A DNA stretch of 64,000 bases. It comes from Solibacillus sp. FSL H8-0523 (GTDB lineage: Bacteria > Bacillota > Bacilli > Bacillales_A > Planococcaceae). Numbering within the stretch: position 1 is the first letter of the stretch; the number at the start of each line of letters is the position of its first letter. This document shows positions 1 through 64,000 of this stretch, one piece after another. The DNA is taken from the NCBI RefSeq assembly GCF_038051985.1, contig NZ_CP150291.1, positions 1,116,001 to 1,180,000 of the forward strand. Reading direction: 5' to 3'. A program made the translations under genes and the position numbers. The notes under the pieces were generated by a model. The model was not told the DNA's origin. It did no database searches and was given only the letters and a program-made list of their open reading frames with translations.

Positions 1-368
1 AATGTCATACCGTCAACGATGATTTCTTCACCTGTTTTAGCAAGGTTCGCATCCTCGATTAATTTGTCCGCACGGTGACGCGCCTTACATGCTTTACAGT
101 CGATCATTGGGTCGTTGAAGTTCCCAACGTGACCAGATGCAACCCAAGCTTTTGGGTTCATTAAAATTGCAGCGTCTAATCCTACATTATGTTCAGATTC
201 CTGAACGAATTTTTGCCACCAAGCTTTTTTAACGTTGTTTTTTAATTCCACACCTAGAGGACCGTAATCCCAAGTGTTTGCTAAACCGCCGTAAATTTCA
301 GAACCCGGGAATACAAAGCCACGGTGTTTTGCTAATGCTACGATAGTTTCCATTGATTTTTGTGTCAT
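1..368 (-). CDS. glyQS: Glycyl-tRNA synthetase, N-terminal part (runs off the left edge)
   Basis: Class II glycyl-tRNA synthetase of the single-chain type, which charges tRNA-Gly with glycine in the cytosol. Translation of the minus strand from the ATG at 368 begins [20 protein letters not shown] and continues through [18 protein letters not shown], the typical N-terminal motif 1 region of bacterial/archaeal-type GlyRS, then a [12 protein letters not shown] stretch. Only about 122 codons are inside the window; the C-terminal part lies to the left. A good ribosome site (AGGAGGAA on the minus strand) lies 7 bases before the start. The T-box leader immediately upstream agrees with the assignment. 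Confidence 0.95.
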
Positions 369-398
369 GAAAAATTCCTCCTATTTGAATCAGTTATG

Positions 399-426
399 TC
401 TTGGCCTACTTGTAAAGCAGGCCAAA
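399..426 (-). other. Second hairpin between T-box terminator and glyQS start
   Basis: A strong inverted repeat (GGCCTGCTT / AAGTAGGCC on the minus strand, with a three-base loop) sits between the T-box terminator and the glyQS ribosome site. It has no U tract, so it is not a second intrinsic terminator. It may be an mRNA-stabilising or processing structure. Confidence 0.5.
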
Positions 427-433
427 TCAAGAT

Positions 434-680
434 AAAAAGCACCCGTCCCCGGGCAAGTTTATGCCCGGGGACGAGTGCTGAATAAACAATACCCGCGGTT
501 CCACCCCGCTTGTTTTTATGTAAAATAAAAACCTCTTTTAAAAAATAAGCTCAGGGGTGCCGTTTCACAATTCTAGTCGTAGGCTTACACTATCCCTACT
601 CGCTTGTAGTCGAATTGATACTTATTAATCCCGTCATTGCTTGCATATACAGTTAAATGTCCGAACAACTTGTTCGTTCG
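434..680 (-). promoter_or_regulatory. Glycine T-box leader with terminator
   Basis: T-box riboswitch controlling glyQS on the minus strand. The conserved T-box GGGTGGAACCGCGGGTATT is read on the minus strand at about 487-508. It is followed by a very stable GC-rich terminator hairpin (438-479, arms around CCCCGGGCA / TGCCCGGGG) with a U run at 434-437. Upstream lies a stem I region with an AGTAG element and a plausible GGC glycine specifier. In the known family, uncharged tRNA-Gly pairs with the specifier and the T-box bulge to favour the antiterminator. The exact specifier position is inferred. Confidence 0.9.
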
Positions 681-685
681 CTCAT

Positions 686-714
686 ATTGTAGCAAAAGAT
701 TCTTTTCTTCGCAA
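686..714 (-). promoter_or_regulatory. Sigma-A promoter of the glyQS T-box transcript
   Basis: On the minus strand a -35 TTGCGA (709-714) and a -10 TACAAT (686-691) are separated by 17 bases, just upstream of the T-box leader. Confidence 0.7.
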
Positions 715-772
715 TAAAGAAGAATATAGTATATAATAATTCAGGAATAAGTATAACATTTTTTTGAAGCGG

Positions 773-1411
773 GTGAGTCTAATAGAACTCAATAAACGTC
801 AAGATGCGATCTTGCAAATTGTAAAAGAAAACGGCCCTATTACGGGCGAGCATATTGCCGAGCGCCTTGGATTAACGCGCGCTACATTACGACCAGACTT
901 AGCGATTTTAACAATGGCAGGCTTTTTAGATGCGCGACCACGTGTCGGCTATTTTTATGCCGGAAAAAAAGCTTCGGTCGTATTAACAGAGGCTATGCTG
1001 AACTTAAAAGTAAAAGATTTCCGATCATCACCAGTCGTCGTGCCCGATCACATGACGGTTTACGATGCGATTATTTATATGTTTTCAGAGGATGTCGGAA
1101 CATTATTTGTTATTGACCGCGATGAAATCCTGCAGGGTGTTTTATCACGTAAGGACTTATTGCGCTCAAGCATTGGTTCACAAGAGCTGAATAAACTTCC
1201 TGTGCATATGATTATGACGCGTATGCCAAACATTGCTTATTGTACAAGCTCAGAATCATTAGTCGAGGCAGCGAAAAAGTTGATTGATCGTGAAATTGAT
1301 TCCATGCCGGTTGTAGAAGAGACAGAGCAAGGGATTAAAGTCGTAGGGCGTTTAACGAAAACGAATATTACACGTGCGTTCATTTCGTTAGCTGAGACGC
1401 ACGATTTATAG
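773..1411 (+). CDS. ccpN: Transcriptional repressor CcpN (HTH plus two CBS domains)
   Basis: CcpN represses gluconeogenic genes (gapB, pckA in B. subtilis) when glycolytic carbon is present, sensing nucleotides through its CBS pair. The N-terminal winged helix (IELNKRQDAILQIVKENG, then TRATLRPDLAIL) is nearly identical to the family, and two CBS motifs follow (about residues 75-130 and 145-205). It lies directly upstream of ppsR, as in B. subtilis. The start is uncertain: GTG at 773 aligns best with known CcpN, while TTG at 764 would add three residues; neither has a strong ribosome site. A TATAAT at 732-737 is a likely -10 box. Confidence 0.9.
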   Translation: MSLIELNKRQDAILQIVKENGPITGEHIAERLGLTRATLRPDLAILTMAGFLDARPRVGYFYAGKKASVVLTEAMLNLKVKDFRSSPVVVPDHMTVYDAIIYMFSEDVGTLFVIDRDEILQGVLSRKDLLRSSIGSQELNKLPVHMIMTRMPNIAYCTSSESLVEAAKKLIDREIDSMPVVEETEQGIKVVGRLTKTNITRAFISLAETHDL

Positions 1412-1418
1412 GTGAACG

Positions 1419-2234
1419 ATGAAAAAAATAACGATTTTTGTTGTTTCTGATTCTGTTGGTGAAACAGGTGAAGCGGCAGTAAAGGCTGCAGTCAGTCAAT
1501 TTCGACCGGATTTTGATGGCGTAAGAATTCGCAAGTTTCCTCACATTAATAAACGCGAGCTTCTCGAAAAGATTGTTCATATCGCGGTATTAAATGAGGC
1601 GACAATCATCTTTACATTGGTTGCAGTAGAAATGCGCCAAGCTATGCAAGAACTCGCAATGCAAAATCAAATTCCAGCGATTGATTTACTCGGTTCCATG
1701 ATTGATTTAATCGGGCAGACGACAGGTGAAAAACCGTTACAAAAACCAGGACTTGTACATAAGCTTGACGATGATTACTTTAAAAAAATCGAAGCGATTG
1801 AATTTGCTGTCAAGTACGATGATGGCCAAGATCCACGCGGGATTTTGTTAGCGGATATTGTATTAGTCGGGGTTTCGCGTACTTCGAAAACACCGCTCTC
1901 GCAATATTTAGCACATAAAAGCTATAAGGTAGCGAATGTACCGCTTGTACCTGAAGTGACGGCACCGTCAGAGCTGTGGGAAATTGATCCGAAAAAATGC
2001 TTTGGGCTCGTCATTACACCAGAAAAATTAAACAATATACGAAAAGAACGTTTAATCACACTGGGGTTAACCGAAGATGCATTTTACGCGCAACAATCTC
2101 GAATTGAGCAAGAAATTAGCTATTTTTATAGTATTGTTGATAAGATAGGGTGTCAGGCGATTGATGTAACGAATCGTGCTGTTGAAGAGACAGCGCATAA
2201 AATTATCGATTTATATGAACGAGAATGTAAATAA
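1419..2234 (+). CDS. yqfL: Pyruvate, phosphate dikinase regulatory protein (PDRP/YqfL, DUF299)
   Basis: Bifunctional serine/threonine kinase and Pi-dependent pyrophosphorylase family that switches pyruvate phosphate dikinase (or PEP synthase) off and on. The 271-residue length is typical. A P-loop-like GVSRTSKTPLSQYLA lies near residue 150, and the N-terminus (IFVVSDSVGETGE) is the family signature. It starts 7 bases after ccpN, with an overlapping AGGTGA ribosome site, so the two are co-transcribed. In B. subtilis YqfL positively modulates CcpN activity, which fits the pairing here. A terminator follows. Confidence 0.92.
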   Translation: MKKITIFVVSDSVGETGEAAVKAAVSQFRPDFDGVRIRKFPHINKRELLEKIVHIAVLNEATIIFTLVAVEMRQAMQELAMQNQIPAIDLLGSMIDLIGQTTGEKPLQKPGLVHKLDDDYFKKIEAIEFAVKYDDGQDPRGILLADIVLVGVSRTSKTPLSQYLAHKSYKVANVPLVPEVTAPSELWEIDPKKCFGLVITPEKLNNIRKERLITLGLTEDAFYAQQSRIEQEISYFYSIVDKIGCQAIDVTNRAVEETAHKIIDLYERECK

Positions 2235-2240
2235 CAGTGA

Positions 2241-2278
2241 AAACCACCTCGAAATTTTTTTTGTGAGGAGGTTTTTTT
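2241..2278 (+). terminator. Terminator after ccpN-yqfL
   Basis: Imperfect hairpin (AACCACCTC ... GAGGAGGTT) followed by seven T residues, just downstream of the yqfL stop. Confidence 0.8.
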
Positions 2279-2512
2279 ACGGTTTGAACCGAATCTTTAA
2301 GTATTAGAAAAATATGCCTGGATTTTGTTGATTGCCTCATGTTTTTACATGTTTTACTTAAAAAATATAGCGATAAATGTCTTTTTGTTTTATAATAATA
2401 AAATTGTGGTAAAAATATTATTTATAGAGAAGTTATAATATTTATTCTTAAAAATTTGTCGAAATTTAGAGGATATTTGTAACTCATCTCGAAATATACA
2501 GATGGTGATAAA

Positions 2513-4345
2513 GTGGCTGGGAAAATACCTGAACATGTTATTGAGCAGATTCGTTCACAGTCTGATATAGTCGACGTGATTAGTGACTATATGCAGTTAA
2601 CGAAAAGAGGGCGCAACTATTTTGGATTATGTCCATTTCATGGGGAGCAAACACCCTCTTTTTCCGTGTCTCAAGAAAAGCAAATTTTTCACTGTTTTGG
2701 CTGTGGTGCGGGAGGAAACTCGATTACGTTTGTTATGGATATCGAGCATATTCCATTTCCAGATGCACTTGTCAAACTAAGCCAGCGTGCCGGCATTCCG
2801 CTGGAGGTTGAGCTTTCTAGCGATCAACAGAAGGAAAGTAATCCTTTTTCAAAAAAAGAACAACAAATGCGCGAGGCACATGCATTTGCAGTAGAGTTTT
2901 ATCATCATATTTTAATGAACACCGAAGACGGAGAACCTGCGTTAAATTACTTACTTGAACGAGGATTTACGCGCGAGCAAATCGAAACGCATCAAATTGG
3001 ATGGGCAATGCCAAATTGGGATACGCTGTCCATGCTATTAGAGCGTAAAGGGTTTGATTTGGAGGAAATGGCTGAAGGCGGGCTGATTATTCCTAAAGAG
3101 AGTGATGGGAGTTATTTTGATCGCTTTAGGGGACGAATTATGTTTCCAATTCGAGATGAAAACGGCAAGACCATTGCCTTTTCGGGTAGGATATTAAATA
3201 CAGATGGTGATGATGCCAAATATTTAAATAGTCCCGAAACGCCAATATTCCATAAAAGTCAGGTGCTTTATAATTTAGATAAAGCACGTGCGTCGATTCG
3301 CAAAACGAGACAAGTGATTTTGATGGAAGGTTTTATTGATGTATTAGCGGCGAATCGTGCAGGCGTATACAATGCGGTTGCTACGATGGGTACGTCTCTT
3401 ACAGCCCAGCATATTACAAAGCTTAAGCGCTTAGTGCAGCAAGTTACAGTTTGCTATGATGGTGATAATGCTGGCTTTGAGGCGGCCAAGCGTGCAGCGC
3501 AAATGCTTCACGATGAGCAATTGAAAGTCGAAGTTTCGGTTTTACCAGACAAGCTTGACCCGGATGAGTATATCCGAATAAATGGCGTAGAAGTCTTTAA
3601 AGACCAAATCATTGAAAAGCCATATGCTTATATTGCATTTATGATGATGCATGCTAAGCGCGGTAAAAACTTTCAATTTGAAAATGATACATTGCAATAT
3701 ATTCAGGAAGTATTGGAAACGCTAAAGGGTAATACTTCCCCAACAGAACGAGATTTATACATTCGTCAAATCGCAGCGGATACGAATATTTCACCAGAAG
3801 CGATTAGTGCCCAACTTCGTAAACTTACAGCCGATACGGTGAAAGAACAAAAGCGAAGTCAGGTTGTGCTACAAACGCCACAAAGTGAGCTCGTGAAGCA
3901 AGAGCGAAAACGAGATGCAACAGACCGCGCAGAAAGCCTATTACTTGCGCATATGCTGCATGATGTAAATGTTGTCAACAAAGTGCTTAAAAATGGTAAC
4001 AATGAGCCATTTATTCACGAAGAATTTTTAGCAGTTTTTGTAAGGCTAGTCGGCTTTTATGAAGAATATGAAATGGCCGATTTTCATCGCTTTGTCGAGG
4101 TGTTAAATGACGCTGAATTGCGCAAAATTGTTATGGAGGCAGCATATATTGATCGCGACCCCGAACATGGAAACGCAGAAATTACCGATTGCTTAAAGCA
4201 AATCGAAAAGCGTCGCCTCGAATTACAAAGAGAGCAGTTAATACATGACCAAAATGAAGCGATAAAGATGTTTGAGTCTAGAAAGGCTCTTGAAATTGCT
4301 CAGAAAATTATGGACATTAACAGAAAAATAAAGATGGGCAATTAA
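2513..4345 (+). CDS. dnaG: DNA primase
   Basis: Synthesises RNA primers at the replication fork. The 610-residue protein has the N-terminal CHC2 zinc finger (C40, H43, C61, C64 in LCPFHGEQTPSF and IFHCFGCGAGG), then the TOPRIM catalytic core (VILMEGFIDVLAANRAGV and VTVCYDGDNAGFEAAKRA), then a helicase-binding C-terminal region. The start is a GTG preceded by GATGGTGAT. It is 30 bases upstream of sigA, forming the classic macromolecular-synthesis operon. The C-terminal 160 residues are the least conserved part, as usual for DnaB-interacting domains. Confidence 0.97.
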   Translation: MAGKIPEHVIEQIRSQSDIVDVISDYMQLTKRGRNYFGLCPFHGEQTPSFSVSQEKQIFHCFGCGAGGNSITFVMDIEHIPFPDALVKLSQRAGIPLEVELSSDQQKESNPFSKKEQQMREAHAFAVEFYHHILMNTEDGEPALNYLLERGFTREQIETHQIGWAMPNWDTLSMLLERKGFDLEEMAEGGLIIPKESDGSYFDRFRGRIMFPIRDENGKTIAFSGRILNTDGDDAKYLNSPETPIFHKSQVLYNLDKARASIRKTRQVILMEGFIDVLAANRAGVYNAVATMGTSLTAQHITKLKRLVQQVTVCYDGDNAGFEAAKRAAQMLHDEQLKVEVSVLPDKLDPDEYIRINGVEVFKDQIIEKPYAYIAFMMMHAKRGKNFQFENDTLQYIQEVLETLKGNTSPTERDLYIRQIAADTNISPEAISAQLRKLTADTVKEQKRSQVVLQTPQSELVKQERKRDATDRAESLLLAHMLHDVNVVNKVLKNGNNEPFIHEEFLAVFVRLVGFYEEYEMADFHRFVEVLNDAELRKIVMEAAYIDRDPEHGNAEITDCLKQIEKRRLELQREQLIHDQNEAIKMFESRKALEIAQKIMDINRKIKMGN

Positions 4346-4375
4346 CGCGATTGTTTTTTAGAAGGAGGAAGGTTT

Positions 4376-5503
4376 ATGGCGGACAAGTCAAAACATTCAA
4401 AAGATACGGTGGTTAACGGGGTTTCATTAGAACAAATTAAGAAACAACTTTTAGCAAAAGCGAAAGCAGTTGGCGAAATTTCTATGAAAGAAATTTCAGA
4501 TACACTAGCATTTTTTGAATTAGAAAACGAAGAAATTTTCAACTTTGCCGATGAAATCGAGAAAAGCGATGTAACGGTTGAAGGTAAAGAAGAGTTTGAA
4601 GAAGAATCACTTTCAAAACAAGAATCAAGTGAAGAAGTATTTGATTTAAATGATTTAAGTGTTCCTCCTGGCGTTAAAATTAATGACCCAGTTCGTATGT
4701 ATTTAAAAGAAATCGGTCGTGTTGACTTACTTTCTGCTGAAGAAGAAGTTCGTTTAGCAGAGCGTATCGAGCAAGGTGACGAAGAAGCACGTAAGCGTTT
4801 AGCAGAAGCAAACTTACGTCTTGTTGTATCGATTGCAAAACGTTACGTAGGACGTGGTATGTTATTCCTTGATTTAATTCAAGAAGGTAACATGGGTCTT
4901 ATTAAAGCGGTTGAAAAATTTGATCACCGTAAAGGATTCAAATTCTCAACTTATGCAACGTGGTGGATTCGTCAAGCAATTACACGTGCGATTGCTGACC
5001 AAGCACGTACAATTCGTATCCCAGTACACATGGTTGAAACAATTAATAAGCTTATCCGTGTACAACGTCAACTACTTCAAGACTTAGGCCGTGAACCTTC
5101 TCCAGAGGAAATCGGAGAAGAAATGGATCTAACACCTGAAAAAGTACGTGAAATTTTAAAAATCGCTCAAGAGCCCGTTTCACTTGAAACGCCAATTGGT
5201 GAAGAAGATGATTCACACTTAGGTGATTTCATCGAAGACTCAGAAGCACAATCTCCAGCAGATCATGCAGCGTATGAGTTATTAAAAGAACAATTAGAAG
5301 ACGTGTTAGATACATTAACAGACCGTGAAGAAAACGTATTACGTTTACGTTTTGGTTTAGATGATGGCCGTACACGCACATTAGAAGAGGTTGGTAAAGT
5401 GTTTGGCGTTACACGTGAGCGTATTCGTCAAATCGAGGCAAAAGCCTTACGCAAGCTTCGTCATCCATCTCGTTCAAAACGTTTAAAAGATTTCTTAGAA
5501 TAG
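4376..5503 (+). CDS. sigA: Primary RNA polymerase sigma factor SigA (RpoD)
   Basis: Housekeeping sigma-70 factor, 375 residues, close to the B. subtilis length. Region 1.2 ([19 protein letters not shown]), region 2 ([20 protein letters not shown], then [14 protein letters not shown]), region 3 and region 4.2 ([20 protein letters not shown]) are all intact. A strong GAAGGAGGAAGG ribosome site precedes the ATG. It follows dnaG with a 30-base gap and is closed by an intrinsic terminator. Confidence 0.99.
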
Positions 5504-5512
5504 AAATTGCAT

Positions 5513-5553
5513 AAAAGATGAAGACACAATTTCTGTGCTTCATCTTTTTTTTA
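5513..5553 (+). terminator. Terminator after sigA
   Basis: Hairpin AAAGATGAAG.CACA / TGTG.CTTCATCTTT followed by a run of eight T. Confidence 0.9.
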
Positions 5554-5691
5554 CATAAAAGGGAGTATATTAGTTGAAAAGTAATGGTTTTAAAGAACTG
5601 CGATGCTACTTTTTACAGATGTTTCGAAGTGTTTTTTTACTTACAATAAAAGGGAGAATGAAATACATATTATGAGATTTGGAGCGGAATT

Positions 5692-6246
5692 ATGTCAAAT
5701 CAAAAGAAACAAATCATTATGAACGAAATTACTTTTTGGAAACAAAATAAGCTGTTACCAGAACATTACTGTGATTTTTTAATGACGCTTTATTCAGAAG
5801 GAAATCAACAGGTAGAAATAGAGGGTAAAGTTAAAAATTCAGTGAAGAGTGTTGAGAAACGTAAAAAGCTGAGCTTTGCTGTATTTTTTCCAATAGTTGC
5901 TGCGGTCATTGTCATGTTACTATTCACAATGCAATATGAGTGGGTTGTCATTGCAGTTGCGGGCGTCTTTGCGGCCTGTTGTTTGCTTGGCGCAATCTAC
6001 TTTGCAAAGAAGAATAACATACTTGCAACGATGCTACAGTTAGCAACAGCACTTTTAGCATTAGGCGTAACATTAAAAATTTGTACAACATATTTTGCTG
6101 GCAATAACGAAATGCTGTATGTACTATTACTTATCAACTGTGTATTTTGGCTATTAAGTGGGATCACAATGCGTATTGTTTATTTTACGATTTCAGGTGT
6201 ATTAGGAATCCTCGTAATAGTAGGCGCATGGATGTATTTTTTATAG
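5692..6246 (+). CDS. Conserved membrane protein of unknown function
   Basis: Not recognised. The 184-residue product has a soluble, charged N-terminal segment of about 60 residues (MNEITFWKQNKLLPEHYCDF near the start), then five or six hydrophobic segments to the C-terminus. The N-terminal motif, in which a short helix-rich domain precedes several membrane spans, resembles DUF2157-like membrane proteins, but I cannot confirm membership. A GGAGCGG ribosome site precedes the ATG. It is monocistronic between two terminators, next to sigA. Confidence 0.75.
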   Translation: MSNQKKQIIMNEITFWKQNKLLPEHYCDFLMTLYSEGNQQVEIEGKVKNSVKSVEKRKKLSFAVFFPIVAAVIVMLLFTMQYEWVVIAVAGVFAACCLLGAIYFAKKNNILATMLQLATALLALGVTLKICTTYFAGNNEMLYVLLLINCVFWLLSGITMRIVYFTISGVLGILVIVGAWMYFL

Positions 6247-6256
6247 TGTTAAAGAC

Positions 6257-6288
6257 AATGGATTATTTTTTAATAATCCATTTTTTTA
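6257..6288 (+). terminator. Terminator after the 5692 membrane gene
   Basis: Perfect 11-base stem AATGGATTATT / AATAATCCATT followed by T residues. Confidence 0.9.
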
Positions 6289-6407
6289 TGTATTTTTTAA
6301 AGTGTGAAAAAAGAATAATATTCTCGAAAATACGTATTTTCTGTAAAAATAACTAGTTTTAGATTACAATAGTTTTGTAAACTATGTTGGTTGAGAGGAT
6401 GAATGAA

Positions 6408-7544
6408 ATGAATTTTGATTTATCGCAAGAACAAGCAATGTTACAGAAAATGATTCGAGAATTTTCCGATGAAGTGGTGGCACCAGGTGCGGTAGAGCGT
6501 GATCGGACGAAGGCGTTTCCACTTGAAGTGTTCAAGGAGCTTTCACAAATGGGCATTATGGGCTTGCCATTTTCAGAGGAATACGGCGGGGCTGGGGCAG
6601 ATACGGTTAGCTTTGCGATCGTCACTGAAGAATTAAGTCGTGTTTGTGCGTCAACGGGCATTACATATTCGGCGCACATTTCACTTGGTGGTGCACCACT
6701 TCACTTATTTGGAACAGAACAGCAAAAACAAAAATACTTGACGCCAATTTGTACAGGAGAATCTTTTGGTGCTTTCGGTTTAACCGAGCCAAATGCAGGG
6801 TCGGATGCGGGTGGTACGGAAACGTCAGCAACGTTATCGAACGGCGAATTTGTCATCAATGGTACGAAAGTATTCATTACGAATGCAAGCTACGCCAAGC
6901 ATTTAGCATTAACAGCGATTACCGACCGTAAAGGAGATAAAAAAGAAATTAGTGCGATTATAGTCCCAACGGATGCGCCAGGCTTTACGATTAAATCTGA
7001 GTACGAAAAAATGGGCTTACATGCTTCAAATACAACAGAGCTCATCCTACAAGATGTCCATGTACCCGAAGAGAATCTACTCGGTGTGCGCGGGAACGGC
7101 TTTAAGCAGTTTTTAACGACGCTTGATGGGGGACGTATTGGGATTGCGGCGATGGCGGTCGGCATTGCGCAAGGTGCTTTAAATAAAGCGTTGAACTATG
7201 CAAAAGAACGCAAACAATTTGGTAAAACGCTAGCAGATTTTCAAGCAACACAGTTTAAATTAGCGGATATGGAGGTAAAGGTTCAACTAGCAAGAACTTT
7301 TGTTTACAAGGCGGCTTGGCTGAAAGATCAAGGGCGACCATTTGGTAAAGAAGCAGCGATTGCAAAATACTACGCTTCAGAAATGGCGATGGAAGTATGT
7401 GACGAAGCGATTCAAATTCATGGTGGCTACGGTTATATGAAAGAATACGAAGTCGAACGCTTCATGCGCGATGCGAAATTACTTGAAATTGGCGAAGGTA
7501 CATCTGAAGTCCAAAAAATGGTGATTGCAAGACATATCTTATAA
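6408..7544 (+). CDS. Acyl-CoA dehydrogenase (short/medium-chain type)
   Basis: FAD-dependent enzyme that oxidises acyl-CoA to enoyl-CoA, the first step of beta-oxidation or branched-chain amino acid breakdown. It carries both family signatures: FGLTEPNAGSDAGGTETSAT in the N-terminal half, and QIHGGYGYMKEYEVERFMRD near the C-terminus with the ERFMRDAKLLEIGEGTSE catalytic region. The start at 6408 is chosen because GAGAGG lies 9 bases upstream; an earlier ATG at 6384 has no ribosome site. It resembles AcdA/MmgC/BCD-type enzymes; substrate length cannot be told from sequence. It stands alone, not next to other fatty-acid genes. Confidence 0.93.
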   Translation: MNFDLSQEQAMLQKMIREFSDEVVAPGAVERDRTKAFPLEVFKELSQMGIMGLPFSEEYGGAGADTVSFAIVTEELSRVCASTGITYSAHISLGGAPLHLFGTEQQKQKYLTPICTGESFGAFGLTEPNAGSDAGGTETSATLSNGEFVINGTKVFITNASYAKHLALTAITDRKGDKKEISAIIVPTDAPGFTIKSEYEKMGLHASNTTELILQDVHVPEENLLGVRGNGFKQFLTTLDGGRIGIAAMAVGIAQGALNKALNYAKERKQFGKTLADFQATQFKLADMEVKVQLARTFVYKAAWLKDQGRPFGKEAAIAKYYASEMAMEVCDEAIQIHGGYGYMKEYEVERFMRDAKLLEIGEGTSEVQKMVIARHIL

Positions 7545-7692
7545 TGTCCACTCAAATTGGTAAAATTGTTACAAAGATAGTAAAAGTTATGCTATAAGTC
7601 TTCCCGTTTTTTACAGAATCAAGTACAATTAGAATTGTTTACTAGGCGCTTGTCTAGCAGTAATAGAATAATTAATGAGGGAGGGGAACTCT

Positions 7693-8025
7693 ATGAAAAA
7701 CAATCCACTAATTCCTTACGTGCTTATCGTGGTATTCGGTATTGGTCTAATTTTCTTCATGTCATTTATGGGTGCAGCTGATAAAAATAGTGCGGATGAG
7801 GATCATGGTTCAACTGCTGAAATCAGCGGTGAAGAGGTAGCTCAAAAGAACTGTATTTCTTGTCACGGTGGCGACTTACAAGGTCAAGGCACAACTCCAG
7901 CAATCACTGGCTTAGATGCTGAGCATATTAAAGAAGTAGCATTAAACGGTCAAGGAAACATGCCAGCAATTCTTAAATCAGATGCAGAGGCTCAGGCTGT
8001 AGCAGAATATATTTCTGGTCTATAA
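7693..8025 (+). CDS. cccA: Cytochrome c-550, membrane-anchored
   Basis: Small electron carrier on the outer face of the cytoplasmic membrane. The 110-residue protein has one N-terminal membrane anchor (IPYVLIVVFGIGLIFFMSFM), a short linker, and a class I cytochrome c domain with the heme motif CISCH and a distal methionine in GNMPAI. The start at 7693 is set by the GGGAGGGG site; an upstream in-frame ATG at 7675 precedes that site. The location downstream of sigA matches B. subtilis cccA. Confidence 0.93.
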   Translation: MKNNPLIPYVLIVVFGIGLIFFMSFMGAADKNSADEDHGSTAEISGEEVAQKNCISCHGGDLQGQGTTPAITGLDAEHIKEVALNGQGNMPAILKSDAEAQAVAEYISGL

Positions 8026-8029
8026 TTGT

Positions 8030-8069
8030 AAAAGTGTAGAGGTAGAGTAATCTATTTCTACACTTTTTT
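8030..8069 (+). terminator. Terminator after cccA
   Basis: Long hairpin AAAGTGTAGAGGTAGA / TCTATTTCTACACTTT (with G-U pairs) followed by T residues. Confidence 0.9.
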
Positions 8070-8155
8070 GCGTTGTAAAGGACTTAAGCGAGACGTGCTC
8101 TAGAAATTTTTATATAATGAAAGTACTTTGTTATATAGAAAAGAGGAACTAACTT

Positions 8156-8851
8156 ATGAACGCACAAAAACTTTCAAAACGATTAGAAATGGTGGCGTCA
8201 TTTGTCCCAACAGGAGCAATTGTAGCGGATATCGGAAGTGACCATGCGTACTTGCCATGTTACTTAGTACATAAAGGCATTGCATCGCGTGCAGTGGCTG
8301 GTGAAGTTGTGCAAGGTCCTTATGATTCAGCGGTGCGTCAAGTACGCACAGAAGGGCTGTCAGACAAGATTGCGGTACGTTTAGCGGATGGTCTAGCGGC
8401 TGTAGAAGAAGCCGATAGTGTAACAGCAGTAACAATTGCTGGGATGGGTGGTCCGTTAATCGTGTCGATTTTAGAAAAGCATCCCGAAGCGCTAAAAACA
8501 GTGACGCGTTTAATTTTACAGCCAAATATTCATGCAAAAGCTATTCGTGAATGGGCAGTACAACATGGCTGGGCACTGCAAGATGAAGTGATTTTAGAAG
8601 AGGACGGCAAAGTATATGAGGTGCTTGTCTTACAACGCGGATCAATGGATTTAACAGAAGCTCAAACGCTACTTGGACCAAAACTAATGAACACAAAAAG
8701 TGATGTATTCGTTGAGAAATGGTCTCGTGAAGTTGCAAATTGGCAGCGTGTACAGCAAGCGATTGCCAGTGCAGAGCCAACAGCAGAAAATAAAGCAAAA
8801 TCTGAAGAGCTTGCGCATTTAATCGAACTTGTGCAGGAGGCGATTTCATGA
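8156..8851 (+). CDS. trmK: tRNA (adenine-22-N1)-methyltransferase
   Basis: SAM-dependent enzyme that methylates N1 of A22 in tRNA. The 231-residue length and the Rossmann motif I VADIGSDHAYLPCYLV are typical of TrmK (YqfN). The catalytic-core signature VTIAGMGGPLIVSILEKH and LILQPNIHAKAIREW follow, then a coiled C-terminal tail. GAGGAAC precedes the ATG. Its stop overlaps the start of yqfO by four bases (ATGA), indicating translational coupling. Confidence 0.95.
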   Translation: MNAQKLSKRLEMVASFVPTGAIVADIGSDHAYLPCYLVHKGIASRAVAGEVVQGPYDSAVRQVRTEGLSDKIAVRLADGLAAVEEADSVTAVTIAGMGGPLIVSILEKHPEALKTVTRLILQPNIHAKAIREWAVQHGWALQDEVILEEDGKVYEVLVLQRGSMDLTEAQTLLGPKLMNTKSDVFVEKWSREVANWQRVQQAIASAEPTAENKAKSEELAHLIELVQEAIS

Positions 8852-9969
8852 AATCGGTAAACGGTAACGAAATTATTCAACTGTTTGAATCATGGTCACC
8901 GAAAAAATATGCCTGTATGCCAAACGATCCGATTGGTTTAGCAATTGGCACACTCAATAAACCGATATCAAACGTATTGGTAACACTAGATGTTACCCAT
9001 GAAGTTGTAGATGAAGCAATCGCGCAAGGTTGCGAATTAATCATCGCACATCACCCTCCAATTTTCATGAAGCTCTCCAATTTACGCACAGATAATCCAC
9101 AAGGTGCGTTGTACGAAAAATGTCTAAAAAACGACATCGCGGTATATGCAGCACATACGAACTTAGACGTCGCACCAGGTGGAGTCAATGATTTACTAGC
9201 AGATGCACTTAAGCTTGAGAACCGTCAAATTCTTGATCATTCTTATGACGAGCACATGATGAAGCTTGCCGTATTCGTACCAACGACTGAAAGTGAAGCA
9301 ATGCGTGAGGTGTTAGCGAAAGCTGGGGCTGGGCGTATTGGGAACTATGAGGCATGTAGCTACACACTTGCTGGAGAAGGGCGCTTCCGTGCACTAGACG
9401 GCGCAAATCCAACAGTAGGTGAAGTGGGCGAACTTCATGTAGAACGAGAAGAAAAAGTAGAAGTCGTGTTCCCAAGCTCGATTAAAAATAAAGTGTTAAA
9501 GGCGATGCTAAACGCGCATTCGTATGAGGAGCCAGCGTATGATTTAATGGCGATGGAGATCAAGACCAATGAGCAAGGTTTAGGTCGTATTGGGAAATTA
9601 AAAGAGCCGATGACATTAAAAGAATTTGCGGAGTTTGTGAAAGTACAGCTAGACGTACCCGCATTACGCGTTGTAGGGCCACTTGATCGTTCTGTGCAAA
9701 AGGTAGCGGTTGTTGGTGGTGACGGTAACAAATACATCAAAACGGCGAAATTTGCGGGTGCTGATGTGTTTGTGACGGGTGATATCGGCTTCCATATGGC
9801 ACAAGATGCAGAAGTGAACGGTTTAAGTATTGTTGACCCAGGACATCATGTGGAAAAAGTGATGATTAAAGGGGTTGCAGATAAGATGACACAGCTATGT
9901 GCAGTGAAAAAATTACCTGTAACGTTTATTGAGTCAAACGTACACACGGAACCATTTAAGTTTATTTAA
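8848..9969 (+). CDS. yqfO: Nif3-like dinuclear metal-centre protein (YqfO)
   Basis: NIF3/DUF34 family, 373 residues: the long form with a PII-like insertion (about residues 130-235) between the two halves of the NIF3 domain. Metal ligands are visible in IIAHHPPIFM, AAHTNLDVAPGGVND and the C-terminal DPGHHVEKVMIKG. It is a widespread conserved protein; in the known family a GTP cyclohydrolase-like or metal-insertion role has been proposed but is unsettled. It is coupled to trmK. Confidence 0.93.
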   Translation: MKSVNGNEIIQLFESWSPKKYACMPNDPIGLAIGTLNKPISNVLVTLDVTHEVVDEAIAQGCELIIAHHPPIFMKLSNLRTDNPQGALYEKCLKNDIAVYAAHTNLDVAPGGVNDLLADALKLENRQILDHSYDEHMMKLAVFVPTTESEAMREVLAKAGAGRIGNYEACSYTLAGEGRFRALDGANPTVGEVGELHVEREEKVEVVFPSSIKNKVLKAMLNAHSYEEPAYDLMAMEIKTNEQGLGRIGKLKEPMTLKEFAEFVKVQLDVPALRVVGPLDRSVQKVAVVGGDGNKYIKTAKFAGADVFVTGDIGFHMAQDAEVNGLSIVDPGHHVEKVMIKGVADKMTQLCAVKKLPVTFIESNVHTEPFKFI

Positions 9970-9970
9970 C

Positions 9971-10006
9971 TTAATTCAGATGGAATTCAAATCCCATCTG
10001 AATTAA
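9971..10006. repeat. Perfect 13-bp hairpin after yqfO
   Basis: TTAATTCAGATGG (9971-9983) pairs exactly with CCATCTGAATTAA (9994-10006). No T run follows, so it is probably an mRNA 3' stabiliser just upstream of the true terminator. Confidence 0.6.
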
Positions 10007-10028
10007 ATGGCTGATGTCACAGATTTAA

Positions 10029-10072
10029 TAAAGTTGTTTACTAGCTGTGTTCTAGTAAACAACTTTTTTTTG
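10029..10072 (+). terminator. Terminator between yqfO and the convergent 10052 gene
   Basis: Strong stem AAGTTGTTTACTAG / CTAGTAAACAACTT followed by eight T. It overlaps the stop codon of the convergent minus-strand gene. Confidence 0.9.
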
Positions 10073-11869
10073 CTGTGTTAAATAAGAATAGGAAAGCGCT
10101 AAGCCGAGCAAATAAATAACGCATAAAAAATACAACGGCAATAGATGAATAAAGCTTGTATAGCCAATCACAAAATGTGTGCCAATACCCGCAACAAAGG
10201 CCGGGAGCGCACCTAGAAGTAGTGTATACCAGAGCCAACGTTCTCCGGCACGAAAGCCCCATAGCGACAGACATAAGACAAGAATACCCGTGCTAATAAG
10301 CGCACTCCCAAAGCCAGCACGGTCATGGGCAATGACTGGAATTAATTGATCACTTATCGTTTCTAACATCGCGCGGTCCATACATAAAAAGCTAATATCT
10401 GTCGTCACAAATACCTTGGTGATGCCAATAATGGAAATAACGACACCCCCAATGACCAATGAAAAACCAAGGATAACAAAAAACAGTTGTCCATAGAGTG
10501 CGCGCATCCAAGTGCGGTCGTTCGTTTCATGCCAAGACATGGGACTTGCCTTTAACGCTTTTCCCTCACGCCAACTTAACCAATAAATCGGCGCAAGTAA
10601 CAACCAAAATAAGCCGTGAAGCCAATCAAAATAACCGTAGCCAATAAATAAAAGTATGCCTAAAAATCCGCTAATGGCCGCACTATGAAAGGTAATCTTT
10701 GCCCAGTGTAAACCGCGCCGCAAACCAAAATAAGCGAGTGCCATATAAAGAAGACTTGCTGAAATCATTGTCCCCGCAAGCGACATGCGGTCATGAGCCA
10801 TAAAGGCTAAAATGTTTGGATTTACGACATTTAATTGGTCACGTGTAAGTCCGATGGAATTTACATCATACTGTAAAATAACAGTGTTTAATGCGAAAAA
10901 TAAGGCAAGTAAACCACCAATAAAAATCGAAAGCCCAAATAAAAAGGACCAATGCCACTGTTGAGGTGGGGGCTTAGGGAGTGCCTCATATAATAGACGT
11001 TCATGTATGCGTTTTGGTAATCCAGGCCCAGATTTTACATAGCCTTCTGTTAGTAGCATCAAATCAGCGCCAGCAGCTGTTAGTGTAAGCGCATCAGCAG
11101 GTGTCCTAATCCCGCCAGTTGTGATGATAGGTAGCTGTGGGGAATTCGTTTTAATACTAGACGCAGCCTGCTGTAAGGTGAGTAAACTATCTTTTTGTTC
11201 GACCATTCGATCTTCGACTATTGTATAGGATGGATTGAGCACAATGCCGTCAACTATAAATGGAATAGAATCGCTAGGTATAATTTGATCAGCGGTCATG
11301 ATTAGATAGCAAGGAATGCCAACTGCTTTATTGAGTAACTTTACTTGCTGAGGGTGTAAAAAGAGCCCATCAACAAATGGGATTAATTGTTCGAGACATG
11401 TATGTAAGTCATGGGTGTTTAAGCTGTCATCAAGTCGTGCAAATATAGGAACATCAAAGGGCGTTTTGATGAGTTGACGCAAGGCTCTTTTTAACGGCAC
11501 TTTTTCCGGTAATTGGGAAAACGCGATTTGATCTGCAAGCCACACAGGAGGTATTTGCGTTTTGGGTTCTTTTAAAACAATTGGCCCAATTTCTAAAAAA
11601 CCAAAGCCGAGCCCTTGAAAAGCAGGCATGCCCGTCAGTAGAGGGTCAATGGAGCCACTTAGCCCGATTGGTGATTTGAAATGAGTATCATGTATTGTTT
11701 TTTGTAATAAGAGACTTGTTTTGTTATGCCCTAAAAACTCAATGATGTGTTTTCCACCTGGAATTTTTGCGATCGTACACATGCTCGTGTGAATGAACTG
11801 ACGACTGTTTTTCGCTTCTACTTTTGATAAGATTGCTTGTTTTAACGGTTGATAGGACCAATCTGGCAT
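10052..11869 (-). CDS. DHODH-like TIM-barrel domain fused to a duplicated membrane domain
   Basis: A 605-residue two-part protein. Residues of about 35-295 resemble class 2 dihydroorotate dehydrogenase: SPIGLSGSIDP and GLGFGFLEIGPIV near the start, and PIITTGGIRTPADAL ... GPGLPKRI near the FMN phosphate site. The catalytic-base loop (NxSSPN in class 2 enzymes) is not visible, so orotate synthesis is doubtful. Residues of about 305-600 are strongly hydrophobic with about eight spans. They contain an internal duplication: AHDRMSLAGTMIS and AHDRAGFGSALIS each start a similar module followed by an FGLRRG/WGFRAG motif. The ATG at 11869 is chosen because GGTGGTGA lies five bases upstream. Function unknown. 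Confidence 0.8.
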   Translation of the reverse strand: MPDWSYQPLKQAILSKVEAKNSRQFIHTSMCTIAKIPGGKHIIEFLGHNKTSLLLQKTIHDTHFKSPIGLSGSIDPLLTGMPAFQGLGFGFLEIGPIVLKEPKTQIPPVWLADQIAFSQLPEKVPLKRALRQLIKTPFDVPIFARLDDSLNTHDLHTCLEQLIPFVDGLFLHPQQVKLLNKAVGIPCYLIMTADQIIPSDSIPFIVDGIVLNPSYTIVEDRMVEQKDSLLTLQQAASSIKTNSPQLPIITTGGIRTPADALTLTAAGADLMLLTEGYVKSGPGLPKRIHERLLYEALPKPPPQQWHWSFLFGLSIFIGGLLALFFALNTVILQYDVNSIGLTRDQLNVVNPNILAFMAHDRMSLAGTMISASLLYMALAYFGLRRGLHWAKITFHSAAISGFLGILLFIGYGYFDWLHGLFWLLLAPIYWLSWREGKALKASPMSWHETNDRTWMRALYGQLFFVILGFSLVIGGVVISIIGITKVFVTTDISFLCMDRAMLETISDQLIPVIAHDRAGFGSALISTGILVLCLSLWGFRAGERWLWYTLLLGALPAFVAGIGTHFVIGYTSFIHLLPLYFLCVIYLLGLALSYSYLTQQKKVVY

Positions 11870-11925
11870 GCAATTCACCACCGAATGTTAGAGTAGCTTT
11901 AGTTTACCATAGTGCGTAGTAATAG

Positions 11926-11959
11926 GAAAAAGCGCTGCAACGTAATGCAGCGCTTTTTC
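11926..11959. terminator. Bidirectional-looking terminator beside ispH
   Basis: Perfect stem GAAAAAGCGCTGCA / TGCAGCGCTTTTTC. On the minus strand it directly follows the ispH stop and acts as its terminator. Confidence 0.9.
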
Positions 11960-12928
11960 TTAGTATGGCATAATTTTATCTACTGGTTTTGGTGTTTTAA
12001 TTTTCGGCAAGATTTTATCTAATGTTACTGAGCGAACAATCTCGTGTGTAGCAGGGTCGTTTTTGTCGAATTTTTCGATGAAATTGATCACTTCTCGAAC
12101 AATTGGTGTTGGTGTAGACGCACCAGCTGTAATTGCTACAGTTTCAACATTATCAAACCAATCTAATTTAAGTTCCGAAATATCGGAAATGCGGTAAGAT
12201 GGTGTACCAGCAATTTCAACGGATACTTGTGTTAAGCGATTCGAGTTATTTGATTTTGGATCGCCTACTACGATTAATAGATCCGCTTGTCCGGCCTGTT
12301 CAGCAACTGCTTCTTGACGTACTTGTGTAGCTAGGCAAATTTCCTTGTGTACTTCGATATGTGGGAATTTTTCCTTTAAGCTCTCCATTAAAAATGCTAC
12401 ATCCCATTGACTCATTGTCGTTTGGTTCGTTACTAAGATTTTATCTGTTTTAAATGATAGATTGTCAATGTCATGTGTTGATTGGACAAGGTGAACATGT
12501 TCAGGGGCAACACCAATTGCGCCTTCTGGTTCTGGGTGGCCTTTTTTGCCGATATAGACGATTTCGTAACCTTCAGCCGTTTTTTCACGAATTAAATCAT
12601 GCGTTACCGTTACATCAGGACATGTAGCATCAATGGAAACGAGACCTTTACGCTTCGCAATCTCACGGATTTTAGGAGAAACACCATGTGCTGTAAAGAT
12701 TACCGTTCCTTCGTTCACTTGTTCAATAATTTCTTCACGGTTCTCACCATCTAACGTAATAATGCCGTCTTGTTCAAATGCGTCCGTTACATGTTTATTG
12801 TGCACAATCATACCTAGGATATAGATTGGTCTTGGTAATGTTGTATCAAGTGCTGCATTGCGTGCGATGACCATTGCATCGACAACACCGTAGCAATAGC
12901 CACGTGGGGTAATTTTAATGACTTTCAT
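11960..12928 (-). CDS. ispH: 4-hydroxy-3-methylbut-2-enyl diphosphate reductase
   Basis: Last enzyme of the MEP isoprenoid pathway, an iron-sulfur protein that makes IPP and DMAPP. It is 322 residues; the three cluster cysteines are seen in [24 protein letters not shown] and [13 protein letters not shown]. Other signatures are MIVHNKHV and TAHGVSP. GGGAGT precedes the ATG. It is transcribed alone, opposite to its neighbours. Confidence 0.97.
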
Positions 12929-13156
12929 TATGTGAAACTCCCTTCAAAACTCTGTAATCTATATTATATAGGACGTTATATGATTATTCAAAGTTCGATT
13001 CCCGCAATTGAAAATGAATTGTTTTGGAAATCTGTTTAAAGGAACGATTTATAGCCTTAAGTTGGTCAAAAAATTATGTTTTTTTAACGTGTTTATAAGA
13101 AATGTAGGGTGGAATTTTTGTATAATGATGGCAGTAAGGAAGAAGGGGGAAAGAGC

Positions 13157-13429
13157 GTGGCATTTTCATTTTTTAAACGGAAAAAGGATTTGAAAAATCA
13201 GGTGGAATTTTGCATAACCAACCTTTCACTAGGCGCGGCTGATGTTTATGACGTATTAATCGAACGTGATGATGTAGAAATTTCGGAATCTGGATGTACG
13301 TCAAACTGTGAAATTTGTGAATGTCAGCTGTTTGCGATTGTGAATGGGGAAATTATTCAGCACGATACAGCACATCAGCTATTAGAGGCAGTTGAAAAAG
13401 AGCTAGAAGAAAATTCGGTAGTTGTATAG
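13157..13429 (+). CDS. DUF1450 family protein (YuzB-like)
   Basis: A 90-residue protein whose core (VEFCITNLSLGAADVYDVL, then SGCTSNCEICECQLFAIVNG, then a LLEAVEKELEEN helix) matches the DUF1450/YuzB family of thioredoxin-like-fold small proteins. It has four cysteines in CTSNCEICEC. The start is GTG at 13157, eight bases after GGGGGAA; longer readings have no ribosome site. Function is unknown in the family; the cysteines suggest a metal or redox role (inference). Confidence 0.8.
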   Translation: MAFSFFKRKKDLKNQVEFCITNLSLGAADVYDVLIERDDVEISESGCTSNCEICECQLFAIVNGEIIQHDTAHQLLEAVEKELEENSVVV

Positions 13430-13573
13430 GCAGGGGATACTTCAAATAAATTTTTCTTTCAGTTGTACCTATCTGCCAATTATTGCTCGATTTTTGTTTC
13501 AAATTTATAAGTTGAGAGAGGTTATTGTCCAATTCACAAAAATTTAGGTATCATAACGGTGTGAGGTGGAACA

Positions 13574-14308
13574 ATGATTTTTGTATTTGATTTAGATGGA
13601 ACGATTTGTTTTCAAGGTGCTCCGTTAGATAAGCATATTGTCAACGCATTACATAAGGTGCAGGCGCAAGGCCATGAAATTATTTTCGCATCGGCGCGTC
13701 CGATTCGCGATATGCTACCGGTGTTACCAGAGTCACTGCAAGATTGCCGAATGATTGGCAGTAACGGTGCGTTTACCTATGTAGATGGACTCGTCGAAGT
13801 AGAATTTTTACATGCGAGTATTCAATCGCAAATCACTAAGTTGGTAGAAGAGCATCAGCTTGCCTATTTAGCGGACAGCGATTGGGATTATGCCTATACA
13901 GGAAGTGTCGAGCATCCGATGTATAAGGGTATTGATAGTGAGAAGAAAGCCAAAAAGCGTAGAATTCATGAGCTGACAGGCTTTTCGAAGGTACTGCTAT
14001 TTGACCCGCCAAAAAATGTCATAGAGCATGTGAAAACATGGCCAGTGACTACGTTTGAATATGCAGAGGAAAAAATTCTCGATATTTGTTCGCCAAATTT
14101 AAATAAAATTAAAGGACTTGAGCGATTAGGTGTAAAACAATACATTGCATTTGGAAATGATGTTAACGACCGTTTGATGTTTGAGCAAGCAACGCATAGT
14201 GTATGTGTTGGTATGCATAGTGTTGGCGAAGTCGCAACAGAGCGTGTCGCACAACAAGATGTACATTTAAAAATTATGGAGCTAGGTCAAGTTTGGCAAA
14301 ATCAATAA
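13574..14308 (+). CDS. HAD-superfamily sugar-phosphatase-like hydrolase (Cof type)
   Basis: A 244-residue protein with the HAD motif I FDLDGTICFQG at the N-terminus and motif II/cap elements (FASARPIRDML). Motif III/IV are in KIKGLERLGVKQYIAFGNDV and NDRLMFEQA. It is a Cof/IIB-type phosphatase, which usually acts on sugar or nucleotide phosphates or pyridoxal phosphate; the specific substrate cannot be told. GTGAGGTGG precedes the ATG. A strong terminator follows that also serves the convergent yqfQ gene. Confidence 0.88.
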   Translation: MIFVFDLDGTICFQGAPLDKHIVNALHKVQAQGHEIIFASARPIRDMLPVLPESLQDCRMIGSNGAFTYVDGLVEVEFLHASIQSQITKLVEEHQLAYLADSDWDYAYTGSVEHPMYKGIDSEKKAKKRRIHELTGFSKVLLFDPPKNVIEHVKTWPVTTFEYAEEKILDICSPNLNKIKGLERLGVKQYIAFGNDVNDRLMFEQATHSVCVGMHSVGEVATERVAQQDVHLKIMELGQVWQNQ

Positions 14309-14352
14309 AAAAGTAGCTACACCAACGAACGAATTGGTGTAGCTGCTTTTTT
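14309..14352. terminator. Convergent terminator between HAD gene and yqfQ
   Basis: Stem AGTAGCTACACCAA / TTGGTGTAGCTGCT flanked by A and T runs, so it can work in both directions. Confidence 0.9.
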
Positions 14353-14356
14353 GTTC

Positions 14357-14860
14357 TTATTCAAATGGTGGTTGGAAAATCATCGGTACGGATGGTTTTG
14401 GTGTAATCGGTACGGACTGTGGCCTTTCCTGCCTAGCTCTCCGCGGCTGTCTTGGTGGTCTTTCTACGGGTGCAACGATTGTGGAAGACTCGAGCGGGTC
14501 AGGTGAGGGTGAGCCCTTAAAACCTCGGTACAGCCTCCATAAAGCAGGGAGATTTTTAAACATAGGCGTTGCTTGCTGAATATAGGGCGTAAATTTTTGC
14601 GCATTTTCAAAAAGAGAGTTGGCACCAGCTAAGAATCCTTCTAAGCGAGGTGCTCCGGCTGCGGCAGTTGCAGCAGCTACACCTGCACCTGCACCTGGAA
14701 ACTGTGGTGGGATTGGAGGCATGTTATTCATGGGCATGTTGTTCATGGGCATCTGATTCATAGGCATTCGCATCATATAAGGAGCATACATCGGAAAACG
14801 TGGAGCAATAGGCATTTGTGGCATCATTCCCTGAGGGGGCATGAAAAATGGTTGTCGCAT
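14357..14860 (-). CDS. yqfQ: YqfQ/VrrA family proline- and methionine-rich protein
   Basis: A 167-residue low-complexity protein. The N-terminal third is rich in Pro and Met with tandem near-repeats (MPMNQMPMNNMPMNNMPP), then a Gly/Ala stretch (GAGAGVAAATAAAGAPRLEG). A more ordered middle (LAGANSLFENAQKFTPYIQQ) and a basic, Pro-rich tail follow. This layout matches the YqfQ family (VrrA in B. anthracis, noted for variable repeats) and it sits beside cshB as in B. subtilis. The start at 14860 follows AAAGGAG by seven bases. The 12-base ATGCC-type repeats could vary in copy number between strains. Confidence 0.85.
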   Translation of the reverse strand: MRQPFFMPPQGMMPQMPIAPRFPMYAPYMMRMPMNQMPMNNMPMNNMPPIPPQFPGAGAGVAAATAAAGAPRLEGFLAGANSLFENAQKFTPYIQQATPMFKNLPALWRLYRGFKGSPSPDPLESSTIVAPVERPPRQPRRARQERPQSVPITPKPSVPMIFQPPFE

Positions 14861-15019
14861 ATCAAGCTCCTTTCTCAAATTTTCATGAAATGTTACATTT
14901 CTTTCGTCATTTGGTCTCAAGTGTTTGACGTTAGTTCTATTTATCGTATATGATATGCAGATGGTCACTAAAATGTACGGAACATGGTACAATAGGACAG
15001 ATGTAAGGAGGTACGAAAA

Positions 15020-16330
15020 ATGTCAAAATATACTGATTATCAATTCAAGCCATTTTTGCAGGACGCCATTGCAAAACTTGGATTTACAGAACCGACACCG
15101 ATTCAAAAAGAAATGATTCCACTCGTATTAAAAGGTAAGAGTGCAATCGGACAAGCGCATACAGGTACAGGGAAAACGCATAGTTTCTTATTACCAATCG
15201 TACAGCGTATTGTAGAGGACAAACAACAAGTACAAGCGGTGATCACTTCACCAACACGTGAATTAGCGCAACAAATTTTTGATGCGTTAAACCAATTAGT
15301 AGAAGGTACAGAAATTTCTACGAAGTTATTTATTGGTGGTACGGACAAACAACGTTCAATCGACCGTTTAAAAACACAACCACAAATCGTGGTAGGTACG
15401 CCAGGGCGTATTAAGGACTTAGTGAAAGCAAATGCACTTTTAGTTCATACAGCACCAATTTTAGTGGTCGATGAGGCAGATTTAGCATTCGACATGGGCT
15501 TCATTGAAGAAATTGATGGCTTTGCATCTCACATGCCTGAAAATCTAGAAATGTATGTATTCTCAGCGACAATTCCTGAAAAATTAAAACCGTTCTTAAA
15601 AAAATATATGGATTCACCGGTTCATATTCATATGAACGACAAGCGTCCAGTAGCAGAAGGTATTGAGTTTGTATTAGTACCGGTGCGTTCAAAATCACGT
15701 AACGCACGTTTACTTGAGGTAGTGAAAGGAATTAACCCATTCTTAGCGGTTATTTTCTGTAACACACGTAAAACAGCGGAACACGTAGCAAACTATTTAG
15801 CGGAGCAAGGCATTCGTGCAGCTCAAATTCACGGGGATTTACCACCACGTGAGCGTAAAAAAATGATGAAACAAGTACGCGATTTAGAATTCCAATACAT
15901 CGTAGCAACAGATTTAGCTGCGCGTGGTATTGATATTCAAGGGATTTCACACGTAATTAACTACGAAATTCCTGAAGATTTAGAGTTCTTCATCCACCGT
16001 GTAGGTCGTACTGCACGTGCTGGTACAAAAGGTACTGCCATCACATTATTCAACCCTGAAGATGAAGATGCATTAGTACGCGTTGAAAAAATGGGGATCC
16101 CATTCGTTCAAAAGGACATCAAAAACGGCGAATGGTCTGAATTAAAAGACCGTCACCAACGTGCGGCTCGTAAAACAGAGCGTAAAGAAGATGAAATTGA
16201 TAAAAAAGCAAAAGCCCTAGTACGTAAGCCGAAGAAAGTAAAACCAGGCTACAAACGTAATATGAAATGGGAAATGGATAAAGTTAAAAAACGCGAGCGT
16301 CGTATTAAAGCGCGTCGTAATAACAAGTAA
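15020..16330 (+). CDS. cshB: DEAD-box RNA helicase CshB
   Basis: ATP-dependent RNA helicase of the cold-shock/RNA-decay class. All motifs are present: Q motif ([11 protein letters not shown]), motif I AHTGTGKT, Ia SPTRELAQQ, Ib [50 protein letters not shown] and [12 protein letters not shown]. The C-terminal tail is strongly basic ([10 protein letters not shown] at the end). The 436-residue length and the position between yqfQ and nfo identify CshB (YqfR). AAGGAGGT precedes the ATG. Confidence 0.95.
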
Positions 16331-16397
16331 TCAAACGGGGCTGCCTAGAATTTATTTCTTAGCAGTCCATTTGTATATTAGCGGAGGGAAAAAAGGA

Positions 16398-17285
16398 ATG
16401 TTATTAGGATCTCATGTATCAATGAGTGGCAAAAAGATGCTGCTAGGCTCAAGTGAAGAAGCGCTAAGTTATGGAGCCAATACGTTTATGATTTACACGG
16501 GCGCACCGCAAAATACGCGTCGTAAACCAATCGAAGAATTAAACATTATGAAGGGCTTACTGCACATGCAAGAAAACGGTATGCAAAATATCGTTGTCCA
16601 TGCACCGTACATTATTAACCTAGGCAACACGACAAAGCCTGAAACGTTTGAGCTTGGTGTGAACTTCTTACAAGAAGAAATTAAGCGTACAGCAGCTCTA
16701 GAAGCGACGCAAATCGTTTTACATCCAGGTGCGCATGTTGGTGCTGGGGTCGATGCAGGCATTGCGAGAATTGTAGAAGGATTAAATGAAGTATTAACAC
16801 AAGATTACCCAGTACAAATCGCACTAGAAACAATGGCTGGCAAAGGGACTGAAATCGGTCGTAACTTTGAAGAGTTAGCACGTATTATTGATGGTGTTAC
16901 CAATAATGATCGTTTATCTATTTGTATGGATACATGTCACATTCACGACGCTGGCTATGGCATCGTCAACGATTTTGATGGTGTGTTAAATGAATTTGAT
17001 AAGACAATTGGTATAGATCGTTTAAAGGTGTTACACATTAACGATTCGAAAAACGTACGTGGTGCGGCAAAAGACCGTCATGAAAACATTGGTTTTGGTG
17101 AAATCGGCTTTGACGCACTGAAATACATCGTGCACCATCCACAATTAATGCACTTACCGAAAATTTTAGAAACACCATTTGTCGGTAGTGATGCAAAAAA
17201 CAAGCAAGCACCGTACAAGCATGAAATTGCGATGCTACGTGATGGCCAGTTCCGTCCCGAGCTGATCGATCAACTGCGCGGTTAA
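16398..17285 (+). CDS. nfo: Endonuclease IV (AP endonuclease)
   Basis: Zinc-dependent apurinic/apyrimidinic endonuclease in base excision repair, also used for spore DNA repair in B. subtilis (YqfS). Signatures: [14 protein letters not shown] start, [54 protein letters not shown] and [11 protein letters not shown]. Length 295. The start at 16398 is set by GGAGGG; the in-frame upstream ATG at 16371 precedes that site. Confidence 0.96.
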
Positions 17286-17296
17286 ATTTAAATGAA

Positions 17297-17336
17297 GCAT
17301 ACCTGGCATGAATCTGATGCTAGGTATGCCTTTTTT
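17297..17336 (+). terminator. Terminator after nfo
   Basis: Stem GCATACCTGGCAT / ATGCTAGGTATGC followed by T residues. Confidence 0.9.
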
Positions 17337-17406
17337 GCGTTATTGATGGCTTTTTTTGTTATAATTATTTAACAGTATATTGAGAATTTTGAATTGGAGG
17401 AAAAAT

Positions 17407-18825
17407 ATGAAAAAAATTATTCAAATCATGCTGCTATTTCTGTTGTTTTTTGCGTTACCTTTACAAAGTTTCGCATCGATTGATGGTGCAGTTATTTCTA
17501 ATTTAGGCACCAGTAATGTTGCGCTGACGATTCGCGATGCGGATACAGGGAAAATGGTTTATTCACATAATGGGGACAAGTTAATGCGCCCGGCCTCAAA
17601 TATGAAGCTGATCTCAGGTGCAGCAGCATTAGGGATTTTAGGGGAAGACTACCGCTTTACAACGGAACTTTATATGGATGGTACCGTACAAAATCATGTA
17701 CTCAACGGCAATGTTTACATAAAGGGTAGTGGAGATCCAACATTGACAAAAGAAAATTTTCAAGCGTTTGCGAATGTATTAAAGCAAAACGGTATAAAAA
17801 CAATTAACGGGAATTTAATTGGGGATGATACCGCGTTTTCGGGGAGCACGCTACCAGTCGGTGTCGATAAAGCAGATGAATCGTATTATTTTGGTGCGCG
17901 CACGTCGGCGATCACGATGTCTCAAAATGCGGACTTTGATGCGAGTACGGTCATTATTGAAGCGAAGCCAGGAAAGGTTGGCGCGAAACCAACGTACTCA
18001 ATCGAGCCAAATTTAAGCGGCTTAGTTATTTCAAATCAAGCAAAAACAGTGAATAAGGGTCAAAAAAATACACTAACCATTAAGCGTGTGTATAATTCTA
18101 ATAAAGTAATTATCTCAGGGAGCTTACCACAGGGCAGTAGCGCAAAAGAATGGGTAACTCTACAAAACCCATCAAAAAATACAATGCAAGCTATTAAAAC
18201 AACGTTAGAGAATGCAGGAATCAAGTTTGTGAATAATTCTAAAATAGTATTAGCGCCTGTTTCAAACGAAGCCAAATTATTGCACACAAATAAATCCCGT
18301 CCATTAGCAGCAATTTTCCCAGCGTTCATGAAGCTAAGTAATAACAGTATTGCAGATATTTTAGTAAAGGCGGTTGGGCAACAAGAGCTTGGTGAAGGGA
18401 GTACAGTAGCAGGAATTAAGGTACTGAAATCGTATAGTCAGTCGCTAAATGTGCCCGTGGATAAATGGCGTTTTGCAGATGGCTCGGGTCTATCTGATGC
18501 AAACCGTGTCACGACAAATGGGTTAGCGCAATTATTATTCAACGTGCAACAACAGCCATACTTCAACACGTACTTCATTTCTTTACCAATAGCAGGAAAC
18601 AGTGAGCGTATGGTTGGTGGTACATTACGGAAGCGTTTAACGGAAGCAAATTTACAAAATCGTATTTATGCAAAAACAGGGTATATCCCGAATGTCTATA
18701 CATTGTCAGGCTATGTAAAGGGCAATAGTGGCAAGCAATATATTTTCTCGATATTGTTAGAAAATAAAGCGAATGGTAATACACATATTGATCGCGCGAT
18801 GGCATCAATTGTGAAAAGCTTATAA
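17407..18825 (+). CDS. PBP4-type D-alanyl-D-alanine carboxypeptidase/endopeptidase (peptidase S13)
   Basis: Secreted penicillin-binding protein that trims or cleaves peptidoglycan cross-links. It has a signal peptide (hydrophobic segment ending QSFASID), then the S13 active-site motifs: SNMK (serine and lysine), SNN, and KTG near the C-terminus. The length of 472 residues fits the DacB/DacC (PBP4a) class with insert domains between SxxK and SxN. The start at 17407 follows TTGGAGG. The stop is 13 bases before the pcp start, so the two may be co-transcribed. Confidence 0.92.
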   Translation: MKKIIQIMLLFLLFFALPLQSFASIDGAVISNLGTSNVALTIRDADTGKMVYSHNGDKLMRPASNMKLISGAAALGILGEDYRFTTELYMDGTVQNHVLNGNVYIKGSGDPTLTKENFQAFANVLKQNGIKTINGNLIGDDTAFSGSTLPVGVDKADESYYFGARTSAITMSQNADFDASTVIIEAKPGKVGAKPTYSIEPNLSGLVISNQAKTVNKGQKNTLTIKRVYNSNKVIISGSLPQGSSAKEWVTLQNPSKNTMQAIKTTLENAGIKFVNNSKIVLAPVSNEAKLLHTNKSRPLAAIFPAFMKLSNNSIADILVKAVGQQELGEGSTVAGIKVLKSYSQSLNVPVDKWRFADGSGLSDANRVTTNGLAQLLFNVQQQPYFNTYFISLPIAGNSERMVGGTLRKRLTEANLQNRIYAKTGYIPNVYTLSGYVKGNSGKQYIFSILLENKANGNTHIDRAMASIVKSL

Positions 18826-18838
18826 GGGGATGACATCG

Positions 18839-19450
18839 ATGCAAAAACTGTTATTAACCGGATTTGAACCATTTTTATCGAATCCACTTAATCCGACAAT
18901 GGACATTGTGAAGGCGCTTGACGGAAAAATTTTAGGCAATTATGAGGTCGTTGGACGTGTATTAGCGGTTGATTTTAAACAAGCACCGACGCAATTTTTA
19001 ACACTTATTGAAGAAGTACAGCCAGCAATCATTGTGTCACTTGGTTTAGCAGCAGGTAGTACAAAAATTTCACCAGAGCGCGTGGCGATTAATGTTAAAG
19101 ATGGCGAGAAGGATAATAGCGGAAATGCTTTTCTTGATACACCGATTCATGAGGACGGAGATGTGGCCTATTTTTCAACGTTGCCAATTCGTCAAATTGT
19201 CAATCGATTAAATGAGGCAGGCTACCCGGCAGCGATTTCAAATTCGGCAGGCACATACCTATGTAATAATATCATGTATGAAGGGTTATATTATGCAAAA
19301 TCTCATAGCTCGATTAAACGTGCAGGCTTTATTCATATCCCTGCTTCGTTTGAATTAGCCATCCAAAATGGTCGTATTGCAGGTTGGCCGCAGAAGGATT
19401 TACAAGCTGCCATCGAGTTAGCACTAACTGAATGCATACTAAATGACTAG
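18839..19450 (+). CDS. pcp: Pyrrolidone-carboxylate peptidase
   Basis: Cysteine peptidase (C15) that removes N-terminal pyroglutamate from peptides. The start MQKLLLTGFEPF is typical, as are SLGLAAGSTKISPERVAIN (catalytic Glu), SNSAGTYLCNNIMYEGLYY (catalytic Cys) and GFIHIPAS (catalytic His). The start at 18839 fits AGGGGATG upstream; an ATG at 18830 adds three residues but lies within the ribosome site. It is 13 bases downstream of the carboxypeptidase gene. Confidence 0.95.
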   Translation: MQKLLLTGFEPFLSNPLNPTMDIVKALDGKILGNYEVVGRVLAVDFKQAPTQFLTLIEEVQPAIIVSLGLAAGSTKISPERVAINVKDGEKDNSGNAFLDTPIHEDGDVAYFSTLPIRQIVNRLNEAGYPAAISNSAGTYLCNNIMYEGLYYAKSHSSIKRAGFIHIPASFELAIQNGRIAGWPQKDLQAAIELALTECILND

Positions 19451-19540
19451 AAATTGTCATGTTTTATATAAAGAAATATAGCTCAAACGTTGATTTGACG
19501 CTTTATACCAAAATTAGATTGAAACATTCGAAATTCGCTA

Positions 19541-19557
19541 TGTAATAAAAGCTAACA
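19541..19557. promoter_or_regulatory. GlnR/TnrA box
   Basis: TGTAATAAAAGCTAACA is an exact match to the known consensus TGTNAN7TNACA. It covers the -35 position of a promoter whose -10 is TATAAT at 19569-19574, upstream of the glnR-like gene, so it fits autorepression. Confidence 0.75.
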
Positions 19558-19625
19558 AATTATTGTTGTATAATGTCTTCCTGTTGTAAATTATTAGTAG
19601 ATAAAAGAAAGGCGGGGAGAAAAAT

Positions 19626-19958
19626 ATGACAAAAGATTACCGTAAAGCAATGCCGATTTTACCAATTCGCACCGTAATGCAAATTACGAATTTATCAGCC
19701 AGACAAATTCGCTATTATGAGGAGCATGAGTTAGTAGAGCCAATGCGATCTGAAGGCAATCGTCGCATGTTCTCGCTCCAAAACGTCGATGAATTATTAG
19801 AAATTCAAGAGCTGCTTGAAGAAGGCGTAAACATTGCGGGAATAAAAAAGGTGTTTGCATTAAAACGTGAAAGCAATAATCATACCTATCGCGGTAAAAC
19901 ATTCCGAAATGAAGATTTACGTGCGATGGTTCAAAAAGAATTACAAGCGTTATCGTAA
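19626..19958 (+). CDS. GlnR-like MerR-family nitrogen regulator (short form)
   Basis: MerR-fold repressor related to Gln[21 protein letters not shown] and [20 protein letters not shown] align with the GlnR winged helix far better than with TnrA. At 110 residues it ends shortly after the [16 protein letters not shown] helix, so it lacks the C-terminal tail by which GlnR responds to feedback-inhibited glutamine synthetase. It carries its own GlnR box upstream but is not next to glnA here. It may be a second GlnR/TnrA paralogue or a lineage GlnR with a shortened tail. AAGGCGGGG precedes the ATG. Confidence 0.8.
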
Positions 19959-19975
19959 GCGAATAAATTTATTAC

Positions 19976-20012
19976 AAAAAGGAAAGCTAATTCTCGTAGC
20001 TTTCCTTTTTGC
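19976..20012. terminator. Convergent terminator
   Basis: Perfect stem AAAAAGGAAAGCTA / TAGCTTTCCTTTTT between the glnR-like gene and the minus-strand DUF2624-like gene. Confidence 0.9.
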
Positions 20013-20015
20013 ATA

Positions 20016-20255
20016 TTATATCCCGACTAGCTTCATCAATTGCTTATACCGCTTACTTCCGAGCAGCTTGTGTACTTTTTGTAACACCTCTTGTGGTACA
20101 CCTGTAATCGCCCAGCTAATGTTCGCGTGCCGCATGATTTTGCGGAGCTTTTTAACTTCATCAAGCGTTACGTGCAAATCATTTTTCCCAGCGAATTGCT
20201 GTAGCTGTTCATCACTGCTATTTTGTAAATTGTCAAACCATTCCAACTTTTTCAA
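20016..20255 (-). CDS. Small DUF2624-like protein (YqfT-like)
   Basis: A 79-residue helical, charged protein (LQNSSDEQLQQFAGKNDLHV, then VTLDEVKKLRKIM). It resembles the DUF2624/YqfT family and its position near nfo and zur matches B. subtilis yqfT, though here it is on the opposite strand. The start is a TTG at 20255, six bases after AAAGGAGA; the longer reading to 20294 has no ribosome site. Function unknown. Confidence 0.7.
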   Translation of the reverse strand: MKKLEWFDNLQNSSDEQLQQFAGKNDLHVTLDEVKKLRKIMRHANISWAITGVPQEVLQKVHKLLGSKRYKQLMKLVGI

Positions 20256-20282
20256 GATAGTTCTCCTTTCAAGCTTATTTCC

Positions 20283-20311
20283 TTTACATTGCAAAAAAAG
20301 TCCATTATACT
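20283..20311 (+). promoter_or_regulatory. Promoter of the zinc uptake operon
   Basis: TTTACA (20283-20288) and TATACT (20306-20311) spaced by 17 bases, upstream of znuC. Confidence 0.7.
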
Positions 20312-20321
20312 AATTTGATGT

Positions 20322-20342
20322 AAATCGTAATGATTTTGAATT
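20322..20342 (+). promoter_or_regulatory. Zur box
   Basis: AAATCGTAATGATTTTGAATT. The left half and centre match the Bacillus Zur operator AAATCGTAATNATTACGATTT exactly; the right half is degenerate. It covers the expected transcription start, where a bound zinc-loaded Zur would block transcription. Confidence 0.75.
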
Positions 20343-20359
20343 AGAAAGAAGCGAACGAG

Positions 20360-21106
20360 ATGAAAAAAACATTGATAGAATTGAAGGATGTTTCCTTTCA
20401 ATATGAATACACACAAGTGTTAAAACACATTTCTTTACGCGTGGATGAGGGCGACTTTTTGGCGTTAATCGGTCAAAATGGCTCGGGCAAATCGACGCTT
20501 TTAAAATTGATTTTAGGGCTATTAAAGCCAATGTCTGGAGAAATACAGTTATTTGGAGAATCAGCAAAAGACTTTAAGAATCGTGAATGGATTGGCTACG
20601 TCTCACAAAAGTCAAACGCCTTTAACTCAGGATTCCCAGCAACGGTAGAGGAAGTTGTAAAAAGTGGCTTATCACAAAAAGTAGGACTCTTTAAACGCTA
20701 TCCTAAAGATGCGGACTTTTTAGTAAAGGCCGCACTAAAAGATGTTGGCATGGAAAAGTTTATGAAGCGCAACATCGGACAGCTGTCAGGTGGACAACAG
20801 CAACGTGTGTTTATCGCGCGTGCGCTCGTGTCAGATCCAAAGCTACTGATTTTGGATGAACCAACTGTAGGGATTGACCGTGAAAACGTGCAGGCATTTT
20901 ATGATATGCTAGGGCACTTAAATAAGCATCATAAGATGACGATGATTTTAGTAACACATGATGTGGATACGGTATCAGACCGTGTGAGCCATGTAGCATG
21001 CTTAAATCAAACGATTCATTTCCACGGCTATAAAAATGATTTTGATGCGATTACGGATGAACAGATCGCAAGCTGGAATGGCTACTCTGTTCGAAAGATT
21101 CATTAA
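20360..21106 (+). CDS. znuC: Zinc ABC transporter, ATP-binding protein
   Basis: ATPase of a ZnuABC/AdcABC-type high-affinity zinc importer. It has Walker A GQNGSGKST, signature LSGGQQQRVFIARAL, Walker B LLILDEPTVGID and the H-loop VTHD. Length 248. It is followed 15 bases later by the permease gene. No substrate-binding protein gene (znuA/adcA) is in the cluster, so it must be elsewhere. Confidence 0.92.
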   Translation: MKKTLIELKDVSFQYEYTQVLKHISLRVDEGDFLALIGQNGSGKSTLLKLILGLLKPMSGEIQLFGESAKDFKNREWIGYVSQKSNAFNSGFPATVEEVVKSGLSQKVGLFKRYPKDADFLVKAALKDVGMEKFMKRNIGQLSGGQQQRVFIARALVSDPKLLILDEPTVGIDRENVQAFYDMLGHLNKHHKMTMILVTHDVDTVSDRVSHVACLNQTIHFHGYKNDFDAITDEQIASWNGYSVRKIH

Positions 21107-21121
21107 GAGGAGCAGGCCACT

Positions 21122-21985
21122 ATGATTGAAGCAATATTAAACTATGAATTTTTACAAAATGCCTTTTTCTCAGGGTTAATTATTGGTGTAATTGCACCAC
21201 TTTTAGGCGTATTTATTGTTGTACGTCGTTTATCACTGATTGCAGATGCGCTGTCACACGTAACACTTGCCGGGATTGCCGGAAGTCTTTATTTAAGTCA
21301 GTCCTTTGCAGCACTCGCACTACTAAATCCGATCTATTTAGGGATTGTGGCATCTGTTAGTGGCTCGATTTTAATTGAGCGTTTACGTCGTCTGTATAAG
21401 CACTATGAAGAACTTGCGATTCCAATTATTATGTCGGGTGGTATCGGGATTAGTGCAATTTTAATTTCGTTAGCAAGTGGCTTTAATACGGATTTAATGA
21501 GCTATTTATTTGGCTCGGTTTCCGCGGTTTCTAGACAAGATTTACTTGTTGTGATCGCGATTGCGGTAGTCGTTATTATTTTCTTAGTATTATTTTTCAA
21601 AGAGTTATTCGTGTTGTCATTTGATGAAGAGTATGCGAAAGCAAGTGGCTTACCGGCTAAATGGATTCATTTATTATTCATGGTCGTTGTGGCACTCGTA
21701 ATCGCGGCAAGCATGCGCATTGTCGGAATTTTATTAGTATCGAGCTTAATGACGTTACCGGTAGCAGCTGCCATGCGTTTAGCGCGCGGCTTTAAACAAG
21801 CGATTATTTTAGCGATTGTATTCGGAGAACTTGCTGTGTTAATTGGTTTAGTGAGTGCATTTTACTTAAACTTAGCACCAGGTGGAACAATTGTTGTGAC
21901 ATCGATTGTTATTTTATTAGTCGTCATTCTTATTAAAAAAATGATTTTAAAATTTTCAACTAGAACGGAAGGGGAAGAAGCATAG
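21122..21985 (+). CDS. znuB: Zinc ABC transporter, permease
   Basis: Metal-type ABC-3 permease, 287 residues with about eight membrane spans. Typical signatures: VVRRLSLIADALSHVTLAGI and the C-terminal half MRIVGILLVSSLMTLPVAAA. AGAGGAGCAGG precedes the ATG. Its stop overlaps the zur start by one base (TAGTG). Confidence 0.92.
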   Translation: MIEAILNYEFLQNAFFSGLIIGVIAPLLGVFIVVRRLSLIADALSHVTLAGIAGSLYLSQSFAALALLNPIYLGIVASVSGSILIERLRRLYKHYEELAIPIIMSGGIGISAILISLASGFNTDLMSYLFGSVSAVSRQDLLVVIAIAVVVIIFLVLFFKELFVLSFDEEYAKASGLPAKWIHLLFMVVVALVIAASMRIVGILLVSSLMTLPVAAAMRLARGFKQAIILAIVFGELAVLIGLVSAFYLNLAPGGTIVVTSIVILLVVILIKKMILKFSTRTEGEEA

Positions 21986-22395
21986 TGAATACAACACGCG
22001 CGTGGGAAATATTAAAAGACAATGGCTATAAAAAAACAGATAAACGAGAGTTGATTTTAGGGATGTTTGCGGCTACAGAAAAATATTTAACAGCCCGTGA
22101 TTTATTGCAAGTGCTAAAAAAAGACTTCCCAGGGATGAGCTTCGATACGATTTACCGTAACTTAGCGACATTTGTTGAACTTGATATTTTAGAAGAAACA
22201 GAGCTAAACGGAGAACGTAATTTCCGTATGCACTGCGAATCGGATCACCACCACCATCATTTCATTTGTCGTGACTGTGGCAATGTAAAAGAATTATCAT
22301 TGTGTCCGATGGAAATGCTCGGTGAAAAATTGCCAGGCTATGCCGTTGAAGGACATAAATTTGAAATTTACGGTAAATGCCCGAATTGCTTATAA
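21985..22395 (+). CDS. zur: Zinc uptake regulator Zur (Fur family)
   Basis: Fur-family repressor of 136 residues. It has the winged-helix region (YKKTDKRELILGMF, then FDTIYRNLATFVELDILEE), the metal-sensing HHHHHFICRDCGNVKELSLC segment and the C-terminal structural-zinc CPNC. It starts at a GTG. Location at the end of znuCB and the Zur box upstream of the operon support zinc sensing rather than iron; fur itself is at 49891. Confidence 0.93.
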   Translation: MNTTRAWEILKDNGYKKTDKRELILGMFAATEKYLTARDLLQVLKKDFPGMSFDTIYRNLATFVELDILEETELNGERNFRMHCESDHHHHHFICRDCGNVKELSLCPMEMLGEKLPGYAVEGHKFEIYGKCPNCL

Positions 22396-22499
22396 AGACA
22401 TATATTTCATGAATTTAAACGAGTAATTTATGCGAATCTAAAAATTATTTGCATAATTTTGCAACTATGATAAAGTTAGTTTTACAAATTGAATAGTTT

Positions 22500-22690
22500 T
22501 GCAGGAAAGAGATGCTTTGTAGCATAAATGGGAATTCGGTGTAAATCCGAAGCTATATCCGTAACTGTAAGCGTAGATGAAAATAAGCAAAATGCCACTG
22601 CCAAAAGCGGGAAGGTGCTTGTGAGTAAAGGGAAGCGCGAAGCCAGGAGACCAATCTTTTTCTGATCGTAACACACCTCTTCGGAATTAA
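22500..22690 (+). ncRNA. Cobalamin riboswitch
   Basis: Adenosylcobalamin-type aptamer. Conserved blocks appear in order: GGGAATTCGGTGTAAATCCG (about 22530-22549), ATGCCACTG (22592-22600), and the B12 box GCGAAGCCAGGAGACC (22637-22652). In the known family, binding of the cofactor stops expression. A separate terminator hairpin lies downstream, so transcriptional attenuation is likely. Confidence 0.95.
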
Positions 22691-22743
22691 AGAGAATGTA
22701 CGGCAACCAGTTATCAAATGAACTTTTTTTATTTTGATTTTTG

Positions 22744-22774
22744 AAGCCATCCATTTTCTTGGATGGTTTTTTTG
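22744..22774 (+). terminator. Riboswitch-controlled attenuator terminator
   Basis: CCATCCA / TGGATGG stem followed by seven T, between the aptamer and the first gene of the corrinoid cluster. Confidence 0.85.
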
Positions 22775-22821
22775 CTGTCCAAGACTCCAAAGAGCAACAA
22801 ACTTGAAGTGAGGGTTAACAC

Positions 22822-23376
22822 ATGAAAAAGGACATTCGTTATTCATGCTATCCATTTATGCGTGAAAAATCGAACTGCGTGGATTATGAAATTCGTACCG
22901 ATTCCTTAACTACACGCATTGGCGCAGTGATACCAACATTAGTAGACGATGTACACGGGCAACTTGTATTAGAGGACTTACGGGTTATTCAACCGCTTGC
23001 CTATCATGCGAACGGCTCTGTACGAGGAAAACTAGCGATTATAGCAGAGGACGTCGCTTGGCTAAGTAAACGCTATGATTTTTATGTAAGTGAAGTAAAA
23101 GAGACCATTCAGCAGTTTTTATTACCACAAGGTGTAGAAAGTGCCGCACGCCTTCATATTTGCCGTAGTGAGGCAAAAAAATCGTACCGCGCCTTACATA
23201 AAGTGAGTGAAGAAAAAGAAGTTCCTGAAATTTTATTTGATTTTTTAGGCTTACTTGCGAACGTCTTATTTGTCATGGCGGTGTACATGAACAAGCTACA
23301 CGCTTGTGAAGAACTTGTTTTTATCTCAAAATCCTATCCAATGAAAAAGAAAAAGGAGTCAAACAATGAAAACTAA
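22822..23376 (+). CDS. Divergent PduO-type cob(I)alamin adenosyltransferase-like protein
   Basis: A 184-residue protein, the first gene behind the cobalamin riboswitch. The middle (FLLPQGVESAARLHICRSEA) matches the signature of PduO-type ATP:corrinoid adenosyltransferases, and LLANVLFVMAVYMNKL matches their last helix. The N-terminal ATP motif of active enzymes (GDxGxT) is not visible, so it may be a degenerate paralogue or a corrinoid-binding relative. It overlaps the next gene by 11 bases. Confidence 0.65.
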   Translation: MKKDIRYSCYPFMREKSNCVDYEIRTDSLTTRIGAVIPTLVDDVHGQLVLEDLRVIQPLAYHANGSVRGKLAIIAEDVAWLSKRYDFYVSEVKETIQQFLLPQGVESAARLHICRSEAKKSYRALHKVSEEKEVPEILFDFLGLLANVLFVMAVYMNKLHACEELVFISKSYPMKKKKESNNEN

Positions 23377-24322
23377 AATGAAATGGGTTGCCCCAGTTGC
23401 TGCGGCACTTTTGCTAGCAGCATGCGGAGCAGACGAAGAAAAAGCATTGAATGACACAGCAAAAGAACAAGAAACGGTAGAACAAGCAAAGGCTGCTGGT
23501 CCTTATACAGTAATAGATGATCGCGGTATTGAAGTAACATTCAACGAAGTACCAGAAACAATCATCTCGTTACAGCCAAGTAATACAGAAATTTTATTCG
23601 AGCTAGGTGTTGGTGAGCAAATTGTGGGTGCCACAGACTTTGATGTATATCCTGAAGCAGCACAAAAAATCGAACGTGTTTCAACGTCAATGGCCATTAA
23701 CGCAGAACGCATCCTAGAGTTAAACCCAGATGTGGTGGTTGCGTATACAAGTGGTAATGAAGAGCAAATCACACAGCTAGAGGATGCAGGCTTAAAAGTG
23801 TTTGTTATCGCTTCAGCGACATCATTTGATGATGTGTATACAGACATTATTCAGCTTTCTGAAGTGATGGGTGTGGAAGCAAAGGGTGAAGAGATTGTAG
23901 CTGGTATTCAAGCACAAATCACAGCGGTACAAGAAAAAACGGATACAGTAGGTACAAAGAAAAAAGTGTATTATGAAGTATCTCCTGCTCCAGATATTTG
24001 GACAACAGGTAACAATACATTTCAACAAGAAATTATGAATGCTGCCGGTGTTGAAAATCTTTTTGCTGATCAAGACAGCTGGTTAAGTGTAACAGAAGAA
24101 GATGTGATTACCCGTAATCCAGAAGTCATCATTACTCCTGCAACGTATATGGAAAATGCAGTTGATGAAATTTTAGGGCGTGCGGGTTGGGATCAAATTC
24201 AAGCGGTTTCTGACAAATCAGTGGTACTCGTAGACGGGGAAGTCATGTCTCGCCCAGGGCCACGTATTGGCGAAGCCGTTGAAATTATGGCCGAAGCGGT
24301 CTACCCAAATTTATTTAAATAA
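23366..24322 (+). CDS. btuF: Corrinoid (vitamin B12) ABC transporter substrate-binding lipoprotein, BtuF-like
   Basis: A 318-residue lipoprotein: the signal peptide ends in a LLAAC lipobox, then a charged linker and a periplasmic-binding-protein fold of the BtuF/FhuD class (TIISLQPSNTEILFELGVGE). Metal chelates other than cobalamin would be possible by fold alone; the riboswitch and the cob genes make cobalamin or cobinamide the likely ligand. No btuC/btuD permease genes are nearby. AAGGAG precedes the ATG, and a terminator-like hairpin follows. Confidence 0.85.
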   Translation: MKTKMKWVAPVAAALLLAACGADEEKALNDTAKEQETVEQAKAAGPYTVIDDRGIEVTFNEVPETIISLQPSNTEILFELGVGEQIVGATDFDVYPEAAQKIERVSTSMAINAERILELNPDVVVAYTSGNEEQITQLEDAGLKVFVIASATSFDDVYTDIIQLSEVMGVEAKGEEIVAGIQAQITAVQEKTDTVGTKKKVYYEVSPAPDIWTTGNNTFQQEIMNAAGVENLFADQDSWLSVTEEDVITRNPEVIITPATYMENAVDEILGRAGWDQIQAVSDKSVVLVDGEVMSRPGPRIGEAVEIMAEAVYPNLFK

Positions 24323-24332
24323 GGTTACAATA

Positions 24333-24366
24333 AAGGAGCATGCCCGAATTTGGGTGTGTTCTTTTA
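24333..24366 (+). terminator. Weak terminator between btuF and cobU
   Basis: GAGCATGCCC / GGGTGTGTTC pair over ten positions with several G-U pairs, followed by TTTT. It may lower expression of the downstream cob genes relative to btuF. Confidence 0.55.
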
Positions 24367-24390
24367 TCCATTTAAAAAGGTGGAATTAAT

Positions 24391-24933
24391 TTGATTTTTA
24401 TTACAGGCGGTGTACGTAGTGGTAAGAGTGCGTTTGCTGAGCAACTGGCAGCAAAAATCGGGGCAGAAAAAAACTGTTATTATGTTGCAACGGGCATGGC
24501 ATTTGATGAGGAAATGAAAAAACGGATTTTGCGTCATCAGCTAGACAGAAAAGAACAAGAAATGAACTGGACAACGACCGAAATGCAAGTAGAAGTCCCT
24601 AAGCAACTGAAGCATTTATCTACAAAGGATGTTGTTCTTTTTGAATGTGTGACAACTTGGCTTTCGAATGTCCTTTATAGGAGTGAAAGGGACAGTGCGC
24701 GTAGCGAAACAATCCATAACTGCATTGAATCCTTACAAAAGCAACTACTAGCTTGGCAAGCGCAAGGTGCTACAATTATAGTTGTATCCAATGAAGTACT
24801 AGATGAGCTGCCTTCAAACTACGAGGAAGTGAATATGTATCGTAGACTATTAGGTGAGTTGCATCAATGGCTCGTACAGCAGAGCGATGAAGCGTATGAA
24901 GTACAGTTTCAACTTGTACAGCGCTGGAAGTAA
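24391..24933 (+). CDS. cobU: Adenosylcobinamide kinase / adenosylcobinamide-phosphate guanylyltransferase
   Basis: Phosphorylates adenosylcobinamide and activates it with GMP during nucleotide-loop assembly. Walker A is GGVRSGKS (residues 6-13); the histidine that carries GMP in CobU is present in ILRHQLDRKE (H49). Then come LFECVTTWLSNVL and VVSNEVLDELPSN, where the usual VSNEVGxGIVP is modified. Length 180. The start is a TTG after AAAGGTGG. It is followed by cobS with a 12-base gap. Confidence 0.9.
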   Translation: MIFITGGVRSGKSAFAEQLAAKIGAEKNCYYVATGMAFDEEMKKRILRHQLDRKEQEMNWTTTEMQVEVPKQLKHLSTKDVVLFECVTTWLSNVLYRSERDSARSETIHNCIESLQKQLLAWQAQGATIIVVSNEVLDELPSNYEEVNMYRRLLGELHQWLVQQSDEAYEVQFQLVQRWK

Positions 24934-24945
24934 GGAGTGAGCAAG

Positions 24946-25719
24946 TTGAAAAATGCAGGAATAGGGTTTTTATTAGCATGGCAGTTTTTTTCATTCGTGC
25001 CGATTAAAAAGCAACTAGACATGAACAAAAGCTCAATTACTTGGATGTATGCGAGTTTACCACTAGTTGGTTTAATCATTGGTGCGATTTTAAGTAGCTG
25101 TGCGAATTTACTTGTGAGCTATAGTGATCTGTCGTATGTATTAGTAGCCATCTTACTTGTTGTGGGCATGATTGTGTTTACAGGTGGCTTACATGTAGAT
25201 GGTTTTATTGATCTATGCGATGCTTTTTTCTCGTACGGAGATAAGAAAAAGCGACTGCAAGTATTAGATGACCCGCGTACAGGAGCGTTTGGTGTGCTTG
25301 GTGTTGTGGTGCTAATCTTACTAAAGTTTGGTTTTATTTATGAGGCACTAGAGCAAGGACGTTTTGAGATGCTGGTGTTTATTGCCGCAGTTCCGTATGT
25401 TGCGCGTGTCGGCATGCTTATGTATTTTGTTTCGATGAATACGTCAAAACAAACCGGATTAGCTGCCTATTTTAAAGGGCAAGTGATGACGAAACAGTTA
25501 ATTGTAACGAGCGTGGTAATGTTTGCATTATTAAGCGTGGGTGCGGTGTACATAGGGCTTTATAGTTTCTTTATTTTAGTAGCAGTTATGCTTTTCGCTG
25601 TCGTACTGTACCGTAACTGGTCATATCGCAATTTTGGAGGGATGAGTGGCGATTTACTTGGGGCTTTGGGTGAAAGTTTGGAGGTTGTGTTATGGCTAGT
25701 CGTATTACTGTGCATTTAA
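24946..25719 (+). CDS. cobS: Adenosylcobinamide-GDP ribazoletransferase (cobalamin synthase)
   Basis: Integral membrane enzyme that joins adenosylcobinamide-GDP to alpha-ribazole (or its phosphate). The family motifs are VDGFIDLCDAFFSYGDKKKR and DDPRTGAFGVLGVV; about seven membrane spans; 257 residues. The start is a TTG at 24946, eight bases after AAGGAG; a GTG nine bases earlier lies in the ribosome site. It overlaps the next gene by 28 bases. Confidence 0.93.
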   Translation: MKNAGIGFLLAWQFFSFVPIKKQLDMNKSSITWMYASLPLVGLIIGAILSSCANLLVSYSDLSYVLVAILLVVGMIVFTGGLHVDGFIDLCDAFFSYGDKKKRLQVLDDPRTGAFGVLGVVVLILLKFGFIYEALEQGRFEMLVFIAAVPYVARVGMLMYFVSMNTSKQTGLAAYFKGQVMTKQLIVTSVVMFALLSVGAVYIGLYSFFILVAVMLFAVVLYRNWSYRNFGGMSGDLLGALGESLEVVLWLVVLLCI

Positions 25720-26288
25720 TCCGCCATGAAAAAACGCAGGCCAATCGTGAACGTAAATATATTGGCTGGACAGATGAACCAATCGTAGCTTGTGCAAAAG
25801 CGATACCATTTTTACAGTCTGACATAGTTTATGGCAGTGACCTTGTGCGTTGTAGGCAAACAGCGAACGGTTATTTTCCCCAGGCGAAATTCATCGCGAC
25901 TGAGCAATTACGTGAGTTACATTTCGGGGATTTTGAAATGAAAACGTATGAGGAGTTGCAGCATAACCTGATGTACCGCGCTTGGATTGATAATCCGTAT
26001 ACAGTAACACCACCAAACGGAGAAAGTTTTACTGCATTTTGTGACCGTGTAATAACGGCATTCAGACAAATTATCACTGCCGAACAATCTTACACGTTTG
26101 TAGTCCATGGCGGTGTTATTCGGATATTACTTGCAAAGTACGGGCTAGAGGAAAAATCATTTCAGCAACTGCTAGCTAATCATCAAACAATTTATACACT
26201 GACGTGGGATTCGCTCACAGATTTTAGAGGAGGTGCACGATGCACGTCATACTCGGAGGCGCTCACAATGGAAAACGAGCCTATGTAG
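25692..26288 (+). CDS. cobC: Alpha-ribazole phosphatase-like histidine phosphatase (CobC-like)
   Basis: Histidine phosphatase superfamily, 198 residues. The catalytic RHE motif is in VHLIRHEKTQANRERKYIGW; the second histidine is in YTFVVHGGVIRILL, and RELHFGDFEMKTYEEL matches the CobC group. In the known pathway it removes the 5' phosphate from alpha-ribazole-phosphate or adenosylcobalamin-phosphate. It overlaps both neighbours (28 bases with cobS, 49 with the next gene), showing tight operon packing. Confidence 0.85.
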   Translation: MASRITVHLIRHEKTQANRERKYIGWTDEPIVACAKAIPFLQSDIVYGSDLVRCRQTANGYFPQAKFIATEQLRELHFGDFEMKTYEELQHNLMYRAWIDNPYTVTPPNGESFTAFCDRVITAFRQIITAEQSYTFVVHGGVIRILLAKYGLEEKSFQQLLANHQTIYTLTWDSLTDFRGGARCTSYSEALTMENEPM

Positions 26289-26668
26289 AAAGAGAAATCT
26301 TAAAATTCGAAAAAATTGATGTTCTGTATTTTGACGGAGCGCTACCAAGCAACGAGTTACAACCCCTTGGTAAATGCATTATCATTAGTCAGTTTGAAAA
26401 AATTTTGGAACCATTTTTAAACGAACCAGAGCAAATTATTGCGCAGGAAATATTCAGCCAAATTAAGCATCTCGAAAAATATAATAATGTCTATTGTATC
26501 TGCACAGATACGAGTCGCGGGGTCGTACCACTTGAAAAAGATGCACGGCAACTGCGTGATACGTGTGGTCGCCTATATCAATTACTTTGTGCACATGCCA
26601 AAACCGTTACACGTGTTTGGTACGGTATTCCACAACATTTAAAGGGAGATTCAAATGGAGAAAACTAA
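26240..26668 (+). CDS. Second CobU-like protein
   Basis: A 142-residue protein resembling a shortened CobU. The N-terminal P-loop reads GGAHNGKR (residues 6-13), with Arg where Ser/Thr is expected, and the guanylylated-His region of CobU is missing. The C-terminal half (DTSRGVVPLEKDARQLRDTC, then VTRVWYGIPQHLK) keeps the CobU pattern GIVP...RxFRDxxGRxxQ that the first CobU lost. It could partner the first CobU or be a separate corrinoid-binding protein (inference). It starts inside cobC; GGAGGTG precedes the ATG. Confidence 0.7.
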   Translation: MHVILGGAHNGKRAYVEREILKFEKIDVLYFDGALPSNELQPLGKCIIISQFEKILEPFLNEPEQIIAQEIFSQIKHLEKYNNVYCICTDTSRGVVPLEKDARQLRDTCGRLYQLLCAHAKTVTRVWYGIPQHLKGDSNGEN

Positions 26669-27149
26669 ACTACGTTTACTTATTTTAACGGCGCTTGTTG
26701 CTGCAATTTGTGTGATTGGGAGCTTTGTGAAGGTGCCAGTTGGTGTGATTACTACAGCTGCACTTGATTCAGCACCGGCATTTATTAGCACGGTCTTTTT
26801 ACCACCAGTATTTGCAGGAGCAGCTGGGGCGATTGGGCATATTGCATCGGGCCTAACATCTGGATTTCCACTGGGGGTCTTTCATTTAATAATTGCCATT
26901 GAAATGTTTATTATTATTGCAATTTTTGCCTGGATGCATCAAAAGGGCTATAATCTCTTAAAATGGATTTTTGTTGTTGTTGCCAATGGCGTTTTATCGC
27001 CGTTACCGTTTTATTTCTTAATATCACCAGCGTTTTATTTCAGTTCATTACTAGGCTTAGTTGTCGCAACGATTGTGAACTTAGTGATTGCAGCTGTGGT
27101 GATGCCGGTATTAAAAACCGTTGTGAATCGTGTTGGGGTGAATGCATGA
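26655..27149 (+). CDS. cblT: ECF-type S component, probable alpha-ribazole transporter CblT
   Basis: A 164-residue membrane protein with about five spans and the N-terminal pattern of ECF transporter S components (MEKTKLRLLILTALVAAICV). It is immediately followed, with ATGA overlap, by a CblS-like kinase gene. This matches the CblT-CblS pair known from Listeria and Geobacillus, which imports and phosphorylates alpha-ribazole to bypass CobT. The ECF energising module is not in this window. AAAGGGAG precedes the ATG. Confidence 0.8.
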   Translation: MEKTKLRLLILTALVAAICVIGSFVKVPVGVITTAALDSAPAFISTVFLPPVFAGAAGAIGHIASGLTSGFPLGVFHLIIAIEMFIIIAIFAWMHQKGYNLLKWIFVVVANGVLSPLPFYFLISPAFYFSSLLGLVVATIVNLVIAAVVMPVLKTVVNRVGVNA

Positions 27150-27814
27150 GAAACGCAATTGAAATCAATAATTGTATTATCACGATTGATAATTCAGGCT
27201 GCATTGGAAGTAAGGAGCTTGATGCGGTGAAAGTGCCGGATGACATTACCGCGTATTTCACAGCGCGCACCGCAATTTTAGAACAGCTTTGTGCAGGAGC
27301 CGTGCCAATGCAGCTACTGATGGCCAATTTTTCAGGTGATACCGTTTGGGCAAGCTACGAGCAAGGCTTCAAGCGCGCATTTGATGAAATGAAGCTTACG
27401 ATGCCGCCACTTATGGGTTCAAGTGAATCAAATTTTCAGGCGCTGCAATCAGCAGTTTCGTTAACGATTATTGGCAAAAAGCAATTTCAGCGTAGCACAG
27501 AAGGCTGTACGTACTTTGTTGTGGGGGAACCACTTGTTGGCGGAGACGTGATTGCCAATCCAGAAAAAATTGCGAAGCTGCATGAACTGTACGAGGGATT
27601 AACAGAAGGGATTATCGAAGCGATTTGGCCAACTGGATCAAAGGGCATTGCCAAAGAAATCGAGCGCTTTGTTGGGAAAGGCCATACATGCGATATCAAT
27701 TTACATACGTCAGCAGGGCCATCGTGCTCGGTATTAGTCGCTGTGAAATCACATCAAATCAAAACGTTTAAGCAGAATATTTCTGTTCCAATTCATGAAA
27801 TACACGCTATTTAA
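27146..27814 (+). CDS. cblS: Probable alpha-ribazole kinase CblS (AIR-synthase-like fold)
   Basis: A 222-residue protein. INNCIITIDNSGCIGSKELD and ITAYFTARTAILEQLCAGAV resemble the ATP-binding N-terminal half of PurM/AIR-synthase-like proteins; VVGEPLVGGDVIANPEKIA and HTSAGPSCSVLVA follow. CblS of this family phosphorylates alpha-ribazole to alpha-ribazole-phosphate, the substrate of CobS. Overlap with cblT by four bases and last place in the riboswitch operon support the call. No clear terminator follows before ilvE. Confidence 0.78.
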   Translation: MRNAIEINNCIITIDNSGCIGSKELDAVKVPDDITAYFTARTAILEQLCAGAVPMQLLMANFSGDTVWASYEQGFKRAFDEMKLTMPPLMGSSESNFQALQSAVSLTIIGKKQFQRSTEGCTYFVVGEPLVGGDVIANPEKIAKLHELYEGLTEGIIEAIWPTGSKGIAKEIERFVGKGHTCDINLHTSAGPSCSVLVAVKSHQIKTFKQNISVPIHEIHAI

Positions 27815-27845
27815 AAATATTTTCATTAAATATTAAAAAATTATA

Positions 27846-27860
27846 AATTTTCTAAAAATA
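27846..27860 (+). promoter_or_regulatory. CodY-like box upstream of ilvE
   Basis: AATTTTCTAAAAATA matches the CodY consensus AATTTTCWGAAAATT at 13 of 15 positions. It lies just upstream of a TATGAT -10 (27867-27872), where it could block the promoter. Confidence 0.6.
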
Positions 27861-27911
27861 AAGTGGTATGATAGACTGTATCAATTCATTTACAGTTAAG
27901 GAGCATGAACA

Positions 27912-28982
27912 ATGACGACGTACCAATTTACAACGGAATTAACAACAACTAAAAAACAAAAAACACCTGCCGATCAACTAGGCTTTGGTCATGTATTTAC
28001 GGACCACATGTTTGTCATGGATTATGTAGAAGGCCAAGGCTGGATTAATCCGACGATTACGGCGTATGCACCAATTGAACTGAGCCCAGCTGCGATGGTA
28101 TTCCACTACGGACAAGCAGTATTTGAAGGTTTAAAGGCATATATGACAGAAGACGGCGACGTACAATTATTCCGCCCAGATCGTAACTTCAAGCGTCTAA
28201 ATGCTTCAAACGAGCGCTTATGTATTCCAGCAATCGATGAAGAGCTAGCATTAAATGCTTTAAAGGAATTACTTCGTGTTGACCGTGAGTGGGTTCCGAC
28301 TGCACCAGGTACTTCACTATATATTCGTCCATTCATTATCGCAACAGAACCATACTTAGGGGTAAACCCAGCGAAACACTATAAATTTATGATCATTATG
28401 TCACCAGTTGGCTCTTACTATAAAGAGGGCATTAACCCGGTGAAAATTTTAGTAGAGCAGCATTATGTACGTGCCGTAATTGGTGGTACGGGTGAAGCAA
28501 AAACAGCCGGCAACTATGCATCTAGTTTAAAGGGTGCTGAAATTGCTGCACAGCAAGGATACTCGCAAACATTATGGTTAGATGGGAAAGAAAATAAATA
28601 CGTTGAAGAAGTAGGCAGCATGAACATCTTCTTTAAAATTGCAGGTAAAGTCATTACACCGGCATTAAACGGCAGTATTTTACCAGGGATTACACGCGAT
28701 TCTATGATTCACGTGTTAAAATCAAAAAATATCCCAGTGGAAGAACGTGCGATTGCATTTGAGGAAGTACTGGAAGCGGCGAAGGCTGGCACACTAGAAG
28801 AAGTATTTGGTACAGGCACAGCAGCGGTTATTTCTCCAGTAGGCGAGCTGAAATGGTTAGATGATGTTATTACCGTGAACCATGGTCAAATCGGTGCAGT
28901 AACACAAATGCTTTACGATACATTAACAGGTATCCAGTACGGAAAGTTAGAAGATTCATTTGGTTGGATTGTGAAAATCTAA
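27912..28982 (+). CDS. ilvE: Branched-chain amino acid aminotransferase
   Basis: PLP enzyme that interconverts Ile, Leu and Val with their 2-keto acids. The 356-residue length fits the BCAT family of Bacillus (IlvE/IlvK). FHYGQAVFEGLKAYMTEDG is the substrate-binding region; the PLP lysine is in NYASSLKGAEIAA; WLDGKENKYVEEVGSMNIFF and the phosphate-binding GTGTAAVISPVG follow. TTAAGGAGC precedes the ATG. It is single, not linked to other ilv genes. Confidence 0.95.
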   Translation: MTTYQFTTELTTTKKQKTPADQLGFGHVFTDHMFVMDYVEGQGWINPTITAYAPIELSPAAMVFHYGQAVFEGLKAYMTEDGDVQLFRPDRNFKRLNASNERLCIPAIDEELALNALKELLRVDREWVPTAPGTSLYIRPFIIATEPYLGVNPAKHYKFMIIMSPVGSYYKEGINPVKILVEQHYVRAVIGGTGEAKTAGNYASSLKGAEIAAQQGYSQTLWLDGKENKYVEEVGSMNIFFKIAGKVITPALNGSILPGITRDSMIHVLKSKNIPVEERAIAFEEVLEAAKAGTLEEVFGTGTAAVISPVGELKWLDDVITVNHGQIGAVTQMLYDTLTGIQYGKLEDSFGWIVKI

Positions 28983-29006
28983 AAGTAGTTTTAAAGAATA
29001 AAGATA

Positions 29007-29047
29007 AGGGCCGTGCGAAAAGTCGTAAAACTTTTCACACGGCCCTA
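29007..29047. terminator. Convergent terminator between ilvE and floT
   Basis: Long stem AGGGCCGTGCGAAAAGT / ACTTTTCACACGGCCCT. T residues follow in the plus direction; the minus direction also has a short T run. Confidence 0.8.
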
Positions 29048-29076
29048 TTTGTGGATTTTCCGCTCGTGCTATTCCA

Positions 29077-30645
29077 CTATTGCTTTACTGTTTCTTTTTC
29101 TACTTCAACCGTTAAAGGTGTTTGCTTTTTCTCAAGACCCGTAACAATTTGCTGTAGTTCTGGACGTAGCGTATGTTTGCCTGCATAACTTTCAATCAGC
29201 TCTTTCACATCAAGCCCAGATGTTTCTTTCAGAGTTTCTTGCAATGTTGACATTAGGTTAGTCGCGTAAGCTGTCACTTTGTTAGCACCACCTCCGCCTT
29301 CTCCGCCGCCTGTATCAACCACTGTAATTTTATCAATATTAGCGAGAGGGCTTGCGATTTGTTTTGCGTATTCTGGCATCATCTTCACAACCATATCTAA
29401 AATAGCGGCTTGACCATATTGCTCGAACGCTTCGGCAATTTTTTGTTTCGCTTCGGCTTCGGCTAGACCGCGTAGGCGAATGATTTCCGCTTCCGCAGTA
29501 CCTTGTGCTCGTTCTGCATCGGCTTTGGCAATACCGTCTAAACGAATTCGTTCTGCTTGTGCTTGTGCTTGTGTCTCAACACGATATTTCTCAGAATCAG
29601 CTTCAGCAAATTGCTTCATTTTTTCAGCGCTTGCACGTTGTTCGATAGCATAACGATCCGCATCTGCCTTTTTCTTAACTTCTGAATCATATTGCTTTTC
29701 TCTACGTAAAATTTCTTTTTCTTCTAACTCAATTTGCTTTTGACGTTCAATGATCTTTACTTGCATTTCTTGTTCAGTTACTTCTTGTTTGGCACGTGCA
29801 GATTCTAATTCATAGGCTTGGTCAGCTCGTGCTTTTGCAATGTCCTGCTCACGGCGATATTCCGCTACTTTTAACTGGTTTTCTTTTTCTGCTTCTGCAA
29901 TTTCAGTAGCACGTTCAAGTTCTGCCTTTTGTGCTTCTTGAGAGGCTTTTGCACGTTTAATACGTGTTTCTTTATCTGCTTCGGCAGTCGCAATATCTGC
30001 ATCACGTTTTACTTGAGCAATACGTGGTTTACCTAGTGAATCTAAGTAACCATTATTATCTTGTACGTCTTTAATTGTAAACGATACAATAACTAAGCCC
30101 ATTTTTGCTAAGTCTTGAGACGCGACACGCTGGACTTCTTGTGAAAATTTATCACGGTTTTTATAAATTTCTTCTACTGTCATCGAACCTAAGATTGAAC
30201 GTAAGTGACCTTCTAATACTTCACGCGCTTCACTTTCGCGCTCGCTTTTTTGTTTTCCTAAAAATTGTTCAGCAGCCGTTGCAATTTCAGAAATCGAACC
30301 ACCAATTTTAATAATTGCTGTTGCACTTGCCATAACTTTTACACCTTGCTCCGTATAAACTTCTGGTGTCGTTACCTCTAATTTGCTTGAAAGTAAACTA
30401 AGAGGTTTTGCTTGCTGGAATACTGGGAATACGAATGTACCACCGCCACGAATAATTTTAATTTTATTTCCCGAATCATCTGTGTGTACATTTTTGCTAC
30501 CCAAATAACTACCTGTAACAATAAGAGCTTCATCTGCGCCCACTGTTTTATATTTTGTTACGTATACCGCAACTAGCGCAATAATAAAAAATACCACAAC
30601 TCCTACTGCAATTAATACACCGAAATCTTCCAATACAACATTCAT
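29077..30645 (-). CDS. floT: Flotillin-like membrane scaffold protein
   Basis: SPFH/flotillin protein of functional membrane microdomains, 522 residues. It has an N-terminal membrane hairpin (VLIAVGVVVFFIIALVAVYV), an SPFH domain (about residues 30-200) and a long coiled coil with alternating Ala/Glu repeats (AEADKETRIKRAKASQEAQK). The C-terminal region contains IDKITVVDTGGGEGGGG and the end of the oligomerisation domain. It follows nfeD in the same operon, as yuaF-floT in B. subtilis. The start at 30645 follows AGGGGGAAA by about seven bases. Confidence 0.95.
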   Translation of the reverse strand: MNVVLEDFGVLIAVGVVVFFIIALVAVYVTKYKTVGADEALIVTGSYLGSKNVHTDDSGNKIKIIRGGGTFVFPVFQQAKPLSLLSSKLEVTTPEVYTEQGVKVMASATAIIKIGGSISEIATAAEQFLGKQKSERESEAREVLEGHLRSILGSMTVEEIYKNRDKFSQEVQRVASQDLAKMGLVIVSFTIKDVQDNNGYLDSLGKPRIAQVKRDADIATAEADKETRIKRAKASQEAQKAELERATEIAEAEKENQLKVAEYRREQDIAKARADQAYELESARAKQEVTEQEMQVKIIERQKQIELEEKEILRREKQYDSEVKKKADADRYAIEQRASAEKMKQFAEADSEKYRVETQAQAQAERIRLDGIAKADAERAQGTAEAEIIRLRGLAEAEAKQKIAEAFEQYGQAAILDMVVKMMPEYAKQIASPLANIDKITVVDTGGGEGGGGANKVTAYATNLMSTLQETLKETSGLDVKELIESYAGKHTLRPELQQIVTGLEKKQTPLTVEVEKETVKQ

Positions 30646-30726
30646 AATCAATTTCCCCCTTAATAATCTATTGATTAGAATAATTTCACTTTCAATTCTA
30701 ATCGTTAATAGTACATATACAGAAAC

Positions 30727-31257
30727 CTATTCAGAAAACGCTTCTTTTTCATAGACAGCAACAAAGGCTGTACCTTCCCGAACTTCAATGATTAATACTT
30801 GGGCATCATAGGGAATTTCGATATTGTGATAACTAGTTGCTCGTTTGGATATAATGCCGTTCACGCCTTCAATGACGATTTCACCAAAGCCGTCTACTGG
30901 AATTGGCACAATCACACGAGCAACCTGGCTTTCAAGTGATTCATCCGTATAGGCTAAGGAAACCTCCGCAGAACGTAATGGAACGAGCAAGAAAAAGTAA
31001 AGTAATACGGTGAATATACTCGCGATGATGATGGCAATAACGAAAGTAATTAAGCTTGTATAGGATGAAAAGTGTTCGAAAATGTAGCCACTAGCAGCGG
31101 TAAACGTAATGAACGATAAAATGATAGCAGGGTCTAAAAAGGGAATCCCGTCTATAGAAGCGTCTGCAACGTCTGCAAAGAATAAATACAAAATGGTACA
31201 GCAGCCAATGACGATTAAAATCGTTAAGTAGATGACTTCTAATGAGTACCCAAACAT
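30727..31257 (-). CDS. yuaF: NfeD-like membrane protein (YuaF)
   Basis: NfeD partner of flotillin, 176 residues. It has four or five membrane spans in the N-terminal two thirds, then a C-terminal OB-fold (GFGEIVIEGVNGIISKRATS) of about 60 residues. AAGGAGGTG precedes the ATG. It is the first gene of a two-gene operon with floT; in B. subtilis the pair belongs to the sigma-W envelope-stress regulon. Confidence 0.9.
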   Translation of the reverse strand: MFGYSLEVIYLTILIVIGCCTILYLFFADVADASIDGIPFLDPAIILSFITFTAASGYIFEHFSSYTSLITFVIAIIIASIFTVLLYFFLLVPLRSAEVSLAYTDESLESQVARVIVPIPVDGFGEIVIEGVNGIISKRATSYHNIEIPYDAQVLIIEVREGTAFVAVYEKEAFSE

Positions 31258-31289
31258 GTCAACACCTCCTTATTTGTTTGTACTACTTC

Positions 31290-31316
31290 TACGGAATAAG
31301 AGGGCATTAGGTTTCG
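31290..31316 (-). promoter_or_regulatory. Sigma-W-like promoter of yuaF-floT
   Basis: On the minus strand CGAAAC (31311-31316) and CGTA (31290-31293) are 17 bases apart, close to the ECF sigma-W consensus TGAAAC-N16-CGTA. The B. subtilis yuaFGI operon is known to be sigma-W controlled. Confidence 0.6.
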
Positions 31317-31350
31317 AAAAATCAGAATTTTATAAATTAAAAATGAAAAA

Positions 31351-32796
31351 TCACTTTCGTAATAGAAAATGATTTTTCATTTTAGTCGTTAATGGGCTAT
31401 TTTGTTGGATGTATGCCATCATTAATTCAGGTACAAAGCGCTGACTTTCACAGAGAGGGACTTTGTTGAACATAGAAAAGCCGTGTGCTCCAGTTGCACG
31501 GTAGCTGTTGATCACAACGGTAAAAAGTTGATCTTCTTGAATTTCTTTTCCGCCATAAAGGCATGTTACAACGCGCTTTCCGCTAGGGTTTTGTAAGCAA
31601 ATTTCATAATCGATTCCGCCCCATACATCGTAAATATACGGTTGTGGCTGCGGGTAGTAGACATTCATGCTGAAATCGATTTCACCCTGTGCATTGATGG
31701 CAAATACACGCGCGCTCAGCTCAAGTGCGGCGCGGATTTCTGCTCCTGTCATTTCAAGAACAACGAGCCGGTTTGGGCGGGGAAAGTTATGTAATACATC
31801 TTTTCTTGTAATGCGCTTTGCGAAACCACCTTCACTATGGTAAGGAAGTTCAATGACAGACAGTTGTGCATTTGTGTAAGACAGTTGCATGTCATGCAGT
31901 AGCTGTACATAATTTGTTGTCTGTGTGCGCGGTGTGAAGAAATCATAATATGCTAACTGACAGGCACTTTCACCAAGCAACTCATTTTTCCAATCGTTAA
32001 ATGCTTTATTGATTAATGGGGGAAGCGATTCATCTACATATACTAACGATGGTTCATGTGTAATTTTTCCGTCTTCAATGGTCACGTCAATTTGTGCAAA
32101 GCATTTTGCATTTGCCCCAGGTTGTACAATTGAAATACCGTTTATTTTCGTGGCGATTTCTAAATGCTGGTGACCAGTAATGAAAATATCAATTCCTTCA
32201 ATTTCGTGCAGCATCCGGTAACCTTCATTTTCCCCTTCATGCAGGTCAATTGTATTTCCATTATGTACATCACATTCAAAGCCCCCGTGATAGCTTAAAA
32301 TGACGAGATCTACTTGCTCATGCGTATGCACGTAGTGAACAGTTCGCTTTGCTGCGTTAAAGGCTTGTTCAAACTGCAAAGATTTTGTTGCATCGCCTTC
32401 GTCCCAAAGTGCGGTGTAGTGCGTAACGACGCCAATTACCGCAACGCGAACGCCTTCGATTTCTTTGATAAAGTAGCTATGTGCAAAGTCCGTGACATTT
32501 GCAGCAAGCCAGGGAAAGTTACAAGCATTGCGCATCGCTTCGATTTTGTGTAGCGGGTAATTGAACTCGTGATTCCCGAAAATGGCTACATCGTATTTTA
32601 GCTCGTTTGCTATCGCGATTTGCGGATGTTTGCAGCGCTTAATATTTTCGTAATAATAACTAAAATGACTGCCTTGCAAAAAGTCCCCGTTGTCGATTAA
32701 CAGTGCGGGTTGTTGCGCTTGAATCATTTGGGCAAGCTGCGAGAAACGCTCGGTATGTCCGTGTACATCACTAGTAGCAATAATCGAAAATTTCAT
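31351..32796 (-). CDS. YunD-like metallophosphoesterase / 5'-nucleotidase family protein
   Basis: Cytoplasmic two-domain phosphoesterase of 481 residues with no signal peptide. N-terminal metallophosphoesterase motifs: DVHGH, LLIDNGDFLQG, FGNHEFNY and TGHQHLE. The C-terminal 5'-nucleotidase domain has the substrate-stacking region NRLVVLEMTGAEIRAALE. The start at 32796 follows AAGGAAGA; longer readings to 32949 lack a ribosome site and overlap the divergent hmoA start. Likely substrates are nucleotides or nucleotide sugars, not determinable here. Confidence 0.85.
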   Translation of the reverse strand: MKFSIIATSDVHGHTERFSQLAQMIQAQQPALLIDNGDFLQGSHFSYYYENIKRCKHPQIAIANELKYDVAIFGNHEFNYPLHKIEAMRNACNFPWLAANVTDFAHSYFIKEIEGVRVAVIGVVTHYTALWDEGDATKSLQFEQAFNAAKRTVHYVHTHEQVDLVILSYHGGFECDVHNGNTIDLHEGENEGYRMLHEIEGIDIFITGHQHLEIATKINGISIVQPGANAKCFAQIDVTIEDGKITHEPSLVYVDESLPPLINKAFNDWKNELLGESACQLAYYDFFTPRTQTTNYVQLLHDMQLSYTNAQLSVIELPYHSEGGFAKRITRKDVLHNFPRPNRLVVLEMTGAEIRAALELSARVFAINAQGEIDFSMNVYYPQPQPYIYDVWGGIDYEICLQNPSGKRVVTCLYGGKEIQEDQLFTVVINSYRATGAHGFSMFNKVPLCESQRFVPELMMAYIQQNSPLTTKMKNHFLLRK

Positions 32797-32908
32797 AGAC
32801 ATTCTTCCTTTAGTGTTCATTGTTCTAATTATAGCGCGAATAATTGCGCAATGGCGATGAAAGTGATTAAATGAATATGTTGAGTAAAATTTTAAGGAGT
32901 GATCATTT

Positions 32909-33235
32909 ATGATTACAGTAACAAACCGTATTAAAGTAAAAAAAGGCATGGCAACAATGATGGCACCAATGTTCGTAAAACCAGGTCCATTACAACAATT
33001 CGAAGGCTTCGAAAAAGTAGAAGTATTAGTGGCTACACAATTTGAAGAGTATGATGAAATGAGCGTAGTAATGTACTGGGATACAAAAGAGCACTTTGCT
33101 GCATGGCGCGAAAGTGATGCATTTAAAGAATCTCATAAACGTCCAGAAGGCGGCGGTCACGCTGAGCAAGGTGAATCACCAATGCTTGGCTCAGAAATTG
33201 TCATTGCAGAAATAGCGGCTTCAATTTCAAAATAA
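32909..33235 (+). CDS. hmoA: Heme-degrading monooxygenase (HmoA/IsdG type)
   Basis: Antibiotic-biosynthesis-monooxygenase (ABM) fold, 108 residues, the same length as B. subtilis HmoA. The start MITVTNRIKVKKGMATMMAP has the conserved Asn, followed by FEKVEVLVATQFEEYDE, the conserved Trp in VVMYWDTKEHFAAWRES, and the heme-ligand His in KESHKRPEGG. It opens heme to release iron. TAAGGAGTG precedes the ATG. No Fur box was seen with confidence upstream. Confidence 0.9.
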   Translation: MITVTNRIKVKKGMATMMAPMFVKPGPLQQFEGFEKVEVLVATQFEEYDEMSVVMYWDTKEHFAAWRESDAFKESHKRPEGGGHAEQGESPMLGSEIVIAEIAASISK

Positions 33236-33259
33236 TTGTGATACGCATTTGCGTAAACA

Positions 33260-33298
33260 TAAAGTAGCCTGTCGTATTTTACGACAGGCTACTTTTCT
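33260..33298. terminator. Convergent terminator after hmoA
   Basis: Perfect 16-base stem AAAGTAGCCTGTCGTA / TACGACAGGCTACTTT with a three-base loop; it overlaps the end of the convergent 33289 gene. Confidence 0.9.
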
Positions 33299-33903
33299 AA
33301 CGTTTGATAGGATCTACTTTCAATAAAGTCTTGATAGAAGAAACTTGCTTCATCACATGATTTTTTGATGAGACGTTCAAACTCATTTGAATGTGAAAAA
33401 TGGTGAATTAAAATTTTTACAAAGCTTGCCTGATCCTTCATAAATGATTGCAATTGTGATAGATCTTGTAAATGCATCAAAAAATAATGACGCGCATGGG
33501 TGCGCTTCATTAATGGGCGCTGATTATTAATTTTTAACAGTTTGACATACCAACTAGTTAAGTTTTTCGTTAATAAAATTGATAAAATATAGAGATGCTC
33601 TGGTGTAGTATTAGGATGCGAGCGAAAATAATTAAAATAATAGTCTTCCTTTATAGCGCTAATCATAATTTGATCGGAAGAATAGTAAAGCATTTTATCG
33701 AAAGATTGGACGATATTTTTTTCTTCTGGGTGTGAAAGCACCCAGTAATTGAATGCAGCAATCCACATATCTTCTAGGTTGAAATAGCCTAGTTCATCAA
33801 TTGTCAGCAAGGGCTTCATTTTTTCAGCAAGTTGCTGAAAGTTTGTAATGTATGAATCGTCAATAAAAAATAAACTGTGTTCAATTGTGATTTGATTATA
33901 CAT
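33289..33903 (-). CDS. Unknown protein, possibly TetR-like C-terminal fold
   Basis: Not recognised. The 204-residue product is helical, rich in Phe, Tyr and His, with no membrane span and no clear DNA-binding motif. Segments such as YFNLEDMWIAAFNYWVLSHP and LYILSILLTKNLTSWYVKLL suggest an all-helical ligand-binding-type domain. The start at 33903 follows GAGGTGAG by seven bases; a GTG at 33915 lies within that site. It is monocistronic and convergent with hmoA. Confidence 0.7.
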   Translation of the reverse strand: MYNQITIEHSLFFIDDSYITNFQQLAEKMKPLLTIDELGYFNLEDMWIAAFNYWVLSHPEEKNIVQSFDKMLYYSSDQIMISAIKEDYYFNYFRSHPNTTPEHLYILSILLTKNLTSWYVKLLKINNQRPLMKRTHARHYFLMHLQDLSQLQSFMKDQASFVKILIHHFSHSNEFERLIKKSCDEASFFYQDFIESRSYQTLEK

Positions 33904-34170
33904 AGAATCGCTCACCTCATTAAATTGCTGATTGGTTTAGAATAATAATTTATTGTTCTAGCTTACTATTAAATATGTGTTAAACCAAATTCAAGTATTC
34001 CGATTATCTTAAATATCGTCGGTTTTGGTTATATTTTCATCGTAAATACTAGATTTAGTACAAAAAGATGATATAAATCGGAATAAAGTATGATGTCTGA
34101 ATATTTTAAATCGACTTATATTCATATTGAAATATATAATGTTATAGGGGAAAAGTAGGGGGAAGAATAG

Positions 34171-34872
34171 ATGACAACAATGGAGCACCATTTTTACGCT
34201 GGTCAGTTTTTAAAAAGTTATGAACAAGCACAAGCAGAGAAATTAGCTGGAAGTGACGAACAAGCAAAGTCGTTTTTAGCTATTTTTGAAAAATATGAAT
34301 ACGAAAAGTTTCCACAACCAACTGCTGAAATTACACAAAGTACGGAGCGTGCTAATGAAAGCTATCCAGAATTGGATGAAGTGGAAAGTTTACGCTCAAT
34401 AAAAGACGAAGCGCAATTTTCACAAGCAATTCAAGCACTTGAACAAGATGCACGCACAGCGGATGACGAACGTAAAGCCGAGTCATTTTTCGTACAAGCC
34501 CAGCTATTTTTAATGGCGCATCATTACGATGAAAGCATTCATTGCTTTATGCAGGCGGTGAAGCATAATCCAAATAAAGCGTTATATTATGGGTTTGCTG
34601 GCCAAACGATGAACCGCTTTAGCTGGTCACCGTTTGATGCAATGCCATACATCGAGCGTGCCATCGAATTAGATCCACAAAATGCGCGTTGGTACTGGAA
34701 CAAGGCGCTTGTGTTAACGCAGCTTTATAAAGACTTGCAAGCAGAAGCCTTTTTAGAAAACGCCCTCATTGCGATTGAAAAGGCAATTGACGTGTGCCGC
34801 GAAGACCAAACGTCTTTACGTAATGGCATTGATTCAACATTAGAAAATTTAAAGGATCATTTATTTAACTAG
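34171..34872 (+). CDS. TPR-repeat protein of unknown role
   Basis: A 233-residue soluble protein. Tetratricopeptide-like repeats lie in the second half (FVQAQLFLMAHHYDESIHCF, NPNKALYYGFAGQTMNR, and AIELDPQNARWYWNKALVLT). The first half is acidic and helical. GTAGGGGGAAG precedes the ATG. It is 12 bases upstream of a small membrane-anchored protein gene, likely the same operon; the pair may act together at the membrane (inference). Confidence 0.75.
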   Translation: MTTMEHHFYAGQFLKSYEQAQAEKLAGSDEQAKSFLAIFEKYEYEKFPQPTAEITQSTERANESYPELDEVESLRSIKDEAQFSQAIQALEQDARTADDERKAESFFVQAQLFLMAHHYDESIHCFMQAVKHNPNKALYYGFAGQTMNRFSWSPFDAMPYIERAIELDPQNARWYWNKALVLTQLYKDLQAEAFLENALIAIEKAIDVCREDQTSLRNGIDSTLENLKDHLFN

Positions 34873-34884
34873 CGGAGGCACAGC

Positions 34885-35322
34885 ATGAAAAACAAAAAGT
34901 TTTTATCGTGGAAAGGCATTTCGATTTATTTAACGATTATTTTATTTTTAGTCATTTTCATTCAAATTATGGATCAAAATAAACGCAACGAAAAAGAGGG
35001 GCAGTACTTACAACAAATAGAAAAATCCTATCTAGAGCTGGTCGATTTTCAAACGTATATTTTAAATAATGACATAAAAGTAGACGCAGATAAGCATGTG
35101 TTAACGATGTCTGAAAAGAACTTTCAACATCAATTAACGATGTTTATTGATACGTTTGGCAATAAAGAAAAGGGCGATGAAAGCCTGTACGACTTTTATG
35201 TAGAGACCGACAAAGCGCTCCAAGCATTTTATGAGGCAACATCGAAAGAACAACAAGCTGACGCCCATGAGCAGCTAGTAAAGTTAAAGAAACCGTTCTT
35301 CTCACTGATTAAGAAGTTATAA
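34885..35322 (+). CDS. Membrane-anchored small protein of unknown function
   Basis: A 145-residue protein with one N-terminal hydrophobic segment (ISIYLTIILFLVIFIQIMD) and a charged, helical extracellular or cytoplasmic domain with no cysteines. I do not recognise the family. AGCGGAGGC precedes the ATG. It forms an apparent two-gene unit with the TPR gene and ends before a terminator. Confidence 0.7.
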   Translation: MKNKKFLSWKGISIYLTIILFLVIFIQIMDQNKRNEKEGQYLQQIEKSYLELVDFQTYILNNDIKVDADKHVLTMSEKNFQHQLTMFIDTFGNKEKGDESLYDFYVETDKALQAFYEATSKEQQADAHEQLVKLKKPFFSLIKKL

Positions 35323-35351
35323 GGTCCAAATGTACAATGTTCTGCTATCGT

Positions 35352-35389
35352 TAGAGAATTCTCATATTAGAGGATTCTTTTTTTATTAC
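35352..35389 (+). terminator. Terminator after the 34885 gene
   Basis: AGAATTCTC / GAGGATTCT stem (one G-U pair), followed by seven T. Confidence 0.8.
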
Positions 35390-35537
35390 CTTTGATTAAA
35401 AGTAGTGTTGTTTAATGAAGAAAGTAATTAATTTATTTGCTTCATCATTTTGATATAGAAGTTTAATTTATATCAAAGTAGAGTGGCGCGGAACGAAGGG
35501 GCGGACTTCTAGGGGATTAAGCGTGCGCGGAAAATCC

Positions 35538-35572
35538 AATGTGATGTGCCGCCGTCAGAGGCACATCACATT
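35538..35572. repeat. Perfect 13-bp inverted repeat
   Basis: AATGTGATGTGCC (35538-35550) pairs exactly with GGCACATCACATT (35560-35572) across a nine-base loop. It lies in the 371-base intergenic region 35323-35693, which otherwise holds only the terminator and the dispersed repeat. Confidence 0.75.
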
Positions 35573-35580
35573 TAGTTGCA

Positions 35581-35671
35581 GCCACGCCCCCAGAAAAACC
35601 TGCCTCGGAATGCAGTACAACGGACGTAGCTTAAAATCATTTCTCATCAACGCGTTTTCCTCGTAGTGTAG
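35581..35671 (+). repeat. Dispersed intergenic repeat, copy 1
   Basis: The first 45 bases (35581-35625) match the reverse complement of 52816-52860 at 40 of 45 positions; all five differences are transitions. Weaker similarity continues for about 46 bases (CAACGC, CGTAG blocks). No coding potential is seen. Confidence 0.75.
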
Positions 35672-35693
35672 CAGAACGGATCATGAGCTTTTG

Positions 35694-36008
35694 TTAGTTA
35701 TTTTTCTTCGCTTTTACAAAGGCATACACAATGGCACCAACTTGTAGCACCGCAATCGCGATGACTAAGTAGAAGTTTTTCGAGGCGTCTGCTAAATTTA
35801 ATTCATCGGCTAAAATTCCACTAATAGATAATAGCTGGGCGCTTAGTAAAATAATGAATGCGCCAATAAAGAGCATGATTTTTGGATTGATTGAAAAGCG
35901 TAGTACAATAATCATAAACAACGCACTGAAAATTAACATCAGTGTAAACAGTGGGTCGAGTAAGGTTAATGTGCCATCTTGTGCGAATTTTTCATATGAA
36001 AAGGTCAT
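35694..36008 (-). CDS. Small membrane protein of unknown function
   Basis: A 104-residue protein with three hydrophobic segments (PLFTLMLIFSALFMIIVLRF, KIMLFIGAFIILLSAQLLSI and LVIAIAVLQVGAIVYAFVKA) and a basic C-terminus. AAGGAGAAT precedes the ATG on the minus strand. It is the last gene after liaR, 13 bases downstream, so probably part of the lia transcript; its role there is unknown. Confidence 0.7.
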   Translation of the reverse strand: MTFSYEKFAQDGTLTLLDPLFTLMLIFSALFMIIVLRFSINPKIMLFIGAFIILLSAQLLSISGILADELNLADASKNFYLVIAIAVLQVGAIVYAFVKAKKNN

Positions 36009-36021
36009 AAATTGATTCTCC

Positions 36022-36651
36022 TTATTTTACAAGCCCATTTTGGAACGCATAAACTACAGCTTGTGTGCGGTCTTGGACTTCTAATTTACTTAAAATATTA
36101 CTGACATGTGTTTTCACCGTTTTAAGTGCGATAAATAATTCTTCTGCGATTTCCTGATTCGCTAAGCCACGCGCCATGCACTGCAGGACTTCCGTTTCCC
36201 GCTCAGTTAAATGGTCATGTAGCGCAGGAGCAACACCGCGCATACGGGCCATCACTTTCGTTGTGGCTTCAGGTTCTAATACTGTTTCCCCGTTAATCGT
36301 TTTACGAATCGCATCTGCAATTTGCTTGGCGTTACTCGTTTTTAAAATATAGCTCACAGCACCGGCTTCTAAGGCAGGGTATAGCTTATCATCATCGATA
36401 AAGCTAGTAACCATCATGATTTTTGCTTGTGGCCAGCTCATGATAATTTCAGCGGTTGCCTGTGCACCGTTTTTGATTGGCATGACATTATCCATTAAGA
36501 TGATATCCGGCTTTAGGGCAAGCGCTTGTTCCACTGCTTCTTGCCCGTTTGCAGCCTCACCAACGACTTCAATATCAGGCTGGGCAGACAAGTAAGCAGC
36601 AACGCCAATCCGCACCATTTCGTGGTCATCTGCAATGACGACTTTAATCAT
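36022..36651 (-). CDS. liaR: LiaR/VraR-type response regulator
   Basis: NarL/LuxR-type response regulator of 209 residues. It has an N-terminal receiver with the phosphoacceptor Asp in DIILMDNVMPIKNG and Lys in YILKTSNAKQ, and a C-terminal LuxR helix-turn-helix (LTERETEVLQCMARGLANQE, then VKTHVSNILSKL). It overlaps the kinase gene by eight bases. In B. subtilis LiaR activates the lia operon under cell-wall antibiotic stress. Confidence 0.92.
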   Translation of the reverse strand: MIKVVIADDHEMVRIGVAAYLSAQPDIEVVGEAANGQEAVEQALALKPDIILMDNVMPIKNGAQATAEIIMSWPQAKIMMVTSFIDDDKLYPALEAGAVSYILKTSNAKQIADAIRKTINGETVLEPEATTKVMARMRGVAPALHDHLTERETEVLQCMARGLANQEIAEELFIALKTVKTHVSNILSKLEVQDRTQAVVYAFQNGLVK

Positions 36652-37669
36652 TTGCCGGTTCCTCCTTTTTTATCGGTACTTTTACTTCGACGATGGTCCC
36701 TTCATCGGGTACGGATACAATTTTATACGTACAACCGATTTCAACCGCACGCTCTGCAATATTACGAAGACCATAAGAAGATGTTTTATCGCCATTATTA
36801 TCAAAGCCGAGTCCATTATCTTGAATACGTAAGATGGCTAAGTCGTCACGTGCGATAAATAATAGCTCGACTTCTGAAGCTTTGGCATGACGTAATGTAT
36901 TCGATAACGCCTCTTGAGCAATCCGGAATAAATGATCTTCCTCAGCTTTTCCAAGAGCAATTTCCTCAATTTGATAGTCAATATTAAAGTACACTTTTTC
37001 CTGTAGTTCGACAATTAAATCCTCTAAACCTTCTGCGAGGCTTTTATTACGAAGGGCGACAGGGCGTAAATGTAAGAGCAGGGCACGCATTTCAAGTTGC
37101 GCTTGTTGTACCACTTTTTCAACTTGTGCGAGCTTTTTTTGTGACTGTTCGTTTTCTTCCTGTACGGTTAATGCAGAGAGTAGCATCGACGCCGCAAATA
37201 ACTGTTGAGACACAGAATCGTGAAGCTCACGTGCCAAACGCTGACGCTCGGCAAGTAAGCGTTCTTGGACAATGGCATCATTCGTTTCTACTTTTTCATT
37301 TGATAGGCGTTGTAAGGATGAACGCTGTGTTTCAATTAGTTCATTCGCATCGCGTAGTGCTTTTTTCAAGGAGCTGTTGGCCTTTTTCACGTTTTGTGAA
37401 AAGTCTGGCTCTGCTACTTTTTTGACAAGGCGCGTTGTTTGGTTTTCTTTCATTTTGACGGCAATCGTCATCCAGAGGGCGATTAAGAAACTGAAGCATG
37501 CAGCGACAATGAGCATCAGTGCACCGAGTGGTAGATCAAAATCGCGATTATCGATTAAAAAGCGCCATGTTTCCTCACGTGGCTCCCCGTATAAAAAGGC
37601 CAATAGATTAAAGGTAAACGTCACAAATAAAACGACTAAAATCATAAAGCGGGTTAAAAAGGCCATCAT
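36644..37669 (-). CDS. liaS: LiaS/VraS-type sensor histidine kinase
   Basis: Intramembrane-sensing kinase of 341 residues. It has two N-terminal membrane spans around a short loop, a coiled-coil/HAMP-like linker, a HisKA_3 dimerisation helix with the phosphoacceptor His in RLARELHDSVSQQLFAASML, and a HATPase domain (NTLRHAKA, QDNGLGFD, SYGLRNIAERA). The start at 37669 follows GGAGGTG; the longer reading lacks one. It overlaps liaF by four bases and liaR by eight. Confidence 0.92.
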   Translation of the reverse strand: MMAFLTRFMILVVLFVTFTFNLLAFLYGEPREETWRFLIDNRDFDLPLGALMLIVAACFSFLIALWMTIAVKMKENQTTRLVKKVAEPDFSQNVKKANSSLKKALRDANELIETQRSSLQRLSNEKVETNDAIVQERLLAERQRLARELHDSVSQQLFAASMLLSALTVQEENEQSQKKLAQVEKVVQQAQLEMRALLLHLRPVALRNKSLAEGLEDLIVELQEKVYFNIDYQIEEIALGKAEEDHLFRIAQEALSNTLRHAKASEVELLFIARDDLAILRIQDNGLGFDNNGDKTSSYGLRNIAERAVEIGCTYKIVSVPDEGTIVEVKVPIKKEEPAND

Positions 37670-38340
37670 GCGCGTTGCACCTCCACATCTCCAATCCAAG
37701 TTGTTACATAAATAACAAGTATGCGCTTGGCATCTTGTGGACCGTCTTCAAATTGAAGCTGCTCATTGAAGCATTGTTTGTGTGCATAGTTGAAGCAGGT
37801 TGCTTGACCGTAGAGCGTTGAATAATTTAGTTGAACGCTTACTTCGTAGGGAACAACAACACGGACTTTTCCAAGTGCTTGCTGGATGACAATCAGTGAT
37901 TTCCCTTGAGGCAAAATCGTTTCGGTTGTATCAATTGTTATATCCCCAATAAAACGCTGGATATGAATATCCCGCCAATGATAGCTTTCTGTAGGGGCAT
38001 GTGTTGTGCCAATTAATTGGTTTTGCTCGGTGCTCGATGTTAAAAAATTTTTAATTTCAACGACTTGTTCTTTTTTTGTTAAATAGCGGTAAAGCATGAA
38101 AATTAATGTGCCAATAATTAAGAGACGTAATGTCCAAATATTAATGACCGCTAAAAATAAAAAGAATAGTCCAGCATACAAATAATATTGCTTTTTCTTT
38201 TGATAACTAAAATATAAGAACCCTGCACCTAAAATCAGTAAAAATACCGTCCCGTTATTGAATAATGTTAATTCAATTAACACAACAAGGGCAAAACAAA
38301 TCGCAATGATGGCAAGATGATCGGTTGTAATTTTCGGCAT
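37666..38340 (-). CDS. liaF: LiaF-like negative regulator of the LiaSR system
   Basis: A 224-residue protein with four N-terminal membrane spans and a cytoplasmic beta-rich C-terminal domain (DUF2154-like; QRFIGDITIDTTETILPQGK and RVVVPYEVSVQLNYSTLYGQ). LiaF holds LiaS inactive in the known system. The start at 38340 follows AGGAGGGA; the upstream extension has no ribosome site. Gene order liaF-liaS-liaR is conserved. Confidence 0.9.
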   Translation of the reverse strand: MPKITTDHLAIIAICFALVVLIELTLFNNGTVFLLILGAGFLYFSYQKKKQYYLYAGLFFLFLAVINIWTLRLLIIGTLIFMLYRYLTKKEQVVEIKNFLTSSTEQNQLIGTTHAPTESYHWRDIHIQRFIGDITIDTTETILPQGKSLIVIQQALGKVRVVVPYEVSVQLNYSTLYGQATCFNYAHKQCFNEQLQFEDGPQDAKRILVIYVTTWIGDVEVQRA

Positions 38341-38410
38341 GCTGTCCCTCCTAAAACGTACAAAATGGAGAAAGCATGTGAGCCTTCTCCTAACTTGCAA
38401 TATTATATCA

Positions 38411-39037
38411 TTATTTTGGTTGTTCGATGAATGTTTGCTCCTTTTCTAGCTGTGCTAGGCGAGCTTCGAATGTAGTTACTTCATATTTACGCTCAATGTT
38501 GTGCGATAATTCATCGATGTAGTTTGAAAGCTCATCAAAATTGTCGGCGTTATTGGCTGTGATTACTTTGTCCATTTGGTGATTCGCACGTACGATATTT
38601 TCTTTGCTCATTAATTGCAGTTGGCGTACTTTCATATCTTTAATTTTATGTTTCATCGTTTCGAATTTACGTTCTAATGAGAAGTATTCGGAATTGGCGG
38701 CATCGATACTTGTTAGTAATGCTTGTTTACGTGCTGTATAAGCGGCTACTTCATCTTGTGCGAACGCAATTAATTCTGTATCTTCAGTCCCTTGCGCGAG
38801 TGATAGTTGGGCTTCGCGCTTTTCTAACATCTCCACAGTTTCTACAAGCTGCAGCTCTAGCTCTTTTTTCAATTGGCCCTGGCGTTGAAGTAATTTCCCT
38901 GTTTCTTCCGTTTGCTTTTCCGCTTCACGGATATACTGATTTAACATTTTGATTGGATTTTTTTCTACCTTCTTATCAAATAAATCATGTAAGTCTGCTT
39001 GAATTGTGTATTTAAATTTTGTTAGTAAGTTTTTCAT
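38411..39037 (-). CDS. liaH: PspA/IM30 family protein (LiaH-like)
   Basis: Phage-shock-type coiled-coil protein of 208 residues that protects the inner membrane by oligomerising on it. It shows FKYTIQADLHDLFDKKVEKN and PIKMLNQYIREAEKQ at the N-terminus, then long heptad-rich helices. The start at 39037 follows AAGGAGCGG; the longer reading lies within the upstream gene. It is encoded in the same operon as liaFSR, as liaH in B. subtilis. Whether it is functionally LiaH or PspA cannot be told from sequence alone. Confidence 0.9.
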   Translation of the reverse strand: MKNLLTKFKYTIQADLHDLFDKKVEKNPIKMLNQYIREAEKQTEETGKLLQRQGQLKKELELQLVETVEMLEKREAQLSLAQGTEDTELIAFAQDEVAAYTARKQALLTSIDAANSEYFSLERKFETMKHKIKDMKVRQLQLMSKENIVRANHQMDKVITANNADNFDELSNYIDELSHNIERKYEVTTFEARLAQLEKEQTFIEQPK

Positions 39038-39051
39038 TGCGCTTCCGCTCC

Positions 39052-39399
39052 TTATTTGTTTAAATTTGCCCATTCACGCTCAAAGTTTGTGAAGGGATCG
39101 TCTTCTTTTTTAGAGAAAATTTCTACTTTTTCATGTTTACGTGTTTTATAGATGTAAAATAAAATGGCGATAGCGACTAAGCCGATGAAGCCTGGAATGT
39201 TTGACAGTGCACTAATTAAACCAGCAAGTGCAATGACTAAGCTCATCACTTTACCAAATGTGCTTGTGCTCTCTGTGTAGTAATGTAAGCCTCCTGCAAG
39301 CAGTAAGCCGGATATCAGTAAGCCAGCGACTGGTGCCAGTAAAGTAAGGGCAATGATTGCTGCGAAAAACCCTCCTGTGTATAAGAAAAATTTCTTCAT
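39052..39399 (-). CDS. Small membrane protein at the head of the lia operon (LiaI-like position)
   Basis: A 115-residue protein with three or four hydrophobic spans and a charged, basic-then-acidic C-terminal tail (KTRKHEKVEIFSKKEDDPF). In B. subtilis liaI, also a small membrane protein, precedes liaH and recruits it to the membrane; the layout here is the same, but sequence similarity cannot be judged by eye. GGAGGC precedes the ATG. Confidence 0.7.
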   Translation of the reverse strand: MKKFFLYTGGFFAAIIALTLLAPVAGLLISGLLLAGGLHYYTESTSTFGKVMSLVIALAGLISALSNIPGFIGLVAIAILFYIYKTRKHEKVEIFSKKEDDPFTNFEREWANLNK

Positions 39400-39614
39400 T
39401 GTGTTGTGCCTCCTCGTATTTGATAGCTTAATGTTACCGTGATTCGGAATTTCGGGTAACGACCTGTAACTGTATTTTCATCTAGGTCTAGAGGCTGAGT
39501 GTATGTAAGACTAAATTGTTCAAATTAAATATATAGAAAGACTATTCTTTTTAGTGTATAATCCTTCATGGAGAGCTTATCTCGGGATATAGGACAGTGG
39601 AGGAGGTTGGTACT

Positions 39615-39836
39615 ATGGCAACATGGATTTGGATTCTAATCGTAATCGTCGCATTAATCGGGGGTGTAGCAATCGGTTTCTACGCAGCTCGTCAATATAT
39701 GATGAAGTATTTAAAAGAGAACCCACCTATTAATGAACAAATGATTCGTGTCATGATGGCACAAATGGGACGTAAACCATCTGAAAAGCAAGTTCGTCAG
39801 ATGATGGCGTCAATGAACAAGTTCCAAGACAAATAA
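39615..39836 (+). CDS. yneF: UPF0154/YneF family membrane protein
   Basis: A 73-residue protein with one N-terminal span ([20 protein letters not shown]) and the family signature [20 protein letters not shown], then [20 protein letters not shown]. The start at 39615 follows AGGAGG by eight bases. YneF is widespread in Firmicutes; its role is unknown. Confidence 0.92.
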
Positions 39837-39852
39837 TTAAATGTTAAATGAT

Positions 39853-39889
39853 CACTACCCGAAGTACGCATGTGCTCGGGTAGTTTTTA
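39853..39889 (+). terminator. Terminator after yneF
   Basis: ACTACCCGA / TCGGGTAGT stem followed by T residues. Confidence 0.9.
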
Positions 39890-39997
39890 TTTATGAATAG
39901 ACCTCTAATGAACATCCCTATTAGATTAAAAGAAAATAGGGTAAACTATAAGTGATCTTGGCAATAATTTAGATGTTAAACATTTAGGAGTTATCAA

Positions 39998-40624
39998 ATG
40001 GAAAAAAAAATTCAAATTAAACAACCGAAATATCAAGTCATAGCAGAAGATATCGCGGGAAAGATTGTTGAGAAGAAATATGTAGTCGGTGAAAAAATTT
40101 ATGCGCGGTCGTCTCTTGCCTCACAATACGGTGTATCTTCAGAAACCGCTAGGCGAGCAATTGCCGTTCTGCAAGATTTAGATATCGTAAAGGCAACGAA
40201 AGGAAGCGGCGTTGAAATTGTTTCGTATGAAAATGCTGCGAAATTTGTGCATCGCCTAGAAGGTGTTCATTCCATCCGAGAAATTCAACAGCAATTAATG
40301 ACAAGTGTCAATACGCAAATAGACGAACTCAAGCATTTTCAGTCCACAGTGAATGAGTTAGTGAATCGTACAAGTCGCTTTCAATCTATTAACCCCTTCG
40401 TGCCATTTCAAGTAGAAATTATTAAAAGCTGTCACTATATTTCTAAAAACATTGGCGAAATTAACTTTTGGCAAAATACAGGCGCAACCATTATTGGCAT
40501 TCGAAAAAATGATGAACTGATTATCTCACCTGGGCCTTATGCAACTTTAGAAGAAGACGACACACTATACTTTGTTGGTCAAGAAGCATGTTATTCAAAT
40601 GTAAAATTATTTTTAAATATATAA
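39998..40624 (+). CDS. busR: BusR-like GntR regulator with a C-terminal RCK_C (TrkA_C) domain
   Basis: Probable c-di-AMP-responsive repressor of the adjacent glycine betaine transporter. Residues of about 10-75 form a GntR-type winged helix (YQVIAEDIAGKIVEKKYVVG, then YGVSSETARRAIAVLQDL). A coiled-coil linker follows, and residues of about 140-208 form an RCK_C domain (HYISKNIGEINFWQNTGATI, then IISPGPYATLEEDDTLYFVG). This architecture and these motifs match BusR of streptococci and lactococci. In that family c-di-AMP binding to RCK_C strengthens repression of busAB, limiting osmolyte uptake. Its own terminator and three operator copies lie downstream, before opuAA. Confidence 0.85.
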   Translation: MEKKIQIKQPKYQVIAEDIAGKIVEKKYVVGEKIYARSSLASQYGVSSETARRAIAVLQDLDIVKATKGSGVEIVSYENAAKFVHRLEGVHSIREIQQQLMTSVNTQIDELKHFQSTVNELVNRTSRFQSINPFVPFQVEIIKSCHYISKNIGEINFWQNTGATIIGIRKNDELIISPGPYATLEEDDTLYFVGQEACYSNVKLFLNI

Positions 40625-40636
40625 AGTAACAACTTG
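40624..40636 (+). promoter_or_regulatory. BusR-like operator, copy 1
   Basis: AAGTAACAACTTG, overlapping the busR stop codon. Identical to copy 2, 150 bases downstream. Confidence 0.65.
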
Positions 40637-40676
40637 TATCTAAGCCTTTTAAAAATTCAATAACTTCAAAAATATT

Positions 40677-40714
40677 AAAACCACTTAATTTCAATAGAAA
40701 TTAGGTGGTTTTTT
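40677..40714 (+). terminator. Terminator of busR
   Basis: AAACCACTTAATTTC / GAAATTAGGTGGTTT stem followed by T residues, between busR and the opuA promoter. Confidence 0.9.
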
Positions 40715-40766
40715 CTGCTTTAAACAAGTAATTCCTTAAAAACATAACCTAAAAAATGGGATAAAT

Positions 40767-40795
40767 TTGACACAAGTAACAACTTGCTTTAAAGT
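40767..40795 (+). promoter_or_regulatory. Sigma-A promoter of opuA with operator copy 2 in its spacer
   Basis: -35 TTGACA (40767-40772), 17-base spacer, -10 TAAAGT (40790-40795). The operator AAGTAACAACTTG (40774-40786), itself palindromic as CAAGT-N4-ACTTG with the preceding C, fills the spacer, so a bound repressor would exclude RNA polymerase. Confidence 0.8.
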
Positions 40796-40831
40796 TTAAG
40801 TTGCTTAAAGTAAAAACCTAATATTTTTATA

Positions 40832-40844
40832 GAGTTGTTACTTG
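40832..40844 (-). promoter_or_regulatory. BusR-like operator, copy 3 (inverted)
   Basis: GAGTTGTTACTTG is the reverse complement of CAAGTAACAACTC, one base different from copies 1 and 2. It lies downstream of the -10 box and 58 bases from copy 2. Confidence 0.7.
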
Positions 40845-40872
40845 ATGCGAGAAAAGGTATAGGAAGTGGATT

Positions 40873-42072
40873 ATGAGTAAATTAAAGATTGAAGGAGTCA
40901 CCAAAGTTTTTGGGAAAAATACTTCTCAGGCACTGAAAATGGTTGGAAATGGAAAGTCTAAAGAGGAAATTCTAAAAGAAACACAAGCGACGGTTGGCGT
41001 CTACGATGTTAGCTTTTCGGTAGAGGAAGGCGAAATCTTTGTGATTATGGGCCTTTCTGGTAGTGGTAAATCGACATTAATTCGTTTGTTGAACCGATTA
41101 ATCCAACCAACAACCGGTAATATTTTTATTGATGGTGAAAATATTACGAAAATGAACAAAAAAGGGCTGCAAAGTGTACGACGCGAAAAGATGAGCATGG
41201 TCTTTCAAAACTTCGCTCTCTTCCCACATCGGACGATTTTGAAAAATGCTGAATACGGTTTAGAAGTTCGTGGAATTTCGAAAGAGGAAAGACGATTAAA
41301 AGCAGAAAAGGCTTTACAAAACGCCGGTCTACTATCCTATAAAGACCAATATCCTAGTCAGTTATCTGGTGGCATGCAGCAGCGTGTCGGACTAGCAAGA
41401 GCGTTAGCAAATAATACTGAAATTATTTTAATGGATGAAGCTTTTTCTGCGCTTGATCCGCTTATTCGAAAAGAAATGCAAGATGAGTTGTTAGAATTAC
41501 AGGCATCTCTTCAAAAAACAATTGTATTTATTACCCACGATCTAAACGAAGCATTACGTATCGGAGACCGAATCGTCATCATGAAAGACGGTAAAATTAT
41601 GCAAATAGGTACGGGTGAAGAAATATTAACAAACCCAGCGAATGAATACGTTCGTACATTTTTAGAAGATGTTGATCGTTCAAAAGTGATTACCGCGGAA
41701 CACGCGATGATTCGTCCAATAACGATTCAAGTCGACCATGAAGGACCTAAAGTTGCGTTACAACGTATGCGTGAAGAAAAAGTGAGTGTACTGCTTACAT
41801 TAGACCGCGCAAGAAAGTACATTGGCTACATCACAGCGAATGATGCATTGCGTTTATCACAAGCTGGTGAAAAATCGATTCAATCGATTATTCGAACGGA
41901 TATGCCTACTGTAGAGCCTTCTACAGTTATCCAAGATTTATTACCAATTATATCCGATTCACCAACACCGATAGCAGTTGTAGATGAAGGGAAATTACGC
42001 GGTATTTTAATACGTGGAGTCGTATTAGAAGCGTTAGCCTCTGAAAAAAATGGAGGTGAATCACATGAATAA
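40873..42072 (+). CDS. opuAA: Glycine betaine ABC transporter, ATP-binding protein
   Basis: OpuAA-type ATPase of 399 residues for osmoprotectant import. Walker A is GLSGSGKST, signature [16 protein letters not shown], Walker [14 protein letters not shown]-loop [11 protein letters not shown]-terminal tandem CBS domains (about 275-395) are the ionic-strength sensing module known in OpuA. It is controlled by the BusR-like operators upstream. It overlaps opuAB by eight bases. Confidence 0.95.
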
Positions 42073-42928
42073 CCTTCTCGAATTCATTCCTAAAATTGAA
42101 GTAGCAAATAATGTTGAAAAATTCATGGATATCTTAACGGATTCTTTATCTGGCATTTTCGGATTTATACAAGACGAAGGACAAGATGTGATGGATGCGA
42201 TAACAAATTTTTTAATAGCGATTCCATCTGTCCTCTTTATCGTAATTGTTGCGTTATTGGCATTTTTCGCGACTGGTAAACGTTTTGGATTAGCTGTATT
42301 TTCAATAATCGGGTTGTTCTTTATTTATAATCAAGGGCTATGGGAACAGCTCATGAACACCTTCACCCTTGTATTATTTTCTAGTTTGATTGCCATTATT
42401 ATAGGTATCCCAATGGGTATTTTAATGTCAAAATCAAAAATTATGGAAGAAGTAACTAAACCAATACTTGATTTTATGCAAACAATGCCTGGTTTCGTTT
42501 ATTTAATTCCGGCTGTTGCCTTCTTTGGTATCGGCGTAGTGCCTGGGGTTTTTGCCTCTGTTATTTTTGCACTTCCACCAACGGTTCGTTTTACGAATTT
42601 AGGTATTCGACAAGTTCCTAAACATTTAATTGAAGCTGCGGACTCTTATGGTAGTACATTCAGCCAAAAACTATTCAAGGTTGAATTGCCACTAGCTAAA
42701 TCCACGATTATGGCAGGCATTAACCAAACGGTACTGCTATCGTTATCAATGGTTGTAATTGCCTCAATGATTGGCGCACCTGGATTAGGGCGTGAAGTGT
42801 TATCTGCTCTACAACGTGCACAAATCGGTAACGGCTTTGTAGCAGGATTAAGTTTAGTAATCTTTGCAATTATCGTCGATCGCTTAACGCAAAGTTTCAT
42901 TCGGAACAAAGATGAAAACAACGTATAA
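42065..42928 (+). CDS. opuAB: Glycine betaine ABC transporter, permease
   Basis: OpuAB-type permease of 287 residues with about seven spans. The EAA-like loop is in [20 protein letters not shown], followed by [20 protein letters not shown]. The start at 42065 follows GGAGGTGAA by four bases; the stop of opuAA overlaps it. The substrate-binding protein is a separate gene, unlike the fused BusAB of streptococci. Confidence 0.94.
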
Positions 42929-42983
42929 AGCAAAGAGATAGATTATAAATAAAAGATTTTATGATTCTAAGGAGGAAAAAAAT

Positions 42984-43865
42984 ATGTTTTTTAATAAATC
43001 AACAGCATTCGCATTACTAACGGCTGGAGTCGTTTTAACGGGTTGTAGTAATGACGAGAATACAAGCAAAACACTTGAAGAACAAGTAGATTACACAATT
43101 GTAGGAATTGAGCCTGGTAGTGGTACGATGGAAAAAGCGCATGCTGCTATAGAAGACTACGAAAACTTAAAAGATTGGAAGTTGGAGGAAAGTTCAGCGG
43201 CTGGAATGTTAGCTGAGCTAGATAAAGCCCTTAAAAATGAAAAACCCGTAATTATTACAGGTTGGAATCCGCATTGGATGTTTTCTAAGTATGATTTAAA
43301 GTACCTTGAGGATCCCAAAAAATCATTTGGTGAAGTAGAACAAATCAACACCATTGTGAGAAAAGGCTTTAAAGAAGATTTACCGAATGCTTATACAATT
43401 GTCGACCGCTTTTATTGGGAGCCTGAGGATATGGAAGAAGTAATGGTAGATTCGCAAACTTCTAGTTTTACCGAAGCAGCTAGTAAATGGGTTGAGAAAA
43501 ATGCGGATTTAGTAGCAGAATTCACAGCCGATGTTGAAAAAGGGAACGGTGAGAAAATCAAACTCATTTCAACACCTTGGGAAACGGAAGATGCCTCTTC
43601 ACATGTCATGCAAGCAATTTTACAACAGCATGGATTTGAAGTGGAGTTAACACCTGTAGACCCAGCAATCATGTTCCAAGCAATTGCAACGGGTGAAGGG
43701 GATGTGTCAGCTGCACCATGGCTACCAGTAACGCATCAATCATTCTATGAAAAGCATAAAGACGATATTGTTGATTTAGGAGAAAACTTAGACGGTGCTC
43801 GAATCGGTTTAGTTGTCCCAGCCTATATGGATATTGATTCGATTGAAGATTTAGCAGCAAAGTAA
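42984..43865 (+). CDS. opuAC: Glycine betaine-binding lipoprotein
   Basis: Substrate-binding protein of 293 residues. Signal peptide ending in the LTGC lipobox (lipidated Cys near residue 21), then the OpuAC fold with aromatic-cage residues likely in VIITGWNPHWMFSKYDLKYL and AAPWLPVTHQSFYEKHK. TAAGGAGG precedes the ATG. It ends the operon before a terminator. Confidence 0.94.
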   Translation: MFFNKSTAFALLTAGVVLTGCSNDENTSKTLEEQVDYTIVGIEPGSGTMEKAHAAIEDYENLKDWKLEESSAAGMLAELDKALKNEKPVIITGWNPHWMFSKYDLKYLEDPKKSFGEVEQINTIVRKGFKEDLPNAYTIVDRFYWEPEDMEEVMVDSQTSSFTEAASKWVEKNADLVAEFTADVEKGNGEKIKLISTPWETEDASSHVMQAILQQHGFEVELTPVDPAIMFQAIATGEGDVSAAPWLPVTHQSFYEKHKDDIVDLGENLDGARIGLVVPAYMDIDSIEDLAAK

Positions 43866-43901
43866 CAAACAGATTTTTTCTTGAATGACTATGTAGAGAT
43901 T

Positions 43902-43938
43902 AAAGCTTCCCTAATTTTTTAGTGGGGGAGCTTTTTAT
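43902..43938 (+). terminator. Terminator of opuA operon
   Basis: AAAGCTTCCCTA / TAGTGGGGGAGCTTT stem followed by T residues. Confidence 0.85.
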
Positions 43939-44043
43939 TGTTAAGGAGGTAATTTCTTTGTGGAAATAAAAATCTGAATATTCTATTGATTCTGTCGGAA
44001 AACTAGTCTAAGCTAGTAACAATAGATTTTTGGAGGGTTAAAC

Positions 44044-44514
44044 ATGACAACAGAGAAAACAAATGTAGAAAGCTTTGATTTAGACCATACGAAAGTAGTA
44101 GCACCATATGTACGTCTTGCAGGAACAAAAGAAGGTGCAAAAGGCGATGTTGTAACAAAATATGATATTCGTTTTAAACAACCAAACAAAGCGCATATGG
44201 AAATGCCAGCGCTGCATTCATTAGAGCATTTAATGGCCGATCGTATTCGCAATCATAGCGATGCAGTAGTAGACCTTTCACCAATGGGCTGCCAAACAGG
44301 GTTTTATGTCTCGTTTATCAATTACGATGACTATGAAGGGATTTTAGACATTTTAGAAAAAACAGCACAGGATGTTTTAGCGGCAACGTCAGTACCAGCT
44401 TGCAATGAAGTACAATGTGGCTGGGCCGCTAGTCATAGCTTAGAAGGCGCGCAAGATTTAGCAAAAGAATTTTTAGAAAAACGTACGGAGTGGCATATCG
44501 TTTTTGAAGATTAA
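44044..44514 (+). CDS. luxS: S-ribosylhomocysteine lyase (autoinducer-2 synthase)
   Basis: Cleaves S-ribosylhomocysteine to homocysteine and the AI-2 precursor. The 156-residue length is typical; the metal-binding [14 protein letters not shown] motif, [11 protein letters not shown] with the catalytic Cys, and the C-terminal [14 protein letters not shown] are present. TTGGAGGG precedes the ATG. No SAM riboswitch was recognised upstream; the gene stands alone and ends in a strong terminator. Confidence 0.97.
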
Positions 44515-44515
44515 A

Positions 44516-44555
44516 AAAGCTGAACGTTACGAATTTACGTAGCGTTCAGCTTTTT
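44516..44555. terminator. Convergent terminator between luxS and the hydrolase gene
   Basis: AAAAGCTGAACG / CGTTCAGCTTTT stem with flanking A and T runs. Confidence 0.9.
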
Positions 44556-44558
44556 ACT

Positions 44559-45512
44559 TTATAGTATCGATTTCGTTTCTTGTCGATAGGCGGGTACATA
44601 ATCATGTAAAAACTTCGCAACTGTTTGTTCATAGTCGCCTGAATTTTCATTAAATGATTTGGCATGATCTCCTTGATCAAACAGCTTTAATCGTTTGGGT
44701 TCAGGCTTTGCTTCATATAATTCCTCTGCCATCGTATACGGAATGAAATCGTCTGGTGTGCTGTGAATAAATAATACTGGTTTTTCAATATGCTCGACTG
44801 CATCGATTGGCATCACGTCTTTTACTGAATAACCATCTCGAATACGCATGAAGAAGTCAGCGAATGGAATTGTATATTTAGCATCAATCGGCACAACATT
44901 TTCAAAAATTATTTTTAAGAGCTGTGGGAAATTAGAAAACGCGCAATCTGAAACGTAAAAGTCTGCGCTATCCTCAATCGTTCCAGCGTATAAAAGCGTT
45001 GTGGCAGCGCCCATCGATTCCCCGTGAATGCCTAAAATCGCATCTTCTCCGATTTCTTCTCGGATTTTTGTGACAACCGCTTGTAAATCAAATTTTTCGT
45101 AATGACCATAGCTTGTTGTTTTACCTTCTGATTCCCCGTGACGGCGGTGATCATACACAACGGAATTAAAACCAAGTCTTTCAAACATACGGGCATAGCG
45201 CATCGAGTTAATTTTGTTTTCGGTAACCCCGTGACAAATAATGACCGTATTTTTCGTTTCAAGTGGCTTTAAATAAACCCCGCGAATCATGTAACCATTA
45301 GGTGAGTCAATTGTCAGCACTTCTTTTGGACAGCCTTCATACCAAGCCTCGTCAAAACGCTTTGACGAAACTTCGCGTTCTAAAATGAAGGCGTCGTCTT
45401 TTTTCTTAATGTACATTAGGCGATTTGTCATCAAAACACCTGTTGCGGTTGTGGCCGCAGCGATGAGTGTTGTCGCGATACTTCCTGATAAAAATAACGT
45501 ACGTTTTTTCAT
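44559..45512 (-). CDS. Alpha/beta hydrolase, membrane-anchored (YqkD-like)
   Basis: A 317-residue protein with an N-terminal hydrophobic anchor followed by an alpha/beta hydrolase domain. The nucleophile elbow is GIHGESMGAAT (Ser), the oxyanion region VIICHGVTENKINSM; the acid is in HSTPDDFIPYTMAEELY and the His in DQGDHAKSFNEN. It matches the YqkD family, adjacent to yqkE and yqkF as in B. subtilis. The substrate is unknown. Confidence 0.88.
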   Translation of the reverse strand: MKKRTLFLSGSIATTLIAAATTATGVLMTNRLMYIKKKDDAFILEREVSSKRFDEAWYEGCPKEVLTIDSPNGYMIRGVYLKPLETKNTVIICHGVTENKINSMRYARMFERLGFNSVVYDHRRHGESEGKTTSYGHYEKFDLQAVVTKIREEIGEDAILGIHGESMGAATTLLYAGTIEDSADFYVSDCAFSNFPQLLKIIFENVVPIDAKYTIPFADFFMRIRDGYSVKDVMPIDAVEHIEKPVLFIHSTPDDFIPYTMAEELYEAKPEPKRLKLFDQGDHAKSFNENSGDYEQTVAKFLHDYVPAYRQETKSIL

Positions 45513-45765
45513 AATGCGTCACTCCTTAATAAGTTCATTATTCAATGAACAGCGAACAGAAATCAACTAAAAGAACACTAAATGTTGGGAATTTTAATTT
45601 TTTGCAATAATATCGACATGGAAATCTTTCTCTTACTCAGTATATTCCCCCTAAGTTATGGTCATTAACCAATATTTTGTATAAATTAGGACGGGAATTT
45701 GATAAAATTTTTAATGAGCAACATGTTTGCTTATAGGGATGGAGTACGAAAGGGGAATGGGATTT

Positions 45766-46947
45766 ATGGCACGAGAAGTAGTAATTGTAAGCGCAGTTCG
45801 TACAGCGATTGGTGCATTTCAAGGGACATTGAAGGATATTGCCGCACCAACACTAGGAAGCATAGTTATTAAAGAAGCATTAAACCGCGTGAATTTAGAC
45901 CCGGCATTAGTGGATGAAGTGATTATGGGCAATGTACTTGCAGCGGGATCAGGTCAAAATCCAGCACGTCAGGCGAGCATTCAAGCAGGGGTGCCACATG
46001 CAGTGCCGGCGATGACGATTAATAAAGTATGTGGTTCGGGTTTAAAGGCAGTCCATTTAGCAACACAAGCGATTTTAGCCGGAGATGCAGAAATCGTTGT
46101 TGCGGGTGGCTTTGAAAATATGAGTCAAGCACCGTATGTGATGCAAAATGCACGTGAAGGCTTCCGCATGGGCGACCAAAAAATCATAGACACGATGATT
46201 AAAGACGGTCTTTGGTGTGCGTTTAACGATTATCACATGGGCATTACCGCTGAAAATTTATGTGATCAATACGGCATTACACGCGAAGAACAAGACGCTT
46301 TCGCCGCGCGTTCACAAGCACGTGCCGCACAAGCAATTGCAGACGGAAAATTTACCGACGAAATCGTAGCAGTCGAAATCCCACAGCGTAAAGGGGAACC
46401 GGTTATTTTTGCACAAGATGAATACGTAAAAGCCGGAACGACTGCCGAAAAATTAGGGAACTTACGTCCAGCATTCAAAAAAGATGGGTCTGTAACTGCA
46501 GGCAACGCTTCAGGTATTAATGACGGAGCGGCCGCAGTCGTTGTGATGTCAAAAGAGCGTGCGTTGGAACTTGGTATTCAACCAATGGCGACAATCGTAG
46601 CGAATGCGAGCGCGGGTGTAGATCCAGCAGTGATGGGAATTGGCCCTGTACAAGCAGTGAAAAAGGCATTAGCCAAAGCAAATGTCACATTAGATAAAAT
46701 GGATGTTATTGAAGCAAATGAAGCTTTTGCAGCACAATCAATTGCTGTGGATCGCGAATTAGCCTTCAATCATGATAAACTAAATGTAAATGGCGGTGCG
46801 ATTGCGCTCGGTCACCCAATTGGTGCAAGTGGTGCGCGTGTACTCGTGTCATTACTACACGAAATGCACAAGCAGGATGCAGGCTACGGGCTAGCGACAC
46901 TTTGCATTGGTGGAGGACAAGGGGTTGCAACAATCGTTCAGCGCTAA
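45766..46947 (+). CDS. Acetyl-CoA C-acetyltransferase (thiolase)
   Basis: Thiolase of 393 residues that condenses or cleaves acetoacetyl-CoA. The acyl-accepting Cys is in [15 protein letters not shown] (about residue 88), NEAFAAQS follows, then the catalytic His in [17 protein letters not shown] and Cys in [10 protein letters not shown]. The start at 45766 is chosen by alignment ([18 protein letters not shown]), about ten bases after AAGGGG. Usual names would be atoB/mmgA/thlA type; physiology (fatty-acid, butanoate or PHB metabolism) cannot be fixed. Confidence 0.94.
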
Positions 46948-46969
46948 CAAATGAAAAAAGGTGAGTATA

Positions 46970-47227
46970 ATGGCAAAAAAGAAACAACAGCAACGACAAA
47001 CTTCAGAATTTGATTTACCGAAAGAAAAAGCGGCCACATTAGCCGATCAACTAGGTGGCGACATCTTAGCAAAACTAAAAGCAGCGAAGCAAGAAATGGT
47101 TGCCGATGAGCAAGCTAAAGAAGAAGAACGCATTGCGCGAGAAAAATTCGAACGCAAGCAACGTGAAAAAAATATGAGCTTTGAAGAGCTTTTAAACCAA
47201 TACGGTGAGCAAGGTTCAAAATTTTAG
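46970..47227 (+). CDS. yqkE: YqkE family protein (DUF3886)
   Basis: An 85-residue, highly charged protein: a poly-Lys/Gln start (MAKKKQQQRQ), then a conserved acidic-basic helix (EEERIAREKFERKQREKNMS) and FEELLNQYG at the end. The composition and the position beside yqkD and yqkF match YqkE. The start at 46970 follows AAGGTGA. Function unknown. Confidence 0.85.
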   Translation: MAKKKQQQRQTSEFDLPKEKAATLADQLGGDILAKLKAAKQEMVADEQAKEEERIAREKFERKQREKNMSFEELLNQYGEQGSKF

Positions 47228-47231
47228 TGAA

Positions 47232-47275
47232 AAAACAGGTGTGCGAAGTGATTACCTCACTTCACGCACCTGTTT
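47232..47275. terminator. Convergent terminator between yqkE and vanZ-like gene
   Basis: AAAACAGGTGTGCGAAGTGA / TCACTTCACGCACCTGTTTT stem; it overlaps the stop of the minus-strand gene. Confidence 0.9.
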
Positions 47276-47743
47276 TATTTTATGACTGCTCCAGCAAAAA
47301 AGCTTCACGCAAACTAACAATGTAAATGCCCCACACGCATCTAAAATGACATCATCTACAATACCACTTCGACCAGGAATCGTACTTTGACGAAACTCAT
47401 CTAAGCTCGCGATTATCACGATTGAAAGGAATGCAAGGACGGTTGGTAAGCGCCACGATAATTTACGATAAAAAAAGTAAAAAATGACAGCAAGTATGCC
47501 ATAACCAAAAAAGTGTGTTGCTTTACGAATTAAAAATTCAATTACATAATAATAGCCCCGTGTTTCGACGGTAATCGTGCTTCCCCAATAATGAAACTCA
47601 AATTGGCTTAACCAGTTTTCAAGAGGCTTTTCCTGTAAGAGCTCTCTTAATGTTGGGATGAGTGTTTGTTGCTCATAGCTCATATTTGATAAAACAGCGA
47701 CGAGGAGTAAACTAATAATGACGAAAAAAATGGATTTTTTCAT
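47252..47743 (-). CDS. VanZ-like family membrane protein
   Basis: A 163-residue membrane protein with about four spans and the VanZ-like signature LDEFRQSTIPGRSGIVDDVI, followed by DACGAFTLLVCV. The family has been linked to teicoplanin resistance in Enterococcus, but most members, including this, have no known role. It overlaps the upstream aldo-keto reductase gene by four bases. Confidence 0.85.
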   Translation of the reverse strand: MKKSIFFVIISLLLVAVLSNMSYEQQTLIPTLRELLQEKPLENWLSQFEFHYWGSTITVETRGYYYVIEFLIRKATHFFGYGILAVIFYFFYRKLSWRLPTVLAFLSIVIIASLDEFRQSTIPGRSGIVDDVILDACGAFTLLVCVKLFCWSSHKIKQVREVR

Positions 47744-48630
47744 CGGTGATCGGTATAACGGTCTTGACGGGTAAAGTTCGCTAGTTGGCTAATATCGCCA
47801 AGCGTTTGCGCTTTTTCATAAGCCGCAAGATTTTGTAAGAGTTGTTGTTTTGTTCGTGCGCCAATGACTGTAGAGGCTACGGCTTCATTGTTTAGATTAA
47901 ACGCTAGTGCCGCTGCATGCACATCTCCGTATAACGCTTCAATTTTTTCTAATAGCTCTTTTGCTTGTGCTTCATCATAGCTCATAAACGATTTCAACCG
48001 TTCTCGCCAATCATTTGTTAATAAACCTTTCGCAACAGTTCCACGAGTAACGACAGAGGCGCCTGCTTGTTGAATCGCTTCGAAATATTCCTCCGCACGC
48101 TCATCAAAAATATTAAATTGCATCATATTACTAATCGCCGTGCTAGTTTGTAAAAATGGTAGAAAAACATTTGGACGAATAGAAGAAATTCCGTAGGCAC
48201 GAATCAAGCCTTCTTTTTTTAAGCCTTCAAACGTATCAATAATTTCTTCCCAATTGTCTTCGGTTGTGCCACCGTGTAATTGGTACACGTCGATGTAATC
48301 TGTTTGAAGACGCTTTAAGCTACTGCGTACCGCTTCATTTATATATTGTGCTGATGTGTCCCAGCCCCAGCCGTCCTTGCCATCTTCCCAGCGATTGCCG
48401 ACTTTTGTTGCTAACAGGATGTTATGACGGTGTTCTTTTAATGCTTGTCCTACGACTTTTTCGTTTTCCCCGCGGTCATATAAATCGGCCGTATCGAAAT
48501 AGGTAATTCCCGCATCAATGGCTGTATCAATTACCTGCTTGACCTCTGTTTCGATTGGAGGAAGTGACATGCAACCTAAACTGATTTCTGAAATGTTGAG
48601 TGTGCTATTTCCAAGTGTACGTGTTTTCAT
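47740..48630 (-). CDS. yqkF: Aldo-keto reductase (YqkF-like)
   Basis: NADPH-dependent oxidoreductase of 296 residues with the AKR fold. ISLGCMSLP and TYFDTADLYDRGENEKVVGQ contain the catalytic Asp and Tyr; ATKVGNR carries the Lys and YQLHGGT the His. It matches YqkF by position between yqkE and nudF. GGAGGTAATCCG precedes the ATG. The substrate is unknown. Confidence 0.9.
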   Translation of the reverse strand: MKTRTLGNSTLNISEISLGCMSLPPIETEVKQVIDTAIDAGITYFDTADLYDRGENEKVVGQALKEHRHNILLATKVGNRWEDGKDGWGWDTSAQYINEAVRSSLKRLQTDYIDVYQLHGGTTEDNWEEIIDTFEGLKKEGLIRAYGISSIRPNVFLPFLQTSTAISNMMQFNIFDERAEEYFEAIQQAGASVVTRGTVAKGLLTNDWRERLKSFMSYDEAQAKELLEKIEALYGDVHAAALAFNLNNEAVASTVIGARTKQQLLQNLAAYEKAQTLGDISQLANFTRQDRYTDHR

Positions 48631-48718
48631 CGGATTACCTCCATCGTCTCTCTATTTTAGAATTTCTCTTTCTAATGGTACAATGAAATCAAGTAAGAGA
48701 ACAAGTGGAGGTGTTAGG

Positions 48719-49258
48719 ATGAAGAAATTTGAAGAAAAAACCATTCAATCAACCCCGATTTTTGAGGGAAAAGTAATTTCGTTGAAAGTAGATGATGTAA
48801 CTTTACCAAACGGTGGTGTGTCAAAACGAGAAATTATTAATCATCCTGGCGCAGTAGCAGTCATTGCCATCACGGATGATCATAAAATTTTATTAGTAGA
48901 ACAATATCGAAAAGCTTTAGAGCGTTCCATTATTGAAATTCCAGCCGGCAAGCTAGAAAAAGGAGAGAAGCCGATCGTTACGGCGCGTCGTGAATTAGAG
49001 GAAGAGACGGGCTATACAACTGATGATTTAACGTTTGTGCAAGCGTTTGCGACATCTCCTGGCTTTGCAGATGAAGTGATTCATATATATGTTGCGAAAA
49101 ATTTAAAAAAGCTAGACGTGCCTGTTGCGCTGGATGAAGATGAATTTGTCGAGTTAATGGCAGTAACAGTTGAAGAAGCAGAAGTCATGATGGCAGATGC
49201 GCGTATTTATGACGCCAAAACGGCCTTTGCGATTCTTTGGATGAAGTGTCAAAAATAA
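48719..49258 (+). CDS. nudF: ADP-ribose pyrophosphatase (Nudix)
   Basis: Nudix hydrolase of 179 residues that splits ADP-ribose. The Nudix box reads GKLEKGEKPIVTARRELEEE followed by TGY, matching the GX5EX7REUXEEXGU pattern. GGAGGTGTTAGG precedes the ATG. A TACAAT at 48679-48684 is a likely -10. It is divergent from yqkF, as in B. subtilis. Confidence 0.95.
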   Translation: MKKFEEKTIQSTPIFEGKVISLKVDDVTLPNGGVSKREIINHPGAVAVIAITDDHKILLVEQYRKALERSIIEIPAGKLEKGEKPIVTARRELEEETGYTTDDLTFVQAFATSPGFADEVIHIYVAKNLKKLDVPVALDEDEFVELMAVTVEEAEVMMADARIYDAKTAFAILWMKCQK

Positions 49259-49315
49259 AGATGCATACCGCCTGTCCACTAGCATAAATTGTATGGACAA
49301 AAGGGGGCGGTTTGT

Positions 49316-49825
49316 GTGCGAAATTATAGAGTGATTTTATACTCATCGATGATTGTCATCTGTTTTATTTGCGGTGTGTTATGTTATCAATTATTTGAGA
49401 TGGCTCAAATTGAGCAAGTAATTACCATTTTTGATCAACGGTTGCTTTCACAGGAAAAACCTTCTTGGGTTTGGAGTGTAGTTCCTTTTCTTGTGAGTGT
49501 AAGTGTTGTATTATTCTTTTCGACGCATCAATATTTAGCAAAAGTCGCACTCATTTTTATTGCATTGAAAATGACATTTTTTGGGCTGAGCTCTGTGTTT
49601 TTACTTGTGCATCATGACTCTGTAAAGCTGTATGCATTTTGGTGGTTCCCGTTTCAGTTTTTATATGGCATCTTACTTATTATGCTTTACGAGGTCATGA
49701 ACAAACAACAAACTACGAGAGCGTTAAAACGAACAATGCCGACAAAAAAAGTGCTACTATTGTTAATGATGTTTGTTTTATTAGGGATACTAGAAAATTT
49801 TATCATAACGTACCTATTTATATAA
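49316..49825 (+). CDS. spoIIM: Divergent stage II sporulation protein M
   Basis: A 169-residue membrane protein with five spans. SpoIIM, with SpoIID and SpoIIP, dissolves septal peptidoglycan during engulfment. The assignment rests on position (nudF-spoIIM-fur, as in B. subtilis), topology, and a few weakly similar points (CGVLCYQLFEM, WWFPFQFLYG, and Glu in LLGILENFI near the end). It is about 45 residues shorter than B. subtilis SpoIIM. The start is a GTG at 49316 after AAGGGGGCGG. Confidence 0.6.
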   Translation: MRNYRVILYSSMIVICFICGVLCYQLFEMAQIEQVITIFDQRLLSQEKPSWVWSVVPFLVSVSVVLFFSTHQYLAKVALIFIALKMTFFGLSSVFLLVHHDSVKLYAFWWFPFQFLYGILLIMLYEVMNKQQTTRALKRTMPTKKVLLLLMMFVLLGILENFIITYLFI

Positions 49826-49890
49826 ATCATTGTCTTGTAATAAGATTTAGTCATTTGGTATAATGAAGTAAGTTTAGGAGGGCGTCACAT

Positions 49891-50358
49891 ATGGAGAGCC
49901 GTATTGATCGAATTAAAAAGCAACTGCATAGTGCGAGCTATAAGCTGACGCCACAGCGAGAAGCGACGGTAGCGGTATTACTGGAGCATGAGGAAGATCA
50001 TTTAAGTGCTGAGGATGTTTACTTATTAGTAAAAGAAAAAGCACCTGAAATTGGTTTAGCAACAGTGTATCGTACGTTAGAGCTTCTAACAGAGCTGAAA
50101 ATTGTCGATAAAATTAACTTCGGTGATGGTGTATCTCGTTATGATTTACGTCAGGAAGGTGCAAAACACTTCCACCACCATCTAGTTTGTATCGAATGTG
50201 GCGCAGTAGATGAAATTCAAGAAGACTTATTAGAAGATGTAGAAGTAATTGTGGAAAAACGTTGGAACTTTATAATAAAAGACCACCGCCTAACATTCCA
50301 TGGCATTTGTTGGCGTTGTCACGATAATAGTGAGGATGCTGGAGACAACAATGCATAA
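49891..50358 (+). CDS. fur: Ferric uptake regulator Fur
   Basis: Iron-responsive repressor of 155 residues. DNA-binding part YKLTPQREATVAVLLEHEED and GLATVYRTLELLTELKIVDK; metal part HFHHHLVCIECGAVDEIQED, then HGICWRCHD with the structural zinc Cys pairs. Position between spoIIM and xerD is conserved. AGGAGGGCG precedes the ATG; a TATAAT (49859-49864) lies upstream. Confidence 0.94.
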   Translation: MESRIDRIKKQLHSASYKLTPQREATVAVLLEHEEDHLSAEDVYLLVKEKAPEIGLATVYRTLELLTELKIVDKINFGDGVSRYDLRQEGAKHFHHHLVCIECGAVDEIQEDLLEDVEVIVEKRWNFIIKDHRLTFHGICWRCHDNSEDAGDNNA

Positions 50359-50369
50359 TCTATATGTAC

Positions 50370-50404
50370 GAAAAAAGAGCAGCGAATGAGCTGCTCTTTT
50401 TTTA
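50370..50404. terminator. Convergent terminator after fur
   Basis: Perfect AAAAAAGAGCAGC / GCTGCTCTTTTTT stem. Confidence 0.92.
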
Positions 50405-50743
50405 TTGGGGGTGGTGCGCAATGATAATTAATTTGCCAGCATCCAATTCTTTTTTAGCAGTTTCAATCTCCAAAGTAGAAAGGCCAAGCTTTGATAAATT
50501 ACTGTTGAAATCATCTGGAGTTGTTTGAAAGAAATTTTTAATGGATGCAAAGAAGCCTGTTTCTTCACCTGAGGTTTCTGCTGCTGCGCCAGCATCTACA
50601 TTGAGGAAATCGGCAATACTTTCTGCACGCTTATTGCTATTTGCAAATACATGAATATGATTACGGTCATAGCCCTCGGAAACAAAGCGCTCAATCACCG
50701 TTTTTGCCTGTACGCCATTTTCTACTGCATTCATCGTTGCCAT
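50402..50743 (-). CDS. YflT-like general stress protein
   Basis: A 113-residue soluble protein. VENGVQAKTVIERFVSEGYD and IHVFANSNKRAESIADFL match the N-terminus of the YflT/heat-induced stress protein family, followed by FFASIKNFFQTTPDDFNSNL. The family is sigma-B controlled in Bacillus, and a sigma-B-like promoter is found upstream. AAAGGAGTGG precedes the ATG. Biochemical role unknown. Confidence 0.82.
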   Translation of the reverse strand: MATMNAVENGVQAKTVIERFVSEGYDRNHIHVFANSNKRAESIADFLNVDAGAAAETSGEETGFFASIKNFFQTTPDDFNSNLSKLGLSTLEIETAKKELDAGKLIIIAHHPQ

Positions 50744-50779
50744 GTTATATCCACTCCTTTATTTCGTAATATATAGTCA

Positions 50780-50805
50780 CTTCCCTCAATATAAATTTAT
50801 TAAAC
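50780..50805 (-). promoter_or_regulatory. Sigma-B-like promoter of the YflT-like gene
   Basis: On the minus strand GTTTAA (50800-50805) and GGGAAG (50780-50785) are separated by 14 bases, matching the sigma-B pattern GTTTAA-N12-14-GGGWAW with one deviation. Confidence 0.65.
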
Positions 50806-50863
50806 CAAAGAGCATATACATAGAAAAACACCGAAAAACAGTACGTTTTCCGGTGCGAATGAA

Positions 50864-52192
50864 TTATTCTACTACTTTTTCTTCGATTATATCATGTAAC
50901 TTTTTAATCTCTAAAAATTGAATTTGTAAACCATCAATCTCATGGATTTTAAATTCATAATTTTCGTAAATGAACGATTCATCGATATTGAGATCAGGCA
51001 TGTTTGTAAAGTACCAGCCACCAATTGTATCAACATTTGGATCTTCGATATCTAAGTATAATAATTTACAAATATCATCTACTAAAACTTTTGAATAAAC
51101 TAAGTAATGGTCTTCGCCAATTTTACGAATATCTGAGATTTCATCGTCATCGAATTCATCACGAATTTCACCAACAAGCTCTTCTAATATATCTTCTACT
51201 GTTACCATACCACTTGTTCCACCATATTCATCTAGCAAAATCGCAATATGAATACGTTTCTTTTGCATGATTTGTAGTAAATCTTGAATCGCTGTTGTTT
51301 CGATCGTACGAATGACCGGATTAATAAAATCCTCTAGCTTAAATGTTGCAGAGCTAATGCGATTGTTCATTCCTAATGTCAGGAAGTCTTTAATGTTTAA
51401 GAAACCTAAAATATTGTCGCGGTCACCGTCATATACAGGATAACGAGTGTAGCGTTCTTCTGAAATTTGCGTTAAAACCTCTTCGAAAGAAGCTGTTACT
51501 TCAAAGCCTACGATGTCTGTACGAGGCACCATAATTTCACGAGCGATTTTGTCGTCGAATTCGAATACATTGTTTACGTATTTTAATTCGTTCATGTTAA
51601 TTTCGCCTGATTTATAGCTTTCTGATAACAGTAAACGTAGCTCTTCTTCTGTATGTGATAATTCATGTTCACTTGCAGGCTGCATGCCAACTGCTTTTAA
51701 TAGCAGACGAGCAGAGCCATTCAGTAACCAAATTAATGGGAACATTAACTTATAAAACAGTTGAATTGGTTTTGCAAATGCTAATGTAACCGCTTCAGCC
51801 TTTTGAATCGCAATTGTTTTGGGTGCTAATTCACCAACGACTACGTGGAAGAATGTTGCAAGGAAAAAGGCAGCTCCTAAAGTAAACCAATGAATATAGT
51901 CGGTAGAAATTCCGATTGCTTCAAACATCGGGTGTAAGATGAATTCAAACGTTGATTCCCCGACCATACCAATACCAAGTGCCGTTACGGTAATCCCTAA
52001 CTGACACGCTGATAAATATTCGTCTAAATGTGTAGTGACATTTTTGGCTGCTAATGAGCCGGCCTTTCCTTCAGCAACAAGCTGATCAATACGAGATTGG
52101 CGCACTTTTACGATGGCAAACTCCGTTGCAACGAAAAAGGCTGTTAAAGCGATTAATACCGCGAAAATGGTTAAGTTAATGACTGTGGTCAA
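50864..52192 (-). CDS. CNNM/CorC-type hemolysin-family membrane protein
   Basis: A 442-residue protein. DUF21 transmembrane domain (about residues 1-190; FFVATEFAIVKVRQSRIDQL, ACQLGITVTALGIGMVGEST), a CBS pair (about 205-330; MVPRTDIVGFEV, HIAILLDEYGGTSGMVTVED) and a C-terminal CorC_HlyC domain (about 345-435; VDTIGGWYFTN). Homologues (MpfA/YhdP) are linked to magnesium export. The start is TTG, and the ribosome site AGGAGGTGA is separated from it by a stable hairpin. The upstream MerR stop overlaps that site, so the genes are coupled. Confidence 0.88.
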   Translation of the reverse strand: MTTVINLTIFAVLIALTAFFVATEFAIVKVRQSRIDQLVAEGKAGSLAAKNVTTHLDEYLSACQLGITVTALGIGMVGESTFEFILHPMFEAIGISTDYIHWFTLGAAFFLATFFHVVVGELAPKTIAIQKAEAVTLAFAKPIQLFYKLMFPLIWLLNGSARLLLKAVGMQPASEHELSHTEEELRLLLSESYKSGEINMNELKYVNNVFEFDDKIAREIMVPRTDIVGFEVTASFEEVLTQISEERYTRYPVYDGDRDNILGFLNIKDFLTLGMNNRISSATFKLEDFINPVIRTIETTAIQDLLQIMQKKRIHIAILLDEYGGTSGMVTVEDILEELVGEIRDEFDDDEISDIRKIGEDHYLVYSKVLVDDICKLLYLDIEDPNVDTIGGWYFTNMPDLNIDESFIYENYEFKIHEIDGLQIQFLEIKKLHDIIEEKVVE

Positions 52193-52230
52193 ACAAGCGT
52201 TCTACTCACGAAGTAGAACGTTCACCTCCT
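52193..52230 (-). promoter_or_regulatory. Ribosome site separated from the start codon by a hairpin
   Basis: On the minus strand AGGAGGTGA (52222-52230) is followed one base later by a 9-bp stem CGTTCTACT / AGTAGAACG with a 5-base loop (52198-52220), then five bases and the TTG start (52190-52192). An in-frame stop lies in the hairpin, so no earlier start is possible. If the stem forms, the effective spacing falls to about six bases. Confidence 0.7.
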
Positions 52231-52624
52231 AGTTATTTAAGATTAATAATAGTGATTGCATAAGTGCAACACTTTCTGGCGACACTTTTTTGCGCAGTTT
52301 TTGGCGCTCCGTGTCGTCTAGATGCTCCATTAAAATCGTGACGTCGTGCTCAAGCTTGCGCATTTGCAGACGGATGTCCTGAACATCGATTACCTCAGGT
52401 GCTTCCTTTGAAGGCGCGAGCATCGTGTGAATTTCTTCTAAGCATTTGCCTTGTCTTTTTTGTTCTTCAATCCAATGAATCCGTTCAATCATTGCTTTAT
52501 CATAGTAGCGATAATTGGACGCTGAACGTTTAACTGAAAGCAGACCTAAATTTGTATAGTAATCAATTGTTCGTTTTGTCACGCCTGTTGCAGTGGCAAG
52601 TTCTCCAATTTTTAGTTTATCGAT
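52229..52624 (-). CDS. MerR-family regulator with an apparent ATC start
   Basis: Regulator of 131 residues: a MerR winged helix (KIGELATATGVTKRTIDYYT, then VKRSASNYRYYDKAMIERIH) and a C-terminal helical coil (RLQMRKLEHDVTILMEHLDD) with no cysteine effector site. The GTG at 52582 would cut off helix 1 of the DNA-binding domain. Upstream in frame, after a stop, no ATG, GTG or TTG occurs; ATC at 52622-52624 lies nine bases after GGAGTGA and would give the normal length. It overlaps the CNNM ribosome site and is probably its regulator (inference). Confidence 0.72.
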   Translation of the reverse strand: MDKLKIGELATATGVTKRTIDYYTNLGLLSVKRSASNYRYYDKAMIERIHWIEEQKRQGKCLEEIHTMLAPSKEAPEVIDVQDIRLQMRKLEHDVTILMEHLDDTERQKLRKKVSPESVALMQSLLLILNN

Positions 52625-52648
52625 CCCAAAGTATCACTCCCATCCAAA

Positions 52649-52672
52649 ACGTTATACTTGTAAGAATAACGT
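52649..52672. promoter_or_regulatory. 24-bp palindrome, probable MerR operator
   Basis: Arms ACGTTATACTT (52649-52659) and AAGAATAACGT (52662-52672) are complementary except at one position, with a two-base centre. On the minus strand it is about 25 bases before the proposed ATC start, at the expected core promoter, as in autoregulated MerR genes. Confidence 0.7.
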
Positions 52673-52768
52673 ATATTGTACAAATTGTAAATTAATCGAG
52701 TGTGGAATCGGAGGATGAAGAAATTGATTTATGGGGGGGGATTTTTGATGACAAAATAGAGGGATAAA

Positions 52769-52860
52769 CTCCGCTACGGGGGTAAAGCGTTGAAGCAAGG
52801 TCATTACATGCTCCTGTCCGTTGTACTACGTTCCGGGGCAGGCTTTTCTGAGGGCGTGGC
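52769..52860 (-). repeat. Dispersed intergenic repeat, copy 2
   Basis: Reverse-strand copy of the 35581-35671 repeat (40 of 45 in the best block, 52816-52860). It lies in the 325-base gap between the MerR gene and xerD, with a run of nine G nearby (52732-52740); nothing else is seen in this gap except the MerR operator. Confidence 0.75.
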
Positions 52861-52952
52861 TAAACTTTATTAGAAAAAGAAACACGATGTTACGGTGATG
52901 AACCAAGAAAATGGTAAAATAATGAGATTAAGTAGTAAGTGAGGCGAAGATG

Positions 52953-53855
52953 ATGCAAGTATTAAAAGATCCGATAGACGACTATCTTCATTTTATAAAA
53001 GTAGAACGCCAGTTAGCTGAGAATACATTGCAATCCTATAAGCGTGATTTAGTAGCGTATGCAAGACATCTTTTTCATGAGCAAAAGATTGCTGATTTCA
53101 ATCAAGTAGTACGCGAACATATTTTGTTGTATTTAGAAAGTATGCGTGCGGTCGGGAAATCGAGTAAAACAATCTCACGACAAATTTCATCGATCCGTTC
53201 GTTTCACCAATTTTTATTACGTGAAAAAGTATGCGAAAAGGATCCGACCGTGCATTTAGAAATGCCTAAGAAAGAACAAAACTTGCCGAAAGTCCTTTCT
53301 ATAGAAGATATCGATGCGCTTATTTCAGCGCCAACGATTGAAAAGCCACAAGGAATTCGTGATATTGCGATTTTGGAAATGATGTATGGCTCAGGTATGC
53401 GTATTAGCGAGCTGATTGCGTTAAATCTGGAGGATGTGCATATTACGATGGGCTTTGTACGTGTGTTTGGTAAAGGTGGGAAGGAGCGCATTATTCCACT
53501 AGGGCGCGGTGCATTAACAGCGTGTACAAATTATTTAAATGAAGCGAGACCGCAGTTACTGGGTAACGCCCCGAAAAATGATGCGTTTTTTATTACACAA
53601 AGAGGGAAACGTTTCACTAGACAGGGCTGTTGGAAAATTATTAAAGAACATGCTGAGAAAGCTGGCATTAACAAAGAAATTACTCCACACGTACTGCGCC
53701 ATTCCTTTGCGACGCATTTAATCGAAAATGGAGCAGACCTTCGTGCAGTTCAGGAACTACTCGGTCATTCAGATATTTCAACAACGCAAATATATACGCA
53801 TGTTAGTAAAACAAGATTGTCCGAAGTATACAAACAATTTCATCCGAGAGCCTAG
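52953..53855 (+). CDS. xerD: Tyrosine recombinase XerD
   Basis: Site-specific recombinase of 300 residues that resolves chromosome dimers at dif with XerC. N-terminal SAM-like domain (IDDYLHFIKVERQLAENTLQ), then catalytic residues: Arg in GSGMRISELIALNLEDV, Lys in GKGGKERIIPLG, HVLRHSFATHL, LGHSDISTTQIYTH with the final Tyr. Position fur-xerD-deoB is conserved. ATG at 52950 or 52953 follows GAGGCGAAG; the second gives better spacing. Confidence 0.95.
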   Translation: MQVLKDPIDDYLHFIKVERQLAENTLQSYKRDLVAYARHLFHEQKIADFNQVVREHILLYLESMRAVGKSSKTISRQISSIRSFHQFLLREKVCEKDPTVHLEMPKKEQNLPKVLSIEDIDALISAPTIEKPQGIRDIAILEMMYGSGMRISELIALNLEDVHITMGFVRVFGKGGKERIIPLGRGALTACTNYLNEARPQLLGNAPKNDAFFITQRGKRFTRQGCWKIIKEHAEKAGINKEITPHVLRHSFATHLIENGADLRAVQELLGHSDISTTQIYTHVSKTRLSEVYKQFHPRA

Positions 53856-54046
53856 CAAAATTATTTTTAGCGCATAAGAAACGATTATTTTTTCAACGAA
53901 ATCCATAGAAAATAACACATCATTTTGCGCATTTTAACGCGAAAAGTGCTTGTCTAATGAAAACCTTTTCAAAATCGGAGGTCTGACCTTTATTTGTTGG
54001 AACTTTTTATGTAAAATAGGGATTGAAGAAAGAGGAGTGAACACAA

Positions 54047-55225
54047 ATGCAACCTTTTAAAAAAATACATGTAATCGTTATGGACTCAGTAGGAATCGGC
54101 GAAGCACCAGATGCAGCTAAATTTGGTGATGTTGGTTCACATACATTAGGACATATCGCAGAAAAAATGAACGGATTAAATATGCCAAACATGGCAGACT
54201 TAGGATTATCCAATATTCGAGAATTACAAGGCATTGAAAAAAGCGAAGCACCAAAAGCTTATTACGGCATGATGCAAGAAGCATCAGTAGGTAAAGATAC
54301 AATGACAGGTCACTGGGAAATCATGGGCTTACACATCGATACGCCATTTAAAGTGTACCCAGAAGGCTTCCCGCAAGAATTAATTACAAAGCTTGAGGAA
54401 GCAATAGGTCGCAAAGTACTTTGTAACTTACCGTACAGTGGTACTGCAGTTATCGATGATTATGCAAAAGAGCATATGGAAACAGGTGCGATTATTGTTT
54501 ATACATCAGCTGACCCAGTATTACAAATCGCGGCACACGAAGATATTATTCCACTAGAAGAATTATATAAAATTTGTGAAATCGCACGTGAATTAACGTT
54601 AGACCCAGAATTTTTAGTAGGTCGCGTCATTGCACGTCCATTTGTTGGTGAAGAGGGGAACTTTACACGTACATCAAATCGTCATGATTATGCCTTAACG
54701 CCATTTGGTCGTACAACAATGGCCGAAATGAAGGATGCCAATTTAGATGTGATCGCAATCGGTAAAATCTCAGACATCTTTAATGGGGACGGTGTAACAG
54801 AATCAATTCGTACGAAAGACAATACAGATGGCATGGACAAAATGGCAGATGTGGTACGTCGTGACTTCCACGGACTGAGCTTCTTAAACTTAGTAGACTT
54901 TGATGCCAATTTTGGTCACCGTCGTGATCCAATTGGTTATGGTGAAGCACTAGAAGAATTTGACCGTCGCTTACCAGAAGTGCTAGAAGCCTTAACAGAG
55001 GACGACTTATTAATGATTACAGCAGACCACGGGAACGATCCAACATTCCCTGGTACCGACCACACACGTGAATTTGTGCCGTTAATCGTTTATTCACCAC
55101 GTTTTAACCAGGCTGCTGAATTACCATTACGCGAAACATTCGCAGACATCGCAGCAACAGTAGCAGAAAACTTCAACGTCGCTGCACCAAAGTTTGGAAA
55201 AAGCTTCTTAAACGAGCTTAAATAA
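54047..55225 (+). CDS. deoB: Phosphopentomutase
   Basis: Interconverts ribose or deoxyribose 1- and 5-phosphates in nucleoside breakdown. It is 392 residues with an alkaline phosphatase-like metal site: [44 protein letters not shown] and [29 protein letters not shown] precedes the ATG. It is followed 13 bases later by pdp; together they feed pyrimidine deoxyribose into central metabolism. Confidence 0.96.
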
Positions 55226-55238
55226 GGGGGACTAAGCC

Positions 55239-56543
55239 ATGAGAATGGTTGATATTATTGAGAAAAAACGTAATGGTGAAGAGCTAACAACACCAGAAAT
55301 TCGCTTTTTTGTAGAAGGTTATACAGATGGGTCAATTCCTGACTACCAAGCAAGTGCACTATGTATGGCAATTTATTTTAAAGATATGACAGACCGCGAG
55401 CGCGCGGACTTAACAATGGCAATGGTAGAATCAGGTGATCAAATCGACCTATCTTCAATTGCTGGTGTAAAAGTAGACAAGCACTCAACTGGCGGTGTAG
55501 GTGATACAACAACACTTCCACTTGCAGCTATGGTAGCAGCAGTAGGCGTACCAGTAGCGAAAATGAGTGGCCGTGGTTTAGGTCACACAGGCGGTACAAT
55601 TGATAAGCTAGAAGCAATTGAAGGCTTCCACGTAGAATTAACGAGCGAGGACTTTTCAAAACAAGTAAATGAAATCGGCATGGCGGTTATCGGTCAATCA
55701 GGTAACTTGACACCAGCAGATAAAAAGTTATACGCATTACGTGATGTAACAGGTACGGTTTCAAGTATTCCATTAATCGCTGGTTCAATTATGTCGAAGA
55801 AAATTGCAGCAGGCGCAGATGCCATCGTTCTTGACGTAAAAACAGGTGACGGTGCATTCATGAAAACGGTGGAAGATTCAATCAAGCTTGCGCAAGCAAT
55901 GGTGAAAATAGGAAACAACGTTGGACGTAAAACAATGGCCATTATTTCTGACATGAGCCAGCCACTAGGTTTTGCTATTGGTAACGCACTTGAAGTGCAA
56001 GAAGCAATTGATACATTAAAAGGCAATGGTCCACAAGACTTAAACGAGCTTTGCTACACACTAGGTGCACAAATGGTTGTACTCGGCGGCAAGGCACAAA
56101 CAATCGAAGAAGCACGTAAAATGCTAGAAGAAGTAGTAGCAAACGGTGCGGCTTTAGAAGTATTGAAAAAATTCATCGCAGCACAGGGCGGCGACGCTTC
56201 AGTAGTGGACGATCCATCTCGTTTACCACAAGCGAAGTTCAAATTCGACGTACCAGCGAAACAAGCAGGTTACGTATCTAAAATCGAAGCAGATGATATC
56301 GGTACAGCGGCAATGCTACTTGGTGCAGGTCGTGCAACGAAAGAATCAGAAATCGATTTAGCAGTTGGTTTAGTTTTACACAAAAAAGTGGGCGACCAGG
56401 TTGCAGAAGGTGAGTCATTAATGACAATCCATGCGAACACAGAGCAGGTTGACGAAGTATTAGCGAAAATCTATGCACACGTTCACCTTTCAGCTGAAAA
56501 AGTAGAAGCGCCAAAATTAATCGAAGCGGTTATTACGGAATAA
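55239..56543 (+). CDS. pdp: Pyrimidine-nucleoside phosphorylase
   Basis: Cleaves uridine and thymidine to base and sugar 1-phosphate. It is 434 residues; [16 protein letters not shown] and [20 protein letters not shown] are the phosphate and substrate-binding signatures. The sequence is very close to B. subtilis Pdp over its length. In B. subtilis the place after drm is taken by punA (purine), so this pair is arranged differently. GGGGGA precedes the ATG at 55239. Confidence 0.95.
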
Positions 56544-56550
56544 TTCTCAT

Positions 56551-56594
56551 AAGCCTCTTTTAGTTTCATTACGAAACTATGAGAGGTTTTTTTG
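56551..56594 (+). terminator. Terminator after pdp
   Basis: AAGCCTCTTTTAGTTTC / GAAACTATGAGAGGTTT stem followed by T residues. Confidence 0.88.
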
Positions 56595-56699
56595 TTCTTT
56601 GAAAATTTTGTAAATATGATAGAATATGTATAATAATTCTATTTAATGTATATAATTTTGTTGGTTGTTCGCGGAATCATCAAAGGGGGCACTGGGGAT

Positions 56700-58439
56700 A
56701 TGCAGTGGAAGTGGTCGGGGAGATATGAAGGATACACGGTTGCACATTTTAAAAAGGATTTAATTTCGGGGACAATTGTTGGGATTATCGCGGTGCCACT
56801 GGCGATGTCATTTGCGATTGCGTCTGGTGTAAAGCCTGAATACGGTATTTATACTGCAATTATTGCAGGAATATTAATTTCGCTTTTTGGTGGCTCGAAA
56901 TTTCAAATTGGTGGGCCGACTGGTGCATTTGTGCCAGTGTTACTTGGTGTTGTTTTAGTATATGGCTATGAAAACTTGCTCATTGCAGGGCTCATGGCTG
57001 GAATTATACTTGTATTAATGGGCGTATTTAAGCTTGGAACGCTCATTAAATTTATCCCACGGCCTGTGACAGTTGGGTTTACAGCGGGGATTGCGGTCAT
57101 TATTTTTGCTGGTCAAATTGGTAATTTCCTCGGCTTATCGGGAATGGAACAACATGAACGATTTCACGAAAATCTTATAGAAATTGCGTCGCATATTGGG
57201 ACAATTAATTTATATAGTATTCTTGTGGCCATCATTTGTTTAGTTGGCATATTACTTACACCACGTCTGTTGCCTAAAGTACCGGGTGCATTAGTAGGGA
57301 TACTTGTTTCTGCGATTATTTCAGCTTTTGTCTTTCCAGGACAAGTAGCGACGATTGGTTCGACATATGGGGAAATTCCAAATTCATTGCCGACATTTGC
57401 GATACCGGAAATTACATTTGAACGAATTTATCAGCTGCTCGGGCCAGCCTTTGTCATTGCCATGTTAGGTGGGATTGAGTCTCTATTATCGGCCGTTGTA
57501 GCTGATGGTATGACAAACAGTAAACATAATAGTAATAAGGAGTTAGTTGGACAAGGGATTGCCAATATTGTTACACCATTTTTCGGTGGAATTCCCGCGA
57601 CGGGTGCGATTGCGCGTACAGCGACAAATATAAAAACAGGGGCTACATCTCCAATGTCGGGGATTATTCACGGCATATTTGTTTTATTGACGCTTGTTGT
57701 ATTTGCACCTTTCGCCGTCCATATACCGCTAGCTAGTCTTGCCCCGGTGTTAATGATCGTTGCCTGGAATATGAGTGAACGGTATCATTTTGCTCATATC
57801 CTAAAGTTGAAATCTGGGGATTCCCTTGTGCTTGCCATTACGTTTTTATTAACCGTATTTACGAGTTTGACGTTAGCTGTTGAAGTAGGCTTAATACTTG
57901 CGGTTGTACTTTTCGCAAAACGTATGAGTGAAATGCTTGTCGTGACGAAGGTTTTACCGGATTTAGATACGAAGGAAGGTAAGCTACTTTCAGGTATTGT
58001 ATCGGATAGTCATGATTGTCCACAGGTAAGTGTGTATACGATTGAAGGTCCGTTATTTTTTGGTGCTGCACAAACATTTGAGCAGTCCATTTTAAATACG
58101 ATTCACTATCGACCACGCGTGCTTATTTTGAGGATGGGGAAAGTTCCGTTTATTGATACGACAGGTGAAGAATATTTCCGTAATATCGTGCGTAGTTTTA
58201 CGACACAAGGTGGGAGTGTACTTGTAAGTGGGGTGCAGCCAAGCTTGAAGTCCATGCTTGATGCCAACGGATTAACTGAAGTTATTGGCGAGCAAAATTT
58301 CTTTCCACACACGGGTGATGCGATTACAGCAGCGATTGAAATCATTAATCATAAAGATTGTATTGGCTGTAAGCATTTTGCTTTCCGTGAATGCCAGCAA
58401 CTTTCAACTGGAGAAAAGATAAGGGAGCAAAAAAGTTAA
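56700..58439 (+). CDS. SulP family anion transporter with STAS domain
   Basis: A 579-residue transporter of the SLC26/SulP family. The membrane core (about residues 20-420) has VAVPLAMSFAIASGVKPEYG near the start, FQIGGPTGAFVPVL and PVTVGFTAGIAVIIFAGQIG; the C-terminal STAS domain (about 455-550) has LRMGKVPFIDTTGEEYFRNI. An unusual C-terminal tail carries Cys and His (KDCIGCKHFAFRECQQ). It transports sulfate, bicarbonate or another anion, not determinable. It sits where dacF would be expected before spoIIAA. AAAGGGGGC precedes the ATG. Confidence 0.9.
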   Translation: MQWKWSGRYEGYTVAHFKKDLISGTIVGIIAVPLAMSFAIASGVKPEYGIYTAIIAGILISLFGGSKFQIGGPTGAFVPVLLGVVLVYGYENLLIAGLMAGIILVLMGVFKLGTLIKFIPRPVTVGFTAGIAVIIFAGQIGNFLGLSGMEQHERFHENLIEIASHIGTINLYSILVAIICLVGILLTPRLLPKVPGALVGILVSAIISAFVFPGQVATIGSTYGEIPNSLPTFAIPEITFERIYQLLGPAFVIAMLGGIESLLSAVVADGMTNSKHNSNKELVGQGIANIVTPFFGGIPATGAIARTATNIKTGATSPMSGIIHGIFVLLTLVVFAPFAVHIPLASLAPVLMIVAWNMSERYHFAHILKLKSGDSLVLAITFLLTVFTSLTLAVEVGLILAVVLFAKRMSEMLVVTKVLPDLDTKEGKLLSGIVSDSHDCPQVSVYTIEGPLFFGAAQTFEQSILNTIHYRPRVLILRMGKVPFIDTTGEEYFRNIVRSFTTQGGSVLVSGVQPSLKSMLDANGLTEVIGEQNFFPHTGDAITAAIEIINHKDCIGCKHFAFRECQQLSTGEKIREQKS

Positions 58440-58458
58440 TAGAGACAATGATTTAAAT

Positions 58459-58504
58459 AAGCAACTGTGTGGAAGAGGGAACCTTTTTGCGCAGTTGTTT
58501 TTTG
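58459..58504 (+). terminator. Terminator after the SulP gene
   Basis: GCAACTGTG / CGCAGTTGT arms around a long loop followed by T residues. Confidence 0.7.
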
Positions 58505-58594
58505 TTTGCCTAAAAAATGATTAAAACATATGCATTTTACCTATACTTCACCTAGCTGTCGTAAATCCACTACTTATAGCGAACACGCACTTGT

Positions 58595-58603
58595 TTTGTC
58601 AAC
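58595..58603 (+). promoter_or_regulatory. Spo0A-box-like site
   Basis: TTTGTCAAC matches the Spo0A consensus TTTGTCRAA at eight of nine positions, immediately upstream of the sigma-H promoter of spoIIA. Confidence 0.5.
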
Positions 58604-58606
58604 GTG

Positions 58607-58635
58607 ATAGGAAAATACGGGAACATGCCGAATAT
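58607..58635 (+). promoter_or_regulatory. Sigma-H promoter of the spoIIA operon
   Basis: ATAGGAAAA (58607-58615) and GCCGAATAT (58627-58635) match the sigma-H pattern RnAGGAWWW ... RnnGAATWW, with an 11-base spacer. spoIIA is transcribed by sigma-H in B. subtilis. Confidence 0.75.
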
Positions 58636-58660
58636 TCGAAGCTAGAAGGAGGCGGCATGA

Positions 58661-59023
58661 ATGAATTTTAATGTAACGATGTACCCGAATCAGCTACTAA
58701 TTGTAAAGCTGTACGGGGAGCTTGATCATCATGAAACAGAAAAAATACGCAGCGATATTTCAAATGCGATTTTGCAAGGAGATGTGCGGCTGCTCGTTTG
58801 GAATTTAGAGCATTTGCAGTTCATGGATAGCTCAGGAATTGGCTTAGTGTTAGGTCGAATGCGCGAGCTACGTGCGGTAGACGGACAAATCATGTTACTA
58901 AATCCATCATCAACGATGCAAAAAATATTTCAATTTTCAGGGTTAGCCAAATATATCTGTTTTGCATCTGAGGAGCAGATTATTTTACAGAGCAAGGGGG
59001 ATCATGAATGGATAACGAAATGA
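58661..59023 (+). CDS. spoIIAA: Anti-sigma F factor antagonist SpoIIAA
   Basis: STAS-domain protein of 120 residues that releases sigma F from SpoIIAB in the forespore. The phosphorylated serine lies in FMDSSGIGLVLGR (S57/S58). GAAGGAGGCGG precedes the start; an ATG at 58657 is out of frame. It overlaps spoIIAB by 16 bases. Confidence 0.96.
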   Translation: MNFNVTMYPNQLLIVKLYGELDHHETEKIRSDISNAILQGDVRLLVWNLEHLQFMDSSGIGLVLGRMRELRAVDGQIMLLNPSSTMQKIFQFSGLAKYICFASEEQIILQSKGDHEWITK

Positions 59024-59448
59024 CACTTACTTTTTTAGCGCGCAGTGAAAATGAAAGCTTGGCACGCCTTGCGGTAACTAGTTTTATGGCGCAATTGGAC
59101 CCGACTGTGGAAGAGCTATCCGAATGTAAAACAATTGTGTCAGAGGCCGTTTCTAATGCCATTATCCATGGCTATGCACATAATCCGAATGGCATTGTAA
59201 CTGTTCATGCCGTACGAAATGGTGCAGAAATCAGTGTAGCCATTAAGGACGAAGGTTGTGGCATCGAAAATATTAATCAAGCGAGAGAGCCACTTTATAC
59301 AACAAAGCCAGAGCTTGAACGCTCAGGGATGGGTTTTACGATTATGGAAAGCTTTGCAGATTTTTTACAAATCGAATCAACACTGGGTGAAGGAACAATC
59401 ATCACATTTACGAAGCAAATTTCACCGGTACAAACACTCGTGACATAA
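59008..59448 (+). CDS. spoIIAB: Anti-sigma F factor SpoIIAB
   Basis: GHKL-type kinase and anti-sigma factor of 146 residues. It phosphorylates SpoIIAA and binds SigF. The N box is IVSEAVSNAIIHGYAH, G1 VAIKDEGCGIEN, and G2 ERSGMGFTIMESF. It overlaps spoIIAA by 16 bases; AGGGGGATC precedes the ATG. This is the sporulation compartment switch. Confidence 0.96.
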   Translation: MDNEMTLTFLARSENESLARLAVTSFMAQLDPTVEELSECKTIVSEAVSNAIIHGYAHNPNGIVTVHAVRNGAEISVAIKDEGCGIENINQAREPLYTTKPELERSGMGFTIMESFADFLQIESTLGEGTIITFTKQISPVQTLVT

Positions 59449-59460
59449 CGACATAAGGGG

Positions 59461-60231
59461 ATGGAGAGAATCGAACAGTCATCTGAAACGTTATTAACAC
59501 AAGCACTGATGCGCGAGCTGATTGCGAAGTCGCAACAAGGCGATACGGACGCAAGAAAGCGGATGATTGAAGGCAATACAAGACTTGTTTGGTCAATTGT
59601 ACAGCGCTTTAGCTCGCGCGGTGTGGAGCTAGAGGATTTATTTCAAATTGGCTGCATCGGACTGATGAAATCGGTTGATAAGTTTGATTTATCATATGAG
59701 GTCAAGTTTTCAACCTATGCCGTACCGATGATTATCGGTGAAATTCAACGCTTTTTACGTGATGATGGAATGGTAAAAGTTAGTCGCTCGATACGCGAGC
59801 TCAATTTTAAAATCCGCCATGCGACGGATGAATATTTAAAAACGAATGAAAAGCCACCAACGATTGCGGAGCTCGCCGCGATATTGGACGTATCGACGGA
59901 TGATATTTTAATGGCTACAGATGCGATGCGTGACCCAGCGAGCTTGCATGACCAGCTATTTGAAAACGACGGAGACTCGATCACGCTCATGGATCAAATG
60001 CGCGACGATAAATCGCAGTTACCATTTGAATATATTCCATTAAAGGATTTACTACAGCGGCTTGGGAAGCGTGAGCAATCGATTATTTATTTCCGTTATT
60101 ATTTAGATTTAACGCAAACTGAAATCGCAGACCGACTCGGCATTTCTCAAGTGCAGGTGTCGCGCTTAGAAAAAAAGATTTTAGCACAGTTAAAAACATG
60201 GCTTGAACTACCAACAACAAGTAAGCGGTGA
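59461..60231 (+). CDS. sigF: Sporulation sigma factor SigF (SpoIIAC)
   Basis: Forespore-specific sigma factor of 256 residues. Region 2 is DLFQIGCIGLMKSVDKFDLS and YEVKFSTYAVPMIIGEIQRF, region 3 and 4 follow, with DRLGISQVQVSRLEKKILAQ at the end. The ATG at 59461 directly abuts AAGGGG, an unusually tight spacing, so the true start is less certain than the gene call. It is directly followed by spoVAF. Confidence 0.95.
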   Translation: MERIEQSSETLLTQALMRELIAKSQQGDTDARKRMIEGNTRLVWSIVQRFSSRGVELEDLFQIGCIGLMKSVDKFDLSYEVKFSTYAVPMIIGEIQRFLRDDGMVKVSRSIRELNFKIRHATDEYLKTNEKPPTIAELAAILDVSTDDILMATDAMRDPASLHDQLFENDGDSITLMDQMRDDKSQLPFEYIPLKDLLQRLGKREQSIIYFRYYLDLTQTEIADRLGISQVQVSRLEKKILAQLKTWLELPTTSKR

Positions 60232-60235
60232 AAAC

Positions 60236-61678
60236 ATGAAGAATCAATTATTCACATCTAAGGATATCGCTAAAGATTATTTAGAGAAACGCTTTGACAC
60301 GAAGCGTACGTTTGATGTTTGCGTAAAAGACATCACGATTAAAAATCTACCGACACTCACCGTATATATTAGTGGATTAGTGAATGGTGAGAGCTTGGCT
60401 GAAATGCTTACCAACTTACAGTGGGAACAGCAAGAAGAAATTGAAGATGAAAATGAGTATTTCAACGAGCATTTTAATTACCACGGCAAGGAAGAGGCAA
60501 CATCGCTTGATGATTTTTTATTAGGTGTTTTAAGTGGGCGTGTGGGCTTTATCACACTGAGTGGTTATGCGTTTTTAGCGGAGTTTCGTGAATATCCGGG
60601 GAGAAGTCCTGAAGAGCCTGACAATGAAAAAGTGATTCGAGGTTCGCGCGACGGCTTTGCGGAAAACGTCATTCAAAATGTTGCGCTCATTCGGCGCCGC
60701 ATTCGGAGCACCGAGCTTCGCTATCAAATGCACCATGTATCAACTTATGGCCAAACCGATGTAGTCATTGCCTATATGGCTGATCTAGTAAATGACGAAC
60801 ATTTGCAGTGGATTACCGAACGGCTTAATCAAATTAAGCATGATGGGTTAACAATGAGTGATAAATCACTTGAAGAATGGTTGTTTAAGCAGCGCTACCA
60901 TCCGCTGCCGTTTGTACGCTACACAGAACGTCCAGATATTGTCGCGGCGCATTTATTAGAAGGGCATATTGCCATCGTTGTGGATACGTCGCCGTCTGTC
61001 ATGCTGATGCCGGTAACGATGTTCTATTTACTACAGCATGCAGAAGAATATCGACAAGCACCACTCATTGGATCCATGATGCGCATTTTACGCTTTGGTG
61101 CAGTGCTACTGAGCTTTTTACTTTTACCGTTTTGGTATTTACTTGTGACGAATGAGCAGCTCATACCAGATCAATTAGCGTATATAGGAATTAACGATCA
61201 GAGTGAAGTACCGCTATTTTTGCAACTGGTCATTGCCGATCTCGGGATTGAATTTTTACGCATCGCCGCCATTCACACCCCAACGCCATTATCGACTGCG
61301 ATGGGGTTAATCGCCGGCATCATTATCGGACAAATTGCGATTGACGTTGGGTTATTTTCAAGCGAGGTTGTCTTATACACTGCAATTAGCGCTATTTTCA
61401 CATTTGCCATTCCGAATTACGAATTAAGTATCTCGGTCAAAGTGTTCCGCATATTGCTATTGGCGATCACGGCATTGTTTGGAGTCAATGGATTTTTCAT
61501 CGGGCTGTTTGCGATTTTTACGTATTTATGTGCATTAAAGCCAATGAAAGTGCCATATTTATGGCCGCTTGTGCCTTTTTTTCCAAAAGCTTTTTTACGC
61601 GTCATCATTCGTTTCCCGATGTCAACCGACGCGTTAAGGCCTTATATCGTTGGAGCAAAACAGCGAAAACGCGCATGA
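60236..61678 (+). CDS. spoVAF: Stage V sporulation protein AF (GerA-family)
   Basis: GerA-family spore membrane protein of 480 residues, similar to germinant receptor A subunits. A soluble N-terminal domain of about 280 residues, with FLLGVLSGRVGFITLSGYAF and EPDNEKVIRGSRDGFAENVI, and five or six membrane spans in the C-terminal third (TPTPLSTAMGLIAGIIIGQI). Start at 60236 follows GGTGA. It follows sigF by four bases and precedes lysA, the B. subtilis order minus spoVAA-AE. Confidence 0.92.
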   Translation: MKNQLFTSKDIAKDYLEKRFDTKRTFDVCVKDITIKNLPTLTVYISGLVNGESLAEMLTNLQWEQQEEIEDENEYFNEHFNYHGKEEATSLDDFLLGVLSGRVGFITLSGYAFLAEFREYPGRSPEEPDNEKVIRGSRDGFAENVIQNVALIRRRIRSTELRYQMHHVSTYGQTDVVIAYMADLVNDEHLQWITERLNQIKHDGLTMSDKSLEEWLFKQRYHPLPFVRYTERPDIVAAHLLEGHIAIVVDTSPSVMLMPVTMFYLLQHAEEYRQAPLIGSMMRILRFGAVLLSFLLLPFWYLLVTNEQLIPDQLAYIGINDQSEVPLFLQLVIADLGIEFLRIAAIHTPTPLSTAMGLIAGIIIGQIAIDVGLFSSEVVLYTAISAIFTFAIPNYELSISVKVFRILLLAITALFGVNGFFIGLFAIFTYLCALKPMKVPYLWPLVPFFPKAFLRVIIRFPMSTDALRPYIVGAKQRKRA

Positions 61679-61780
61679 ACGCACATTGCATGACACTCTC
61701 TCCTATGTTAAAGTTCTCATATAATATTTTGTGATTTTTGAGAATATTAAGGCGACTATTTATAGTTAGGAGAGAATGAC

Positions 61781-63100
61781 ATGCATTTTTACGGTACACA
61801 ACAAATTAACGAACAAGGCCATTTAACAATTGGTGGCGTTGACACAATGGAGTTAGCTAAGGCATACGGAACACCTTTATTCGTTTATGATACGGCATTA
61901 ATTCGAAAGCGCGCGCGTGGCTTTATCGATACATTTGAAAAATTAGGTGTGACGGCACAAGTTGCATATGCTTCAAAAGCATTTGCCTGTGTGGCAGCCT
62001 ATCAGTTGGCGGCGCAAGAAAATTTATCGCTTGATGTCGTATCAGGTGGCGAATTATTTACTGCTATTAAAGCAGGATTCCCGGCAGAACGCATTCATTT
62101 CCACGGCAACAATAAATCTATTGCTGAACTAGAGTTAGCATTTGATACAAAAATCGGCTGTATCGTCGTAGATAACTTTTACGAAATTGCAGTAATTAAA
62201 GAAATCGCACAAAACAAAAATCAAAAAATGAACATTCTTTTACGTGTTACACCAGGCGTGGAAGCACATACACATGACTTTATTACAACAGGTCAAGCGG
62301 ATTCGAAATTTGGTTTTGACTTAAATAATGGTCAAGCCGACGAAGCGTTTAAGCAAGTTGTCAATGATGACTTCATTAACTTACTGGGCTTACATTGTCA
62401 CATCGGTTCACAAATTTTCGAAACTGAAGGCTTTAGCTTAGCAGCGGGTAAAGTGATGCAAAAAATGGGTGTTTGGAAAGAACAGCACGGTTTTGAAGCA
62501 ACGGTCTTAAACTTAGGTGGAGGGTTTGGCATTCGTTACACGGAAGAAGACAAGCCGCTTGAGCCACATGAATATGTAGCAGACATGATTAAAGCAGCAC
62601 AAGCAGAAAGTGTAAAATTAGGCTTAACAATGCCTGAAATTTGGATTGAGCCAGGCCGCTCTTTAGTAGGGGATGCAGGAACATCTCTTTACACAATCGG
62701 CTCTCAAAAAACAGTTCCAGGTGTACGCGAATACATCGCGGTTGATGGTGGCATGAGCGACAATATCCGTCCAGCACTATACGATGCAAAATACGAGGCT
62801 GTCATTGCGAACAAAGCGAATGAAGAAAAAACAAATACATATACTGTAGCAGGAAAGCTTTGTGAATCAGGTGACAAATTAATCACTGATGCGAGCTTAC
62901 AAAAGGCGGAAACGGGCGACATTTTAGCGATGTTCTGTACAGGTGCTTATGGGTATTCAATGGCATCTAACTACAACCGTGTGCCGCGTCCAGCTGTTGT
63001 ATTCGTAGAAAATGGTGAGCACCAATTAGCGATCCAACGCGAAAGTTATGAAGATTTAGTAGTAAATGACCTACCGTTAACATTAAAAAAGGGTGAATAA
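61781..63100 (+). CDS. lysA: Diaminopimelate decarboxylase
   Basis: PLP enzyme making lysine from meso-diaminopimelate. It is 439 residues: the PLP lysine is in AYASKAFACVAAY; GLHCHIGSQIF, LNLGGGFGIRY and the C-terminal GKLCESGDKLI, MFCTGAYGYSM region are present. TTAGGAGAGAA precedes the ATG; TATAAT (61720-61725) may be its -10. spoVAF-lysA order matches B. subtilis. No lysine riboswitch is seen. Confidence 0.96.
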   Translation: MHFYGTQQINEQGHLTIGGVDTMELAKAYGTPLFVYDTALIRKRARGFIDTFEKLGVTAQVAYASKAFACVAAYQLAAQENLSLDVVSGGELFTAIKAGFPAERIHFHGNNKSIAELELAFDTKIGCIVVDNFYEIAVIKEIAQNKNQKMNILLRVTPGVEAHTHDFITTGQADSKFGFDLNNGQADEAFKQVVNDDFINLLGLHCHIGSQIFETEGFSLAAGKVMQKMGVWKEQHGFEATVLNLGGGFGIRYTEEDKPLEPHEYVADMIKAAQAESVKLGLTMPEIWIEPGRSLVGDAGTSLYTIGSQKTVPGVREYIAVDGGMSDNIRPALYDAKYEAVIANKANEEKTNTYTVAGKLCESGDKLITDASLQKAETGDILAMFCTGAYGYSMASNYNRVPRPAVVFVENGEHQLAIQRESYEDLVVNDLPLTLKKGE

Positions 63101-63103
63101 ACG

Positions 63104-63217
63104 TTGAAACTTTCAAAGCAAGCGAAATGGGGATTAGGTTTACTGACAGCAATCATTGTGTGGAGTCTTCTTTTCATTTACGTTATCAGTCCATTAGTTT
63201 ATAAAATGTCGAACTAG
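63104..63217 (+). CDS. 37-residue single-span membrane peptide
   Basis: Short reading frame with TTG start eight bases after GGGTGA, directly after the lysA stop. Basic N-terminus (MKLSKQAKWG) followed by one hydrophobic helix (IIVWSLLFIYVISPLVYK) and a short tail. Its strong ribosome site and membrane pattern suggest a real small protein co-expressed with lysA. No family recognised. Confidence 0.6.
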   Translation: MKLSKQAKWGLGLLTAIIVWSLLFIYVISPLVYKMSN

Positions 63218-63315
63218 TTTAGTACAAGCTACAGTGTAACGTTGGAAAATTGTGTTATTGCATTTCTCGGCATCTTTTGATAGGATTTGCAATGGTAGAA
63301 TTGAGGGAATGTTAA

Positions 63316-63681
63316 ATGTTAGTTCGATATAAAAAGACACTTGAAAAAATTGCGATGGGATTAATTTCATTAATGCCGCAAGAAAAAGAAATCAAACGCT
63401 TAATGGAAACTATTCAACAATATGAACAAAACGATAATTGGACATTATATTTGTGGAAAAAGAATGATGAATACGTTGGAACAGTTGGCATTATGGAAGA
63501 AGATAATGTTGCAACACTCCAGCATATTACAGTCATTCCATCTTATCGCGGTGAAGGGGTAGCCATGGAAATGCTACAGGAGCTAAAAGATATGGGCTAC
63601 GAGAAAATCGTTCCCAATGATGACACACATGCATTTGTTCAAAAGTGTATACCTATATTAAATAACGAAGCAGATGAGTAA
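63316..63681 (+). CDS. ribT: RibT-like GNAT acetyltransferase
   Basis: A 121-residue GNAT-family protein that aligns well with B. subtilis RibT. MLVRYKKTLEKIAMGLISLM and the acetyl-CoA motif VIPSYRGEGVAMEMLQELK are conserved, and KIVPNDDTHAFVQKC follows. RibT is usually in the riboflavin operon, of unknown substrate; the rib genes are not in the window. GAGGGAA precedes the ATG. Confidence 0.88.
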   Translation: MLVRYKKTLEKIAMGLISLMPQEKEIKRLMETIQQYEQNDNWTLYLWKKNDEYVGTVGIMEEDNVATLQHITVIPSYRGEGVAMEMLQELKDMGYEKIVPNDDTHAFVQKCIPILNNEADE

Positions 63682-63689
63682 TCTGGCTT

Positions 63690-63734
63690 CAATAAAAAAG
63701 TGAAGTGGCCTCTGCAGCCATTTCACTTTTTTAT
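63690..63734 (+). terminator. Terminator after ribT
   Basis: AAAAAAGTGAAGTGGC / GCCATTTCACTTTTTT stem followed by T residues. Confidence 0.9.
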
Positions 63735-63797
63735 TTGTTAAGGAAATTATAGATTATCGCATTGTGGATAACTTTGCATAAAGTTCCCTCTACGTCT

Positions 63798-64000
63798 AGG
63801 CTAAAGCGCCAGCCCCTCGAGCTTTTCGGTCCCGCCTTGAGATGCGTGGTAAAGCGTTTACTTTCTAGTCGGGCCCTCCAAAGCTTGAGGCTCACACGAC
63901 GTGAGTCATTTCGGGCATGCCACATGGATGTGGCGTTTTGACCGATCACGGCTTAGAGGGCGCTTTAGCGCTTTGTTTCTTTGCGGTTGAAGGCACGGAT
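63798..64000. repeat. GC-rich, highly structured intergenic element (runs off the right edge)
   Basis: Nested complementary blocks: GCTAAAGCGCC (63800-63810) with GGCGCTTTAGC (63959-63969), CGGTC (63827-63831) with GACCG (63940-63944), CCTCGAGCTTT with AAAGCTTGAGG, plus a GCCACA/TGTGGC hairpin (63919-63934). GC content is well above that of neighbours. It looks like a folded RNA or a repeat-family element; no convincing protein reading. Confidence 0.6.

Follow-up and report, generated by a model that had tools for sequence, protein, structure and literature searches.

A probable BusR-opuA osmoregulatory locus with two tandem bipartite operators in Solibacillus sp. FSL H8-0523

In the chromosome of Solibacillus sp. 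FSL H8-0523 (4,144,207 bases, a single contig), a gene for a GntR-type regulator lies directly 5' of a glycine betaine uptake operon, with copies of a short repeat between the two. The question raised by this locus is whether the regulator is BusR and, if so, how the repeats between the genes would serve it. The stretch analysed, 64,000 nucleotides in all and referred to here as the window, had been given a first-pass annotation in which three equal operator copies were bridged by looping. The reading favoured here, with a probability of about 0.9, is that this is a BusR-opuA osmoregulatory locus in which BusR, switched by c-di-AMP, would repress opuA from two tandem bipartite operators; that it is an ordinary member of a known regulatory system is well supported. 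The features concerned are as follows.

39998..40624, + strand: busR, a 208-residue GntR winged helix-turn-helix and RCK_C repressor (phmmer, Pfam)
40624..40872: opuA control region
40624..40634, + strand: lone half-site AAGTAACAACT, which overlaps the stop of busR; at the partner position (N14) 11 of 11 bases are mismatched
40677..40712, + strand: terminator-like hairpin and T tail 3' of busR, between busR and opuA
40767..40795, + strand: putative opuA promoter, TTGACA-17-TAAAGT
40774..40809: operator O1; left half AAGTAACAACT at 40774-40784, perfect; N14; right half AGTTGCTTAAA at 40799-40809, 5 mismatches
40808..40843: operator O2; left half AAGTAAAAACC at 40808-40818, 1 mismatch, in the core; N14; right half AGTTGTTACTT at 40833-40843, perfect
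40873..42072, + strand: opuAA, glycine betaine ABC ATPase with CBS domain (TIGR01186 proV above cut-off; Pfam CBS)
42065..42928, + strand: opuAB, permease (PF00528); an alternative upstream start at 42050 is possible
42984..43865, + strand: opuAC, substrate-binding lipoprotein (PF04069, E 5.7e-61)

The product of 39998..40624 carries the Pfam domains GntR and TrkA_C and matches S. agalactiae BusR (7b5t) by phmmer at E 7.1e-41, query residues 5-208 against chain residues 8-211 without a gap, with a second solved homologue, 7wjg, at E 6.3e-43. The architecture of GntR winged helix, long helix and RCK_C is thus aligned over its full length, and the coiled-coil ruler is, at the level of sequence, of equal length, with 204 residues against 204 of 7b5t. 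By these comparisons the protein is a full-length BusR orthologue, as the first-pass annotation had proposed. OpuAA, encoded next to it, has a match in 7ahc_D, a solved OpuA ATPase, at E 7.2e-166, and opuAA-opuAB-opuAC is, judging from the encoded proteins, an OpuA/BusA type I betaine importer, with a single operon predicted from the gene spacing. In a genome search for OpuAC the operon's own copy is the sole strong gene, the one other match being marginal at 21.7 bits. The operon is followed by luxS at window positions 44044-44514, and the only Rfam match in the window at gathering score is a cobalamin riboswitch at 22493-22673.

The repeat was first described as a 13-base element, AAGTAACAACTTG, at the busR stop and in the promoter spacer, where it is indeed exact at 40624-40636 and 40774-40786, the sole two exact copies genome-wide. 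The promoter itself is also as described, with the limitation that promoter-type patterns are near chance in the interval (5 found, 3.9 expected), as are terminator-like patterns (1 found, 0.7 expected). An inverted third copy does exist at 40831-40843, with two mismatches in 13 bases rather than the one reported and starting 57 rather than 58 bases after the second; it is perfect over the 11-base core 40833-40843. At up to 2 mismatches the number of 13-base matches in the window is not unusual (6 against 3.03 expected, with 6 reached in 7 of 100 dinucleotide-preserving shuffles), an ordinary count that would fit a chance AT-rich repeat with no relation to BusR. The enrichment of the conserved 11-mer AAGTRACAACY is unusual: of 15 exact copies genome-wide, 3 fall within the busR-opuA interval, and the reversed pattern has 8.

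This 11-base half-site replaces the 13-base operator unit, which had missed the inner partners at 40799-40809 and 40808-40818. The supposed three operators are then the two outer halves of a tandem bipartite operator and one unpaired half-site. The shift from O1 to O2 is 34 bp; O1 covers the -10 and the spacer between -35 and -10, and O2 lies just downstream. The left core of O2 reads GTAAA, not GTAAC, and a strict GAC-N22-GTC is formed by neither O1 nor O2, each of which has one broken core with the N22 spacing kept. With 3 or fewer mismatches allowed, O2 is the single match to the bipartite motif in the 4.14-Mb genome, and the reversed-pattern control gives 0.

The half-site emerges from comparison of 62 busR loci (E <= 1e-70) taken from 151 genomes within the family. 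This set leaves out G098, where busR is at a contig end, and the distant BusR-like paralogues L071-L073, which are 27-30% identical and have no opuAA match. In all 62 loci opuAA is downstream of busR in the same direction, and the consensus of the intergenic regions is AAGTRACAACY-N14-RGTTGTYACTT, two inverted 11-base half-sites. A left/right pair separated by N14, with no more than 2 mismatches per half, is present in 62/62 regions, so the element is conserved next to orthologues. Among the 79 left/right pairs found at spacings of 0-60, N14 accounts for 64, with 0.22 pairs per set in mononucleotide shuffles. The operator is perfect in 40/62 loci and has 3 mismatches or fewer in 62/62. The half-site spacing N14 is a core-to-core spacing of N22, the same as in the published S. 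agalactiae GAC-N22-GTC, although the core across the family is AAC or GAC, mostly with GTAAC in place of GTGAC.

In 57/62 loci the gap between TTGACA and a left half-site downstream of it is 0-1 nt, and in 61/62 the same holds for TTGACN, which places the operator over the promoter. Tandem operators with a shift of 34-35 bp are found in 13/62 loci, the same 13 that show outer halves at N48 or N49. The clostridial loci L195, L204 and L210 likewise carry tandems, at 34-36 bp.

The presence of the operator follows that of busR. With 2 mismatches or fewer, the bipartite motif occurs at 113 places in 65 of the 151 genomes, with zero for the reversed-pattern control. It is present in 63/63 genomes with busR and in 2/88 without (Fisher p 8.9e-41, a value that ignores relatedness); in the latter two it has 2 mismatches and no betaine gene adjacent. 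Six of the 63 are counted by virtue of other sites, their opuA site having 3 mismatches. Against this co-occurrence, the empty control and a fixed spacing in every locus, a coincidental repeat is refuted, and its probability is negligible. G083, a genome of the same genus, has neither busR nor the motif, and likewise no close OpuAA and no OpuAC. OpuA is nevertheless not dependent on BusR in the Planococcaceae, because a close OpuAA relative (E <= 1e-80) is kept in 5/22 genomes without busR.

A point against the main reading is that neither operator in the window has two intact halves, and in S. agalactiae the replacement of one half-site abolished or heavily compromised binding (PMC8517857). 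It might be that the operator is decayed and poorly functional and that control of opuA by BusR is weakened here, as the 5 mismatches in the right half of O1 and the core mismatch in the left half of O2 could suggest beside a perfect operator in 40/62 loci. However, busR is intact, both outer halves are perfect and the operators retain their tandem spacing. A poor O1 right half is seen also in the tandem loci L018, L028, L029 and L035, although O2, imperfect in the window, is perfect in three of the four. Decay is an unlikely account, at something like one chance in five.

The lone half-site at 40624 bears on a different alternative, that of the first-pass annotation, in which operators at 40624, 40774 and 40831 would be equal and bridged by DNA-looping BusR tetramers. 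Chance is an improbable origin for the 40624 copy, because 3 of only 15 exact half-sites in 4.14 Mb are found here and an exact half-site appears in 1/2000 mononucleotide shuffles of the interval; it also belongs to the only two exact 13-mers in the genome, and L018 has a lone exact half-site as well, 316 bp before the start of its opuAA. These two are, however, the only exact lone half-sites among the 62 busR-opuA regions; L016 and L017 have a degenerate copy, AAGTAACCATT, at the position matching that in the window. Spacing had been taken to suggest looping, but an N14 partner position exists for each promoter half-site, and S. agalactiae BusR formed no loops in vitro (PMC8517857). Looping is accordingly given little credence, well below decay, and two tetramers lying side by side fit the arrangement better.

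For the main reading we infer binding, repression and cooperation at these operators along the following lines. BusR, probably as a tetramer and switched on by c-di-AMP, would occupy O1 and O2, where the coiled coil would measure the 22-bp spacing between the cores of the inverted half-sites, and this occupancy would block transcription of opuA. Under salt stress c-di-AMP (and turgor) would fall, BusR would release the DNA and the betaine importer would be made. At the window site two neighbouring tetramers, bound together, would probably be needed, because O1 and O2 each keep only one perfect half.

The Trp159, Tyr13 and Pro181 of the autoinhibition patch are present as W158, Y12 and P180 in 62/62 Planococcaceae BusRs, where the equivalents of Thr165 and Gly180 (T164, G179) and of the DNA-contact residues Arg38, Arg53, Gly70 and Gly72 are also invariant. 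In a more distant set of 119 BusRs, W158 is found in 111 and P180 in 113. Most of the c-di-AMP pocket is kept in the window BusR, in line with the conservation asked of it at the outset: Ile153, Gly154, Asn157, Ala164, Thr165, Ile166, Gly180 and Pro181 are retained, and the altered positions are Val158Phe and His160Gln. In S. agalactiae His160 contacts a phosphate of c-di-AMP; its equivalent is Gln in 53/62 Planococcaceae BusRs, the window included, and His in 9/62. The equivalents of Gly154 and Ala164 are Gly in 32/62 and Ala in 45/62, respectively. With W158, Y12, P180, T164 and G179 invariant in 62/62 and one gene with a diadenylate-cyclase (c-di-AMP cyclase) domain in the genome, control of this BusR by c-di-AMP is likely.

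On the DNA side Lys36 and Lys54 are replaced by Tyr and Arg, respectively, throughout the 62 Planococcaceae BusRs, which, like the changes at His160, Gly154 and Ala164, counts against the main reading. In S. agalactiae Lys36, Lys54 and Arg53 are among the DNA-contact residues whose mutants bind badly (PMC8517857). The equivalent of Lys54 is position 53 in the window protein, in the recognition helix, and this position varies with the type of half-site among 45 of the 119 more distant loci that have exact operators: Arg53 (window numbering) is found in 29, each with one or more GTAAC halves, and Lys53 in the other 16, all with GTGAC only. These loci lie among L092-L130 and L181-L260, and relatedness may explain part of the split, which would nonetheless make position 53 a candidate specificity residue that could be tested by a single mutation. 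Residue 35 (Tyr, His or Lys) was rejected as the determinant of GTAAC or GTGAC, as 4 loci with Tyr carry GTGAC only.

The closest known system is that of S. agalactiae, in which a GntR-RCK_C repressor whose protein aligns ungapped with that of the window likewise controls a betaine ABC importer, busAB, through two bipartite N22 operators. There one GAC-N22-GTC operator lies over the -35/-10 and the other is closer to the start codon (PMC8517857), and one footprinted site is over the promoter (PMC5919688). The two loci differ in that the S. agalactiae busR and busAB are 655 kb apart (PMC5919688) and are adjacent here, that the half-site is GTAAC here against a published core of GAC, that OpuAB and OpuAC are separate proteins here, unlike busAB, that the inner operator halves are decayed in the window and that Lys36 and Lys54 have given way to Tyr and Arg. 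In Lactococcus lactis busR is, as here, directly upstream of the transporter operon busA (PMC5919688), with the repressor bound in the promoter region (PMC10243994). Four other Lactococcus loci (L240, L243, L245, L249) read TTTGACAAAGTGAC-N22-GTCAC. The same-strand order of busR and opuA in the Planococcaceae is unlike that in L239 (Lactococcus laudensis), L250 (Leuconostoc citreum), L256 (Lactococcus raffinolactis), L112 and L198, where busR is divergent from opuA.

BusR in lactic acid bacteria is reviewed in PMC10243994, and BusR is mentioned in a paper on L. lactis OpuA (PMC2861598). No title on Planococcaceae was found in the BusR literature, a search in which subscription papers were mostly outside scope and which leaves absence from print unproven. 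The published operator rests on four experimentally determined sites (PMC8517857). The 22-bp ruler is extended here to 62/62 Planococcaceae loci and, in exact form, to 39 of the best 80 of 560 relatives, where it is the dominant spacing. These named genomes are Planococcaceae (13 of the 80, partly overlapping the 62 loci), Clostridia, Enterococcus, Vagococcus, Lactococcus and others. Pairs of the form GTRAC-Nn-GTYAC are commonest in them at n=22, where 39 loci hold 42 pairs, against 5 or fewer at each other spacing from 5 to 44. Exact GTRAC-N22-GTYAC is absent from 74 of the 119 more distant loci, to which the ruler is thus not extended.

BusR-like proteins (E <= 1e-15) occur in 33/398 genomes of the class and 63/299 of the phylum, counts whose weak end may not be BusR. 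An OpuAA-like ATPase is within the fetched stretch for 66 of the best 80 of 560 relatives. In most clostridial loci the ATPase is 31-43% identical to OpuAA and OpuAC was not found beside it, so that the partner of BusR there is probably a transporter of the OpuC type. In L114 a BusR match with two internal stops, either a broken gene or recoding, stands beside a perfect GTAAC operator.

The more interesting by-product is the wider betaine regulon suggested by the remaining operators in the relatives. Of the 113 motif places, 57 are at opuA (in 56 loci) and 54 others were classified, leaving out G098:C250 and G048:C26:349832; the former is probably the opuA side of G098, on a contig other than that of its busR, and the latter is sequence of the same kind as the L164 site. 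The 54 comprise 48 just upstream of an OpuAC-type gene, 2 at an OpuC-like ATPase operon and 4 at neither, and they are not independent, many being orthologous between species of a genus. In a set of 38, all 30 places with 0-1 mismatch are upstream of OpuAC-type genes, at 26-96 bp from a start inferred by tblastn, and TTGACA stands 0-1 nt before the operator in 25 of these and not in 5. Pfam identifies eight of ten representative neighbour proteins as OpuAC, one as an ABC ATPase with CBS and one as a permease. In the genome of the window no extra BusR target is found at up to 3 mismatches beyond the opuA site O2, and a looser 14-base motif at 2 mismatches is uninformative there, matching at 67 places per strand where the control matches at 123.

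It is about an even chance that Planococcaceae BusR governs a betaine-uptake regulon of this kind, taking in dispersed solo OpuAC genes and, more weakly, the OpuC-like operon, with the window site a composite held by tetramer cooperation. If so, a single c-di-AMP signal would tune the amounts of the permease and several alternative binding proteins in concert, and the opuA site in the window lineage would be a composite of two overlapping operators whose outer halves alone are perfect. The lactococcal regulon is given as busA and busB with in-silico additions (PMC7051946); the Planococcaceae relatives would instead add further betaine-binding protein genes, and these solo genes are testable new BusR targets. 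None of arsC, hom and thrB, the targets predicted in silico for L. lactis IO-1, is among the kinds of gene beside the sites described here.

The 2-mismatch operator of L155 and L158, from two genomes, is upstream of an OpuC-like operon of an ATPase with CBS and a permease, and does not have the TTGACA-adjacent layout. The loci L132-L163 and L261-L281 carry operators immediately 5' of solo OpuAC genes, sometimes several in one genome; L263 and L272, within this range, are opuA itself. In L160 and L161 adjacent duplicated OpuAC genes each have an operator of their own.
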